Below, piece by piece: positions 1-64,000 of a stretch of DNA of 64,000 nt. The translations under genes were made by a program, and so were the position numbers. Numbering within the stretch: the first letter of the stretch is position 1; each line of letters opens with the position of its first letter. This DNA is from Triparma columacea (Eukaryota; Sar; Bolidophyceae; Parmales; Triparmaceae), in contig BRYA01000190.1 of the NCBI GenBank assembly GCA_030267965.1, positions 1-64,000 on the forward strand. The letters are read 5' to 3'. Under the pieces are notes generated by a model. That model ran no database searches. It was not told the origin of the DNA and worked only from the letters and a program-made list of their open reading frames with translations.

Positions 1-80
1 CCTAACCCTAACCCTAACCCTAACCCTAACCCTAACCCTAACCCTAACCCTAACCCTAACCCTTAACCCTAACCCTAACC
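1..80. repeat. Telomere repeat array, (CCCTAA)n
   Basis: About 13 tandem copies of CCCTAA with one seven-base variant (CCCTTAA) near position 60-65. The C-rich strand reads 5' to 3' from base 1, which is the orientation expected at a left chromosome end, so the window starts at a real terminus and not at an interstitial array. The G-rich strand is TTAGGG, the type shared by animals, most fungi and stramenopiles. Confidence 0.97.
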
Positions 81-120
81 ACTTCCCTAACAAATCAAAA
101 AATAACACTTATCATATCCT

Positions 121-283
121 ACACCCTTTACACCCTTACACCCTTTACACCCTTTACACCCTTTACACCCTTTACACCCTTTACACCCTTTACACCCTTT
201 ACACCCTTTACACCCTTTACACCCTTTACACCCTTTACATCCTTTACCCTCTTTACACCCTTTACACAATTTACACAATTTAT
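121..283. repeat. Subtelomeric 9-bp satellite, unit CTTTACACC
   Basis: About 15 near-perfect copies of a 9-bp unit lie just inside the telomere. The first unit and the last few carry single-base changes, and decayed relatives (tttacacaa, tttaacact) continue to about 345. Because the unit is a multiple of three it produces open reading frames such as KGV repeats on the minus strand. These are artefacts of the repeat and not genes. Confidence 0.93.
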
Positions 284-760
284 ACCTTTAACACTCTCTA
301 CACCCTTTACACAATTTACACACTTTAACTTACCTTTACACATATCTTTCCATCTTATACCCTCCTCTTTTCTACTTTCCTCTTTCACACTTTCACTTCT
401 CTCCACAACAACACTCACTCTCCTTCAACTCATCTTCATATACATCTACTACACTTCCATTATACTCACAAACCACTATTATACCTCCACAATTCTTAAA
501 ACTTCAAACACTTTCACTACACTTCTACAATACTCACAAACAACCCTAACACTTTCACAACTCTCAAAAACTCCATACACTCCCACGATACTTCCATTAT
601 ACTCACAAACCACTATAATGCTCACACAATACATCTACGACACCTTTACAATATTCCCAACAATAACAAATCAAATCAATTTCTCCTACAAATGTTGCTG
701 CCCTATTAGTCACACCTCACCCATATCTTCCATTGGCAAGACACTGCTTACTTTAGCCTT
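284..760. other. Subtelomeric spacer with a 27-bp direct repeat
   Basis: An A/C/T-rich, G-poor spacer between the satellite and the first gene. A segment beginning acttccattatactc and ending accactat occurs at about 453-479 and again at 590-616. No reading frame with protein-like composition is seen on either strand. Confidence 0.6.
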
Positions 761-3700
761 TCAACCTCCCACCCCAATAATAACTCCACCATCAGCGCCT
801 CCAACACTTGCTCTCCTAATACTTGCCCTTAAAGCACCTGCTAGACCACCCTCAGCTTCAGCATCAACACTTGCTCTCCTCACACTCTCTCTCCTTCTAG
901 CATCTCCTTCTGCTGGAATAAAATTTACAGGAACCAAAGCTTTTATTTCATCAGTGAACCACTCTGGCTGCTCCTCTTCCCATTTAGCCCAGTTTAAGCC
1001 GACCCACTTCTTAACTTCTCCTTCAATTGAGACCCAATGATGCCTTGAGAACCAAAAGACTACAATCTTAATAGCATCACTTTCTCCTTCAAGAAAGTAT
1101 GCCATTGACATATCCTTTGACCTCTGTGTACTCCAGAAGGTGTGCCAGTACTTCCTGTCAATATTCCAAAAGAAGACTGCCAAGCACAGGCCAGTTATCG
1201 GTATGAAATACTTCACAATCAATGATGCAATATCAATTGCCTTCTTATCAACATAAGGTGAAGCTATATCTACTGACACTGGTAGACTTACCATTGTCAA
1301 CAGAAGACCAAACAACCAATACACTCCTCCAACTTCATTTGGATGTCTCAAATGCACAATTGATGTGAAGTCTGTAACTATCTTTGCTAACACTCTGCCA
1401 ATAATGCTACTTACAATCTCTAAGTTGCCCCCCAATGGTGTCCAATACCAGAAGTCACCCCTCAATATCTTAACCAACATATACAGACCAAGGTCAGCTC
1501 CAATGTAGAGAAAGGCCCAACTACCTCCAATTAATCCAAGAAGAACTATTGTTGTACACCTTATTAGAAGCATTCCTGCTGTCAACAACAACATGGACAC
1601 AAATACTACTGTTCTCTTGCTTGCTTTTGCTGGTATATACCCATAGAAGTCTGGTTTTCCTTCTCTATTAGCAGGGGCTGTGTCCCAGTCATAACTAATT
1701 GTTGCAGAGGCAAAACCTGTTGTAATTGCTGACACTGCAACAGAAAGCCATGCTGTAACTCCAACATCTTTGCTGCTTGTTACTACAGCCATAAGTTGGA
1801 TGATCACTCCAGGAATTGCCTCAGCAAACATCTCAAAACCTTTCATACCTGTCATCTCCAGCATTGGGTCAATTGCAGTCCCAACCTCTTGCTTGGCTCC
1901 AGTTGCCACCCTGTAAGCGTCAACTGCAGGCTTGTACCCAAGCAAGATTGGAAGCCACTCCCTTAAGACCTTCTTCATCCCCAACTTCCTGTTTATTATC
2001 CAAACAGCAATCATCTGAAGCCCGATGGACATTACCAAACTTGCCAAAGATGCCTTAAAGTACCCATACTTCTCATCTCTCCAAAACATGTACGTCACAT
2101 ACACATCAGTCAGCAAATCAGACATACTTGTGATAGCGCCAACAGTCACTCTCGCCTTCAACCCCCAAGGAACTTCCTCCAAAAGCCTGTAGCTAATTAT
2201 CTCAAGCATGGGTCTGAACCATTCATATTCCTCATCAAGCTCCTGCAAAGCAGGGAACTGGTGCATCCACTCATCAACAGCGGATTGCACCTGCGTAGTA
2301 GTTGCCAATGTTGACGCTAGGCTATCGCCAATCTCCTTCCCGTCCTTCCTCTCCAGGTCCTTTGCTGCCCCCTCCACCTTCCTAATCCTGTGCAGCTTGT
2401 TCATGACAACAGCGCAAAGCATTGGTGTGACAAACACATATTTCTCTGTAGCCTGTCTCAGAACATAGTTTGACCCTATAAATAACATCACTGCCTCCTC
2501 CTTTGTCATTCCCTTCTTCCTGAAACTTATTGCAACCAGCAGTTGCTCACCCAACAACTTTCCTATTTGTTTAGGATCTAAGCCTGCATATTCTTGTGAA
2601 TTATCATTCACAGCTCGTGAAGCAATTAGTGCACCTCCATTGTCCATGCCAACACTTGCTCTCCTAATACTTGCTCTAAAAGCACCTGCTATACCAACCT
2701 CAGCTGCAGCATCAACACTTGCTCTCCTCACACTCTCTCTCCTTCTAGCACCTCCTGCTGCTGGAATAAACTCTACTGGCACCTTTGCTTTCAATTGATC
2801 AGTAAACCACTCTGGCAGCACTTCTTCCCATATAGCCCAGTTTAAGCCAACCCACTTCTTTATTTCCCCTTCAATTGAACTCCAGTGATGCCTTGATTTT
2901 TCAAAGACTTGAATCTTTATAGCATTGCTTTCCCCTTCAAGGAAATATGCCATTGTCCAGTCCTTTCCCCTTTGTGTACTCCAGAAGGTTGGGCAGTACT
3001 TTTCTTTAATGTTCAAAAAGAAGACAGCAAAGCATATGGTAGTGAGTGGTATGAAATACTTCATGATTGTCGATGCTATATCAATAGCACTCTCATTCAC
3101 ATTAGAATGAGCTACAAATATTGACACTGGTAGGCTTCCCATTGTCATTGCTAGACCAAACAACCAATATACTCCACCAATATCGTATGGATGCCTAAAC
3201 TGCACTATCAAGGTGAAGTCTACAATGATCTTTGTCACAACTCTGCCTAAAATACTACTCAAAATCTCTAAGTTGCTCCCCAAAGGAAACCACCACCAGA
3301 AATCTCCCCTCAAAATCTTAACCAATAAGTACAAACCAAGGTCGGCTCCAATGTAGAGAAGAGCCCAACTACCTCCCATCAACCCAAGAAGAACTATTGT
3401 TGTGCACCTAATTAAAAGCATCCCCGCTGTCAACAGCAACATTGACACAAACACTATTGTTCTCTTTCTTGCTTCAGCAGGTATATAGCCATAGAAGTCT
3501 GGTGCCATTTCTCTCCTAGCAGGGTCTGTGTCCAAGTCATAACTAATTGTCGCTGAGGCAAAGCCTGTTGTAACTGCTGAAACTGCAAGTGAAAGCCATG
3601 CTGAAGTTCCAACATCTTTGTCACTGGTTGCTATAGCCATAAGTTGGATAATCACTCCAGGAATTGCCTCAGCAATCATCTCAATAACTTTCATGACTGT

Positions 3701-4450
3701 CATCTCAAGCATTGCGTCAAGTGCAGTCCCAACCTCTTGCTTTGCTCCAGTTGCCACCCTGTAAGCATCAACTGCAGGCTTGTACCCGAAATAGATTGGA
3801 ATCCACTCACGTACCACTTTCTTCATCCCCAAGTTCCTGTTCTGTAACCACACAAAAAGCATCTGAAACCCAATAGACACTGCCAAACTTGCCAAAGAAG
3901 CTTTGAAGTACCCATACTTCCGATCACTCCAAAATGTATGTGTCACATACACATCAGTCAACAAATCCACCATGCTTGTGACGGCACCAAAAGTAACCCT
4001 TGCCCTCAAGCCTAAGGTAGACTTCAGAAATAATTTCGTAACAATCTCTTCAAGCATGGGCCTTAACCATACATGCTCATTCATGACTTCTTGCACTTCA
4101 GTGAATTGATGCGCCCACTCGTCTACAGCATGAGCAGGAGTCAAAGTAGTCAACATTACTGCTGTCATTGCACTCCCAATCTCCCACCCCCTGGCTTCCT
4201 CCTCACTCTTTTCTTCTCCCTCATTTCTTGCTCTCCTTTTAAATTTGTTCATAACCACAGCATAAAGCATAGTTCTCATGAAACCGTGCTGCTCTGTAGT
4301 CTCTGTCAGTGCCCTATTAGCAGCAATAAATTCCTTCACGACCTCTACCTTACTGTCCATGACTTTTCTTTTCTTCACTCTCTCCATCAGCTGCTCTCCA
4401 AACCTCCTCCCATCCTGTTCCCCTGCTTCTGTGCTCTTCAGCAGATTATC
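761..4450 (-). repeat. Internal tandem duplication of the membrane module (period 1,848 nt)
   Basis: Two copies, about 761-2600 and 2609-4450, lie within the giant gene. Matching landmarks (for instance the stretch starting aacacttgctctcc at 803 and 2651) are exactly 1,848 nt or 616 codons apart, so the duplication is in frame. Long stretches are still recognisable at nucleotide level with scattered substitutions, mostly silent or conservative in the translation. Confidence 0.9.
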
Positions 4451-7400
4451 AAAGTAGTAAGCAGCATCAGTTGCCGTGCTCAGGTGCTCAACTACACTCT
4501 GTTTGCTGGCAGCTTTTCCTAAACCCTTATGTCTAGTCATCATTTCAATGTCTGTCTTCATCTGGCCAGCCTCAGAAAACTTCACAGCTGTGAATACTTT
4601 TGTTTTTGAGCCAATCGTGGTACTACTCAGTGAGCTGTCGATTGAGTCAATCCTGGTACTGCTCAGTGAGCTCAGTGAGCGTTTTGGTGCAAACGCTTCT
4701 TGGTTACCTGTGATTACAAGTGTCTTGTTATTAACTCTGTGAAGCTCAAGCTGGGATTCAAATCCACTTTCAGGGCCCCAGAAGAATGCTGCAACTTCCT
4801 TGTGAGATGCTCTCACAGTTATTGAAGTCTTCCCCCAACCCATTCCCTTCTCTGCCTTTATCAATGTCTGTCCAGTCAACCCACTACTGATCTCTTGAGC
4901 TCCATCAATCTCGTCGAAGTGACTGTCAGTCCCTGGAACTCCCTCAATTGCAATCTCCTCAAACTTTTGAATGATCTGCTGTCTCTTAAAGGGTTCAATC
5001 TTTTTGCTCTTGTCAAACTTCTTCCTTAATTCTGAGACTTGTGCAAGAAACCTTGGTGCAAGCTTGTTCACAATGGAGGAGAAGAAAAAACCGCCAAGGT
5101 CTACATTTGTTGTGAAAGTGACTGATGTTTGTGGAACACCTCCGATAGCGTCAAGTGGCTCAAACACCCATACTGTGTGAATCTTAACTAAAATATTTCC
5201 AGCCTTCACTGGAAATTCTTCCTGAAGTTCATCTGTGTCTGTAACATCAATGATCACTTTGCCGTCATCTTGCTTGAACCAGGTCATTTTACTCCTTCCA
5301 TCACGAGGGTTAAAACCAGGAATACCAAGATTCCTTGTTAAGAAGTAGTAGCAAGTGTGATTGCTTATGCTCTTGACGCTATACTCTGTAATTCCTCTTT
5401 CTTTTGATGTTCTTTTGAACTTTCTAGAATCCATAAACTCGTGAGCAGCACACTCCTCCACACTAGCATCAACTACAGTAGTGGCAAAACCAGTGCCACT
5501 GCTTGCCCCATCAACATGAACTAGCTTCATCTTGACCCTTTCATCGGGACTCTTCAGATCATCAAAGTTCTCCTCCTTCTCACACTTCTCATAAAACTCC
5601 ATCCCCTTCCTGATTGCCTGCTTCTCCTCATCTGTATAATCTTGAGTCTCATTCTTGATAATGTTGGCAAGAGAGGCCAGTGCAGCTTTATCAACCTCTT
5701 CATCTTTATTGAAATATGTTCTTAAGTCAGCAACTGCACCCAGGGCGTTTGGTATCTTTTTGTCAACAAGAGATTTAGGTAAGTGGCCTGCTGCATCAGC
5801 ATGTTGTAGTAGCTCAATCTTGCACTGAGGAACTCCACTAACATTTTCAATGTTAGTTGCGATAAATATGGCTCGTGTTGTTCCTCTTACCAATGTCCAA
5901 GCACTCCCACCATAGTCAACCTCATCTTTCAGAGGCCAGACAGCAACAGAAATGGATTTGTGTGTGTCATTTCTCAGTATTAGCTTGTTGACAAACTCTC
6001 GATTGCTAATGAACTTTGGTAATTTCTTTATGGTCGCAATCACTTTCTCGTTGGGTTTACCCTTGTATGTTTGTATCTCTAGTCTAGCCAGATTCCCTTC
6101 CTCCCTGTCAACAGCCATCCTCTCCCTGCTACAATACTCAAAGTACCAAGCAGCAGCTTCTTCTGCAGTACAGTCTGCTTCACCAAGAGCTCTGCCAAGT
6201 GCAATGCTCTTCTCTCCCTTCAACTGTTGTCTATATTTGATCTCCATCTCCACTCCCTCATAAGGTGACTCAAGAGGCCCCCATCTTCCTTCCTTCTCCC
6301 CACCAAAGAGCTTCTCCAACTCCCCAAACACCTTCTTCTGGTCCTCCTCCAACTCAACGCCCTCCCTCATCCTCTCCACCAAGGCCCCCCTGACCTCAGC
6401 ATCAACTTCCTTCCCGTTCCTCCTGAACTTCTCCTGCAACCTGTTGGCCTCAACAAGCTCGTTCTTTGCAAGGTAGTCAATTGCTTTGTCCATCAGTGTC
6501 TTTTGAAGGCCTTTGAAGTGCAGATCAACTGTCTGAATACGTGTCACCCTACAGACATTTGGAGCAATCTCCTTGAAGAAGAGGGCACCTGTAGTCTCTG
6601 CCAGCACAAATCCTTCCTTACTGAGGTCCTTGAAGCCTCCTCCTGGGTACTCTGTCAGAGGCACAAAAGCTACCATGTAGAAAGTCTGACCATTCTCAAG
6701 TTTAATATTCTTCCACACAAACCAATTCTCAAATAGTCGATTGGTGAAGGCAGGGACCTTAATGCAAGCATGACAGTGCATGCTTCTAGTTCTGTCAAAA
6801 TCATTCCTGATTACCCTTGGTAAGTTCCCATTATTTTTGAAGTGTTTCTCAGACTTCGCAAATGTGTCAAGCAGAAATTCCTCTGCCAATACACCCTTCG
6901 CTGACTTGTCCACAGTGACCCCAAAGGCTGCCCACACATTGTCCTCCTCTCTCCACAGGAACTTGTCAATGCCCTCTTTTAGTGTCCCCTTGACTCTCTT
7001 CCCCTTTGTGTGAAGTGCCTTCTCTAGCCTCCCAACCCTCTCCAACATTGCGTCCTCCTCTATTGTCAGAGGCGGTGCTCTCGGCATGATCTCCTCTACA
7101 AAGTGTCTTTTCCTCCGCTCGTCAATGACTGAAGGCTGTCTGAACTTCTTCATGACTTCATCTAGAATTCCCTTCCATGAAACAAATACATCCTTGTAAG
7201 CTCCTTGCTTGACACTGCTGATGCTGCTTATTTTCCTTCCAACGTTTGTAAACTTGGCAGATTTAAAGCCTTTGACTGTGCGAACATCAACTTCTGATTT
7301 TGTCTCTAATGTTCTCTCCTCTGCCTTAAGAGTTCCCACCATGGTTACTGCAGTTTGTCCAAACTCGTAATCAGTGAAGCGGAGTTTGCCCTTAATAACA

Positions 7401-8462
7401 CCTCGCTTGACAGTCTTGGTATTTGCTAACGCTAGAATTTCGACAAGCTTCGCAGTTGCCTCATCAGAAAGGTCATCCTCATCAAGGGGTGCCAACTCCA
7501 TAATGTGCGTCGATTCGTTGGGAGATACGACTTTGACGTTGAGGAGAAATTCGACAAACTTATTCCCGCTGCCGTAGTGCTGCCAGTAGACGAGTCTGTG
7601 AATGACTCCTCCCTCTTCGTCATACTCGTGGAGGGTCTTCCTTCGGAACTTGCCCTGCTCACAATCGGTGAGTAGAAAGTCGATGATCTTGTCACGCTCG
7701 TCATGGAAAACATCAGCGAGCTCCATAACCTTCACATCGACGTAGAGTTGTTGGGTTGTTCGGTTGTCAATGAGGCCTTCAACGGCTCCTCTGTCCTCCA
7801 GAAGCTTGACAAGTTTGCCTTGTTCAGGACCGAGGGCTGCGTAATTGACCTCGACTGGACCATGTATTGCGGAGGGTGTGTGATTGGGGCCTGAGGGGGG
7901 CTCGGAGGCATAGTTGGTCTTGCCGGCGTCATTCACGACTCCCGCATCTGCTTCAACCTCGCCCTCCATGACGATCTTACTTGGGTGCTGAAAATCATGC
8001 GTTCGCGATTGACGTGTGAAGAAGAGCAACGGAAAGTTGTTCTTAGGTGTGAGTAAAGATGTCGTAAATTGGCATATTCTGTCATCCATCCCCTGTCCAT
8101 ACGCCCTCCCAACTTACCTCTTCATTATAATCCTGCGGCTCATTCCTGATGACGTCGGCAAGAGCCTTCAGTTTGGCTTGGTTAATCTCTTCGTCAGTCA
8201 ACTTGGTGTCACCGATTTTTTTCTCTAACGAATTATCGGCGTCGTCAAGCTCGTCAGGAGGAGCGTAGACGCGAGTAACGCGTCCCTTCTCCATATCATT
8301 GTGATCATTTGAGTCAACAACGTCTTCAGCAGCACCTACAATCCCCTCGTTTACTTCGCTCTCGATGTTGACAAGTTTTCCTTTGGCAGTGGTACCCCTC
8401 TCAACATCGTTTGCAGCGATGATGTGCTTGTCCTCCAGCTTGGGGCTCGCTTGAGTGCTCAT
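761..8462 (-). CDS. Giant START-like / XK-related-like membrane protein (2,523 aa)
   Basis: Two exons join in phase 0: 8118-8462 and 761-7987, with a GTAAGT donor and TTTTCAG acceptor. The start at 8462 is the last ATG before the conserved-looking acidic N-terminus. Residues about 448-1110 hold three START-like (SRPBCC) modules roughly 240 residues apart, marked by repeated SP-E-V-MK openings and GGVPQ strands. Further related, weaker segments flank them. Residues about 1350-1900 and 1965-2523 are two copies of one multi-pass membrane module. Each has DLLTDVYVT or a close variant, an E-x3-E-x2-P-x4-Q helix and a late R-GDFW motif, a pattern resembling XK-related (XKR) scramblases. Each copy ends in an RRRESVRRASVD-type basic tail. 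Lipid binding plus membrane lipid movement is inference. An unrelated polytopic fold is the main alternative. Confidence 0.72.
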
Positions 8463-9434
8463 CTTAACACTCAAATTAGCTTTCTTGACGTCTAAATGGC
8501 GCGTAAGGGGAAACGAACGGGTGCGGTAAGTTTTTAGGGAGCTTTTCACGAGCTATTTACAAACAGTTCTAAGACATTTGCGAAAGTCCCCCCCCCCACA
8601 CCGTCAAAGTGGATTAAAAAGCCCATTTAAATTTCGCGTTTCGCGAATTTTTATCGAAGTTAATGGAGACATACAATGTACTTCGAAAAATGATTAAATC
8701 TCTTACCTTCAACGAGTCGTACGGGGGGGGGGGATAAGAATTTTTGTTTCAACCTGGGAGCAAGGAAGGCGGAGCAAGTGGGAGGTTGGGAGAATTGGGG
8801 AGGTTAGGGAGAGGGGGGAGGGCTTGTTGCTCAATTGGCAGAAATACTGGAAATTGAGGGTACAAATCCGCTATGGATTGGCTACAGTCGCCGGGGGGAG
8901 GATGAAACGTCATTGAAAATGTCTATAGGAACTAAAATCCTCCAAACCATGCAGGAAGAGTCGGTCGGCTCCTTATTCTCATTTATAACCCCCAACGCTT
9001 GAATTTGGAAAATAAACGCATCCAGTCTCTTTTTCGTTATTATTTTTCCACAATGGTAGCTCACCTGGGAAAATATGAGTGCGATATGAGTTCAATGCTT
9101 CCAAACAATTTGATATCTCAAAGAGAGCTAAAATGTTGTAAGGTTGGGGGTGGACAAGCGGAGAGAGGGGGGCGGCTTATGGTGTCGTGACAATCGTCCT
9201 CATCCTGGTCACTGGTGCAGCAAACCGCAGGCCGGCTCACCATCAACCGAGAGAAGTATGGCTTGCAACTTCCGAAGGATTGTATCCAAGTCTTGCCCCA
9301 CGCAACTTCTCCCACACGCGCGTCCTCCAAACTCGCCGCCTCCTCAATATACCCTGTGCGTGTCCTTTGCTCGTCTCCGTAATTAAAACCTCTAAAATCG
9401 AAATTCTGAATTGTTTAAAACCCCAGTCCTCAAT
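8463..9434. other. Intergenic region, no supported gene
   Basis: About 970 bp between two minus-strand genes. It holds a C run (8588-8596), a G run (8722-8731) and a tRNA-like scrap near 8827-8869. The region just upstream of 8462 should contain the promoter of the giant gene. The open frames here have no protein-like pattern. Confidence 0.5.
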
Positions 9435-10457
9435 TTACGCCTTCATTTCGTTAACTCTCTTGAAGACCTCCTCCTCTCTCCTCCTAAGTCTATCCTCCCA
9501 TCCTCCCTCCCCCTCCATTCCCTTCCCCCAAACCTCCTCTCCCTCCTTTTCGCTTTCTTCGCTTTCCTCCCCCTCTTCTACCCCTCCCCCCTCCATTTCC
9601 CTAATGATCCTCTCCCTCTCCTTCCTTCTCCGTCTTTCCATATCCTCCAAGCTTTCCCTATCCCTCCCATCCTTAATCCCTCCCTCCCCCCCCCCCCCCT
9701 TCCCCCACCCCTCCCTTCCAGCCTTCTCCTCCCCCCCCTTCCACGCCGCTCTTACGTTCACGTCGTCCTTGAATCTCTCCACGATACCCCTCCTAGTTTC
9801 ATCCCCCCCCTCAACCCATACCTTGGCCTCTACCCCGTTGTCCTCCCACTTGATCTTACCAACCCTCCCCCCTTTTCCCTCCACGACGTCCCTTATCCAG
9901 GCCTCTGTTACGTTCGATTTGTATGCCTTCTTCCACTTGAACGAGACCTTCTTAACCTTATCGTCCTCCTTCCTTTCCTTCTTCGCCTTCCTCTCCTCTC
10001 TTTCCCTTTTCTCTCTTTCCCTAACTCTATCCAGATTCCCTCTCATAGCCTCCGCCTCCCTCTCCGCTTCCTTCCTCCTCCCTTCCTCCCCCATCCATCC
10101 TTTCTTACCTCTCATAGCCTCCTGTTCTCGTTTGTTAAGCTCGTCTAACATACCCTTCCTCTTCTTACCCATGTTATCCCTCCTCTCTAACTCTCTTTCT
10201 GCCTTTCGTTTCTCCTTAAGTATTGTCTCATCGTAAGCTAGCTTCAACTTCTCGTCTTTAAGCACCTCGTAACTACTCTTAACCTTCATGAACATATCCT
10301 CAGCCACCTTCCTTTGTTCATCTGATTTACCACGCTGTTTGTCGGGGTGGTACTTTAGGGACAGCTTCTTGTAGGCTTTACTAACTACTGAGGGGGGGGA
10401 TAGGACGGGGATACCGAGGATTTCATAATGATCGATGAATTGAGGAGGTTGTGACAT
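9435..10457 (-). CDS. DNAJC17/Cwf23-like J-domain protein with RRM-like segment
   Basis: Single exon, 340 residues. Residues 8-80 form a J domain: DHYEILGI at the start, then AYKKLSLKYHPDK carrying the HPD motif that stimulates Hsp70 ATPase. A long charged coiled-coil region follows. Around residues 170-225 the strand pattern VSFKWKK...GKIKWEDNGVEAKVWVE fits the degenerate RRM of the DNAJC17 (yeast Cwf23) family, whose members work with the spliceosome in the nucleus. The C-terminus is Glu/Gly/Arg-rich with poly-G coding, so its exact length could be affected by sequencing of homopolymers. ATG at 10457 is the only good start ahead of the J domain. Confidence 0.82.
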   Translation of the reverse strand: MSQPPQFIDHYEILGIPVLSPPSVVSKAYKKLSLKYHPDKQRGKSDEQRKVAEDMFMKVKSSYEVLKDEKLKLAYDETILKEKRKAERELERRDNMGKKRKGMLDELNKREQEAMRGKKGWMGEEGRRKEAEREAEAMRGNLDRVREREKREREERKAKKERKEDDKVKKVSFKWKKAYKSNVTEAWIRDVVEGKGGRVGKIKWEDNGVEAKVWVEGGDETRRGIVERFKDDVNVRAAWKGGEEKAGREGWGKGGGGEGGIKDGRDRESLEDMERRRRKERERIIREMEGGGVEEGEESEESEKEGEEVWGKGMEGEGGWEDRLRRREEEVFKRVNEMKA

Positions 10458-11125
10458 ATTGTATTGACAATGTTTGGGGTTAAATTATGGGGAAAGGAGA
10501 GGAGGGAGGAGTGGGTCGAGGAAGTGTGGTTTTTGCTGTCTGTTTTTTGTTGTTTTGAATGTGTTTGTGACTATATTTATGTGGTGTGTGAAGTTATTAG
10601 TTATATATGATTGTAATAATAGTGTGTAATAGTGTGTGAGTTGAAATGTGAGAAACAAGGAGGAAAAGGAAATGAGGAAAAGGAGGAGAAGAAGGGAGAT
10701 TGGAAGGAGGAGCAAAATCGGAGAACCAGAGAAATATGTATACTCCAAACTCTCCCTTCCTTTCCAGATCCTTGTTGTCTCTTGTCTGCGCATCAACGCT
10801 TTGCTCCCGAGTGAGGTGTGAGCTCTGCGTCCACCTTGGCCACGGTGAAGATCATGTTGAAGACGAGCGAATTTGGGAGCAAAACTTTTGGAGCGGGTCA
10901 GGCGTACACAAATTAGTCTTTCCTTTACCATCCGCCGGTATGCGGTGCCGCAAGCGTTGCTCTGCGGGCAAAAATAGTTCAAGGGGGTCAGAGCTGTTTT
11001 GAGAGAAATATCCCAATCGAACCCAAGATCTTGACCCACTTCCCTTGACACCACTTCACCACTTTCTTTCCAGATCTCCTTTAAATTCTGCTTAAAGTCA
11101 ATAATATTACTTTAAATAACATCAT
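10458..11125. other. Divergent intergenic region, no supported gene
   Basis: About 670 bp separating the minus-strand J-domain gene from the plus-strand membrane-protein gene. It should hold both promoters. A 189-codon frame on the minus strand (10485-11054) has no recognisable motif and strongly skewed composition, so I do not call it. I compared it by eye with the common spliceosomal and SRP RNAs and saw no match. Confidence 0.45.
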
Positions 11126-12734
11126 ATGTCATTTCATACGCACAAAATGAATGAAAAGCATAAGAAGTCGCCATCTAACTCCATACCAGAAATAAACACC
11201 ACCTCTACAAACCACCTTCCCGATCAGACACTCAACTCATCCCCAACCCCTTCCCCTACATCATCCCCTACACCATCACTGCTACCTAGCTTACAACTTT
11301 ATCTTCTACTCATTTCTCTCCCCACAATCTTATCAATACTAACATATAATCTAACTCTAATATCAACCTCAATTACATCAACAACTTCCTCTCCTCACTC
11401 CCCTAATTCAAACGCTAATCCCAACGCTTTACTCTCATCAATCTGTACCTACATAGGATACACATCCTATCTCCCCTCCTCAAACAACTACCTTCCCCTA
11501 GGTTCCTGCACATCATCCCCAAACCAATCCCCCTTATCTCCAAACTTTCACAGTTCCCCCGCTTCCACACTAGCTCCCTTAGCCCTTCTCTTAACCTTCA
11601 CTATAGGTTTACTAGCACTGAGAGTAACGTTATTATACCTACTAATACCTGGTTGCGCAGGGAAGGGTGAGGGTGGTAAGGGTGTTAGGAAGTTGATAAG
11701 GCGTGAGAAATCCGTAGCTAACTTTAACGACATTGACACCAGCAAGGCCGCCGAGGGGGTGGGGGGAGGGGAGGAAAGGGAGGAGGGGATTATGGGGATT
11801 ATACGATTGGGAGGACCGAAAATTAGGAGACGGGGGGGGGGCGAAGTTGGAAATGTAAGGGGTGTCAGTATTGCTGCGGATGAAATAGTTCGTTTGGTCG
11901 TTGTATCGACCTCTACCTTCAGGTTGATATTCCACGTCCTCCTCTGTTCCTTCTCGTACTTGTCTCTCTCCCCCTCTGATTTCTGGCCCCCCCAGTTGTT
12001 GGGTGTTGGGGGTACGGAGATGTGCTGGGAGCTTGGGCATGACGGGAACGCTTTAATTGGGGGAGGGAGGAGGGGGAGGGGGGGAGCGGAGGAGAACGCT
12101 ATACTTGTGACGTTCTTGTTCCAGGTGAGAAGAAGAGAGAGACTGACAGACAATAGACTGATAGACAGATAACTCTAGACAGTTAAATTAATTCAACTAA
12201 CCCCTCCCAAAGTCCTCCTACTTCGCCCAGTCCCTCCTCTTCTCCCTCTTCTCCACTCCTCTATCCTCTCCCTCCCTAACCTTCCTAACCTCTCACTCCT
12301 TCCTTTCCCGTACTATCGAGCTCCTCCTCCTCCTCCTAACATTCGCCCTCTCCGGAACTCGCCGCCTCGGCGCCGTAGGTATCTTCATAATGAACCTCGG
12401 TCAAGTCCCCCTGAACCTCCTAACCCTATCCCGTTACCTTTGGAGTCTCCCCCCAACCTCCCTCCTCTGTCTCCCCTTCCTCTTCCTCCACGCCTTCTTC
12501 AGAATCTACCTCTTCCAGGCGGTTGTGAGCAGGTCGTACTTCAAGGAGTCGGGACCGTACGTCAGGCAGGTCATGCAGGTTACGGAGAGGTGGGTGGGGG
12601 GGGGGATTACGAAGGCGGCGACGGTGGGGGTGCTGGGGGACGGGGCAGCTAATGCGAGGAATGTTTGGGGACTTTTTAAGAAGATCGAATGGACTGGTGG
12701 GAAGGATGAGGAGAAGAGAGAGAAGGAAGAGTGA
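11126..12734 (+). CDS. Multi-pass membrane protein, possibly TLC-domain family
   Basis: Exons 11126-12124 and 12231-12734 join in phase 0 (CAG|GTGAGA and CGCCCAG acceptor), giving 500 residues. The N-terminal 45 residues are Ser/Thr/Pro/Asn-rich. Hydrophobic helices are visible at about residues 45-75, 150-175, 250-275, 330-400 and 405-440. The late segment GIFIMNLGQVPLNLL, followed by another helix and a basic loop, resembles the last helices of TLC (TRAM-LAG1-CLN8) proteins such as TLCD or TMEM136, but the match is weak. Function is not assigned. The stop lies only 43 nt from the stop of the convergent MBD-like gene. An alternative start is the next Met, 8 residues in. Confidence 0.6.
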
Positions 12735-12777
12735 TTTGGGGGGAAGTGTTTTTTGTTTGTGTCTCAACTTTTTGTTT

Positions 12778-15212
12778 TCATTTCCCCTCCCCCTCCCCTC
12801 TCTCTCCCCCTCCCTCTCCCCCCTCCCCTTTATCAACCTCCATAAAATCCTCCCCCTCCTCCCCCTTCCTTCCCTCCTCCTTCTCCGCCTTTCCGTATTC
12901 CCCCATTTCCTCCAAGCTCGAGAATCTCCTCCCCTCCCCATCGACCCATGCTTCCACCACCTTCCCGAACCCTCTCCCCTGCCTAACCTGTACCCTAACC
13001 TCCTTCCACCCTCCCCCCCCCCCCTCCGCCTCCTCCCTCCTCAGCAGGACCGTGTCGATTTCCCCCCCCCCCACGACAGTCCCCCCCCCCGCCTTCCTCG
13101 CGCACCTGGTGGCGCTGAACTCCCACGACTGGTCGTACGTGAGCTTCCTCTCCCTGTCTGACCTCATGGCCTCTCCCCTCCTCTTCGCCGCCGCCTCCCT
13201 CTCCTTGTCCCCCACCTTCCTCTCCGCCCCTCCTTCCCTACTTGCCGAGGAGTCTGATTCGTTCTTCCTTTTCTTCATCCCCCCCTCCCTCAGCTGCCTT
13301 AGGCTAACCAGCTCCTCCTGCTCCGTGTATACCATCCCGTAGTGCTCCTCAAGTATGTCCTCCACCTTCCTCTTAAACTCCTCCTGGCTCTTGACCTCCT
13401 TGGGTCCGACGCCTAGCTCCTTTACCTCGTTTATATCGTAGGCGAAGGCAACGGGCATGGCGGAGATCATGGAGGGGGTGTAACCGGACACGTTCCCGGC
13501 CTCGATCGAGGGGAACGACTGCCTGGTGCTGGTGAGGCTACCGAAGCTGAGTGGATGGGGGGGGGGTTTGGATTAGGATTTGGTTGGGAAACACTTAATT
13601 GTGCCGCCGCCTTGGGTAGCCCAGCCCTTACCTGTCTAGGAACGACGCTTTCTTCAGTCCCACTCTGGCTCCCACCGTCCCACTGTTGGCTCTAGGTCTC
13701 TTGGCTCCTCCTCCTCCTCCCCTCCCTCCTCCTTCCTCCTTTTTCCCCCCACCCCCCCCTCCATTTCCCTGCCCCCCAACATTCCTGTTACCTTCAAGCG
13801 GGCTACCGAGTAAGAACCTGAAGTACAGCTTGGTGATCCCGCTGCTGTTGGCCTTGTATACCTTCATGGCGTTAATGATCTCATCTTGAAGTACCGGGTG
13901 TCTATCCTCCAAGTCTTCCAGGGCCTCCTTAAAAGCGTGGGTCCCCCCTGACTTGTTGGTGTTTATCGCCAACACCTTGCGGAGCATGGCGGCGCATTGG
14001 GGGCTCAGGTCCATCTTGGCAGGGACGGAGACGCCGGCGGATAATAGCTTGGCCTCGGCGTCTGCGACTGTGAACTTGGAAGCGCGGGAACGAGCCCTTT
14101 TTGTAGGTAGGAACTCTGGAGGGGAAGAGGCGCGGGGGGCGAGGGTAGGGGAGGGTCGAACAGGGGGGTTAGAGGTGAGGTGAAGAGGAGTCGAAGGCAA
14201 CATGGGGTGGGGGTTTCCTCTGCTCTCTAAACTTACCTCCCTCGTCGTCCTCTTCCCTTTCCTTCTTCGTCGCCGGCTTTCTCTTCGTCCCTCTCCCCCC
14301 TCCCCCTCCCTCACTCGTCACCTGACCATTCCTGTTGACGTTAGCCCCCAAGTATCTGGCCACGTCCATCCTGCTCCTGTGCTTCTTCCCGTCCCCGCCG
14401 ACGAAACTGAATGTCGACCTCGTGAATTCAACCGTGAAACCTGAGACTAGCTCGCCATTCAAACCGACGGAGACTATGTACTCGTAGAGGGAACGCAGCT
14501 TCTTGCCTGACGCGTCGTCGGGAAAGTCTGGCATCACGGTGGAGTTGCCGGAGGCGGGACCTCTAGGAAGTGGGGGGGGGTAGGAGGGGGGTGGAGGGGA
14601 GGGGGGTCTGGAGGTTGATGATGCACCTGATTGTGGTGTAGATATTTGTGTGGACTGGGACGAATTGTTTGTTGTTGATGCATTTGTTTGGGTTAAATTG
14701 TCTGGTTGAGTCTGAATTGAGGTTTGCGGCGAGGTTTGCGGCGAAGTTTGAGGCGCGGTTTGAGGCAATGTGTTCTGAGTTGACGATCCTGTTTGACCTG
14801 GTGGATCTTGTGGACCGTCGTCGGTGTCTATGGTTGGTTGTCTCTCCGGCCTGTTTGGCGGTGATATAGTGGTTGATGAATTTGTTGATGAAGTGGATGT
14901 ATTTGTCGATGTGTTTGTCGATGTATTTGTCGATGTGTTTGTCGATGTATTTGTTGTAGCAATTCCTGAGGTTGTATGATCACAAACGACTTTTGTTTTG
15001 TCGTTGTGGGTTTGAGTATCAAGTGAAGAATTGAGTGGCGGATTGAGAGAAGAATTGAGTGAAGGATTGAGTTTTAAGCCAAAGTCCAACACTCCCTCCC
15101 TTTCCGCTGTCCCGCTACTTCTCCTATTGTCTCCATCACTAAGGCCTATTTGTCCCTTTTCTCGTGTACCGCGTATAGGTGATGTTACTATTGGTACTAC
15201 GAAGTTGTCCAT
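12778..15212 (-). CDS. Putative methyl-CpG-binding-domain-like nuclear protein (742 aa)
   Basis: Three exons, 14237-15212, 13632-14115 and 12778-13546, join in phases 1 and 2. The N-terminus starts MDNFVVPIVTSPIRG and runs into a long Ser/Thr/Asn/Gln-rich region with TNTS and SPQT repeats. At the end of exon 1, GELVSGFTVEF...FVGGDGKKHRSRMDVARYLG resembles the core of an MBD, whose usual signature is G-KKFRSK-LARYLG. A second, weaker segment near residues 660-700 (VEAWVDGEGRRFSSLEEM) has the same G-x-RF-S layout. The middle exon carries a helical domain (DAEAKLLSAG...ITKLYFRFLLG) that I do not recognise. Basic, low-complexity linkers suit a nuclear protein. MBD assignment is by pattern only. 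SANT- or TAM-like domains are alternatives. Confidence 0.62.
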
Positions 15213-15459
15213 TGAAATATCTAGCCAAATTAGGCGGGGGAAAATAGCCAGGTGAATATGCCCCAAATTTGGGATGAGAAAGAGGTAGAAGGCAATTTTG
15301 GCTGTGAATTTGATTGGAAAGTAAGGCGTGCGCTACTCGTCCCGACAGGCCCCCGGGCCCTGTCCCGGGATACAGAGCACGCCACGACAAAAAAGCAGCC
15401 TCCGCCCAATCTTATCGCCAAAAAAGAACTTTTCCGAACTTTCAAGAAAACAAAACTTA

Positions 15460-16407
15460 TCACACCTCCTTCGCGTACATGATGTCGCTGCGGATCACGT
15501 ACTTCCTCCCCCCCTTCAGGCGGTCCCCGCTGTGCAGGTGAGGGTGTGAGAAGAGGAGCACCTTGCCTGCCTCGGGGGTGCAGGTGCAGGAGGAGCCTGA
15601 GGAGGACCAGAAGCTAGTGCCGCCACCGGTGAAGTCCACACCACCCCCATCGTTCAGGTAGATCTGGATGGTCACGAAGGACCTCCTTGGTACGCCTTCC
15701 TCGGTTTCGTCCTCGAAGTAGCCGTCTTTGTGCTTGTTGAAAAAACCGCCCTCATCGTACCGGAGGAAGCGGAGGCGGCGGTTAATTGAGTCGAGCCGCC
15801 ACTTTTGGGTCTCCTGCTTGAGCTGCAAGATCTGGGAAGGTTTAGGGAGAAGGTGACGAATCCTGCTGAAAACTTCCTCTACTATCTGGTCAGAGTCAAT
15901 CATACATCTGCGGGAAAGGAGGGTGAGTTGTAAATCATAGCGCGCCCTTGAGCCACAGCTCCCCCCCCCCCCATTCTCTTACCTATCGCTCTTGCGAAAG
16001 TTTTCATTTAAAGCTTGCCTTTGCCCCTTATGTGTTGACACTGTGGCAGTTTCGTATCCTAATGCATCGGTGCACTCTATAAGGTGCCTGCACTCCTTCT
16101 TGGATAGAACTCCCCTTATTTCCGCCGCAAAATCGTCCCTGCTGCCAATGGGGAGCTCCAGTTGCGACAAAGTAAGACTGGAAATGTCAGGACGATCGCA
16201 AGAAAGGAGCCACGGTGAGCTCAAGAGGGCAGATACCGATTCATCCACTAGAGAGCTAGATCCTTCGTTCAAAAACTGGACGTGCTCGTGCAACATGGTG
16301 GTACAGCAATCTGGTGCACATACTTCACATTTGGTTAGTTCTATATCATTCGAGAATGAACATGTTTGGCATTTCCACATACTTTTTGGGTTATCATGCG
16401 ATGTCAT
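15460..16407 (-). CDS. 2-oxoglutarate/Fe(II) oxygenase with N-terminal RanBP2 zinc finger
   Basis: Exons 15983-16407 and 15460-15907 join in phase 2 across a 75-nt intron, giving 290 residues. Residues 10-30 are a RanBP2-type finger (WKCQTCSFSN...CEVC). From about residue 95 the chain follows the prolyl-4-hydroxylase fold. GYETATVSTHKG and the R-x-N motif formed across the splice site lead to RFLRYDEGGFFNKHKDG, which has the iron-binding HxD. HLHSGDRLKGGRKYVIRSDIMY then supplies the distal His and the Arg that binds 2-oxoglutarate. These enzymes hydroxylate protein or small-molecule substrates with O2 and 2-oxoglutarate. The zinc finger suggests a protein or RNA partner, for example ubiquitin, and the substrate is unknown. 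Confidence 0.85.
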
Positions 16408-16740
16408 TGCGAGTTAATTTGTAGTTGTTTTGTTCTAAATGTGTTTTGAGAGCTTTTTTGTGCTTGGAAAAGGCTGTGAGTCTTGGGATTTTTAAAAAGG
16501 CAGATAAGGCAAAGGACGGAGTCAAAAAGATACCAGATGGTGTTTTCTAAATACGCGTTGTGGATTAGAGAGGCTCTTCTTTGAGTTTCCCGCTTGGAAA
16601 AACTTTTTCTGGCTTGTTGAAATCTGAAGAAAAAAATCTCCTCCCGCTTGAGACCTGGGGCTGAGTTAAAATAGGGTCAAAATAGGCTATAAGGGTTACG
16701 AAACTAAAGACCAACCCTTCCTCTCTCCATTCTCTCCAAC
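16408..16740. other. Divergent intergenic region
   Basis: 333 bp between the minus-strand oxygenase and the plus-strand SDR. It must contain both promoters. No gene or clear motif is seen. Confidence 0.4.
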
Positions 16741-17684
16741 ATGTCTATACCTAAGAAAGTTCTAGTCGTAGGTGGAACGTCGGTGAGTCAAATATTCTCT
16801 GTGCTCCATCTGTCTCGAGACGGAAGATGCAGTCAATGTGACAGCTCTCTCACCCTCTCAACCTTGCTGTTACTACCTCGCCTCAGGGAATAGGTCACGG
16901 AATTGCACTTGTCCTTGCATCCCAGGGTCACTCCGTAACGATCGCCGGTCGCAATGAGTCGGCGGGTCGCAAGATCCTCGCCGAGTTGTCTTCCCGCAGC
17001 CCCGACCAGACAGTGGAGCACTCCTTCGCTCAAGTCGACGGCTTCTCACTCTCCTCCGTCAAGTCCCTCGCCCTCCGCACCAAGGAGGTCGACTGGCTGG
17101 TCCTGACCCTGGGCATGGCCACTATCCAGGGCTTCACCCCCACCGAGGACGGGCATGATCAGAAACTGCAGCTCCACGTGTACTCACGCTTCCTCCTCGC
17201 CTCCCTCCTCGCCCCCACCCTCTCCCGCTCCTCCGACGGGCGCTGCCTCTCCGTCCTCTCCGCCGGCGTCCACTCCTCCTACTCCGGTCACTCTACCGAC
17301 CCCTCCCTGAAGGCCAGCTACTCCGTTCCCAACGCGGCAAATGCTGCTGGAATGTACAACGACATCTACCTGGAGAAGCTGGCGTCAATCCACCCGGGCG
17401 TCGCGTTCTCCCACGCAGCCCCTGGATTCGTTAACACGAACTGGGGCACCGAGATGCCCCTCGTTCTACGCGCCTTTATCAGGCCTCTTCAGGCTGCATT
17501 CGGAGCGAGTAAGGAGAAGTGCGGGGCCGCCATGGTCGAGGGAATGATAAAGGCGGAGAAGGGGAAGCTTAACTTGATCGATCAGAAGGGAGGTACAGGC
17601 AAGGCAAAGACATGCAAGGGACATGAGGAGGGGAAGGAGGGGATATGGAAGCACCTAAGTGAGGCCATAAAACCGTTCGTGTGA
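16741..17684 (+). CDS. Short-chain dehydrogenase/reductase family protein
   Basis: Exon 1 is only 42 nt (16741-16782) and encodes MSIPKKVLVVGGTS. Exon 2 (16887-17684) continues in phase 0 with GIGHGIALVLASQGHSVTIAG, so the splice falls inside the nucleotide-binding GGTSGIG motif. The joined protein has 279 residues. A Rossmann fold is clear through LVLTLGMATIQG and SVLSAGVHSSY. At the usual YxxxK position the sequence reads MYNDIYLEKLA, so the catalytic lysine is not where expected. The protein resembles fungal and algal SDRs with degenerate active sites. Substrate unknown. The 3' end converges on the BCKDH gene with 84 nt between stops. Confidence 0.82.
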
Positions 17685-17768
17685 ACCCAGCGCTTCAATC
17701 AAAGTAGTCACTGTTTTTCGTATTGTAACACGTTCATCTTCTCCCCCCCTCCCCCCCTCCCCGACCGT

Positions 17769-19582
17769 CTAGTGTCCTCCCCCTTGGTACTTCTCTGGGT
17801 ATTTCGCGATGTGTTCTAGCAGTGCTTCCTCCTGCCTGATAAGCTCCGGTGTCTTCTCCTTGTAAATATCGTCGAAAAGGGTGCTCAGCTCGGGGGGTCC
17901 CTTCTTCTCAGCCTTCTCGAGCGCTTGAAGGACCTAGGGGGGGGGGGGGGGGGGGTTGTGGATCCAGTGTTAGAAGCCCGAGGAGCAACAACTTATATAT
18001 GCAAGACGGGGGCAAAATGGATACGTCAATCTCGCGCGATTTCAAAGCTTGTTTGGACATGGTGAGGGTCCAACCCGCAGAACTATTATCGCGCTTGTTA
18101 TTTCGCCAATGTTCGTCGCCCCATTGCTTACCTGCATCCTCTCCTCGTCCATGATCTGCGCGACCATCTTATCGTCCAGCCACCCCTTCCCCTCGCAGTA
18201 CCTCTGGAACCTGTCAATCGGATTGTCCTCCTCCGTCCACTTCTTGATCTCGTCCGTGCTCCTGTACCTCGTGCTGTCGTCGCTCGTGCTGTGGTGCCCC
18301 ACGCGGTAGCTCATGGTCTCGAGGAGGACGGGCCTGTTCTCCCGGAGGGCGATCTCCTTGGCCTTGGCTGTGGCGGCGTGGACGGCGAAAAGGTCGTTGC
18401 CGTCGACGCGGATGCCGTACATCCCGTAGCCCTTGGCGCGGGAAACGATGCCGTCCCCGCGGTACTGGTCCCTGACCGGCGTGGAGATGGCGAAACCGTT
18501 GTTCCGGCAGAAGAATATCACAGGAGTCTCAAGGGTGGAGGCAAAGTTCATGGCAGCGTGGAAGTCGCCCTCTGAGGCGGCGCCGTCGCCGAAGTAGCAG
18601 ACGGCGACGCCGTCGCTGCTGTCCTTGCCCTCCCTCTTGGCCTTGAGCTTCATGGCCATTGCGGCACCGGCAGCTTGAGGCAGCTGCGTGGTAAGGGGGG
18701 AAGATATCGTGTGCCAGTTCAGGGCCCTGGACCCGTAGTGCACAGGCATTTGCCTGCCCTTCCCTAAATCCCCCTTGTTGGAGAAACACTGGTCGGCGAA
18801 CTGGTCCATGGTGAACCCCCTCCACATCAGGACCCCCGTCTCCCTGTACTGCGCGAAGATGGTGTCCTGCAGGGTCAGCGCTGAGGAGGAGCCAATGTGC
18901 ACGGCCTCCTCCCCCTGGCTGGACATGTAGAACGATATGCGTCCCTGCCGCTGGGCGTTGAGGAAGATGTGGTCCATCTGGGAGAGGCGGGCCATGGTGC
19001 GGAACATTTTTATGGCGTGGGCCTCATCGAGGGTGGGGGAGTGTGAATCAATGTAGCTCTGACCAACAGAGGGATCACGGAGGGAACCATCCTCATCCAT
19101 AACCCTAAAAACTGGCCAGGTACCAGGAGGAGTCTGTGTGTGTGTGTGTGTTGAGTGGGTGTGAGTGTGTGCTCTCATAATTATTGCTCTCATCTCATAG
19201 TGATTGCTCTCGTCTCGTAATAGTTGGTCTCGTTTCCTAATCGTTGCTCTCGTGTCCTAATTGGTTGCTCTCATAATAGTCATAATTGTGCGTAATTGTT
19301 TGGACATCAAGTCTGTGTTTTTCTGTCAAAGGGATTTAGGGGATTTAAAATCTGAAATCTTACCTCATCGTGATCATACACTCTCAATTCTGTTGTTAAA
19401 GGCATTTCAACACCACCAGCATATACTCTATGTTCTGATGCGATATCTACAGTTGAAATATCACCCTTGATTGCCGAGAGTGCCCGTCGTCCCGATGTGG
19501 GAAATGAGCCCAAATTGCTATTTCGCAAGCCATTAAGACGACCACGCATAACAAGACTGCTCAGAGATCGGAGAGATGCCAT
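17769..19582 (-). CDS. BCKDHA: 2-oxoisovalerate dehydrogenase E1 component, alpha subunit
   Basis: Exons 19364-19582, 18132-19133 and 17769-17933 all join in phase 0, giving 461 residues. The first 35 residues (MASLRSLSSLVMRGRLNGLR) are Arg/Ser-rich and look like a mitochondrial presequence. TWPVFRVMDEDG opens the E1-alpha domain. The thiamine diphosphate motif runs from GDGAASEGD near residue 255 to FFCRNN, matching GDG-x25-NN. RVGHHSTSDDSTRYRS is the conserved loop whose serine is phosphorylated by BCKD kinase in animals. The enzyme decarboxylates branched-chain 2-oxo acids in the mitochondrial complex that breaks down valine, leucine and isoleucine. Intron 2 contains a long G run (17937-17955) and intron 1 a repeat array. 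Confidence 0.96.
19137..19280. repeat. (TG)n tract and 20-bp degenerate tandem repeat inside BCKDHA intron 1
   Basis: A (TG)n run at about 19137-19150 begins right at the acceptor of intron 1. It is followed at 19184-19280 by about five copies of a 20-bp unit like ttgctctcgtctcgtaatag, each with one to four changes. On the transcribed strand the first tract reads (CA)n and ends in CACACAG, which serves as the splice acceptor. Confidence 0.8.
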
Positions 19583-19725
19583 TTTATTGACGAAAATTGA
19601 TTGTTTCAGAGATTTCTAGCTATATCACAAAAATAATGCCTCTTTGAGAAATTGAAGGGTTGAAAGGATTCCATTTCTTATGCCTCTTTACTTCAACGCT
19701 CGAACTTCTCAGACGCTCGAACTTC

Positions 19726-21602
19726 TCAGCACACAACGCATCCACTGCCCCCCCCCCCTCCCCCCCCCTCCTCCTCCCCCACTTCCACCTCAACTTCCTC
19801 CTCCTTCACAGCCTCCTCACCCCCCCCCTCCTCCTCCCCCTCTCCCTCCTCCCCCTCATCCTTCCCCTTCTCCATATCAACCGCGGCCCTCTTGACCTTC
19901 TCTACAACCTTCTCAACCTCCTCCTCCATCCAAACCGGCTCATAAATGTACTTCAGCGCCCTCTCCTCCCCCCCCCACTTCACCGCCCCTCCCTCCACCG
20001 ACTCAAACGTGGGTTCCACGACCATGTCTTCCCCCCCGACCCTCTTGCTTGTCTCCCACTTGATTTTCCCGACCTCTCCCAGCCCCCTCGTGCATGCATC
20101 AAGTACGACCTTTCCTGCCACATATCCTGCCCAAAGATCCTCCTCCCCGCCCTCCCCCAGGCTCCCCTTGCTGACCTTTGCAATGCTCGGATATACACAG
20201 TCTTCCCTTCCCCCCGCCCCATCTTCCCTATCCGCAACCTCGTAACCTTCCAAGTCGATGCTATCGAGCTCGTCAAAAGGGACGTTGGTAATGTGCTTGT
20301 ACAACACGCTCATCTCGCTCTCTCCCCACCAGTCCTTCCCCTTCCCCACCCCTTCGTCCCTTTCCTTCAACTCCCCCTTTGTCTTCTTCACCTTCCCCCA
20401 GACCTCCTTCTGGGCCGCACCCGAAGAGAAGACCAATTCCTCGCCCGTAACCATGTCGAACAAGGGTGGCTTGCACCTCTTCAACTTCACCCCATCCACC
20501 CCGTTCCTCTCCCTCCCCCTCGCGCACCTTGGCTGGGGCCTCCACACGCCCTTCCCCCCGGCCATCCTCTTCTCGAGGTCCATCCTGCTCCTGAACACCG
20601 CGACCCCGAAGAGTCCATCTGATCCCCCCTGACCGCTCCCGACTGAAGCGACCCAAATCGGTCTCCCATCCTTCCCCGCTCCCTCAACCCTAAAGCACTG
20701 CCTCTCGTTCATCGTCCCCCAAGGTTTCTTCTCCAACATCTCCTTGTATACCTCGTAGAAAGCCCTCGCCTTGTCCTTCCCATACTTGCTGTCCATGCTT
20801 TTTAGCTCCGCCGTGCTCTCGTCCCTGTCCGCCTTCCCGTCCTGGACCATTTTCTTGCTGATCTCCTTGATGTACTCTCCAAGGCCGTCAGCCATGTTCT
20901 CAACCCAGCAAGGCTCGATCACTATCTCCTTGAGCGAGGTCTTGCACCAGTGGTAGAGTCCAGACGAAGTGAAGACGACCTTGCTCGGCCTCCTCTGTGC
21001 ACCCTTATCCTGGGGATTCAACACCGCCTCTATGATCAGCTTCGCGACTTCCTCCGGCGTTGGCATCTTATGGGGCTCCGCAGAATTCTTGCAGAGCCTG
21101 TACTCGATCAACCGTCCGATTGGGTAAAGCGAGCTCAGCATAATGACAAGTGGCCTGAGGTGGGAGCAAGGAGAAGCGACGGCACAGGGAGGTTGGCTTA
21201 TGGTGAATGCGTTCGCGAAATTGAGCGCGCTCGCACTCGTTGACCTAGCGCTTTCCTTTCCAAGGCTCATTTCCCTCGCCCTTCCCCATTTATTGTCACT
21301 CACCTTGCAGCGACCATCTCCCCGGTCCTTTTACTGACCATGCCGGAAGAAGAAAAGAAGCGCAGAGGGAGCACATCTAGAGCCCATACCTCGTTCGTCG
21401 CATCGATGTTGGAAAGCCTCTTCACATCCTCTTTGGTGTAGTAATTTTTTAATTCGAGTTCGCCCTCGGCTTCAGGGACAGATGAACCAAGGGTGAAGGT
21501 GGTCGGTTGAATGGACTGTTTCTCGATAGTTGTAGTCTCCTCGAGATTATCCCATTTGCTGTAGGTATCGGTGCCCCATTTGCGCCCTTTCTCTGCACTC
21601 AT
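19726..21602 (-). CDS. Unrecognised 575-aa protein with C-terminal CaaX-like CVVC
   Basis: Exons 21304-21602 and 19726-21154 join in phase 2. ATG at 21602 (MSAEKGRKWGTDTYSKW) is preferred over an in-frame upstream non-ATG extension. I do not recognise the family. The N-terminal 100 residues are polar. A conserved-looking central part contains PSKVVFTSSGLYHWCKTSL, then CWVENMADGLGEYIKEI, and later KHITNVPFDELDSIDLEGYEV and VVLDACTRGLGEVGKIKW. The last 70 residues are a Glu/Gly-rich linker ending GSGCVVC, which fits a CaaX prenylation box on a flexible tail. Two hydrophobic stretches are too short to be confident membrane spans. Membrane attachment through a lipid is inference. Confidence 0.65.
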
Positions 21603-21760
21603 GGCTGTACTGGATTTGACTACCACTTCCCACTCTGAAACTGCTGGGGCAAAACCTTCAGCCCGCCTCGTTCGCCCACATACAGCCTCCACCGCTCCCG
21701 TCAGCCCCCAATCTCTCTACCGTTTTCCCCCAACTCCTTCCCAACCCTTCCTCCCCCACA

Positions 21761-23990
21761 ATGCCTCCGCCCCTCCCCGCCTCTGATGTCCCTTTTCCAC
21801 CCCCATCAGGTTCATCCACTCGCATAGTATACTCGTCCGGTTATAGTTTTTACGGCACTATTCCTTCCGAGAACAGTGGCATAATCAACCCTACAACATC
21901 CGCAAACTCGTCTTCTCTAGTTTTCCTCTCGGCGACCTGCACTACCCTCATTTCTGTGGAGCGCGACAACGAGGGGGGGGGGGGGGACAAAGTTTCTATA
22001 CTCGGCACGCCCCAGTCCGGCATTCAGTACCTGTCTCCGACGAGCCTGCCGATGCCCCCGAGGGTTGAGGTGACATCCCTGTCATGCGGGCGGTATCACA
22101 CGGCGTTAACGACCTCGTCGGGGACTGTCATGTCGTGGGGGAGCGGGCACTTTGGACAGCTCGGTCTGGGGGACGACGCCTACAGGGTCAACCCCACGGT
22201 CGTTGAAGGCGTCAACACAATAATGGAACCCTTCCCTGGATACTCTGCGAGGGCAGTGACGGCCGGAGGGAATCATTCCATCGTGCACATGGTAGGACCT
22301 GAAGGCGATGCGTTACTGTCGTTTGGGTTCAACTCTTCGGGGCAGTGCGGCATTGGATCGTACTACAACACTATCATGGATCCGACATTTGTTCACGGTT
22401 TCGAGCCCTGGGAGATGGAGGGAAGATCTCGGCTCCCACCACCGCTCCCTGGTGTTGAGGGTTTTGTGGTCGCCACTTCTACCAGGCCCTCGAGCAAATC
22501 GGACGGGAACCTTGGCACCAGGGTGCAATCAGTAGCAGCAGGGTTGAACTTTACGGTAGTTTCAACGGACCGAGGCATCGTCTATTCCTTCGGGAACGGG
22601 AAGGGTGGCAAGCTGGGCGTGAGCAAGATTCCGCCCACGGGGAATAGGGAAAAGAGTAGGAAAGATCCAACCAAGAAGGTGAGAATAGACGAGAAGTAAA
22701 AGGGCATCGCGAAGACGCCGCTCAGCAGTTGTTCCAACACCCTTTGCCTTCGACCGCCACTTCGTTTCTTCCGTTGTTGTCGCAGGATTGCGCTTGCTCG
22801 CCAATACCAATCAGATTCCCCAATGGGGCACAGGGAGAAGAGTACCAAGTCGAGTGCGGGGCAGAATTCGCCTTTTCGATGTGCACCGACGCAGCTCGAG
22901 GCAATTTCATAAAGTGTTACAGTTGGGGTGTTGGGGGTGACGGCCAACACGCGATGAATTGCCACCTTCATCTTAGAACGCCTAGGGAGAACCAGCACAT
23001 ACGAACGATCGCGGAGGCGTCTGATAGGGGAGGGGCAGCCATGAAAATATTCGGGAGGGGATCGAGCGCGGGGATGTTAGTGAAGGAGGGGGGCGGTCAA
23101 GGAAGTATTTACACCTGGGGATGCAACGAGAAGGGCAACCTAGGGCACCCGCGGGCCTCCAGGGTGGAGGAAGACGAATTTGAAGAATTCGAGGGACCCC
23201 CCGGCCTGGCGGTCTGGGAGGGAAAGAGGTGAGAGTTGGCAAGAGAAGGGGGGCAAAAATGAAAGAAGAGCAAATTTTTCGATAACTAACCCCTTTTCAT
23301 GCTCCTCCTCCTAGCTTCGAATCTGGACATAACATTTACTACCCCAAGCTGGTTAACTTCGACAGGGCTATTTCGGAGCACTTCAACGGAAAGGTGCCTC
23401 CCGATGTCGGTTACGACGTGGTGGGCTGTTGCCTTGGTGAGACTGGCATCTACGCGGTCCTTGACATTGTCGAGGGGGCTGCGCCTTCTGCAGCGCCCTT
23501 CGAGGTGTCCGTGCCCGCAGAGGACAAAGAGGAGGGGAAGGCCGTCGACAGCAGCCGGCAGTACAAAGGTTTTGCCACTTCAAAGTCGATGGACTTGCTG
23601 GATGACTCGAGCATCGACTTCTCTCGCCCCCCCCCCAGGGTGGTAGACCAGGCTCACAGCTGGTGTAGGAACGGCAGGATCAAGGAGCTCAACGAGATCC
23701 TCGAGAGGGGCTACAACGTCAAGGCCAAGGACCTCAATGGTAATGACCTCCTGACCGTGTGCTGCCAGAACGGGAGCGTCGCCGTAGCCCGGAATGCAAT
23801 CAGGAGGGGGGCTGACGTGAACGCCCAGAACAAGGCAGGGAACACCCCACTGCACTTCGCCATGTACTTCAAGCACGACGAGATCGTGAGCCTCCTGCAG
23901 AGACAAGGAGCGGACGACGTCAAGCAGAACAAAGAAGGGCTCACTTGCTACGAGGGACTCAGAAAGGCCGACCTCGAGGAGGATTTCTAA
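21761..23990 (+). CDS. RCC1-repeat protein with C-terminal ankyrin repeats
   Basis: Exons 21761-22678, 22786-23228 and 23315-23990 join in phases 0 and 2, giving 678 residues. RCC1 blades are visible as SLSCGRYHTALTTSSGTVMSWGSG (about residues 105-130), AVTAGGNHSIVH, SVAAGLNFTVV, KCYSWGVGGDGQ and IYTWGCNEKGNLG, which should form a seven-bladed propeller. The last 150 residues contain ankyrin repeats (NGNDLLTVCCQNGSVAVA, then KAGNTPLHFAMYFKHDEIV). RCC1 propellers act as exchange factors or protein-binding platforms, and ankyrin repeats bind proteins, so this is a scaffold of unknown target. The stop is 46 nt from the stop of the convergent OTC gene. A G run at 21972-21984 sits in the first exon. 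Confidence 0.85.
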
Positions 23991-24036
23991 ATTGCTAATG
24001 CTGATTCCCAGAAAACAATGTTCAAGTTTTTCCCCT

Positions 24037-25420
24037 TCACTTTCCCCCGCACACCGACAGCCCCCGGATTCCAAGTACGGTCGCCATGACCGTCCACATC
24101 CTATTCTCTGCCTCGTCGAAAACGATGCTGCGGGGGCCGTAGAACACCTCGTCGTCGACTTCTTCTTGGTGCCTGGGTAAGCAGTGCATGAAGAGGGCGC
24201 CGGAGTTTGCACCGCTAAGGAGCTTCTCGGTGACCTGGTAACCAGCGAACTCGGCAACCTTCTTCTTGTACATGTCCTGCGACGAGTGGAGGTGGTTAGA
24301 GGTGTTGTGTTGCGCGTCGTTTGTTTGGAGCATGTCGGGTTTATGGGGAGCTGCTTCAATTCCCGACCTACTCTCACCTCCTCTCCCATGCTGACCCACG
24401 TGTCTGTGACTACAACATCTGCTCCCTTTACCGCCTCGCTAGCGTCGGTTGTGAAGAAAAGGTTTCCCGCCTTATCTGGTCCAAGGAAGTCCTGGCAGGT
24501 CTTGACCACCCCGGCGTTGCACTCGTAACCGGGGGGAGTGGCGATGCGGACGGAGCCACCAAGGAAAATAAACCCCAGCATGAGGTCGTGGATGACATTG
24601 TTGCCGTCGCCAACCCAGGCGAGGGTCTGGGGGGAGATGACCGAACCAGTATGGGTGAGTATAAACTCTGAAATGAGTACTGTGCTACCGCTTGCCACAT
24701 TGTTCTCACCTTCCCTGCGACCCCCCCTAAGCCCCACTTCTCCTCTAGTGTCTGCAGGTCTGCAAGCGTCTGTAGCGGGTGGTACAGGTTGCAGAGTGCG
24801 TTGATGACCTTCCCTGGAGCTCCCTCCTCGAGGGCTAAGATGGTCTCGTTCTTGTAAACGCGGGCAAGGATTATGTCATTGAAGCGAGTGAGGACGTTTG
24901 AGGTGTCCTTGATGGACTCGTTGACGCCAAGCTGGATATCCTGGGAGGAGAGGAAAAGGCCATGGGCGCCGAGCTTGTAGAGGCCAGTCTCAGTGGAGAC
25001 GCGGGTACGAGTGGAGCGTTTCTCGAATATCATGGAAACCGAAATGCCGTCAAGGGGCTTGGGAGAAATAGGGACGGGCTTCTCCTTGTACAACTTCTTC
25101 AGCTCATGTGCCTCGTCCAGAACCTTTCTCAACAGTTCAGGGTTCAAGGAGTTTATGGAGAGAAGCGAGGGGAGGGGAGTGGTTGGAGTGCAGCCTAAGG
25201 AGTGAGGAGGGTGGCGAGGGGGGGATGGGGGGGGGGTGAGGTGAGGTGGAAGGATCGAGTAGGGGGGGATTATTGTGAAATTGAGGATAAAGTGGACACG
25301 CTGACAATTGTTGCTAAAGAAGTGGGTTGTTATAAAACCGTTGTATAACTGCGAGCTCGGAATGTTTGTCGTATCTGTGGTCATTAGTGTGAAAGTGAGC
25401 ATCCGGAAAATGCAACCCAT
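24037..25420 (-). CDS. OTC: Ornithine carbamoyltransferase
   Basis: The enzyme is clear from about 25199 downward; the N-terminus is not. Exons end or start at 24710, 24626/24378 and 24276/24037, all phase 0. [21 protein letters not shown] starts the carbamoyl-phosphate domain. FEKRSTRTR is the carbamoyl-phosphate motif, HPLQ the second one, [10 protein letters not shown] the ornithine-domain opening and FMHCLPRH the ornithine-binding Cys loop. It makes citrulline from ornithine and carbamoyl phosphate, in the arginine/urea pathway. Upstream of 25199 the frame stays open to about 25420 but lacks a convincing transit peptide. A CCTTAG acceptor at about 25198 hints that an earlier exon exists; ATGA|GTAAGC near 25540 is one phase-compatible candidate. 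Treat the 5' end as unresolved. Confidence 0.92.
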
Positions 25421-25686
25421 CACGCAATGGGGAGTAGAAATGAGATGAGGATTTGATGGCGCTCAAAAATGCAACAGAATTTGTTGTATTATAATTCGCG
25501 TCGCTAGCAAACATGAATTGTTGCTTACTCATGTTGAGGAATAGATTTTTATGTGTTTGTGTGGGCAATCAAAAGGCAACACTGTCAAAAATCTTCTTTT
25601 GTGACAGGTGACAGGTCAAAACCGAAAAAACGAGAAGACGAAACGAAATATTTTACACGGATAATTAAAGATTTTGTAAGATACCA

Positions 25687-26780
25687 CTATAAGACTTCAC
25701 TTCTATCATCAACTGGAGTCAGTGATAGTCCTTCATCTGCATCATCTCTCCACCCTACTCTCATGCTTGGGCTGCGACTCTGAGGAGGTTTTGGTTCGGC
25801 GCCCGCCGGGTTGGGCATGCCGACGTCTTCGTCGGGATCGGCGTACACAATCTTCTTCCTCGGCATCATCTCGAGCCAACAGATCCAGGGGACGACGGGA
25901 GAGAACACCCAGAGGAGCTCCGTTGCCATAGCTCCGATCATCCACCCGAGCACGAGGTCTATTGTATAATGCGATCTACAGGATACGATGCTGTAAGATC
26001 CTAGAAGAAAGACCCCAATGCTGAGAGCGTACCCGACGGGGTGGACCCATAGCTTCATCTTGAATCCCATGATGGTCATGACCGTTAAATTCCCAGCGTG
26101 TCCGCTGAAGATTAGGTCACCGCAGGCGACGGGGGGCCACCTTTTCACGATTCTCTTGGCGGCTTCCGACCACGTGCTGATGCTGTCGGTTCGGTCGGTC
26201 GCATTGCAAGCGGGGTTGGGGTTGGGGAGTTGCGTGAGGGCAACAGTGGCCCATCGGAGCACGTACAGCATCGCGAACCTTTGGTGTGATGTGTGGGGAT
26301 AGCGGGGCGAGGAGGTTAGATTTTGGTGGGGGGGGTGCGAGGAGTAGAGCACCTCGCGCTCGCGTTCGATCCCCATACTCACATGTGAAACACTCTATGC
26401 ATAATCAACTTTCCATCCCTTCGGTAGATGGCCCTTATTAAGAATGAGACGTAAAAGACAGTGATGCACAGCGTCTGAACGTTTTGGGGTCCCTGCAAAG
26501 GGCACCAGAATGGTATGAGGTCAAACCCAATGTCTCCAAGAGCAAAAGGGCTCGTACCCTCGTAACCATCGTGTTCAAACTTGGGCTGCTTGGCGCGCGC
26601 CACGGCGCCGCCAAATATAGCCATCAACTCTCCCATACTGATACCCAGAAATGCGGACAGGAAAACGTGGAATACGCCCTTCTTGGCCTCAGCGGGCCAA
26701 CCCTGCACAATCGGGAGCTGACGGAGGTAGGAACTTACTTTCTGCATACAAGACGAAGTAGAGGCGTCTGGCTTGGACAT
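25687..26780 (-). CDS. Sphingomyelin synthase-like PAP2-C membrane protein, copy A
   Basis: Exons 26383-26780 and 25687-26278 join in phase 2 (329 residues). ATG at 26780 (MSKPDASTSS) is the first Met of the frame. The chain has about six hydrophobic helices. CGDLIFSGHAGN and CRSHYTIDLVLG carry the two His and one Asp of the lipid phosphate phosphatase triad used by sphingomyelin and ceramide-phosphoethanolamine synthases. These enzymes transfer a phospho head group to ceramide in Golgi or plasma membrane. LALGDIGFDLIP and the helix AIFGGAVA align with the neighbour at 27109. The exact head group cannot be read from sequence. Confidence 0.82.
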
Positions 26781-27108
26781 GACACACACGACAACGGGGA
26801 CGGGAGATGTTTCGGTGTAAGCCAAAGGACTTTACTGGAAGACCTCAAGCTGGATGAAAAATTGGCGGTTGTCAAAAATGGGGTGTTCGGTTCTCGTCAC
26901 CTCATTTTGCTGTTTTTTCTGGGTGCCCTGAATTTTTCCTTTTTGTTTTGCAAAGCTTTTACCTGTTTCTAAAGTAGACCTTCGTCTTTTCTCTTTAGAA
27001 ACTCAGATCCCTTCTCATACGCTTAACAAAGCGTCACGAAGTCATTGATCCTCCTGTTGTAGCTCCAGAACAGGTTTTTTCCAAACGCAGGGACCACAAG
27101 CCCAGTAT
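26781..27108. promoter_or_regulatory. Shared divergent promoter region of the two SMS-like paralogues
   Basis: 328 bp between divergent start codons of two related genes, so it probably contains both promoters. No defined binding site can be named. Co-regulation is inference from the head-to-head layout. Confidence 0.4.
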
Positions 27109-28182
27109 ATGAGCCCAGCAGTAATGTCCAGCACGTCCTCGGGTTCGGAACCGTCGATGTACTCGGTCTGGGCGAAGAATTTTTGGGCTTGGGTGAACAC
27201 CAGTGGCCCTCTGGCATCCTTCCAGCCAAATCCTAGGGAAACGGGGAAACGGTTCGGGATTTGCTTTTGTATTTGGATGGTGTGCTACTATATCATGGCA
27301 ATCTTCGGTGGATCGGTTGCGCTCTGGCGATTTCCAAAGCAAGACATTACAGATCCGAGGCCGTTCACTTTGCCAGACATAGGCTTTGCAGTATTTCCAG
27401 GTGAGTTGTGTGTTGTAGTGGCTCCCAACAAAACCTTTGTACTGTACTCTTGTCCGGTAACTCTTGGTGCACGCTGACGTGGTGTACCCAAGCTAATACA
27501 ACTCGCAATCGACGCTGCTGTGCACCCAGAGTTCTGCCCCAAGATTGGAGGAGAGACGGGGGACAATATCCAGTCCCTTTCGCTCGTCATCTTTTACCTC
27601 TATACGGCGTATTTGGTATGCGGCAGCGGGCACCCGAGGGGGCGATTGGTGGCGCAGCGCTTCTTTCTCGTAAACTCCCTTATGTTCCTCACGCGCACTA
27701 CGACTGTTGGTGTTACAAACCTGCCCAACCCTAATTACCACCCCAACTGTATGTTAGCACAGATTGAGGAATTTACGTACCTGGATGCCCTCAAAGATGT
27801 CCTTGACACCTTCCCCCCCAAGGCTTGCGGGGATCTCATTTATTCCGGCCACACCGCCTGCACCTTCATGGCAATGTTCATTTTCCACAAGATGGGGGTC
27901 ATGAACAAGTGGATTACCATGTTTATGTGGGGATGGGCCATCGCCGCCATCGTTAGTATCATGGGTTGCCGGTCGCATTACACGGTTGACGTCGTTCTTG
28001 GTTTATACTTTGCGTACTTTTTGAGTTCTTGGTACTTTCTGAGAGCTGAAGGTGTCATAAAAGGCTGGGCGAGCGACTGGATCATTTGGTTAGAAGCCCA
28101 GGATATGTTTGCGGAACCATACGCTGGGAGCTATTCTACGGCAGAAATGGAGCTGTCTAAGACAAGCAATGATAGAGTGTAG
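27109..28182 (+). CDS. Sphingomyelin synthase-like PAP2-C membrane protein, copy B
   Basis: Exons 27109-27400 and 27530-28182 join in phase 1 (314 residues; a start at 27124 would give 309). Same layout as copy A: AIFGGSVAL helix, LPDIGFAVFPEFCP created across the splice, CGDLIYSGHTACTF and CRSHYTVDVVLG with the His/His/Asp triad intact. The two proteins are clearly homologous but well diverged, so the duplication is old. The C-terminal 45 residues are cytosolic and polar. The same alternatives as copy A apply: ceramide phosphotransferase or a related lipid phosphatase. Confidence 0.83.
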
Positions 28183-28365
28183 GGGGGGAAGGGGGAGAGC
28201 TGTGTCCCTGCCAGTGCAGTGCAGCTGTAAAAGGGATGATCTCAAAGGTTAGTTACTTATGCACACATTAATTTGAAAATCGCGCGCAATTTCTTGTCCA
28301 ACTCTCCACCCGTTACTCGCACATGAACCTCAACCCACTACCCCCTCCCCTTCACCCTTGACCCC

Positions 28366-30244
28366 TTATCTCATTTGCAGTTTTGCGATGTCGATGCCCA
28401 TCATCTCCGACAAATACCTATCGTCGATACCCTTCTTTTTCATGTCGTTCACCATCTTGTCCCTGATTGCGAAGAGCTTGATTCTCTCGGTCGCCATCTC
28501 CTTCTTGATCATGCGGCCCTCCTCCTCCTTGTCGTTCCTGTGCATCATGCGCCCATCCTCGAGCTTCTGGATCTGGCTCCTCAGGTCCTTCCTGAAGTCC
28601 TCGTTCATCCTGTCCTTCTCCTGCCTCTCCCTCTCCTCCCTCTCCGCCATCTGGTACGCGTACTTCACGGCAGACTCGTACTCGTCCTGCTTCTCGGCGG
28701 CGAGGCGGGCGACAGCGGCCTCCTTCTCGGCCTGTTGCTGCTTGCGGGCCTCGTTCATCATGATGGCATCTTGCTTCTGCTTGTGAGCCTTCCAGAGCTC
28801 CTTCTGGCGGGCGCGCCTCTCGCCCTCTTCCATAGCCCTCCTGGCCCGGAGCTCGTCAATCTCGGCCTGCTTGCCCTGGTGCTTAGTCTGGTTGTCGAGC
28901 ATCTTCTTCTGCCTCTCGTTCACGAGCCTCTTCCTCTCGTTCTCCTCATCCTCCCTCTGCCTCATCTTCTCATCCTGCTTGGCCTGGTACGCGAGAATCA
29001 TCTCGACCTGTTGCGACGAAGCGAAGCGATTGCGGTGAGTAAGTTGCGTTAGTTTCAAGTGCATTTGTGGTAGGCGAGGTGTCGTCACTGCAATAGTGCT
29101 TCCTTGGTGTTCCTTGGTGTTCCTTGATGTTCCTCCCCTCCTCTTCTCACCTCTTCCTTCTCTCTGAGCTTGAGGTGCTTTTTGGCATTGATGGCGTCTT
29201 TATTAGCCTTGATGACCTCGACCCTCGCCTTGGCGATCTCAACCTCCTTCTTCTCCGCCGCGATCTTGTCCTCCTCCTCATACTTCTTGATAGTCTGGAG
29301 CATCTGCTTGTTCTCCTGCTCCCTCGCCTCCTCCTGGAGAATCTTCATTTTCTTGCGCGCCTCGATCTGATCAATGATCACGCTGCGGTCCTCGATCCTC
29401 TTCGAGAGCTTGGAGTTCTCTTCCTTCTCCCTGGCCGCGAGCTCCTTGAGCCTGTCGATCTCCATGGCAATATCCATGCGTTTCTCGTACTCGGCCTCCA
29501 TGGCCTCGCGCCGATGCCTGTCGGCCATCTGCTGATCCCTGATCGTGAAGGCCATCGCGCGCTGGGAATAGGTGTTGAGGAGCTTGACGAGGTCGTTCTG
29601 CTGGTCGATCTTTTCCACTGCCATCTTCCTGATAGCTTGGGCGCGCTGCTCGCTGATCTCCTCGGACTGGCTCTTCTTGGTTTTGGCCTTGGCCTCGTCC
29701 TCCATTTTTATCATGCGCGCCTTACGGGCGCGGGCTACCTGCTCCTTCTCGGCGCGGATGGCCTCAATCCTAGCGGCCTCTGCGTCCTCCTCAGCCTGGG
29801 AGCGGAGGATGGAACGGACACGCATCTTCTCGTAGTCGCTCTTGGAAATGCAGATGGCGTTCGAGGGGAGCTGGTCCTTGCGGATGCGGGTTCTGGGAGC
29901 CTTTTTGTTTGTGGTTCCAAAAAGACTGGGAAAGAGAGTGGAGCACCGGGGGTTAGGGGGGTGGGGATTTGTTTGGGGAATTGGGGGGGCAGATGTGGAG
30001 GTGGCGGGGAAGGAGAGGGCGGGTTTTAACAATAAGGGGGGTTCGAAGGCAACGGAGGCGTAAAGGAGTGGAGAGGAGGGGGTATATTTGGGGTAGGGTT
30101 GCCGGTCGTTGGGAGTTGGTGTGGGGATCATGGGGGCTCTAAGGTGGGATAAAGGGATATGTGAAGGGGGGGACGGCGGACCTACCTCTCATCGACGCCG
30201 CCATTGCCCACAACGCGGTACTTTGGGGTGCTATGCCTGGACAT
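28366..30244 (-). CDS. CFAP45: Cilia- and flagella-associated protein 45 (CFAP45)
   Basis: Exons 30186-30244, 29151-29925 and 28366-29007 join in phases 2 and 0, giving 491 residues. The 59-nt first exon encodes MSRHSTPKYRVVGNGGVDER, and splicing creates VDERSLFG, matching the VDE-LFG opening of animal CFAP45. The rest is almost one continuous coiled coil (trichohyalin/plectin-homology type) with VEMILAYQAKQDEK and a conserved end DRYLSEMMGIDIAKL. CFAP45 is a microtubule inner protein of the A-tubule in axonemal doublets, and it is restricted to organisms with motile cilia. Its presence implies a flagellate stage in this species. Confidence 0.88.
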
Positions 30245-30500
30245 CCTAGTCAAATTGTTGGGGCTCACAACCGCCGCGGACTAGGGGGTCTTATTTTCAG
30301 ACTTTTGGAGGAGATGTCAAATAAATAGTTTGGGGATTCAAGTGGCATTCAGATGTGTAATGGGTTCAATGAGAAAGGTTCGTTGGTGGGCTTGGTGCGT
30401 GGTTGGAGATATATAATTAATCAATTTCGGGGAAATGTTTTTCAACCAACAGCTCTTTCCTTAGTTACATTCATGTCCCCACTATCTATCCAAGTTCTCT

Positions 30501-31337
30501 TCAGCTGTAATCGTCGTCGTCACTATCCCCGTAGTCCTTGTATGAGTTGAAACCCTCCCTGATGTTGTCTGACCCGCCATACTTTCCGTTGATCATCGCC
30601 ACGTGCACGCTGTTGACTCCCTTCCCTTGGAAGTACTCCTCAGGCATGTCCCCGTCGTAGGTGAGGACGGAGTGCTGGGAGATAACCCAAGCGAGGAGCT
30701 GGGTGGAAAATTCGTCGGTTCCCCCGAGCTCGTCGAAGCCGCGGATGTGGTGGACGACCTTGCCATCCTTGACGAGGAGCATGGTGGGGATCATCACGAT
30801 GCCAAGCTTTTCGACAAGGTATTCGGACTTCTCAGCGTTGATCTTAACGAAGCGGGTCTCCATGTGCTGGGCAGGTTAAATGGGAGGGGGGGGGGCGGAA
30901 GTTAGTAGGTCGTGCAGCAGGCGGTCTAGACAGCATCCCATCCCATCTAAATCACCCTCCCAACCCCGCCTCACCTTTTTGCAAAGTTTCTCAAAGTGAG
31001 CGTCCACGTTCTCGCAGTACCTCGTGGTCGGCCTGTAGAAGTGTACAACAAGCCTCTGCGAGGTCTTGGCCGCGTGGAAGAACTCCTTCGTGTCGCTCAG
31101 CTCCATGTAGCGGCCGTGGCCCTGGGCCTGCCAGTCGAGACGCTTCTTCTGATCCTGGATCAGCTTCTCCTTGCGCTTGGCGCGCAGGCGCTCAAGAGCG
31201 TCCTCGTCGTTCATAAGCTCGTCATACTTGGCCATGTCGGCGTCAATTTGGGCCTCCTGCTGCTCTGCCCCCTCCAACATGACCTTGTTGACCATGTTAC
31301 CAATGATCTGGTTCTTATCTCCGAAACCGATATCCAT
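30501..31337 (-). CDS. TXNDC9: Thioredoxin domain-containing protein 9 (phosducin-like)
   Basis: Exons 30975-31337 and 30501-30866 join in phase 0, giving 242 residues. The N-terminal helix (KVMLEGAEQQEAQID) and DELMNDEDALERLRAKR are typical of TXNDC9, followed by a thioredoxin fold: LVVHFYRPTTRYCENVD, HMETRFVKINAEKSEYLVEKLG and VIPTMLLVKDGKVV-like strands. The CxxC redox pair is absent (PTTRYC), as in other members, so it acts as a co-chaperone of the CCT chaperonin in tubulin and actin folding and not as a reductase. The acidic tail ends DSDDDDYS. Confidence 0.93.
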
Positions 31338-31654
31338 GATTCTACTATTGTGGAGTGAAAAGAGGGGAGGGAGCGGGTAAGCGTCGTGTGTGTGTTTACA
31401 GGAGGCGACATTGATAAATTGAAAACTCTGGTGACTTCGTAAATTGAAAAATATATCAGTGGAGTAGGGTTTTGGGAGTGAATGGGAGCGGGGAGGACAC
31501 GTCGTGCATACATAGGAGAGAAATGGCTATATTATGTCGCATATTTCAAATAGGAGGAGGGGGGCATCCTTACTTCAAATTTTGCAACTTTTGCTGTTTT
31601 TTGGCAGAAGAAAATTCCATCTCTCTCCTCCCATACTAAACAAATCGAGCGCAT
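31338..31654. other. Divergent intergenic region
   Basis: 317 bp between TXNDC9 (-) and the CLC gene (+). It must hold both promoters. A short TG tract occurs at about 31388-31396. No gene seen. Confidence 0.4.
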
Positions 31655-34116
31655 ATGGCGTCGTTTGAGAGCAATGGGAATGCAGAGCCAATGCTTGCAT
31701 CCTATACAACGTCGGAGTCGGATTATGCTATAACTTACAATGAAGGACAGACTCATGCCGAGGAAGAAGCCAGATCTGATGCCCTTGTGAGTGGGATCCC
31801 CGCGTTGTATGTGGTGTGGTGCATACACGTACTATTTGAACTTATCTATGGACATTGATGAACAATATTTACTCCAAAAGACCCCTTTGTAAGATACAAT
31901 AAGATGTCGTCCGATACCCTTTCATGCATGGAACATGACCAACAGGTCGGCAACAAACAGCAGGGACGAGTATTGCAACGATTAGCAGCACGAGTCGAAT
32001 CAATGATCGGCATCTCCGTCCCCTCTCTCCTACTTTTATTTATCCCACTTACCCCTCACCCCTCACCCCGCAGCAACTCCTGCTGGCCTTCGGTCCTGCC
32101 TTCGCTCGCGAGTCACGTTTCTGGAAGTCTTCCTGTTACTCGCTACTGCTGGGTGCTCTAATGGGTTTTGTAGCGCTAGGTGAGCGCATGCTACCAAGAA
32201 AACAAACTTTGCCTTTGATGAAACGTCACAAGTGTTATATTTTAACCCCCCACCCCTCCCCCCCCCCCTCTCCTCAGCCTTCTTCAACGGATTCAACTAC
32301 ATGTTCGAAACCTGGACCGACTGGACGTTCTCCTCCACCACCCCTTACTCCCACAAGCTCGAAAGCGGCCTTCACTTGAATACTGGCGATGGCGAGTGGT
32401 GGTGGCTCCTCGTGACCATCTCCGGCGGCGCCCTCGTCGGGCTGATCCGTTGCCTCCCCTCCTTCCCCTCCCACGTCGACGGCCTCTTCCGCGAAGTCCG
32501 CGACCTCCACGTCGACCCCTCCCATGCCCCCCTCGTCTTTGTAACCTCCTGCCTCTCCCTCGGCCTCGGGGCCTCTGTAGGCCCAGAGGCCGCCATGGGA
32601 AATGCGGGGGGCGCAATAGGCAGCTTAATAGGGAATATGAGGGATCAGAGCGACAGGCGCAAGGCGATAAGCGCCTTCTGCGGCATGGCTGGCGCCATGG
32701 GCGCCCTCTTTCCAAGCCCCATGCTCGCTGTCCTCCTGATGCACGAGCTGTCCGTGACCTCCAGACCGGGAGACTCCCGCTTCAACGCGGCCGTGACGGC
32801 GCCGATCGAGAGCTTCGTGGACGGGGCGACTGACCCATCCCTGGCACAGCACGACTTCATGGAGCAGGTCACCCTCGGGGGAATAGCAGCGACGGCCGGG
32901 TACGCGGTGTTCTACGGACTCGCTGAGTACACCTACATAGACCCCGTGAACCGCGTGAACCATGTTACCCCAGGAGGCTACAACCACACGAACTACGACC
33001 TCTTTGACCTCAGGGGACTCAAGGACTTCGGGCTCATCATTAGCGTGTCGGACTACGAGACCTGGCACCTGGCAGCCGCCATACCCCTGGGCATTTTCGC
33101 GGGTCTCATCGGAGTTGTTGGGCTAGTGCTTCTCGGGGTGTTTAGGAAGGTCAACGTCCGTGTCCGCGGGAGGCTGGCCGAAAGGGGGCTTCCCCCCAAG
33201 GCGATTGAGGTTATTATGCCGACGCTGGGGGGGCTTTTGTTCGGGTTGATCGCCGTGGCGTGGCCGCTCACGCTCGGTGACGGGGCGTTGCAGCTTCCTC
33301 ACGTCATCAAGAGGGCCTATGAGGGTGACTGGATTGAGCAGGTCGACGGGGGTATCAGGGCGGGCGGCAGCATAAAGGCTGTCACGACGGACCCGACGAT
33401 CACGTTGGGGACGCTGTGGGGGACGTTGATCGGGAAGCTACTGAGCATGGGGATATGCCTGGGATTCGGCTTCGTGGGGGGGCAGATATTCCCGTGCATA
33501 TACGCTGGGGTCTGCGCGGGGATGATCGTATGCAGGGTGGTCCCGGGGGTGCCTGTGACGCTAGCGGTGCCTTGCATGATGAGTGCAGTGCCAGCAAGGT
33601 GAGAGGGTTGAGGAGATTTCGGCGACGTTAGCTGTAGGATGTGTATATTGTATTGTCTTCTTGCAACGAGTTAGGATAGGTGCTTCTCTCCTCGCTTCGC
33701 CCGTCGATTGCTTCGCTCGTCGCGCAATTCTCACCCATTTACCCATTTGTATTCATACCAATAGCTTTGCGCCGATTCCTTTCACGCTAGTAGGGCTTAC
33801 TGCTCTGGTCCTGGTCATGGACGGCAGCATGGCAGCTCCCGTGTTTGTCGCCACCTTCGTCAGCTTCCTTACAAACTGCGGCATGGGCATAACCCAGGGG
33901 GTCCTTGAGCGGCAGAACGGGCTCTCCGGGGTGATGACAAAGATGAGGAACAACAACCAACACAGTGTTGTCCACAGGGGGGGGGGGAATAAAACCATGG
34001 AGGACGTCAGCGCGCTGCAGGACGTCAGTGAGATCATATTCGCCAACGAACCGGGGGAGAGCATTAGGTACTCCCTTGGGGAGAGCACTTTTGCTGTAGG
34101 CGGGAAAGAGGCGTAA
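31655..34116 (+). CDS. CLC-type chloride channel/transporter
   Basis: Four exons, 31655-31786, 32074-32179, 32278-33598 and 33765-34116, join in phases 0, 1 and 2 (636 residues). The fold is seen in order: a first helix in exon 2, GEWWWLLVTISGGALVG, then SLGLGASVGPEAAMG at residue about 180 where CLC proteins normally have G-(K/R)-E-G-P, then GFVGGQIFPCIYAG near 480 matching the GxFxP anion-pore motif, and SFAPIPFTLVGLTAL after it. The gating glutamate motif is altered to GPEAA, so ion selectivity and gating are uncertain. No CBS domains follow. The first exon encodes an acidic cytosolic N-terminus. Splicing of exon 1 to exon 2 is the least certain join. Confidence 0.83.
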
Positions 34117-34224
34117 TAAATAGAGAATAGTCTTCATTCACAAAACAGTCAACGCTTCACAAGGGAACGTTCGTTATCCCCTTAACAAACCGAAGAGTGT
34201 CTTGAGGCATGACAGAACGGTGGC

Positions 34225-34898
34225 TCACTGTCTGAACTTCTCCAGCTCTGGAACAATGAACTTGTACGGGACGTTCTTATCCTTCACGCTGCGAACTACA
34301 AATGCAGGGGAGGACCAACCCTTAGGGTCCTCCCTGGGGTAACCCTTCCCAATGAGAACTCTCTTGGTGAACCCTTTCTCGCCAGGCACCGAAATAGTCG
34401 CGTAAGCTTTGTCCCCGTTCGGTGCAATGAAGTCAACGCTGTCAACCATGCCGTTGTCTAAGAACGTAAGGAACTCCGAGTAGTCGATGCTGAACTCGTC
34501 TGGCGGTGGGGAGGGGGTATCAGATATGATAGAACGGGATGGGACAAAGTTAGTTTTAGTAGTTAGTTAGTTTCCAGTTTTGGCGGTCTCCAAGTGCACT
34601 TACCAGCGGGTGTGGGGGAGGCGGCAGAGGTGGATTCTCGGTAGTTGAACGCCAAGGAGTTTAAGGGGGTAAGCTCGACGTCGCCCCTCATTTCACCCGC
34701 GTTCGCGGCTGGTGGATTTAGGAGGGTCAGGGGGATGAGAGCCATTGAAGCAAGATCATTGAAGCAAGATCGACGATCTTGATGAGATGGCGAAGATGAG
34801 GGTGTTTTCTTGTAATTTGAATGCGGTATTATATGGTATGAATATGTGATCGCTGGCGATAGTAGGGATGCTATCAATATTTTACGTCCAAGCTTCAT
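34225..34898 (-). CDS. Plastid thylakoid-lumen protein with FtsH N-domain-like region
   Basis: Exons 34604-34898 and 34225-34499 join in phase 1 (189 residues). The start at 34898 opens with MKLGRKILIASLLSPAI, a signal-peptide-like stretch, followed by a basic Ser-rich segment and then MALIPLTLLNPPAANAG, a hydrophobic run ending in an A-x-A site. That order fits import into a secondary plastid and then the thylakoid lumen. The mature part contains DYSEFLTFLDNGMVDSVDF, resembling the small N-terminal domain of FtsH proteases, but no AAA or protease domain follows. Function is unknown. It may bind the membrane protease or a photosystem subunit. An upstream in-frame Met would remove the signal peptide from the N-terminus and is less likely. 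Confidence 0.72.
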
Positions 34899-35135
34899 TT
34901 GATGTTTTTTAATCTTTTTTTCACTGTTTAATTCCACCAATTGTCCATTTTCATCCATCTTCATTCGTATATCTCCTATAATCTTCTTTGCATGTTCCTT
35001 ACTATCATATTCATCTAGAAACAAACTCAAATTCAATAACAAGCAACACCTTAATTCATATCAGACTCCTTTCTGAGATATCCTCGAGATACATCCACAA
35101 ATACTTCCTTCCACCTCCCCCTATACATACTCCAA

Positions 35136-37459
35136 ATGCAGCGCATCGTACACATCTCCTCTCTCTCCCCTAATGCCTCCTCCACTGCCTCAGCCTCCCC
35201 TCACTACACCCCCCTTGTCCTAACCACCCCAACTTCCCAAATCCCCCCGTCTGTAAATTTGGATAAGTACGGCAAGCTCCTCGTCCCCCCTCCAGCCAAC
35301 CTCTCCGTCTTCTGCAAGACCTACGGCTCTGGGGGCGTCAGCGTTCGCCCCATGACTGGTGATGATTACTCCAACATAGTGGACTTTGACGACCTCAAGG
35401 AGGACGAGAACTTCACCCACGGCAGGCTCAACCAGGTCGCCGAGCAGGGCGGGGGTTACCTTCACAAGAAGGGCGGCCTCCGGACCAACTGGACGAAGCG
35501 GTACTGCCAGGTCCTTGGGGCGTACCTTTTCTATAGCGTTGGACCGACGACGGCGCCTCTGGGCTGCATCCCGCTGCCTGAGTGCGGTGTTACTGTCCCT
35601 AGCAGGGAGTACAAGACGTTTGGGGAGAAGAGGAACAGGGAGGCGGGGCAAGGGTATGAGATTATATTGAAGAGCGGGGAGGGGGGGGGGAGGGGTTTCA
35701 GAGTCGTTGCGGGGGTGGAGGTGAGATGAAGGGGGGATCGGTCCGACAGAGCGGCACAACAAGGTTTGCGTTCAGCTCACACCTCCCCCCACCTCCCTCC
35801 GCCTCTTTTTTCAAAACTCAGGAACTCCGGAACGACTGGGTGGAGCTCATGAAAAGCAGGAGTTTGAGCACCTTGGGCCGAGACACCGTCGTCGATGGCA
35901 GCTCGGGCGCCTCCGCCCTCTCCGCCAAGCACTTCCAGAGCCATAACTTTGACGCCCGGAAGTATGTTGATTCGTACTTCCAGAAGAACCCTGAGTCCAC
36001 CACTTACAAGCACCTGAAGGCCCTAAAGGATATCGAAGGCAGGGGTAAGGACTTGCTCAAGGAGAGCGTCGTGGGTAGCTACAAGAGTTTTGTCGTTGCA
36101 GGGCAGAAGATAATCGACGTCGGGGCGATGATCGAGAAGCTGGGGAAGGACGTTGAAGTCGTTCATGGTGTGGTGGCGGAAATGGGGAAGATCGACTGGC
36201 TTGGGGACGACAGCGGGGTGTGGAGTGATAGCGACCTGGAGGACGAGGAGGAGGACGAGAGCGAGGTGAGAACGGAAGGAGGAGCGCAGCGGAGAATCTG
36301 AACTTATCTCACCCTCCTGTCGCCCTAACCCTCGCCGCAGGGGGAAGACGATGGGACCGAGAGCGAGTCGGAGGCGGAGGGGGGGGGGGGGAGGGAGGAG
36401 GAAGTATTGGATAAGAAACTCACGGAGGCTGGGAACGCAGTCAGCGGGGCGGTCAGCACTCACCAGTACGAGAGGGCGGTCGAGGAGATCTTGAGGTTCT
36501 ACGACGAACTGGAGAGGAAAGAGTACAACAACCGGGATAACAAGAAGGCCGTCAAGGAGCTTTGGAAGGAGGTTAATAAGTGCAAGGAGCTGGTGAGGGA
36601 GAGGCTGGGGAAGATACTGGAATTCAAGACTATCAGGGCGGAGCAGATCATGGACGCGGGGAGGAGGAGCAAGAGGGAGGTCCTGGCGCTGGCGGACGAC
36701 GAGCTCGAGCTTGGCCTTATGGTGAAGATGGGATGGGGAAGGGAGGCCACGATGATGTTCTGCAAAAGGTGAGGAAGGGCGGGGGGCGAAGGCTAAGCCA
36801 GCCACGGGGACAACCCTAAAAACTAACTAACGCAACAAACCATCCCCCCACACACCACCCCTCCCCCCTCTCGCAGGAGGAAAGTGGGAATCGACGAGGT
36901 GCTACACGAGAACCTGGGGACGGACGACCCGCTCGTTTTCACGTCAATCCTGGCCGGAAACTTCTTCATGAAGATAGGCTCTCACATCAGGGACTTCGTC
37001 AGGATATTCGGTTCGGGAAACGCGGGGCTTGTTGAGCCTGCCTGCATGGCTCACCTGGTCTACTGGGTGGACCAGGAGATCGGGCGGTTCTGCGACGTTG
37101 TGGGGGGGGGGCGGGGGCTGGGGATGCTCAGGCTCCCTGGGAAGGGGGAGGGGGGGGAGGTGGACGGGATCGCGCTGGCGGGGATGCTCAAGGAGGCTGA
37201 GGAGGGGATGAACGAGAGGGGAGCGAGGACGATCAGGAGGTTAATAGAGAAAGGAGGGCTGCTGAAGGGAGGACCCAGCGTCGTCGTCGCGACCAACTGC
37301 TTGGAGCAAATATTCGAGGAGGCGGAGGAACAACTTAAGGGGGTAAGGCTGCCGATCCTGGGGAGGGTAGCGGAGCTCATGAAAGAGAAGCTTAGGGGTA
37401 GCGAAGGCCACGTGAGTGCTGCTATCGATTCGAAGTATTCAAGTCTCATGTTGGTTTGA
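35136..37459 (+). CDS. Exocyst EXO84-like protein with PH domain
   Basis: Four exons, 35136-35720, 35822-36265, 36341-36768 and 36877-37459, join in phases 0, 0 and 2, giving 679 residues. Residues about 105-235 are a PH domain (GGYLHKKGGLRTNWTKRYCQV ending in ELRNDWVELMKS). HNFDARKYVDSYFQKNP begins the helical Vps51/EXO84-type region, and the rest is helical rods typical of exocyst subunits (YERAVEEILRFYDELE, then ILAGNFFMKIGSHIRDFVRIFG). EXO84 helps tether secretory vesicles at the plasma membrane. In animal and fungal EXO84 the PH domain follows the N-terminal coil; here it precedes it. A PH-BAR type protein is the main alternative. Confidence 0.7.
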
Positions 37460-37618
37460 TGGAATGTAATCTTCTTTTTTAGTTATTGGCTCTGCGACGT
37501 GAAAGGGTTGGTTGGTTGGGATATAACTTGGACCAACAAATATCATAATCCAAGAGTCACCAAGGAGAGAGCACCAAGGAGAGAGAGACCAATTTTTCTA
37601 TTTATCTATCTATCTGAA

Positions 37619-39119
37619 ATGGGCCTTGACGTGAAAGAGAAGGTATGTGTTGTGGTATAACGTCTTTGGTGTCGACTATTCGCGGGTGAATTTGCGCAAT
37701 TTGAGCTTTATTCATCCATTGTGTTATCGTGCCTATCGAACAATCACTTCGACTAGGAAGTTTATTCAATGGTTTGGGACTGTCAGTGTCTCGCGGTACC
37801 TTCCCACTATTATTTTAGTTGCATACTCTCCCAATGTGCCATATTCTCCTTCTCACTCCTTCTTAAACTCTAATCAGAACCTCCTCAAATTCCTCGGGAA
37901 GCACATTCTCCCACCATGCATCGTAATCCCTTACGTTTACAAGACATACTTCGCCGGCAAGCCTTTGGAGATAGTAGGTTTCCTCTATATTTGCTACCTT
38001 CTTTACAAGATGGTCGTTTACCCTCTTTACTTCAAGCTCAAAATCACAACTTGGGGGAGGGTAAACATTAGGAGCTACGGCAAGTACGCCGTCGTCACTG
38101 GAGGTACCTCTGGTATCGGCGAGGCGTTCGTGCACACTTTTGGGAGGAAGGGCTTGAACGTGATTGTCGTGAGCAGGTCGCAGGACAAGCTCAACAGGGT
38201 TAAGGAGGAGGTAAGAGGGATAGGGCGGCGAGAGAAGCGAAGCGAAATGAAGCGAGCCGTGAAGAACATTTTCTAAGTCGCTTACATTCTGCGCGTCCCT
38301 GCCGCGAACTCTTTGCTCTCGCTCCGCGCCGCAGTTTGAGCAAAAGTACGAGGGGCTCAAGTGCGAAGTCTTGGCTTACGACTTCAACCAGACTGACAAG
38401 AAGGTCTTGAGCGCGTTCCAGGGGGAATTCAAGAGTTTGGTTGAGAGGGTCGGAGGCATCGGGGTGCTCGTCAACAACGTTGGCATGAGCAATGACGACC
38501 CCCAGTACTTGCACCTGATAGACCAGGGCTTGATCGACAGCATGCTCAACGTCAACAACGGTGGAACCATGATGATGAGCAGGCTTTGCTTGCCCTTCAT
38601 GATGAAGCAGAGGAAGGGGGCCGTCATTTGCGTCAGCTCCGCGAGCTGCACCCACCCCACCCCCTTGCTATCCTGCTACTCCGCGACCAAGGGCTTCGGG
38701 AACCAGCTAACCAGATCCATGTTCTATGAGTACAAGGAGTTCGGCATAGACTGTATCAGCATCACGCCCTACTACTTTGTCAGCAACATGTTCAAGCGGA
38801 GAAGGGAGACCAGGATGGCCCCTTTCCCTGAGAGGTAAGTGTTATTAGCTTGCACCAAAATGGAAAGCAGCCCTCGCGCTAAAAGGCGCCAATCCCCCCC
38901 CTCACACACACACTCCCTCGCATACACCACAGAATCATCGACGCGACACTCCCGCTCCTCGGACACGTCGGAGAGGCCAACCCTTACATCGGCCACTGGG
39001 TCATGGGTCAGATCGGCCTCAACTACTGGGACACCGGAAACGGACTCCTGGGAATCATGAAGAGGAACAAGGCGAGGGCTGAGGCGAAGGCAGCCATGAA
39101 GGCGGGGAAGAAAGAGTAG
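37619..39119 (+). CDS. Very-long-chain 3-oxoacyl-CoA reductase (KCR/HSD17B12 family)
   Basis: Exons 37619-37642, 37878-38210, 38335-38834 and 38933-39119 join in phases 0, 0 and 2, giving 347 residues. The 24-nt first exon encodes MGLDVKEK; membrane helices follow (FLYICYLLYKMVVYPLYF). The Rossmann motif is YAVVTGGTSGIGEAF, the NNVG motif is present, and the active site is SSASCTHPTPLLSCYSATK with Ser and Tyr-x3-Lys intact. The enzyme reduces 3-oxoacyl-CoA in the ER fatty-acid elongation cycle. The C-terminus ends with a Lys-rich AMKAGKKE, an ER-retrieval-like signal. The tiny first exon is inferred from phase and motif order. Stops of this gene and the convergent DnaJ gene are 56 nt apart. 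Confidence 0.88.
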
Positions 39120-39175
39120 AGTTGATGGGAGGGATAGAAAAAGTTTTAGATGTGTTGAAATAAAATGAAGGCTTA

Positions 39176-40875
39176 TTACATTTGAGAGCACTGAACGTTG
39201 CTACTGCTGCTGCCATGCCTAGGACCGAAGCCATTGCCTTGGTAGAAATTGAAATTGGGATTGTGCCCAAAAAAAGAACCCTCAAAGGGATCGTCGGCCT
39301 CGGAATCTTCATCGAAGGGAGAAGACGAGTGGGGCGACTCTGCACCAAACTGTGTTCAATAGAAGTGAGGTGGGGTGAGGCGAGGCGGGGCGAGAGAGGG
39401 CGCCGGATGTGGGCATAACATTTCGTTCTTCCTAATTTCTGCGCACTCTCACCTCATCCCTCTCGCACTCCTCCAATGCCGTAAATTCCTCCCCCTCCTC
39501 CTCCTCCTCCTCCCCCCCATAATTCGGTTCCAGGATCTTCCTTATTTTCGACTTCTGCTTATCAGTAAGCTGCGACAACCGAAATAGGTTGCGTTAATGG
39601 GTTGCGTCAATGGATTGCGTTGTAATGGGTTAGAAATGTTATCGTCAAGTATAATTATATATTATATTAGGGCCCCAAAGATGGAGCTTAGGAGTAGACG
39701 TATAAAATTATGTACTAGTTTGACGATTGGGGTATAAATTTCAGGCCTGAATCATTCCCTTCTTGTCCCATTCTCACCTCCATGCCCATCTTCACATCCA
39801 GCACAATATACAGCCTCCCGAACCCCCCCCCTCGACGAGGCATGCCCTCGTTATCAATCCTTAGCACGTCCCCGTTCTTAACACCCTTGCTGTAAGCTAC
39901 CCTCACAACCCTCCCGTCCAGGTGCCGTATTTCCTTTTTGAACCCCGTCAAGCTCTCTGCAAAAGAAACCTCAAGGGTTGTAGCAAGGTCATCGTTCTTC
40001 CTAGTAAAGCGCTCATCCGGGACCTCATTTATCACGAACACCACGTCCCCAGGCTCGGCCTTTGGGACATGGTCTATTTCCCCCCTCAGCCTGACCTTCG
40101 AGTTCCCCCTGGTTCCCCGCGCTATTTCCACCTTCAGGGTAACGAGCTCGCTGATCCCATTCATGGTAGGCTTGGCGATCTGCACCCTCTTCTCTGCCCC
40201 CGAATAGAGGTCCTTCAGGGACACGTCGAGGTTGTACCTCACGTCCCTGGCCCTACGAGGGGCGGAACGCTCCTGCTGGTTGAAAAACGCACGGAGAATG
40301 TCTTCATGGGAACCGAACATACCACCCTGCATCCCACCCCCGAACATCCCCCCCATGTTTGACCCCATGCCCGGGTGGAAGTTCGGCTCAAGAGAGCGCT
40401 TCCCAAACCTGTCGTAAAGCTTCCTTTTCACAGGGTCGTTTAAGGTATCGTAGGCCAAGGATATCTCGTCAAAACGGGCCCTGTCACCGTTCGTCTTGTC
40501 GGGGTGGTGCTTAACACATGCCTTTCTGTAGGCCCTAGTTAACTCCTTCTCCGTTGCCGTCCTCGTGCAGCCCAGGATTTCATAGAAGTCTTCATCGTCG
40601 TCGTCGCCTTTGTTTTTATTGTTTTGTTTTTTTTCTGTTTCGTTACCCGAGTTCTCCCCGTATTGACTGTTTGCCGAACTGCCTTTTGGTCTCTGCCAGC
40701 CACCGCGTGTTATGCGATCGAGAGGCGTTGAGGCTTTAGGCTGTGATGTGGTCGATGGAGGAGGGGTGGTGGGGGGATATTGGCTGATTGAGGGGGTTTG
40801 GGGAACAAATGAGGAAAGATCGGTGTGTTGGTGGGGAAGAAAGAGGGGTCCAAATGCTTTTGCGACGTGGACCAT
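39176..40875 (-). CDS. DnaJ/Hsp40 co-chaperone, type II, with C-terminal CaaX-like CSQM
   Basis: Exons 39778-40875, 39453-39569 and 39176-39349 join in phase 0, giving 462 residues. A 100-residue Ser/Pro/Gln-rich N-terminus precedes the J domain (DFYEILGCTRTATEKEL, with HHPDK). A Gly/Met-rich linker (GMGSNMGGMFGGGMQGG) and two beta-barrel client-binding domains follow, with no zinc finger. Two small 3' exons encode LTDKQKSKIRKIL, an acidic stretch, a Phe/Asn-rich stretch (GHNPNFNFYQGNGFG) and the end CSQM. Farnesylated Hsp40s such as Ydj1 end in a similar box, but those are normally type I, so this combination is unusual. It stimulates Hsp70, probably at a membrane if prenylated. Confidence 0.85.
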
Positions 40876-41051
40876 TGAAGGGGAGGGAGGGAAGGAAGAG
40901 AGGGATGAGTGAGTGAAAGAAAAAGTCAGGGAAAGAAGTGGGTCTGGTTTTCTCTCCCACGTCACCCATTCCTTTGAAAGACTGTATTTCGTTGTAAATG
41001 AATCTGGTTCTCCCCCACGTCACTCCTTTGAAAGACTGTATTTCGTTGTAA
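40876..41051 (+). promoter_or_regulatory. Divergent promoter/5' leader with duplicated start-codon segment
   Basis: A segment beginning cctttgaaagactgtatt and running through the start codon to aatgaatct is present twice, about 41025-41060 (holding the GST start at 41052) and about 40971-41006, 54 nt apart. The upstream copy contains its own ATG at 40998. That ATG opens an 17-codon frame whose TAA (41049-41051) lies directly against the main ATG. If both lie in the mRNA, this is an upstream ORF abutting the coding sequence. Confidence 0.6.
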
Positions 41052-42247
41052 ATGAATCTCTCGGATCTGAAAGTTCCTCCGGAAAACACGAAGCAGATAA
41101 CACTGGACAAGATTGACAGAGGCCCGCTAGGGAAAGTCGCCCCAATATTGTCCCTGTTCTCTACCGTTGCGCCACCCTCTGACTACAGCCCTTCGAGGAG
41201 TGGTAATAGCTGCTATATGGTGACAGTTGGAATCTCGCACTATTGTGAGAAGGCTAGGTGGTGCATGGACTTAATGAGAGCCGACAAGGAGAATGATTTT
41301 GATTACTATGAGAGCGCACATGTACCGGGCCTCGCTGCGCTTTACACGACTGCGCTTGATGGGGGGGTGAGTGCAACACCGATTGTGAAGTTCGCGGACG
41401 GGGAGGTGGTGTGGGATTCTACTAAAGTAATGGATAAGGTTGTGCCCAAAGCATTTGAGGAAGAGGGGGGGAGGGAGATTGAGGAGTGGATGGACGAGAA
41501 GCTAGGGAGCGGGACTCGGTGCTACGCATATTATCATCTACTTGGTGGGGATCCTGAGCTGCTGACTGAGCTGGCCACGGACCAGACAAGCTGGGTTGAA
41601 AGCAAGATCTTTGGTTTGATGGCCAGGAAGGGGATGATACAACCTGGCATGAAAAAATTCATGGGGATCGACAAAGGGGCAATGGAGGACAGCGAGGCGA
41701 CCATAAGGAGGGTGTTTGATGAGATTGGGGAGAAGATAGAAGAGGGGGATGGGGATTTCATCATGGGAAACAGGTGAGGGGGGAGGGGGGGGCGACGTGC
41801 GATGCGGCGAAAGAAGCGAGCCATGGGAGGGGAGAGGGTGGTGGAATCCGTAAACTAAGTATACTCTCTGTCTAATTTTCCTCTCTTCACGCTCACCTCC
41901 TCAGGTTCACCCGAGCAGACCTAACTTTCGCGGCCCTAGCGAGCCCTCTGCTCAACCTCTCTCAGTTCAAAAACTCACAGAGACTATACGAGAAGTTCCC
42001 CAAGGCACTAAAGGACATGAGCTCTGAGCTCCGTTCCCACCCTGCAGGTTTGCACGCGATCAAGTGCTACGATGAATACAGGGGGGGGAAGATGGGGAAG
42101 GATGGGAGGGTGGAGAAGGGGGTTATGCAAGCGGTTAGGTTAAGGCAAGGACAAAGAAATAGATTAGGGGTGATTGCTGGGGTGGCGGCTGCGGTAGGGG
42201 TGGGGGCTGCGGCGGTTGTGGGAGGGGTTGTTGGGGTGGTGGGGTGA
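41052..42247 (+). CDS. Glutathione S-transferase-like protein with C-terminal membrane tail
   Basis: Exons 41052-41773 and 41905-42247 join in phase 2, giving 354 residues. Residues about 55-125 follow a thioredoxin-like GST N-domain (YMVTVGISHYCEKARWCMDL, then TPIVKFADGEVVWDS), and splicing creates MGNRFTRADLTFAALASPLL, the standard GST C-domain motif. The last 30 residues (GVIAGVAAAVGVGAAAVVGG) are a Gly/Ala/Val membrane span at the very end, so it is probably tail-anchored. The catalytic residue class cannot be assigned with confidence; SHYC supplies a Ser/Cys candidate. The physiological substrate is unknown. Confidence 0.8.
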
Positions 42248-42525
42248 ATCGGGGGGGGCGAAAGAGAAGGAGAAAAAATAAATCGTAGAGGCTTGCATTG
42301 GTGTACATGTGCTACAGTATTATTGAGGAGGTGTGGAGGACATTTTTGTCACAGAAGAGCTACTTTTCAAATACACGTATACTGCAGTTTCTGGGGAATC
42401 CGTAATCCGTGGCTTATTTACCCGTTATTGACAACAACGACTGTAAATTCCCGCTTGAAAGGCTCGGTTTATCATATATTTGTTCCTCTCCTCGACTCGA
42501 AGAAGAAAAGGGGAAGCCCTATAAC

Positions 42526-43642
42526 ATGTTTCCAGTCCGTAGTACCGCGCTTAGAGCCGTCAAGGAGCTGAATTGGGTCAAAAACCGCCCATCAGTTAGC
42601 GATATAGGTTCTCGCATCTCTAAAGAAAGTCGATCTGATGGTCCATCCCCATCTACCTTCCTCCCCCTCCTGCAGCAACTTCCCGATGTGGAGCACGCGG
42701 TTGGGTACGGGTCGGGGGTATTCCCACAGAAGGACCATACAAAGAAGGTTATGGTAGATTTGATCCTTGTCACTAATGACCCAAGGAAATGGCATGAGGA
42801 GGTGAGCAGCGAGCAAAGCGAGTCGCTGTAAGGGTCGAGAAAGCTCGCCGCTGAGTCCATTCTCCATCTTACCCCGTCGCTTTCCCTCTCCCTCCCCCCA
42901 GAATCTGGGTCGTAATTCGGAACATTACAGCGGCATTGGTCGTATGATTGGTGGCGGGGGGATAGCCACCATCCAGGGTTCCGGAGGTTGGTTCAACCCG
43001 TACGTCAAGATCCTCGGGACCGACGTGAAGTATGGCGTGGTCGCGAAGGATGCACTGCTAGAGGATTTAAGGGGGTGGACGGGACTGTATTTTGCGGGTA
43101 GGATGCACAAGCCAACGCTAACGCTGAAGGAGGACGGCGACGTGGAGGAGGCGAAGAGGGGGAACCTTGAATTTGCAACGGCGGCCGCCGTTTTGGGATT
43201 GGGGAGGCGGTTCTCTAAGGTGGAACTGTTTACTGAGATATCGTCACTAAGTTACAGGGGGGACCCGAGGATGTTGACGGGTGCTGAAGACCCGAATAAG
43301 GTCAGAAAACTTGTGGAGAGCGATGGGCAACTGAAGAGGTTTGAGAAGCTTTATGCAGATGCGTTGGAAGGGTTGGTAGAGGATAATTTGATCAGGGAGA
43401 GCGTGAATGGAGAGTGGTACGAGTGGGATGAGGAGGCTGGGGAGGCTAGGGAGAAGTTGTTCAGGAGGCTACCGAGGGAGGTCAGGAAGATTGCGGGAGG
43501 TGAGAAGGGGGTGGGAAAGGCACTTGAGGGTATTGTTTGGAATGCGAGCTTGAGACAGACGGTCAAGGGGGTTGTGACGGCGGGGGTCGGGAAGAGTGCG
43601 TGGTATGCGTTGGAAAAGTTTAAGAAGGGGAGGGGTAAATGA
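42526..43642 (+). CDS. TAMM41: Mitochondrial CDP-diacylglycerol synthase (TAM41/MMP37)
   Basis: Exons 42526-42801 and 42902-43642 join in phase 0, giving 338 residues. The start MFPVRSTALRAVKELNW is basic and plausible as a mitochondrial presequence. Diagnostic segments are AVGYGSGVFPQ (nucleotidyltransferase G-S motif), MVDLILVTNDPRKWHEENL across the splice, SEHYSG, KYGVVAKDALLEDLRGWTGLYFAGRMHKP and SLSYRGDPRM. The enzyme makes CDP-diacylglycerol from phosphatidic acid and CTP at the inner membrane, the first step to cardiolipin. The length matches the family. Confidence 0.94.
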
Positions 43643-44358
43643 GATAGTTTAAATGTGCAAATGTGTAGTTTCATGCATACTATGTGCGGGGAAGCTTTGA
43701 TGATCCCCCCCTTCATCGTCCCAAAGTCTTGAACAGGCCAAACAATCCGTTTAACCACTATTTTACGCTTAATGTCCTCAGGTTTAGACCCCTTTTTTCT
43801 GATCATTTTCCAAAACGGAAAAATTGATAAATAAAAAAAGGTATGAATAAAAATTGAATATATTTTCTAAATAATTAATGATTGTTCTATGTATCATATG
43901 AATTTGAAAAGTTATAAATTTAATTAATGGAACTTTTGGAAATCTCACAGACTTAAATTTCATTTTTTTGTTTCATAAATCATTTATATTTTCAAAAATA
44001 GTATCAATATATTAATTATAATATCTTAAAGACGATAAAGAGCATCTCGAATAGAAAATTTCCATGTTTTAAAAGGTATTAGATATATCCAAAACATTTA
44101 TCACATTATAATACTTGATACATAATTAGAATTTTAAGTTTTTGAAAGTAAATTATCATAAATAGGTGAGAAAATCAGATTTCGGATTTGTCAACTTGTG
44201 AATCAAAGCCCTCTACTTCAAATTTGACGCAATCCACCAGTCAACTGTCCATATTAAATCCACCACCACGTTGGTACCATTTTAACCGGGTATTCCTTCA
44301 AAACGAACAAATTTTCCCCCAAGCTCCCAGCTTTCCCTCTTCTACTACACTTTTTCTG
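43643..44358. other. Intergenic region with AT-rich island (about 43800-44170)
   Basis: About 370 bp consist almost entirely of A and T (by eye near 80%), in a window that is otherwise GC-rich. The boundaries are sharp, the end of TAM41 on one side and the LRR gene on the other. No long tandem repeat or reading frame is seen inside. A minus-strand frame just before it (starting at 43806) has no recognisable motif and is not called. Confidence 0.75.
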
Positions 44359-45267
44359 ATGACCAATACGGTGACCGCGGTCACCCTTGAAATAAACGCC
44401 GACGACTTCCAAGTAAAGTACTGGGGGGAGTGGAAGAGGCTGCGTTGGCTAATTGAAAAGCAGGGAAGAAGTGGGCAGAAGCGCTCAGTCCAGACAAGCG
44501 AAGTCAATCTTGTTGTAAAAGGCATAGAAACACTGCAGGGCAAGCAGGGCGAGCATGGCATGGACCTCTTCTACAACTCGATTAATTTGACCTCTGTGTC
44601 GTTCCCTGACATGGCAGGAGATGTGGGTTACAAATCCTTCTTCACATGCTCGAAATTGCAAAGTGCGTCCTTCCCCAATGCTAGATATATAGGGCGTTAC
44701 GCTTTCTCGGGCTGTCGTGCTCTTACCCACGTGTCGATCCCGAGGATTCACCGTATCGATGATTTTGCGTTCTCCCCCTGTTTTCAACTGCGACATGTCG
44801 ACCTTCCGTCCTCTGCTAAGGTGGGAAAAAAGGCGTTTTTCAATTGCTTCTATCTCGAGGCCCTTGCTGCGTCTACTAATTTTGAAGTAGCTCCCGGCGT
44901 CAACAACACTGCAGTTATAGCACAGTATCTCCACTGGCGATGTGAAATGGACAAAAATAAGGAGCTCTTCAAGACCATGGCGTGCTTGCTCAAACTATGC
45001 TCCATGGACGTTGAGGACGATGTCATTTCGAGTGCAAAACGAAAGCGAGCCTACCCAGCGAACCCACTGACCAACTTTCTTGTCGAAAAGGGTGGGGAAG
45101 AATATGGGCTTGCCAAATTTATCATGTCATGGTTGGGCACGAAGAGGGGCGAGGGGGATTTGAGGGCCGCGGGCAAGGACAAGCTCTATGAGATTGCGAG
45201 ACAGTACAACCTGCTGAGCAGTGTTAACGAATCCTGGTGGATGACGCCCCAAGAATTTATCGCATAA
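44359..45267 (+). CDS. BspA-type leucine-rich repeat (LRR_5) protein
   Basis: Single exon, 302 residues from the first ATG (MTNTVTAVTLEINADDF). The frame stays open upstream to 44188 without an ATG, so the N-terminus may be longer or lie in an unseen exon. The middle has LRR_5 repeats: GYKSFFTCSKLQSASFPNA, IGRYAFSGCRALTHVSIP, IDDFAFSPCFQLRHVDLP and VGKKAFFNCFYLEAL. The C-terminal 120 residues are helical and unassigned. Such proteins are expanded in many protists and their roles are mostly unknown. Lack of introns and a lower-GC sequence than its neighbours fit a mobile or retroposed family. Confidence 0.75.
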   Translation: MTNTVTAVTLEINADDFQVKYWGEWKRLRWLIEKQGRSGQKRSVQTSEVNLVVKGIETLQGKQGEHGMDLFYNSINLTSVSFPDMAGDVGYKSFFTCSKLQSASFPNARYIGRYAFSGCRALTHVSIPRIHRIDDFAFSPCFQLRHVDLPSSAKVGKKAFFNCFYLEALAASTNFEVAPGVNNTAVIAQYLHWRCEMDKNKELFKTMACLLKLCSMDVEDDVISSAKRKRAYPANPLTNFLVEKGGEEYGLAKFIMSWLGTKRGEGDLRAAGKDKLYEIARQYNLLSSVNESWWMTPQEFIA

Positions 45268-45454
45268 ATGGACTTCTTCTGTTATATTTCCCCAAATGCG
45301 CTTGTTATAATGTTCATCTAATTACGGCAACTTGTATTTGGACTATCCCACGAATCCTTGAAATTACCCCAAAACTATAGAGAGGTGAAGAGTGAAGAGT
45401 AAGCCTTTGGGTTTTTCGATTTGTAAACGGATTAGTTCAAGATTTCCAAACCTA

Positions 45455-48400
45455 ATGTCTTGGCGGGCATCTCGTGCAGGCCAGGCCGACCGCAGTCGGG
45501 CGAAGCTGATGCGACACAAGATAAAGTTGGAAGACGAGGACGTCAACTTTTCTTCCAAGGGACGGGCCTCGAAGGGTTTATCTTCCATGATTAATTTTTT
45601 GGACGAAGGTAAGGTCCCCTGTTACCCCCCTTCCCCCCCCCCCCACCAATCTTCCCCCCCACGCCCTCCCGACCACCTCCACCTCCCGTATCCTATCTCC
45701 CACCCCTCAACTTATCCCTTTCTAACCCCTTCCCTTGCAACGACTTCCCAACTCTCTACCGATCCTGCCCCTCCCACCTCCCCCCTCCGCCAGGCGAAGC
45801 CACAATGTCCAAGAGAAAGAAAGAACTTCGCGGTCTTGGTGGAACCTACGTCCGACCTTCGACGTCTGACAATACAGTAAGGCCACCTTCAAGTCAGTTA
45901 AACGAGGTGAGGCTGGGGGGAGAAGCAGCGACCGAGCGGTACTTCGAAAACAAGGGGGTTGATACAATATCTGACCTCTCCGCTCACTCTACTACTCCCG
46001 ACAACCCCCCCCCCCACACACTTCACCCAGGAGGTGATCAGGTTGAACCAGGCAATCACTGCACATAAGTCGAGGAAGAAATCAAGTGGACGTCCGAACT
46101 ACAACTACAAGTTCCTCAAGTCGAAGAACGGGGGTAATTTGGCGGGAAGCTACGGCTCCTCAGGGCGCCCTTTCCATCCTTCCTATCGCCCCTCCTCCTC
46201 TTCCTCCCTTTCCTCCACCATGCCCTCCAACTTCTCCACCTCCAAGCTATCTAGGAGTTCGAGCTACGGCGAATTTGGCTCTCAATCCGGCAACATTCAG
46301 AGAGGAAGGTGAGAATCGAGAGGAAGTAGAGCCCACTCACCACCAACTAACTCCCCCCCTCCCTCCCCACACCCTAGCCTGAGACCGAAGAAGAGACAAA
46401 CGAATTCCAACTACTCCAATGACGACTTGTCCGCTTCAAGTGCCAGCGGATCTGACTCGGAGATTATGCAGCACACAAGTAACTCTTCCTCCCGCCGTTC
46501 GCAGAATGCCGTCAGAGTTAGTGTTAGTTCTTCACCGATTACGGTGCCCGACGACAACGCCTCTCGAAAGGAGCGTTACATCCCCCTCAACACGTCACAT
46601 AATCCCTCTTATACTTGGAAAACTGCGTTGCTCTCGTGCGGCTCTAACCACGCCTCCCAGCTTGGGCACAACTCGGGGAAGGCCGGAAAGATCACCCCCT
46701 TTGAGAGCAGCTTTAAGGACGTCAAAACTGATGGACTGACGATTCGTTCGGTTGCAATAGGTGGAGGTGAGTCGGTTTAAACTACTTGTGCTTGTTTTCT
46801 CAATCGCTGTTGACCCCCCCCCTCCCTTCACCACAGCTTACGGCTTGGCAACCACCTCGAACTATGCTCTCTACGGCTGGGGCACCGGTCCGATCCCCCC
46901 TACTGTATCAAATTCTACGCCGTCTCATTTTTCTCAAACTTACGCGAGCCTCACTAAGGTCAACCTCCCTCAACCGGTCGCTAAGGTGTCATGCGGCACA
47001 ATGCACGCCGCCTGCATCACCATTAACGGGGTACTTTACACCTGGGGATCCGGGGACTCTGGGCGTCTTGGCCACGGGGACACTACCCCTCGTGCCTACC
47101 CCACAGCTGTCAAGCTCGACGGGTGCGCATTCGAGGTTTCATGCGGGGAGAGGCACTGTGCGGTCGTAGTCGAAGCGAACGAGGTGAGAATGGACAAGAC
47201 ACACGAAGTAACTGCCATCAAGCTAAAAGGAATGCACCTCCACCCTTCTCTCATCCACTAACGCAATTATCTTCCTCGGCTCGCTTCAATCGCAGCAGGG
47301 CTCGAACTTGGGGGGGGGGGGGTATGTTTGTCCTGAGGGGGAGGAGGAGGTGAGGCCGTACAGGGGGGGAGGCGGCGGCAGTAAAGTGTACGGGAGTCAA
47401 GTCCACCGAGTCAAGTCCACTGAGTCAAGTCCACCGAGTCAAGTCCACCGAGTCAAGTCTGCGAGTAAACGAACTCCAAAAAACACTAATCACCCCCCTA
47501 CCCCCTACCCCCAACCCCCCTTAAACCCTCAGAAACTACCCCCTTCTGCTCCACCCAGGACTGGGACACTGTACACATTCGGTTCCAACAAGGGTGGTCA
47601 GCTTGGAACAGGAGACATTGTAAATAGGCTATCCCCCGCAGTAGTCACTTGTAGTGCTTGGAGGAGGGGGGCGGCAGTGGCGAGGGTCACGTGCGGTATG
47701 CATCACACAATCGCAATAGCCGCCACCTTAACGAACCCTCCTAAGCGGCGTGTCTACGCCTGGGGTTGGGGGGAACATGGAAGGCTGGGGGTGGGGCACG
47801 TCGAAATGCTTGTCACGCCGACAGAGGTTGCCCTGCTGAACCACAGAAACATATTGGACGTCAAGGCGGGGGAGCAACATAGCCTCGCCATGGGTGAGGG
47901 GGGGGAAGTTTACAGCTGGGGAAGTAATAGGTTTGGACAACTCGGCGTGTCCCTCCCCTCAACGTCCCTCCACTTGAACCTGCTGCCTCAAAAGCTACCT
48001 CTGCCCACCGTCTCCCCGGTCATCTCCATCAGCGCCGGGTCCAGACACTCTGGAGTCGTGACGGAGGACGGGGAGGTTGTAACATGGGGATGGGGAGAGG
48101 AGGGACAGCTAGGAAACGGGAGGGAGCAGGATGAACACAGCCCTTACGTGGTTGCGGTCCCCAAAATCAAGGGCGCCAAGGGGAGGGTGAAGCAGCTCTC
48201 CCTCGGAATATCACACTCTTTGATTCTAGTAGAAAACACAAAGATTGGGGTCTTACCAAGTTCGCTCACGCAAGCGGAGGAGAAGAAGGAGAGCCTGGTT
48301 GAGGAAGATACCGCAGGGGGGACCGAGGAGGAGAACAAGGTGGTTGCCATCGTAGATATCCACGCCGAAATGAAGAGAAAAAAACAATTGGAATTTGCAG

Positions 48401-49023
48401 CCAAGCTAGAGGCGTCCGCAGCACAGGCAGCAATTCAAGCCGACGCAGCGGCAGAAGCGCAGGAAAGGGAACTGCGGGCTGTGGAAGAAAGGAGGGAGAA
48501 GGACAAGGAGACGCTCAAGAGGTTCGAAAAGAGGAAGGAGGAAATTAAGGAGAAAGAGGAGAGGGAGCGGGAAAGGCAAGCAGCAGCAAGGGCAGCCATT
48601 GTCTCCGCGCCTCACACGACCAAAAGAGAGCCCCCTCAGTCCCCTCCTCACACCCCGGCTCCCATCGCAATTCCACGCGTGCGGGACGTTTCGCCCATCA
48701 AGAGTCCGTCCCCCCCGCCCATGGCGCCACCACCAGTTGTTACCCCACCCCGACCCTCCACCGCATCAAAGGTCTCGTTGGCCCAGCCTTCATCCTACGA
48801 CCAGGTATACTACCACCCTGAGCAATCTGTGGACAAGTGCTTCGTCGCAAATGCAGCCAGGCGCGCCATGATGAGGAAAATAAAACAGTCAGGAGCAAGA
48901 GGAAAAGGGGGTAAAGCTGGAAATAATTCATCAGGCAAAGGCTCTGCAGCCGGAAAGGGAGTCCTGAGGAGAAGCTCCTTCGGCGGCCCTCCGCCATCGC
49001 AACAAAAGGTCGCCTCTAGTTAG
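45455..49023 (+). CDS. RCC1-repeat protein with coiled-coil and basic C-terminal tail (923 aa)
   Basis: Seven exons fit without frame conflict: 45455-45608, 45794-45906, 46031-46308, 46378-46766, 46837-47183, 47296-47321 and 47559-49023. The N-terminal 270 residues are basic and Ser-rich. RCC1 blades include SCGSNHASQLGHNSGK, YGWGTGPIPP, SCGTMHAACITINGVLYTWGSG, GTLYTFGSNKGGQLGTGD, YAWGWGEHGRLGVG, KAGEQHSLAMGEGG and VVTWGWGEEGQLGNG. A charged coiled coil (about residues 690-780), a Pro-rich stretch and a Gly/Lys/Ser tail follow. The 26-nt sixth exon is inferred because a GTATGT donor and CCCAG acceptor match in phase and remove a minisatellite. Reading straight through is the alternative. Target unknown. 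Confidence 0.78.
47394..47460. repeat. 14-bp minisatellite (gagtcaagtccacc) in a putative intron
   Basis: Nearly five copies of the 14-bp unit with one or two substitutions. It lies inside the 237-nt interval that phase analysis marks as an intron of the RCC1 gene. Confidence 0.85.
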
Positions 49024-49832
49024 TTTAACAAAGAAGACGAATAAAACGAAGAGTTTGTTCACTAAAGTTCAAACCCTTTGAATATTTTTGGAGGAGGGAG
49101 TCTGGTGGGGGGGAACTTGGTTAATCGAGGCAATGATGGGAGAGGGCTGAGGGCTGAGGAGACCAAGGAGTCGATGATTCGACGTCTGAAGACACGGACT
49201 CCTTATCGTTTCTGGTTCAATTAGCGCCAGCTTTTGAAGTCAAACTTTCTGTTGCATGAAACTCATTTTGAATTTTCACTCCGTCCCGTCGGCCAAACCG
49301 ATAATACCACGCAGCTTGCAACCCCCCAACGCTCCTTTGCTCAACCCCCCGCTTCCACCCCGACATCACAATTTTGAAGAGCTCTCCAACATGTCTCATC
49401 ACCCAATTTCCTCAACAAGAAAAAGCCAAAATCGAGTCTGTGAGTCCACAAATTGAATAACGACGATTCAGCGATATGTCTACTTTCCAAGAACCCATCA
49501 CTACACAACAACGACACGCAGATGCAGAACGATATGAAACCATGGGGAAAATTACAAATTCTGCGGGTCTTCGATAGACCTTCAGATTGGATTCCCTGCT
49601 CTCATCCCCTCGCCCCCCTCGTTTTTCACTTGACCATTTGACGTTATACTATAATGCATGTCCTCCCACAAACGAGAATAATCTATAATTGCGAAATGGG
49701 CTACTTTTCCATTCCCTGATCGCCCGTCTCCTTCTTAACCCTCTCCTCCTGCTCCCCTGACCCCCTCTGTCCTGCCCTAACCCGTTCTCTCCCCCGTTCT
49801 CTCCCCCCATCTCCCAGAGAATATAATATAAA
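49024..49832. other. Intergenic region, no supported gene
   Basis: About 810 bp between two plus-strand genes. Several short open frames exist but none has protein-like composition. The last 100 bp are C/T-rich and end with an A/T stretch (gaatataatataaaatg) at the NAC-beta start, a likely core promoter or leader. Confidence 0.4.
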
Positions 49833-50348
49833 ATGACTGAGACTGAAATGGAGGCCGCTCGCAAGGCCATGATTGCCAAGCGATTCGGGGGAAAGGCTGG
49901 AGGGGCAAAGATGGGAGGAAAGGGAACCATGAGGCGTGTGAAGAAGACTGCTTCCAAGTCTTCGGCCGGGGAGACCGATAGGAAGCTCGCCGGTGTCGTG
50001 AAGAAGCTCGGGGCCACCAACATCCCAGGAATTGAGGAGGTCAACCTCTTCAAGGATGACGGCAAGGTCATCCACTTTGTGAACCCCAAGGTGCAAGCCT
50101 CCATCGCCGCCAACACCTACATCATCAGCGGCAACGCCGACACCGTCGGCCTCGAGACCCTCCTCCCCGGGGTCGTCAGCCAGATGGGGCCCGAGATGAT
50201 CCAGAACCTCCAGGCCCAGATGCAGGCCATGGGGGCCGGCATGGCCGCCAACGCCAACGCCAATGCCGTAGCCGATGATGACTCCGACGACGACGACGTC
50301 CCGGACCTCGTGGAGGGACAGGACTTCGAGGCTGCGTCCAACAATTAA
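49833..50348 (+). CDS. BTF3: Nascent polypeptide-associated complex subunit beta (BTF3)
   Basis: Single exon, 171 residues. The N-terminus MTETEMEAARKAMIAKRFGG is followed by the ribosome-binding basic motif (GGKGTMRRVKK). The NAC domain follows: TDRKLAGVVKKLGATNIPGI, EVNLFKDDGKVIHFVNPKVQ and the strand AANTYIISGNADTVGLETLLPG. The acidic tail DDDSDDDDVPDLVEGQDFE is typical. NAC-beta pairs with NAC-alpha at the ribosome exit tunnel and shields nascent chains. Length and motifs match the family throughout. Confidence 0.96.
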   Translation: MTETEMEAARKAMIAKRFGGKAGGAKMGGKGTMRRVKKTASKSSAGETDRKLAGVVKKLGATNIPGIEEVNLFKDDGKVIHFVNPKVQASIAANTYIISGNADTVGLETLLPGVVSQMGPEMIQNLQAQMQAMGAGMAANANANAVADDDSDDDDVPDLVEGQDFEAASNN

Positions 50349-50487
50349 ATGCTTTTATTTGCTCAAAAAATATACCAACACTCTTCCTATCTTTTCTCGC
50401 TGTATCTTGTATCTTTCCTTCACTGTCATTAGCCACCACCTCCCCCCCCCCTTCTCTCTCTCCCCCCTCTCCCCCCCCTCTCCCTCC

Positions 50488-52601
50488 CTACCGGTGTCCC
50501 TTATCCCACCATCCCCCCTGTCCGTACCCTTGTTGTTGTCCGTAAAACTGCGTCGGGTCCCACACCCCAACTCCCCCCCCCTGCTGTTGCATCTTCTCCC
50601 ACTCCTCAGTCTCCTTCTTCTGTTTCGCGATGAGCATCTGCTGTTCCATCCAGCTAAGTTCCTTCCCCCCCTGTCCCTCCCCTCCCGCCGGCGCGGCCAT
50701 TGCTCCCTGCTGGGGTTGGGGTGGTAGTCCGTTAGGTTGCCCCGCCATCCCCTGCCCCTGCTGCCCGTACGCCCCGTAGCCCCCCCCCTGTCCTCCCCCC
50801 CCCCCCCCCTGCTGCTGCTGCTGCCCGTAGCCCCCGTACGTCCCCGCTCCAAAGTAACCCGGACCTCCTCCTCCGACGGGCGGGGGGGGCTGACCGTACG
50901 CCCCGTACGCCCCCTGGTTCGGCGGTGGCATCGTGTTCGGCGGTCTAACCGCCTGCTGCTGCGGCATTGCCGGGGGGGGTGGTATCTGTTGTCCCCCCTG
51001 CTGCGTCGCTGCGGCCGCTACTACCGCCGCCGCCGCGTCCCTGTATTCCTTGTCTCCCTCCCCCCCCGCGCTTTCCGCGGCCTCCCCCCCCACCCCGCCG
51101 CCCCCCTGAGTCATCCAAGCCGGTAGTGTGTTACCTCTCCCTCTCCCTCTCCCTCTACCCATCCCCTGCTGCTGCGCCCCCGGCCCCCCCACCCCGTACG
51201 CCCCCCCCATGGGCGGTCCCGCCCTAGGCCCCCCCCTCCCCAGTACAGGTATGACCTCACACATTTGTTGTCTAGGTGGTCCTCTTCCTAGGACAGGTAT
51301 CTCCTCCTCCTCCTGTCCTGCCCCCCCCGCCGTCCCTGGGGGCAGCCCCGCCTTCGGCGGCGGGGGCGCCTTCCCGTCCAGCTCGTTCATGAAGCTCGCG
51401 TACTCCGTGTCGAGGACCTCCTTGGTGACTCCTGCCCTCCCTCCCCCCGCTGCAGCCACGGGGCAGTCCCTGGCCACGTGTGAGGCGTCCCCGCAAATGC
51501 TGCACTTGATGGAAACGCCTGTGCCCTTGTAGCTGTTGAAGCGGGTGGGGCAGGCGAACGCCCTGTGCCCCTTTTGTGCGCAGAGTGTGCAGTACTCGTC
51601 CTCCTTCAGGGTTCCGTTCATGATGGCGAGTTCCCTGAGCTGCCTTTGCTTGTGTTCGTTTTTGTCGTCGTCGATCACCACGAGCATGTCCCTGATGACC
51701 TGGCACGCCCTGTCGACCTGTTCCTTGGTGTCCCCTGTCAGGAGAACGTGGAGATCCTCGTCCTCACCCTCCATGGCCTTGCCGTCCCGCCGGCCCCGCG
51801 CGCCCTCCTTCACGCTGCCCTTGCCGCGGATGGCGACCTTGCACCCGGTCTTGGCCTCGAGCTCCCTCTGGGTCTTGCCTCTGGGTCCGATGATAAGGCC
51901 TATGAAGTTGTAGGTCGGGTGGTCCTTAACAGGTATGAACACCTTCCCCTTCCTTTTCCTCTTGGTGAAGCTCCCCGGCAGCAGCCTCCTGTCAAGGTCG
52001 TAGATCTCCTCCATGACGTCCAGCTTGTTCTCCTCGTAGCGCTCCTTCCAGCGGGCCTCCCTGCTGTTGGTCTTGCGGCCGTAGGAGTCGTAGATGGGGG
52101 GGGGGGAGGGGGAACGGTCTGGGTGGCTCTTTGGGAGCTTCTTGACCCTTATAACCTCAATGGCAATGTCGTTGATCTTCTGACCGAGCTCCTTGAGCTT
52201 TAACTGAAGGCTGAGGTACTTCTTGTTCGTGTCGGGGGTCAGGCTTATCATGCCAACGCCAGGGACGATGGTCTGGATCTGCGTATTTTTGGAGGTGAAG
52301 AGCCCGAGTGAAGGGGTGTAGAGGGGTATAGAGGGGTGTAGTAAGGGTTGTGTTAGTTGTTTACACCTCACCCAACTTGGTCGTCTCATTGCTCAGCTTC
52401 CTCTCTCCCCTCCCCCCCCCTCTCTCTCACCTCCTTCTGCGTGCTCGCACCCCACCTGCTCCTTCCCCTCTTTTGTGTCTTTTCCCCTTCCTCCTCTCCA
52501 GGTTCAGCCTTGGCCCCCCACCTGCTTCTCCTCTTCTTCTTTGGTACCTCCTCCTTGTCCTCCTTCTTGTCCTCCCCCTTCTCCTTGTCCTCCCCCCCCA
52601 T
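50488..52601 (-). CDS. SF1: Splicing factor 1 / branchpoint-binding protein
   Basis: Exons 52431-52601 and 50488-52278 join in phase 0, giving 653 residues from MGGEDKEKGEDKK. A basic KKKRRSRWGAK element matches the SF1 N-terminus that contacts U2AF. A coiled SF1-helix hairpin (LSLQLKLKELGQKI) and RSPSPPPIYDSYGRKTNSRE follow. A KH-QUA2 domain (FIGLIIGPRGKTQRELE, residue about 187; RGKGSVKEGARGRRDG) recognises the intron branchpoint. Two zinc knuckles, CTLCAQKGHRAFAC and CSICGDASHVARDC, come near 286 and 316. The C-terminal half is Pro/Gln/Gly-rich. The frame stays open upstream of 52601, and phase-compatible exons at 52431-52758 and 52920-52999 could extend the N-terminus. Confidence 0.93.
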
Positions 52602-53417
52602 GTCGTCCCCTATCTTCCTCTTCTCGCTAACCTTCAAGTACAGGCTGTAAACATCCTTCCAGCCTCCCCAAGTAGCGAGGTCCTGCCAGAAGGAGGGGAA
52701 AGCTCCGTGTTTTGTGCGTAGGGCTGGAAGTTCAGCGTTATGTGATGCTGAGTACCATCTATATATTAGAATGAGTGGGGATGTGTGTGTGTAAGTGCGT
52801 GTGTGTGCGTGTGTGTGTAAATATTTGGGGTGATGAGAGGAGCCACGGAGCAGTCCATTGTTAGTTGTCCATTAAAAATTGTTAAAGGCCCTTATTGGCG
52901 CTAATTTCCTTTCACTTACACTTTAAGTAATGGATGAAGCTTTTGTTGCGTAGCTTGAACTTCAGCAAGTTCCTCCTTCTCATTTTGATCGTTTCCCATT
53001 TCTTCCCAAAAGTGATGGCCTGGAAAAAATGTGAGAATGTGGCCTAAGAGATGTTAAGGGATAATGAAAATGGACGAAAGACCTGTTGCTAATTAAACGC
53101 ACTGCGCTTTATTGTCAGTCCAAGCGCGTCGAAGGTGTCCGAGACACGCTTCTCAGCAGGGTGGGTGGGTGGCCCCATTTCTCCTCATTTCCTTCTCCCT
53201 CCCTTATTTTGAGCATTTTTGCCTTAAACTCTTTTACTCTGCATCTCTCACCGAATTTGTCACTAAATCGCTTGAAAGTAGTCAGAATTGGCATTTTAGA
53301 GATTGTAGAGCATCGAAAGCACTCAAATCCCCCTAAAAGGTCACCAAGAACAGCAAAAGGCTCTTCTCAAGCACTCACCTCCTCGGTGTTCAAAAGTATC
53401 GAGGCCAAAAAGTTCCA
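52602..53417. other. Region with possible SF1 upstream exons; otherwise no gene called
   Basis: On the minus strand, 52602-52758 is open in the SF1 frame (including HGAFPSFWQDLATWGGWKDV). 52920-52999 encodes MGNDQNEKEELAEV and would splice to it in phase 2. A good acceptor (TTTTTTCCAG) lies just upstream, so more exons may exist. A TG-rich tract is at 52787-52818. The plus-strand frame at 53086-53532 looks non-coding. Confidence 0.4.
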
Positions 53418-53639
53418 ATGGATTCAAACGATACACCACCACATACACCTACTACTGTACACATGCAATTTAGTCCAACAGGATCATTATCACTATCATA
53501 CTTATCAACAGCTTCAAATACCACACCCTTAGTATCACCAAAATCACAAGGAGAGGAGACAACTAATATCCCAACTAATATCAACGTTGACGGCAACATT
53601 GACATCAACACCAACACCGCTACTACCACCACCACCACC

Positions 53640-53672
<33 letters not shown>

Positions 53673-56600
53673 GCTCGCCTCAAAATCACATCCAAAATGC
53701 CCAAAATCAACAACGAGGAGAATGTAAGCCCCCAGATCGGTACATCCCCTGGAACACCCTTCTCAAAGTTCTCCAAGGTGCAAGTCTCCAAGGTGCAAGT
53801 CTCCAAGATGCAAGTCTCCAAGATGCTCCTACCCTTCACTCCCCAACCCGCACCCACAACATCCAACGAACCCAAGCCCTCAGACCCCTTCCCCTCAGAC
53901 CCCTTCCCCTCAGACACCACACCAAACCCTCTCCGCGAGTCCCAGGATTTCCTGAACCCAACATCCCAGTCTAAGCTCGCCAAAATCTCCCAAAACCTCG
54001 ACCGCCAGAACACGGACGAGTTCATCCTCCTCGAGGCCCAGGCTGTCCTCTCCACCCCCTCAGCCCCCCTCGACCCCACCCCCCCTACCACCCCCTCCCC
54101 CCCCATAGCTGACCTGTCCAATTACCTAACAGCGACGGGGGAGAAGAACTTCGATTCACCACAATCAACATGCTCCCTCCACCTCACCCCAACGCCCCAG
54201 CAGCCCTTAACCCCCGTCCAAACCCCCAAGATAAAGCCCAACCTCCGTTCCGGCAGCACCGGCTCAAGTTCCGGAAGTTGGGTGTCAGATTACTGGGCCC
54301 TCGACTCCACCGACGCCGCCTCTTCCTTGCACAAGAAGAGGAAGGGACCAGCAAGTGCTGACCTTACCCCCTCAGCTCAGCCTCCCCCCGCTTCTGCCTC
54401 CCACCACCGCAGGCGGGTTAGCTGGGGTTTGGCCGGGTCGTTCGATTCCCCCGACCCCTCCGTAGGGTCCTCAGGAGGGAGCCCGTTCGAAGGGTACGGT
54501 ACGCCTGAGGTTAGGAGGAGGGTAAGGGACATACAGAGGGCGGACGTTGGGGGGAGGGGGAGCGGACTCACGAGAAAGAGGGGAGATAGGGAAGGGACGA
54601 AGGAGGGGGAGGAGGATATACTAAGGAAAGAGATAAAAGGGATTAAGAAGGACTACAAAAGACCCGTCGGACCACCAACGCTAGGATCCAAGGGGACCGC
54701 GGTGAAGGAGCAGGAGGCGGGAGGGGAATCGGCACCGAAAGATAGACCGGGGAGGAAATCTAAAAACTTTGGACCTATGATCGGACCGTGCGCTCCTACC
54801 TTAAACTCGGCCCACCCCAAGTTGGAGCAGGCGTTCAAAGGGGGGGACTCGGAGAACAGGAAGGGGGAGAAGGGAGATGGGAGGGAGGGGGAGAGCATGG
54901 TCTTACATCACAGGATCGTACCACCGGTACCACCGGTAATGAGCCCACCGACGTCACTAGTAACGGACGTGGAGTCACGCCTCCGAGTTATGTTCCCATG
55001 GGTGAGCCCAGAATCAATGAAGGCCACGGCGAAGGCGACGGCAGTTAAAATTGTTGAGAAGGGCAGGTTCCAAGAGTGGGATGAAAAAATTATAAAGGGG
55101 GTCGGAACGGGGGGGGGAGAGGAGGACGAGGAGGGGAGGGGCAGGAGCGACGCGGTGGTAAACAAGGAGGAGAACGAAGCGGACGAAGCGGGGGGAGGAG
55201 GGGAGGATGGAGATGGTACTCATACGGTTGAAGCAGAACTACCTGCACAAGGGGAGGCAACAACGACAGAAGAAGCTGCGACTACTACGGAGGGAGAGGC
55301 GTTAACAAGGCAAGGGCAGGGAGGAGGAGAAGCGGCGACTTGGGAGAGGCGGGGAGAGCAGGCTTGGGGAGAAGTTAAGACGCAGGAGAGGATCAGACAG
55401 GAGAGACCCTTCCCGGACAGACGGCCGGTCTGGACGCCGGTAAAATCTACGCACTCGTCACCACCTACTAGGAGACCTTTCCCGACGCCGGAAAAGTACG
55501 AGAGAGTAATATCCAAGACTGAGAACGGACACACAATTACGGATAGATCGTTCCCGTCTTTCGACGACGACGACGACGACGACGAAGAATTTGGAGAAGA
55601 AGGAGATACCTCTATACCATCAAGGATGCCGGTCTCCACTCCCTGTCGGTCCCCCGCCGTAGTTGACGTTAGGTCGTCCTTAGACCAGCCGGCGAAGGCG
55701 AAGTTGATGAGCGGTAAACCCACAACGCCCTGCGAGCTCAAGTACTTGAACAACACGTGGACGCTGACACCGGTGAAGGCCCCATCTACAGAAGCAAACT
55801 CGTACCCATCTACCCCCCCAACCTCGTCCCCATCTACCTCAATGCGTCGGCCTCAACGGGTTGGTGAGGCTAGGATACAAATAACGTTCCGGTGCTACAC
55901 TGAGGACTCACCAATGTCGGCGGCGTTACCTCTAAGCAACTTGACGGACGATGACGTTGAGTTCAAGATAGAGTCGTCCAACGAAGATATGTGGAAAGTT
56001 GAGAAGAGGAACGTTATGGTTAAAAGGGGAAACACGGAAGAGGTGAGAAATGGGTTGGGGCAAAAGAAGGAGGGGGAAGAAACAGAGACACGTAGTTGGA
56101 GGGAACCTTCCTAGGTTGGAGCACAAGAATAAGCTAAACGCTAAAACAAAAAAAAACAAAAACACAACACACCCTCAACCCCAAACGCAGGTCAGGATAT
56201 CTTTCAAACCCCCCGTCCTCCCCACTCGCGTCTTTGCTACGTTGAGTATATCAAGCGGTCTGGTGCGTTCCCCCTCCCATGTTTTCCTCCTCGGCGACGT
56301 CGTAAGTTCTCCCCTCCTCCAGGTCGACAGGGGCGTTATGGCCTGGACGGGAGGGGGGGTCGGGAGCAAACTTCTCAAGCTAAGGAACTCGGGGAAGGAC
56401 AGGTTCAAGATAAGGGCGGAGATACAGGGGGGGGACGAAGATGCGTTCGAGATCATTGGGGAACCAAGCAAACATCTAAGACCGGGCAAGGTGAGGTATT
56501 GGACAACGTTACGGAGGCTGGAGGGATCAAGGAAATGAGGAGGACGCTCAAATTCATTGTGCTAACAACCGCACGGCTATATCTCGCCTTCTCTCTCTCC

Positions 56601-57758
56601 CCCCCCCCCCGATATTCGAAAGGAATCGAGCGTCAGGGTGGAGTGCAAAGATAACATGGTCGGAGAAAGGACCTCAACCCTAGTCCTAAGCATCACCCCA
56701 TNNNNNNNNNNNNNNNNNNNNNNNNNNNNNNNNNNNNNTAGAGGACGTCGTGCACTTCAGGGAACCGAGAATCTACGACGTTACCTTAAGCAAGTGCGGA
56801 GGGAGCGTATTCAAGAGGAGGGCGACCTCCCCAACCCCCTCCCCCGCCCTCCCCCCGCCCCCCCCCCCGGAGCTGGAGGAGAAGGTCAGGGGTGTCGGTG
56901 GAATTTGGGGGGAGTACGTAGGGAACGGTGTTATGAAACCTTTCAACGACGAGCTCTTTTCGGGTACGGTCGTACAACACATGGGGGGGGAGGAGGGAGG
57001 GCTCTGGAGGGTCAGGTACGAGGACGGGGACGAGGAGGACATGGAGCTCCCGGAGCTCGTGGCCGCCATGGAGCTCCACAAGAGGGGAGGGATCGTACCT
57101 TACAAGGGAGTCGAGGAGGGACTAAGGATACTCATGGAGGAGGAAGACGCAGACGAGGAGGACCCGAACCCCGCCACCGCCACACCGATTACTGGACGCC
57201 GCAACAACAACGACACCGACATTACGTTCGAGCCGTCCACCAGCCTCCTGACGACCTCGGAAACCCCAGTCAGGAGGTCTAACTTCAACAACGACACCAC
57301 GCTAGCCTCCGCTTTGGACGCGTCAACCAGGTCCACCCCCGCAACGGGGGAGGGGAGGGTGTACTTCAGGAGGAGCGTCGTCGAGTTCGGGGAGAAGCAG
57401 GTGGGGACGTGCGGGAGCATTAGACTGCAGCTTTGCAACTCTACTAAGAAGGAGGTCGTTGTTAGGGTCAGCGAGGTGAGGAACGGGGAGGGGGAGGGAA
57501 GCAAGGGGGGAAGGAATGAAAACTGGAAATTAACCCCCCCCTCCCCCCCCCCCACCCCCCCCCACCTCCACACACCGACAGCCGAGTTGCCCCTTCGTGG
57601 TCTTACACAAGAAGATCAGACTGAAGCCCAAGGCATTCGTCAGGCTCCCGGTTCGGTTCGTCCCGGTCAGCAAGGGGCTCTGGGAGACCATGCTACACTG
57701 CGACGTTGGGGATGGGAGGAACGAGATTGTTGTTTTATTAAGGGGGGTTGGGAAGTAA
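53418..57758 (+). CDS. SPD-2/CEP192-like centrosomal protein, interrupted by an assembly gap
   Basis: Exons 53418-56042, 56191-56490, 56623-into the gap, gap-57475, and 57582-57758; all visible joins are phase 0. The first exon encodes 875 mostly disordered, Ser/Thr/Pro-rich residues with T/N runs and VSWGLAGSFDSPD-type motifs. From RIQITFRCYTEDS onward come Ig-like ASH/MSP domains (VRISFKPPVLPTRVFATLSI, LLKLRNSGKDRFKIRAEI, ESSVRVECKDN). After the gap a Tudor-like segment (FSGTVVQHMGGEEGGLWRVRYEDGDEEDMEL) precedes the last ASH domain (RVYFRRSVVEFGEKQVG; PFVVLHKKIRLKPKAFVRLP). The C-terminal pattern matches SPD-2/CEP192, which recruits pericentriolar material. The coding frame on either side of the 37 N differs by one base, so the gap length is nominal or hides an intron. 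Confidence 0.72.
53625..53825. repeat. Coding microsatellite (ACC/AAC) and 15-bp repeat in the SPD-2-like gene
   Basis: An ACC run followed by AAC (53625-53671) encodes Thr then Asn runs. At 53772-53825 nearly four copies of a 15-bp unit (tccaaggtgcaagtc) encode SKVQV repeats. Both lie in the disordered N-terminal half. Confidence 0.85.
56702..56738. other. Assembly gap (37 N)
   Basis: Undetermined bases inside the SPD-2-like gene. The left flank reads ...SITP in one frame and the right flank EDVVHFREPR in another, offset by one base if the gap is taken at face value. The N count is therefore not the true distance, or an intron is hidden. Confidence 0.98.
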
Positions 57759-57857
57759 CCAAAGAGGAAGAGTTTCATTTGTTTCTACCAATAGTGCAAC
57801 CTTTTACCATTCATTACACCGCCCTCAACAACCCCTCCTTCCTCCCCCCCCCCCTCT

Positions 57858-58663
57858 CTACGCCAGCTGGCCTGAGTCTGTGATGAGTACAGGAACGCGT
57901 GTCCTACCCGCCTCCGATCCTACCTGCTCCACAGCAGAGACCACCTCCATCCCCTTCGTGACGCTCCCGAACACGACGTGCTTCCCGTCCAGCCAGTCGG
58001 TCTTGGCGGTGCAGAGGAAGAACTGGGAGCCGTTCGTGTTGGGACCGGCGTTCGCCATGGAAAGGACACCGGGACCAGCGTGCTGAGGAGGAAAAACAAA
58101 TATATGGAGAGAAGGGGGGTGTTTGGGACCAAGTGGAAGCGGGGGGTTAGCAAGCCTACGACGGGAAAGCGCGACGAGAGGAGCCAAAGGGAAGCCCAGG
58201 CCTCCCCCTCACCTTCAAATTAAAATTCTCGTCAGAGAACTTCTCCCCATATATGCTCTCCCCCCCCGTCCCGTTGCCTCGGGTGAAGTCCCCGCCCTGG
58301 CACATGAACCCCGGTATGACTCGGTGGAAGATGGATCCCTTGAAATGTAGGGGCTTCCCTGACCTCCCAGCTCCTAGCTCCCCCGTGCACAGGGCGCGGA
58401 AGTTCTCGGCAGTGCGGGGGACGACGTCGCCCCGCAGTGTCATCTCAATGCGACCTGTGGGCCTTCCGCCCTGTAGGAAGGGGGGGGGGAAGAGGGGAAA
58501 TATCATTGAGGAGCACAGTGCGATTGTCGACGGGGGGGGGATTTGGGGGTTAGAGGCTTCAATGCGTAACACAAGCTGAAAAAGTGGAGCAAACGAGAGG
58601 ACAACTCACAATACTAATGTCGAAAAATACAATAGGGCATATGCTAGCATCTTCATTGGCCAT
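57858..58663 (-). CDS. Cyclophilin-type peptidyl-prolyl cis-trans isomerase
   Basis: Exons 58610-58663, 58213-58470 and 57858-58082 join in phase 0, giving 178 residues, the usual length of single-domain cyclophilin A. Exon 1 encodes [18 protein letters not shown]. The catalytic Arg is in [20 protein letters not shown], followed by [33 protein letters not shown] and [12 protein letters not shown], all standard. There is no signal peptide, so it should be cytosolic. It isomerises X-Pro bonds during protein folding. It converges on the SPD-2-like gene with 99 nt between stops. Confidence 0.96.
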
Positions 58664-58790
58664 GATGACTTGCTCAAGTTTTTGTTCCAGAATCAATTCC
58701 AAATAACAAAATGAAAAAAGCGCGACGATCGTTGACAACAATCGCAATTATCCCCTCCTTTTCATTCTTCTCTCTCTCCCGCCCTCACCC

Positions 58791-60742
58791 TCACCGCGAT
58801 CCCCCCATGCTCATTGTCATTGTCATGTCGTTTAGTTCATTAACGCTGGTGCTCATCTCCATGTCCTCCCCCCACTTGCCTTCCCCCTTCCCCTCCTCCT
58901 TCCCCCCGTCCCACCCCCCCTCCTTCCCCTCGTCCCCCGTCCAGCTCCTGCCCACCTTCTCGTACTCCCTGGGCAGCCCCACGCTGCTCCTGACCATGCT
59001 GTCGACCATGGTCTCGCTGAGGTTGTCGTCGTCCTGGGGTCCCAGCTCACTCCCGAGGAAGCTCCTGACGTTGACGATGCTCGTATCGAGATCACCGTCA
59101 CAGTGTTCCTTCAGCCACGGCGACTTGACTAGAATGTCGCTCCTGATCCTCCTCTTTGGGTCCTTAAGGAGGCACAGCCCAATGATTTCTTGCCACCCCT
59201 TTTCCTTCCCCTCGACCTCCCTCCTCCCCCACCCCCCGTCCTCCTCCCCCATCAAGTTCCCCAGCCCCCCCTCCCAGTCCTCCACGGTGACCACGATCTC
59301 GACCTCCGACATGCCCCCGAACGGGTGCGCCCCTACCGCGCACTCCAAGAACACTAGACCAAGGCTCCAGACGTCACCCTGCATGTCGTACTTGCCGCCA
59401 CGGAGACGCTCGGGGGACATGTAAAGGGAGGTTCCGACGTGGGTCGTGTTCATGGCTGTGGTGGACATGGAGAGGGAGCCTCCAGCTGTGGCAGAGAGGG
59501 ACCTTCCGGAGGCTGTTGCGGGTTGGGGGAGTTTGGAAAATGTGGGGGAGAGGTGAGAGGGCGCGAAGTGCGTTGAGTGGCGTGCGTGTTCCCACTCACC
59601 AATACCAAAGTCGCTAATCTTGACTTCCCCGGCGCTGTTTATCAGCACATTCGCCGGCTTGACGTCCCTGTGGCTCATCTTATACCAGTGCAGGTAGCTC
59701 AGCCCGAAGAGCAGCTGGTACATTATCCCCGCCAGCGCCGGCCTGGGGAAGAGGAAGTCCCCCCTCCCGGCGTTAGCTCTCCCCCGCAGCCTAGCCTTGA
59801 TGAGTGACTCGAGGGAGCCACGGTCCATGTACTCTAGCACGATGCTAACCTCGCCCCGAGCGAAGAACGCGCCCTCGAACTGCACCAGGGACCTGCAGGA
59901 GAGGGTCCCGAGGAGGGACACCTCACGGAGGAGCTGGGTGGACTTGTCGGGGTCGTTGGACTGGACGGACTTCACGGCGTAGAGCTTCCGGGGGGGTGGG
60001 GGCAGGGGGACGGGCTGGCCGGGGGGGGGGACGGGGAAGGGGAGGAGGACGGACTTGTAGACGGTGCTGCATTGGCCCCGGCCGAGAGCGGAGAGGTTGT
60101 GAAGGTGGGTAGACCAGGGCTGGGAGGACTTGAGCTGGAGGGTGGAGGAGAGGGCGGAGGTGGGGGAGGGTGGGCAGGAAGAGGAGGCGGAGGCGTTGGA
60201 GTTGGAGTGAATACGGACGTAGTCGGGACCGATGGAGAGACCAAGGCCCGGGCTCCTGTAGGTGGTGTCGGAGATGACGTCTCCTGAGGTTGTTCTTCTG
60301 GAGTTTGTTTGTGATTCTGTTTGTGGGTTGAAGTCTATTTGTGCGGACGATGATGTGAGGTGATCGTGTGTAGAGTTAACGTGATGATTGTTGGAATTGT
60401 TGTGATTGTTGGGACCGTCGGAAGTGTTGGAACTGTATCGTGAACCTGGCTGCAAGTTGGTGGGAGGTGTGAGAAAGAAGTGGTTAAAGAAGTGGTTAAA
60501 GAAGTAGACAAATAGAATGGGGTCGAAAACAGGAGTACAACGAGCTCCATAAAGGCCCCCAATGACCCACAGAGGCCCATAAAGCCCAAACTTACCAAAT
60601 TCATTGTGATATTGCTCGTCGAGTTCCTCATTTCTGGAGTACTTGTGTCACTCCTTGCTGTGTTTTTAGTTCCACTGCTAGTAGGGTTAGGTTCTATTAC
60701 AAAGTCTAAGTTTAGCTGAGGTCTTTTTCTTCGGAAAGCCAT
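58791..60742 (-). CDS. MAP kinase kinase (MAP2K/MEK-like)
   Basis: Exons 60596-60742, 59600-60449 and 58791-59512 join in phases 0 and 1, giving 572 residues. The N-terminus MAFRRKRPQLNLDF has the basic-then-LxL layout of a MAPK docking motif. The kinase core shows LGRGQCSTVYKS, the ATP lysine in LYAVKSV (about 208), HRDVKPANVL (about 305), and DFGIA made by removing an 87-nt intron (59513-59599). The activation loop has SMSTTAMNTTHVG and then TSLYMSPERL, as in MEKs. That intron is a multiple of three, so reading through would insert 29 residues after DFGI; the spliced form fits the family better. The C-terminal 100 residues are Gly/Glu-rich and end in Met/Thr repeats. Confidence 0.88.
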
Positions 60743-61210
60743 GATATGGGTGTAAATATGGCATATATATGTGTTCCGAGAATTATGGGAGTTTTTTTGA
60801 GAGTTTTTGGACTTTTTCTTTGTTTTTTCTCCACTCAAGAAGGTCAGACGTTGTTTTTACAGCGGTGTACCTACACAAGACTATTGAAAGCGTTTCTAAT
60901 TGTGAAATAATTAAAATTCTGCCGTCATATTTGCACTGTAAGGAGTATAAAAAAGGGTCCTAAAAGGCTTGAGACCATGCTTCGGACTGCTCAAAAACTG
61001 CCCCTCTTGCATTTTTGCCTCCCCCCAATTGTGTCAAATTTGAAAAGTTCGTGCCCATACGCTATTACTTACATTTGATTGGCAGTATTTACGTACAAAT
61101 ATATCCGTAAGACACTTGAATCTAGCTCAACTTGTCTATTTCAGCCCAAACACACAAGAGCATTCAAACACCCTCGTAACCACTTTGCTTTTCACCCCCA
61201 ATATATAACC
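60743..61210. other. Divergent intergenic region
   Basis: About 470 bp between the kinase (-) and the Myb gene (+). A TATATA stretch lies about 20-30 nt upstream of the kinase ATG, and ATATATAACC directly precedes the Myb ATG at 61211. These could be core-promoter or leader elements. No gene seen. Confidence 0.4.
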
Positions 61211-63922
61211 ATGGCATCCATAGTAAGGAGCATAGGGTCATTGTTTTCGCCCTCTAAGCCCAAAGAGGTACCCAAGGATGACGCATCAGAGGGCACCAAG
61301 AAGTACAAGAAGAACAAGAAGGGTATGTCGCAGGATGTCCCTGCAAGTGTCCTTGAAACCAGCTCTGATGACCCCATCAGCCAGCTAACGCAGGACTCGG
61401 ACGACGAGGACGACAATATGCCCATCACTCAGGCCGACGAGACCAGCTCTAAGAAGAGCGGAGGCTCTAAGAAGTCCAGCAAGGTGAGAGTTCAAAAGAG
61501 GAGAGGGGGAATGATGATGAGGACGACGATGTGGTGATATTCATGACGATAGGGTATACCACAGAGAGATTGGATGTCAACGCAATGTGGATGTCAACGC
61601 AATGTAGTGACTGACCCCCCCTTCCTCACCCCCACCCCAGTCCAAGGCCTCCAAGACCTCCAAGTCTACCAAGTCCAAGAAGGCCGCCCCCAAGAAGCCC
61701 ACTACCAAGAAACCTGCCACCAAGGCCACCAAGGCCAAGGCCAAGGCCAAGGTCAAGGCCGAGCCCACCCCCGCCCCCTCTACCAAGACCAAGCCAAAGA
61801 CGAAGAAGGCCGCCTCCAAGGCAAGTAAGGCCAAGAAGAAGGCGGAGAAGGAGTCCAAGAAGAAGAAGGAGAAGAAGCCTGTGGCGGGAAAGAAGACGAA
61901 GGCCAAGGCCAAGGTGAGAGAGAGGGGGGGGAGGGGAAGAAACACAAATGAAGAGGAGTTTTAACCTAACACTACATAACTCGCTCGCTGCCCCCTTCAG
62001 AGCTCCAAGATGCCCAAACCTAGCGCCAAGGCCGACACCCGTCCCTGGACCAAGGTCGAGGAGGAGGCCCTCCGCAACGCCGTCACCAAGTACGGCGAGT
62101 CCTCCTGGCAGGCCATCGTCAACGACCCAGCCTACGCCCACGAGCTTAGGAACAGGTCGAACATCGACTGCAAGGACAAGTGGAGGAACATCAAGAGGGC
62201 GGACCAGTACATGGAGATGCCGAGGAGGATGCAGATGGTCGTGGAGGTGAGAGAAGGAGAAGGGAGATTTTAGAGGAGATGAAAGCACAGAAATTAATAG
62301 CTAACGCACTTCCTTCGGTAATCGATTCGCTTCGCCTCACCCCGCCTCGTCTCGTCTCGCCTCGCCTTTGCTCTTCCCTATCTCCCCAACAGGGACCGAG
62401 GGTACTGGGGGGAGGTATCGTGGCCAATGTTACCAAGCAGGGTAAGGTCAAGAACATGAGGAAGCAGGTCGGCTCCAAGCGCATCCTCGGAGGAATCGAG
62501 GTCGACCTCGTCGACGACGAGGCCGCCGACGAGGTCGACCCCTACATGGGCACCGTCGTATCCCAGGCTGTCATCGCCCACGCCATCCCCGAGCAGATCA
62601 CCACCCTCGAAGGAATCACCGGGCAGCTCTCCCAGCTCACCAACGTCATCGCGGTCGAGGGAATCGTCGAGCAGCTCGAGGCCCTCAAGGAGAGGATGGA
62701 GAACGACGCGAGGCAGGCGGAGATCGACCTCACCGAGGAAGAGGAGGAGGAGGAGGAGGAGGAGAAGGGGAAGAAAGGAAAGAAGGGGAAGAAGGGAAAG
62801 AAGGGCGCCAAGAAGGCCAAGGTCAACAAAAAGGGCAAGGCAAAGGCCGGCGCCGCCGCCACCAAGGAAGACTGCGTCCCCGGAACCGACCTCGTCCTCA
62901 AGGACGGGACCGTCGTCACCGTCAAGAGCTTCTCGAAGGGCTGGGTCACCCCAGAGGCCGGCGGGAAGAAGATTCGCCTCAAGGGACTCTTCCTTGCCAA
63001 GGAGTACGAGGAGGTCGAGGAGGAGGTCGAGGAGGAGAAGGGGAAGAAAGGAAAGAAGGGGAAGAAGGGCGCCAAGAAGGCCAAGGTCGACAAAAAGGCC
63101 AAGGTCGACAAAAAGGGCAAGGCAAAGGCCGGCGCCGCCGCCACCAAGGAAGACTGCGTCCCCGGAACCGACCTCGTCCTCAAGGACGGGACCGTCGTCA
63201 CCGTCAAGAGCTTCTCGACGGGCTGGGTCACCTCGGAGGCCGGCGGGAAGAAGCTTCGCCTCAAGGGACTCTTTGTCGCCAAGGAGTACGAGGAGGTCGA
63301 GGAGGAGGCCGAGGAGGAGGCCCCTAAGAAGGGTAAGAAGGGAGGAAAGAAGGGAGGAAAGAAGGGCAAGAAGGACGCGGCCGTCGTTGAGGAGGCCGCG
63401 ACAAGGCCAGCTAGGGGAAGCAAGGGCAAGGGCAAGGGCAAGGGCAAGGACAAGGCCGTAGCCAAGAAGGCACAGCCCAAGAAGAAGCCAGCCCCGACCA
63501 AGGCCAAGAAGGCCGCCCCTAAGAAGGCTGCCCCTAAGAAGGCCGCCCCTAAGAAGGCTGCCCCTAAGAAGGCTGCCCCTAAGAAGGCTGCCCCTAAGAA
63601 GGCTGCCCCTAAGAAGGCCGCCCCTAAGAAGGCTGCCCCCAAGAAGGACAAAACCTATGAGTCCCCCGGGAAGAAGGCCAAGGGCTGGGCCTACGAGGAG
63701 GTCGCCTCGAGTCCGGACGAGTACGAGGTCCTCGCGCCCAAGCGCTCACGCACCAACACTTTCCCCGACCTCCCGGCGAGGAAGAGGGTGCAGAGCTCAC
63801 CAGCGAGGATGGAGAACAAGAAGAAGGGGGGGGCAGCCAAGAAGACAAAGGCAGCCGCACCAGCCAAAAAGGCACAGAAGAGCAAGAAGAAAAAGGCTGG
63901 AGGCAAGAAGGGAAGGAAGTGA
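61211..63922 (+). CDS. Lys-rich nuclear protein with telobox-type Myb domain (773 aa)
   Basis: Exons 61211-61483, 61641-61913, 62001-62246 and 62393-63922 join in phase 0. Residues about 196-248 are one Myb/SANT repeat (RPWTKVEEEALRNAVTKYG, then RNRSNIDCKDKWRNIKR); the third helix closely matches the telobox VDLKDKWRN of telomere-binding Myb proteins. Exon 2 is a histone-H1-like Lys/Ala/Pro region. Exon 4 carries two near-identical copies of a module (EDCVPGTDLVLKDGTVVTVK ... LRLKGLF) separated by acidic and Lys-rich linkers, then about ten AAPKK repeats and a basic tail. DNA or telomeric repeat binding in the nucleus is inferred from the telobox. A general H1-like chromatin protein is the alternative. 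Confidence 0.82.
62824..63303. repeat. In-frame tandem duplication of a coding module (two copies, about 280-nt period)
   Basis: The segment from aagggcaaggcaaaggccgg through aaggagtacgaggaggtcga at 62830-63020 recurs at about 63115-63308 with only a few substitutions. Both encode the same 60-residue module of the Myb protein. The high nucleotide identity points to a recent duplication or to gene conversion. Confidence 0.88.
63505..63648. repeat. 15-bp coding repeat encoding AAPKK
   Basis: About ten copies of gcccctaagaaggct and close variants, encoding Ala-Ala-Pro-Lys-Lys, as in histone H1 tails. The copy number could be unstable in both replication and assembly. Confidence 0.92.
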
Positions 63923-64000
63923 AGGGGGTAAAGTAAGGGGGAAGGGGAGGGCGGGGGGAGATTTAAGGTTTTCCTAGTTTAAGAAAAGCACGGTGAAATA

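Follow-up and report, generated by a model that had tools for sequence, protein, structure and literature searches.

In animals, XK, a membrane protein of the XK-related (XKR) family, works with a separate bridge-type lipid-transfer protein, VPS13A. The START lipid-transfer domains (CERT/STARD11, StAR, STARD4, and STARD10; PF01852) have a helix-grip fold. Telomere-proximal genes with many copies and reassorted domains are found in the var genes of Plasmodium and in other subtelomeric mosaic families. The gene described here, from the alga Triparma columacea, resembles each of these systems in part. It shares with the XK and VPS13A pair an XKR-family protein and a lipid-transfer partner, except that the START domains lie in the same chain. 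The helix-grip fold is that of the CERT/StAR-type START domains, but here four or five of them stand in tandem on one polytopic protein and are highly variable across paralogues. Like the var-type families it is telomere-proximal, multi-copy, and reassorted, although the part that varies is probably a cytosolic lipid-binding region and not a surface adhesin.

Among the nine human XKR members, scrambling is reported to be activated by only XKR4, XKR8, and XKR9 (PMC8298096). XKR proteins have acidic residues buried on TM1 and TM3 and a kinked TM3 that contains a proline (PQL in XKR9) (PMC8298096). Residues D26/D30 and K134/E137/E141 of Xkr8 (PMC8500837) are used below as the reference for motif counterparts; XKR8 further has W45 as its gate residue and R183 as a residue of the path. 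XKR8 is activated by phosphorylation of its tail or by caspase cleavage (PMC10938166), and in animals it gives rise to a death signal (PMC8500837, PMC8298096). Compared with XKR8, XKR9, and XKR4 (PF09815), the protein described here is algal, has two cores per chain and a fused START array, and carries RRxS clusters in its tails.

Ban et al. (2023, PMC10328945) list START with the domains most enriched in the Parmales, where it is present in multi-domain proteins. Both the enrichment of START in this group and its fusions are already published in general terms. The available main text of that paper contains no mention of XK-related, scramblase, chromosome, telomer, or subtelomer, while its Figure 2c may list a START and XK-related pair. 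The initial annotation of this locus knew of no described protein that joins START-type parts to a duplicated XKR-like core, and searches of open-licence papers found no report of such a fusion, of its telomeric repertoire, or of minichromosomes.

Architecture of the telomere-proximal gene

The window, defined here as the whole 64,000-nucleotide stretch that was analyzed, is the start of a contig of 90,833 bases (C188) in the T. columacea assembly (G000). The annotated T. columacea protein TrCOL_g8666 (1393 residues) matches contig C507 of G000 at 100% in two pieces, residues 1-603 and 598-1387, so G000 represents this species, in whole or in part. It opens with a telomere array and a subtelomeric 9-base array, which bears out the placement of the gene next to a telomere. 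The features of the gene are listed in Table 1. The 3’ end of the 2442-codon frame lies about 430 bases past the 9-base array. Because the frame is on the minus strand and ends near the telomere, it is transcribed towards the telomere. A DnaJ-domain gene adjoins it (9435-10457, minus strand, Pfam E 7.7e-16). Near the other end of the window, positions 62744-63319 hold a tandem repeat of about two copies of a 282-base unit rich in AAG/GAG triplets.

Table 1. Features of the gene and of the chromosome end in the window.
Feature	Position	Strand	Remarks
Telomere array (CCCTAA)n	1-80		Tandem-repeat search and sequence reading
Subtelomeric TTTACACCC-type tandem array	120-327		Period 9, 23.2 copies (tandem-repeat search)
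Main open frame (P0001)	761-8089	-	2442 aa, uninterrupted
Tail of core 2, RRxS clusters	794-907	-	Candidate kinase sites
XKR core 2	1157-2194	-	Residues ~1966-2311
K-x2-E-x3-E-x2-P-x4-Q motif, core 2	1796-1843	-	Residues 2083-2098
D-x3-D motif, core 2	2105-2119	-	D1991, D1995
Tail of core 1, RRxS clusters	2645-2752	-	Candidate kinase sites
XKR core 1	2987-4024	-	Residues ~1356-1701
K-x2-E-x3-E-x2-P-x4-Q motif, core 1	3644-3691	-	Residues 1467-1482; proposed counterpart of Xkr8 K134/E137/E141
D-x3-D motif, core 1	3953-3967	-	D1375, D1379; proposed counterpart of Xkr8 D26/D30
Probable helix-grip domain 5	4448-4945	-	Residues ~1049-1214; secondary structure of model only
START domain 4	4952-5647	-	Residues ~815-1046; full CERT-like START fold
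START domain 3	5651-6415	-	Residues ~559-813
START-like domain 2	6428-7198	-	Residues ~298-554
Helix-grip domain 1	7316-7735	-	Residues ~119-258; Bet v1-type fold match
N-terminal exon or relic, MST... class	8118-8462	-	Frame from ATG at 8462, then GTAAGT donor-like sequence

For the main protein, the ATG at 7969 (MEGEVEAD...) is the more likely start, since the relatives P0006, P0017, and P0025 begin with the same leader. A related leader, MEGEVEADVG, is also present in the frames of three copies that lack START domains. The fragment at 8462-8118 matches L011, L014, L017, L023, and L012 by tblastn and has the N-terminal sequence of a second class of paralogues. It may be joined to the main frame by splicing via the GTAAGT, or it may be a relic of recombination. 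Residue numbers in the initial annotation are about 115 higher than those used here, consistent with a count from 8462.

The initial annotation described a duplicated polytopic module of XKR-like identity, and both points hold. Pfam XK-related (PF09815) matches P0001 in two stretches at 31.0 bits against a cut-off of 24.8, and no further domain family in the window’s protein exceeds the Pfam cut-off. XK-related is also matched by 18 of the 25 members of alignment A2 at E ≤0.1. Identity between the two cores is 73% at the protein level and 81% at the DNA level, and the membrane module first noted falls on core 1 once the shift of about 115 residues is applied. In the predicted-structure comparison, the best matches of both membrane modules are solved XKR structures, far above all others listed, and the modules have the XKR family fold. 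This was a test set beforehand by the initial annotation, and its outcome supports that reading; START segment 4 likewise matched START structures.

Residue conservation agrees with the fold. Both the D-x3-D and the K-x2-E-x3-E-x2-P-x4-Q motif are conserved, and these correspond to the buried acidic residues of TM1 and TM3 and the kinked, proline-containing TM3 of XKR proteins. The comparison with Xkr8 covers D26/D30 on TM1 and K134/E137/E141 on TM3. TM3 is aligned to XKR9 (FETYLEGCPQLILQ), with the PQL of XKR9 replaced by PGV. TM1 with its D-x3-D is also aligned to XKR9, an alignment that is weak alone at 5 bits. RRxS clusters occur in 19 of 19 copies counted, mostly in the tails that follow the cores.

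The START half is harder to detect. START (PF01852) is not matched by P0001 at E ≤1, nor by its START half at E ≤0.1, and direct Pfam and single-sequence PDB searches both missed it in the window’s copy. Detection required alignments and structure prediction. In the START-half alignment (A2), 12 of 25 members have a START match at E ≤0.1, the best at 6.4e-14. Domain 4 has the full helix-grip fold and covers 206 residues of the CERT START domain at 3.2 Å, with about 16% identity in the alignment. The three START-like segments originally noted fall on domains 2, 3, and 4 of the model; the count itself did not stand, as there are about five helix-grip domains, with domains 1 and 5 absent from the original list. 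Domains 1 and 5 are incomplete or atypical, and domain 5 has no fold match of its own. No hydrophobic segment precedes residue 1406 in the window’s protein, and the regulated tail of XKR8/9 is cytosolic; for these reasons the START array is probably on the cytosolic side.

Copies at chromosome ends and chromosome size

Two motif searches were made across the assembly (37.85 Mb, 789 contigs; the published T. columacea assembly is 43.0 Mb in 1,858 scaffolds, PMC10328945). The START-side 24-base motif has 259 matches with up to three mismatches. The XKR-side motif, which can occur twice or more in one gene, has 430. Reversed-pattern controls for both gave 0 matches. Details of the places come from the first 100 matches listed per search. 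In the protein searches the best 77 of 781 and the best 58 of 652 candidates were scored, so the match lists of these protein searches are lower bounds. The family is telomere-facing and has at least about 250 copies, perhaps several hundred.

The initial annotation had proposed looking for other subtelomeric copies. The 100 XKR-motif places listed are spread over 79 contigs, and 97 of them are within 8 kb of a contig end and point outward. The other three (C62:39183 and two places at C207:27622-29473) are far from a contig end and are possibly internal copies or assembly joins. Among the first 100 telomere matches listed, 14 of the 16 telomere-bearing ends have a family gene, including those of C2, C27, and C53, the last by a START piece only. 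No family gene is present in the 1.5-kb slices taken at C68 and at one end of C70.

An in-frame stop occurs in 1 of 77 listed XKR2 matches, and in 1 of 59 and 3 of 41 rows of two other match lists. Frames shorter than 1000 codons occur in 14 of 77 listed XKR matches, one of which is cut by a contig edge. Three of these 14 (L002, L003, and L005) were read. They are START-less, with the MEGEVEAD leader and one XKR core in 741, 739, and 777 codons, respectively.

Other variants are also present. A shorter class (L011, L012, L014, and L018) has fewer START domains and begins differently, with MST... in the case of L011 and L014; the fragment at 8462-8118 of the window shares its N-terminal type. 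In the alignment, L021 (start of C379) has an extra XKR-like stretch in its N-terminal half in place of the usual START region. The metagenome proteins P0003 and P0019 read as about two to three tandem XKR modules without a START array, with Pfam XK-related below cut-off in the former and absent in the latter. Together with the START-less copies, they indicate that START and XKR are not obligate partners. P0012, from a Triparma pacifica transcriptome, seems to have at its N-terminus a different multi-helix membrane region preceding its START-like and XKR parts, and has no Pfam match at E 0.01. Two further metagenome proteins, P0023 and P0110, carry both Pfam domains in precomputed annotation. 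A search with the XKR-half alignment, in which the 7988 candidates sharing the most words were scored, returned 104 proteins. Those with a named organism are all Triparma (T. columacea, T. laevis, T. strigata, and T. pacifica by taxid), and the remainder are from metagenomes or transcriptomes without a printed organism.

Fifteen contigs, among them C34, C209, and C340, have outward-facing family genes at both ends. Thirteen of these were measured and are 64.6-101.4 kb in length, while for C46 and C252 match positions give only lower bounds on size. On C285, C379, and C36 the far-end gene is incomplete, extending past the contig edge, and has 33-71% identity. Both ends of C70 (75,484 bases) bear telomere arrays. 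Twenty contigs were compared that have a gene at the start (the window’s own and 19 of the 20 fetched). A gene is also present at the far end in 7 of the 9 longer than 70 kb versus 0 of the 11 shorter ones (Fisher p 0.0005, with the 70-kb split chosen after the lengths were seen). The window’s own contig is one of the two longer ones without a far-end gene.

The mean length of 14 measured contigs is 82 kb, which would correspond to about 460 chromosomes in 37.85 Mb. The largest contig with a returned size is 129.5 kb. Telomere junction patterns matched only 8 and 19 times, and ends were counted without them. The T. columacea nucleus, as judged from these short-read contigs, may therefore contain several hundred minichromosomes. 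We considered that the small sizes are an artefact of assembly; outward genes at both contig ends and the telomere arrays at both ends of C70 argue against this.

Mosaic structure and selection

Twenty contig-start copies were fetched, picked for position and long frames, so that intact START-bearing genes are over-represented. Of these, 19 were aligned with the window’s copy, and L015 was dropped because of runs of N. Mean protein identity among the 20 aligned copies is 65.6% (range 46.5-77.0%). L021, with its different N-terminal half, was left out of the dN/dS values, correlations, and types. The final correlations and types use 15 long-class copies (105 pairs). The four shorter-class copies were also excluded here because they have fewer START domains and their columns are possibly not equivalent.

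Pairwise identity is consistent within a START domain or core 1 and uncorrelated between them. Within one START domain, rho is 0.66-0.84 between halves and 0.74-0.96 between interleaved codons, and core 1 agrees with itself at 0.78 and 0.89, respectively. Rho between START domains is −0.31 to 0.20, and between START domains and core 1 it is −0.18 to 0.29. With 19 copies the picture is the same (between-START rho −0.12 to 0.62), except for domains 1-3 (0.62) and 2-3 (0.38); leaving out the short class lowers these to 0.03 and −0.26. Core 2 has an identity of 0.844 (sd 0.011) and an interleaved rho of −0.06 with 15 copies and −0.01 with 19. Since core 2 has no internal correlation, nothing can be read from its zero correlation with the rest of the protein. 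Its low spread fits an exchange that erases genealogy, yet low spread itself depresses rho.

Along the window’s gene, the best-matching paralogue switches 27 times over 30 windows. Using single linkage at 65% identity among the 15 copies, START domains 1 to 5 sort into 3, 3, 5, 4, and 2 types, and each XKR core forms one type. With 19 copies the START domains sort into 4, 5, 6, 6, and 3. The motif counts, the positions, and this mosaic structure agree with the fast-evolving subtelomeric family suggested at the outset.

The computed values also show purifying selection, with median dN/dS of 0.22-0.38 in each segment (19 copies). The XKR cores have a median dN of 0.11-0.14, compared with 0.37-0.39 for START domains 2-4. 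Between 10 and 52 of the 168-171 pairs per START-half segment have a saturated dS. The loss of such pairs makes ratios in this half rough, and in domain 1 it leaves a median dN (0.50) above the median dS (0.45). The XKR half is conserved and homogenized, and the START half is variable. This arrangement suggests many inputs and one output.

Proposed function and alternative readings

The reading we prefer, with a probability of roughly 0.55, is a membrane-anchored lipid-handling protein that joins an array of START/Bet v1-type domains to tandem XKR scramblase cores and belongs to a recombining telomeric repertoire. About five cytosolic pockets of START/Bet v1 type would bind particular lipids, and the two tandem cores would pass phospholipid across the bilayer. 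At the inner leaflet the START domains may deliver lipid, take it up, or be gated by it, and the cores would equilibrate lipid with the outer leaflet. A single chain would then both carry and scramble lipid, as a one-chain counterpart of the animal partnership between XK and its transfer protein VPS13A. The RRxS-rich tail behind each core is a candidate plug controlled by phosphorylation, as in XKR8. Ectopic recombination would reassort START types onto a homogenized XKR output, and the result would be a repertoire in which lipid specificity varies while the effect is shared. Points against this reading are that only three human XKR members are reported to activate scrambling, that the D-x3-D alignment to XKR9 is weak alone, that domains 1 and 5 are not typical complete domains, and that START-less copies exist.

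The lipid may instead be a signal and not a cargo. The variable START domains would then sense lipids that are foreign or come from damage (those of viruses, bacteria, or grazers, for example) and set off a shared XKR output such as the exposure of phosphatidylserine. A telomere-borne sensor and effector repertoire of this kind, immune-like or death-signaling, is favored by the diversity of START types (3, 3, 5, 4, and 2 versus one per XKR core in the 15 long-class copies), by the numerous chromosome-end copies and their reassortment, and by the death signal of animal XKR8 (PMC8500837, PMC8298096). We consider it possible but rather doubtful, as median dN/dS is below 0.4 in all START segments, with no pervasive positive selection at this resolution and with dS partly saturated, and as the window’s protein has no other domain family above cut-off. 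Abundance could also come from free exchange of chromosome ends, so that copy number is without function even though at least one copy is functional. The terminal, outward position of 97 of 100 listed places fits this, and core 2 lacks genealogical structure as free exchange predicts. Passive passengers would be expected to decay, however, and 76 of 77 listed XKR2 matches are without an in-frame stop and median dN/dS is 0.22-0.38, which makes this explanation unlikely. A large, mosaic, subtelomeric family also recalls var-like surface antigens and antigenic variation. That reading is set aside as highly improbable because the variable START part should be inside the cell, given the absence of a hydrophobic segment before residue 1406 and the analogy with XKR8/9; the host is, moreover, a free-living alga.

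A lipid-handling protein with a recombining START array thus remains our preferred reading. A wider proposal, that most chromosome ends of T. columacea (several hundred chromosomes of about 65-130 kb) are capped by a family reassorting cytosolic START sensors onto a duplicated XKR output, is tentative, with the odds somewhat against it. The coupling of lipid-transfer proteins to scramblases is an active question in membrane biology, and a natural fusion in many variants makes it testable as one polypeptide. The family is also an example of domains being shuffled near telomeres in a free-living alga, and its location reveals what seems to be a nucleus with hundreds of very small chromosomes in the group that is sister to the diatoms. 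We know of no earlier repertoire-type gene family whose variable part reads lipids. If the wider proposal is true, this would be the first lipid-reading repertoire known to us, carried in a nucleus fragmented into minichromosomes.
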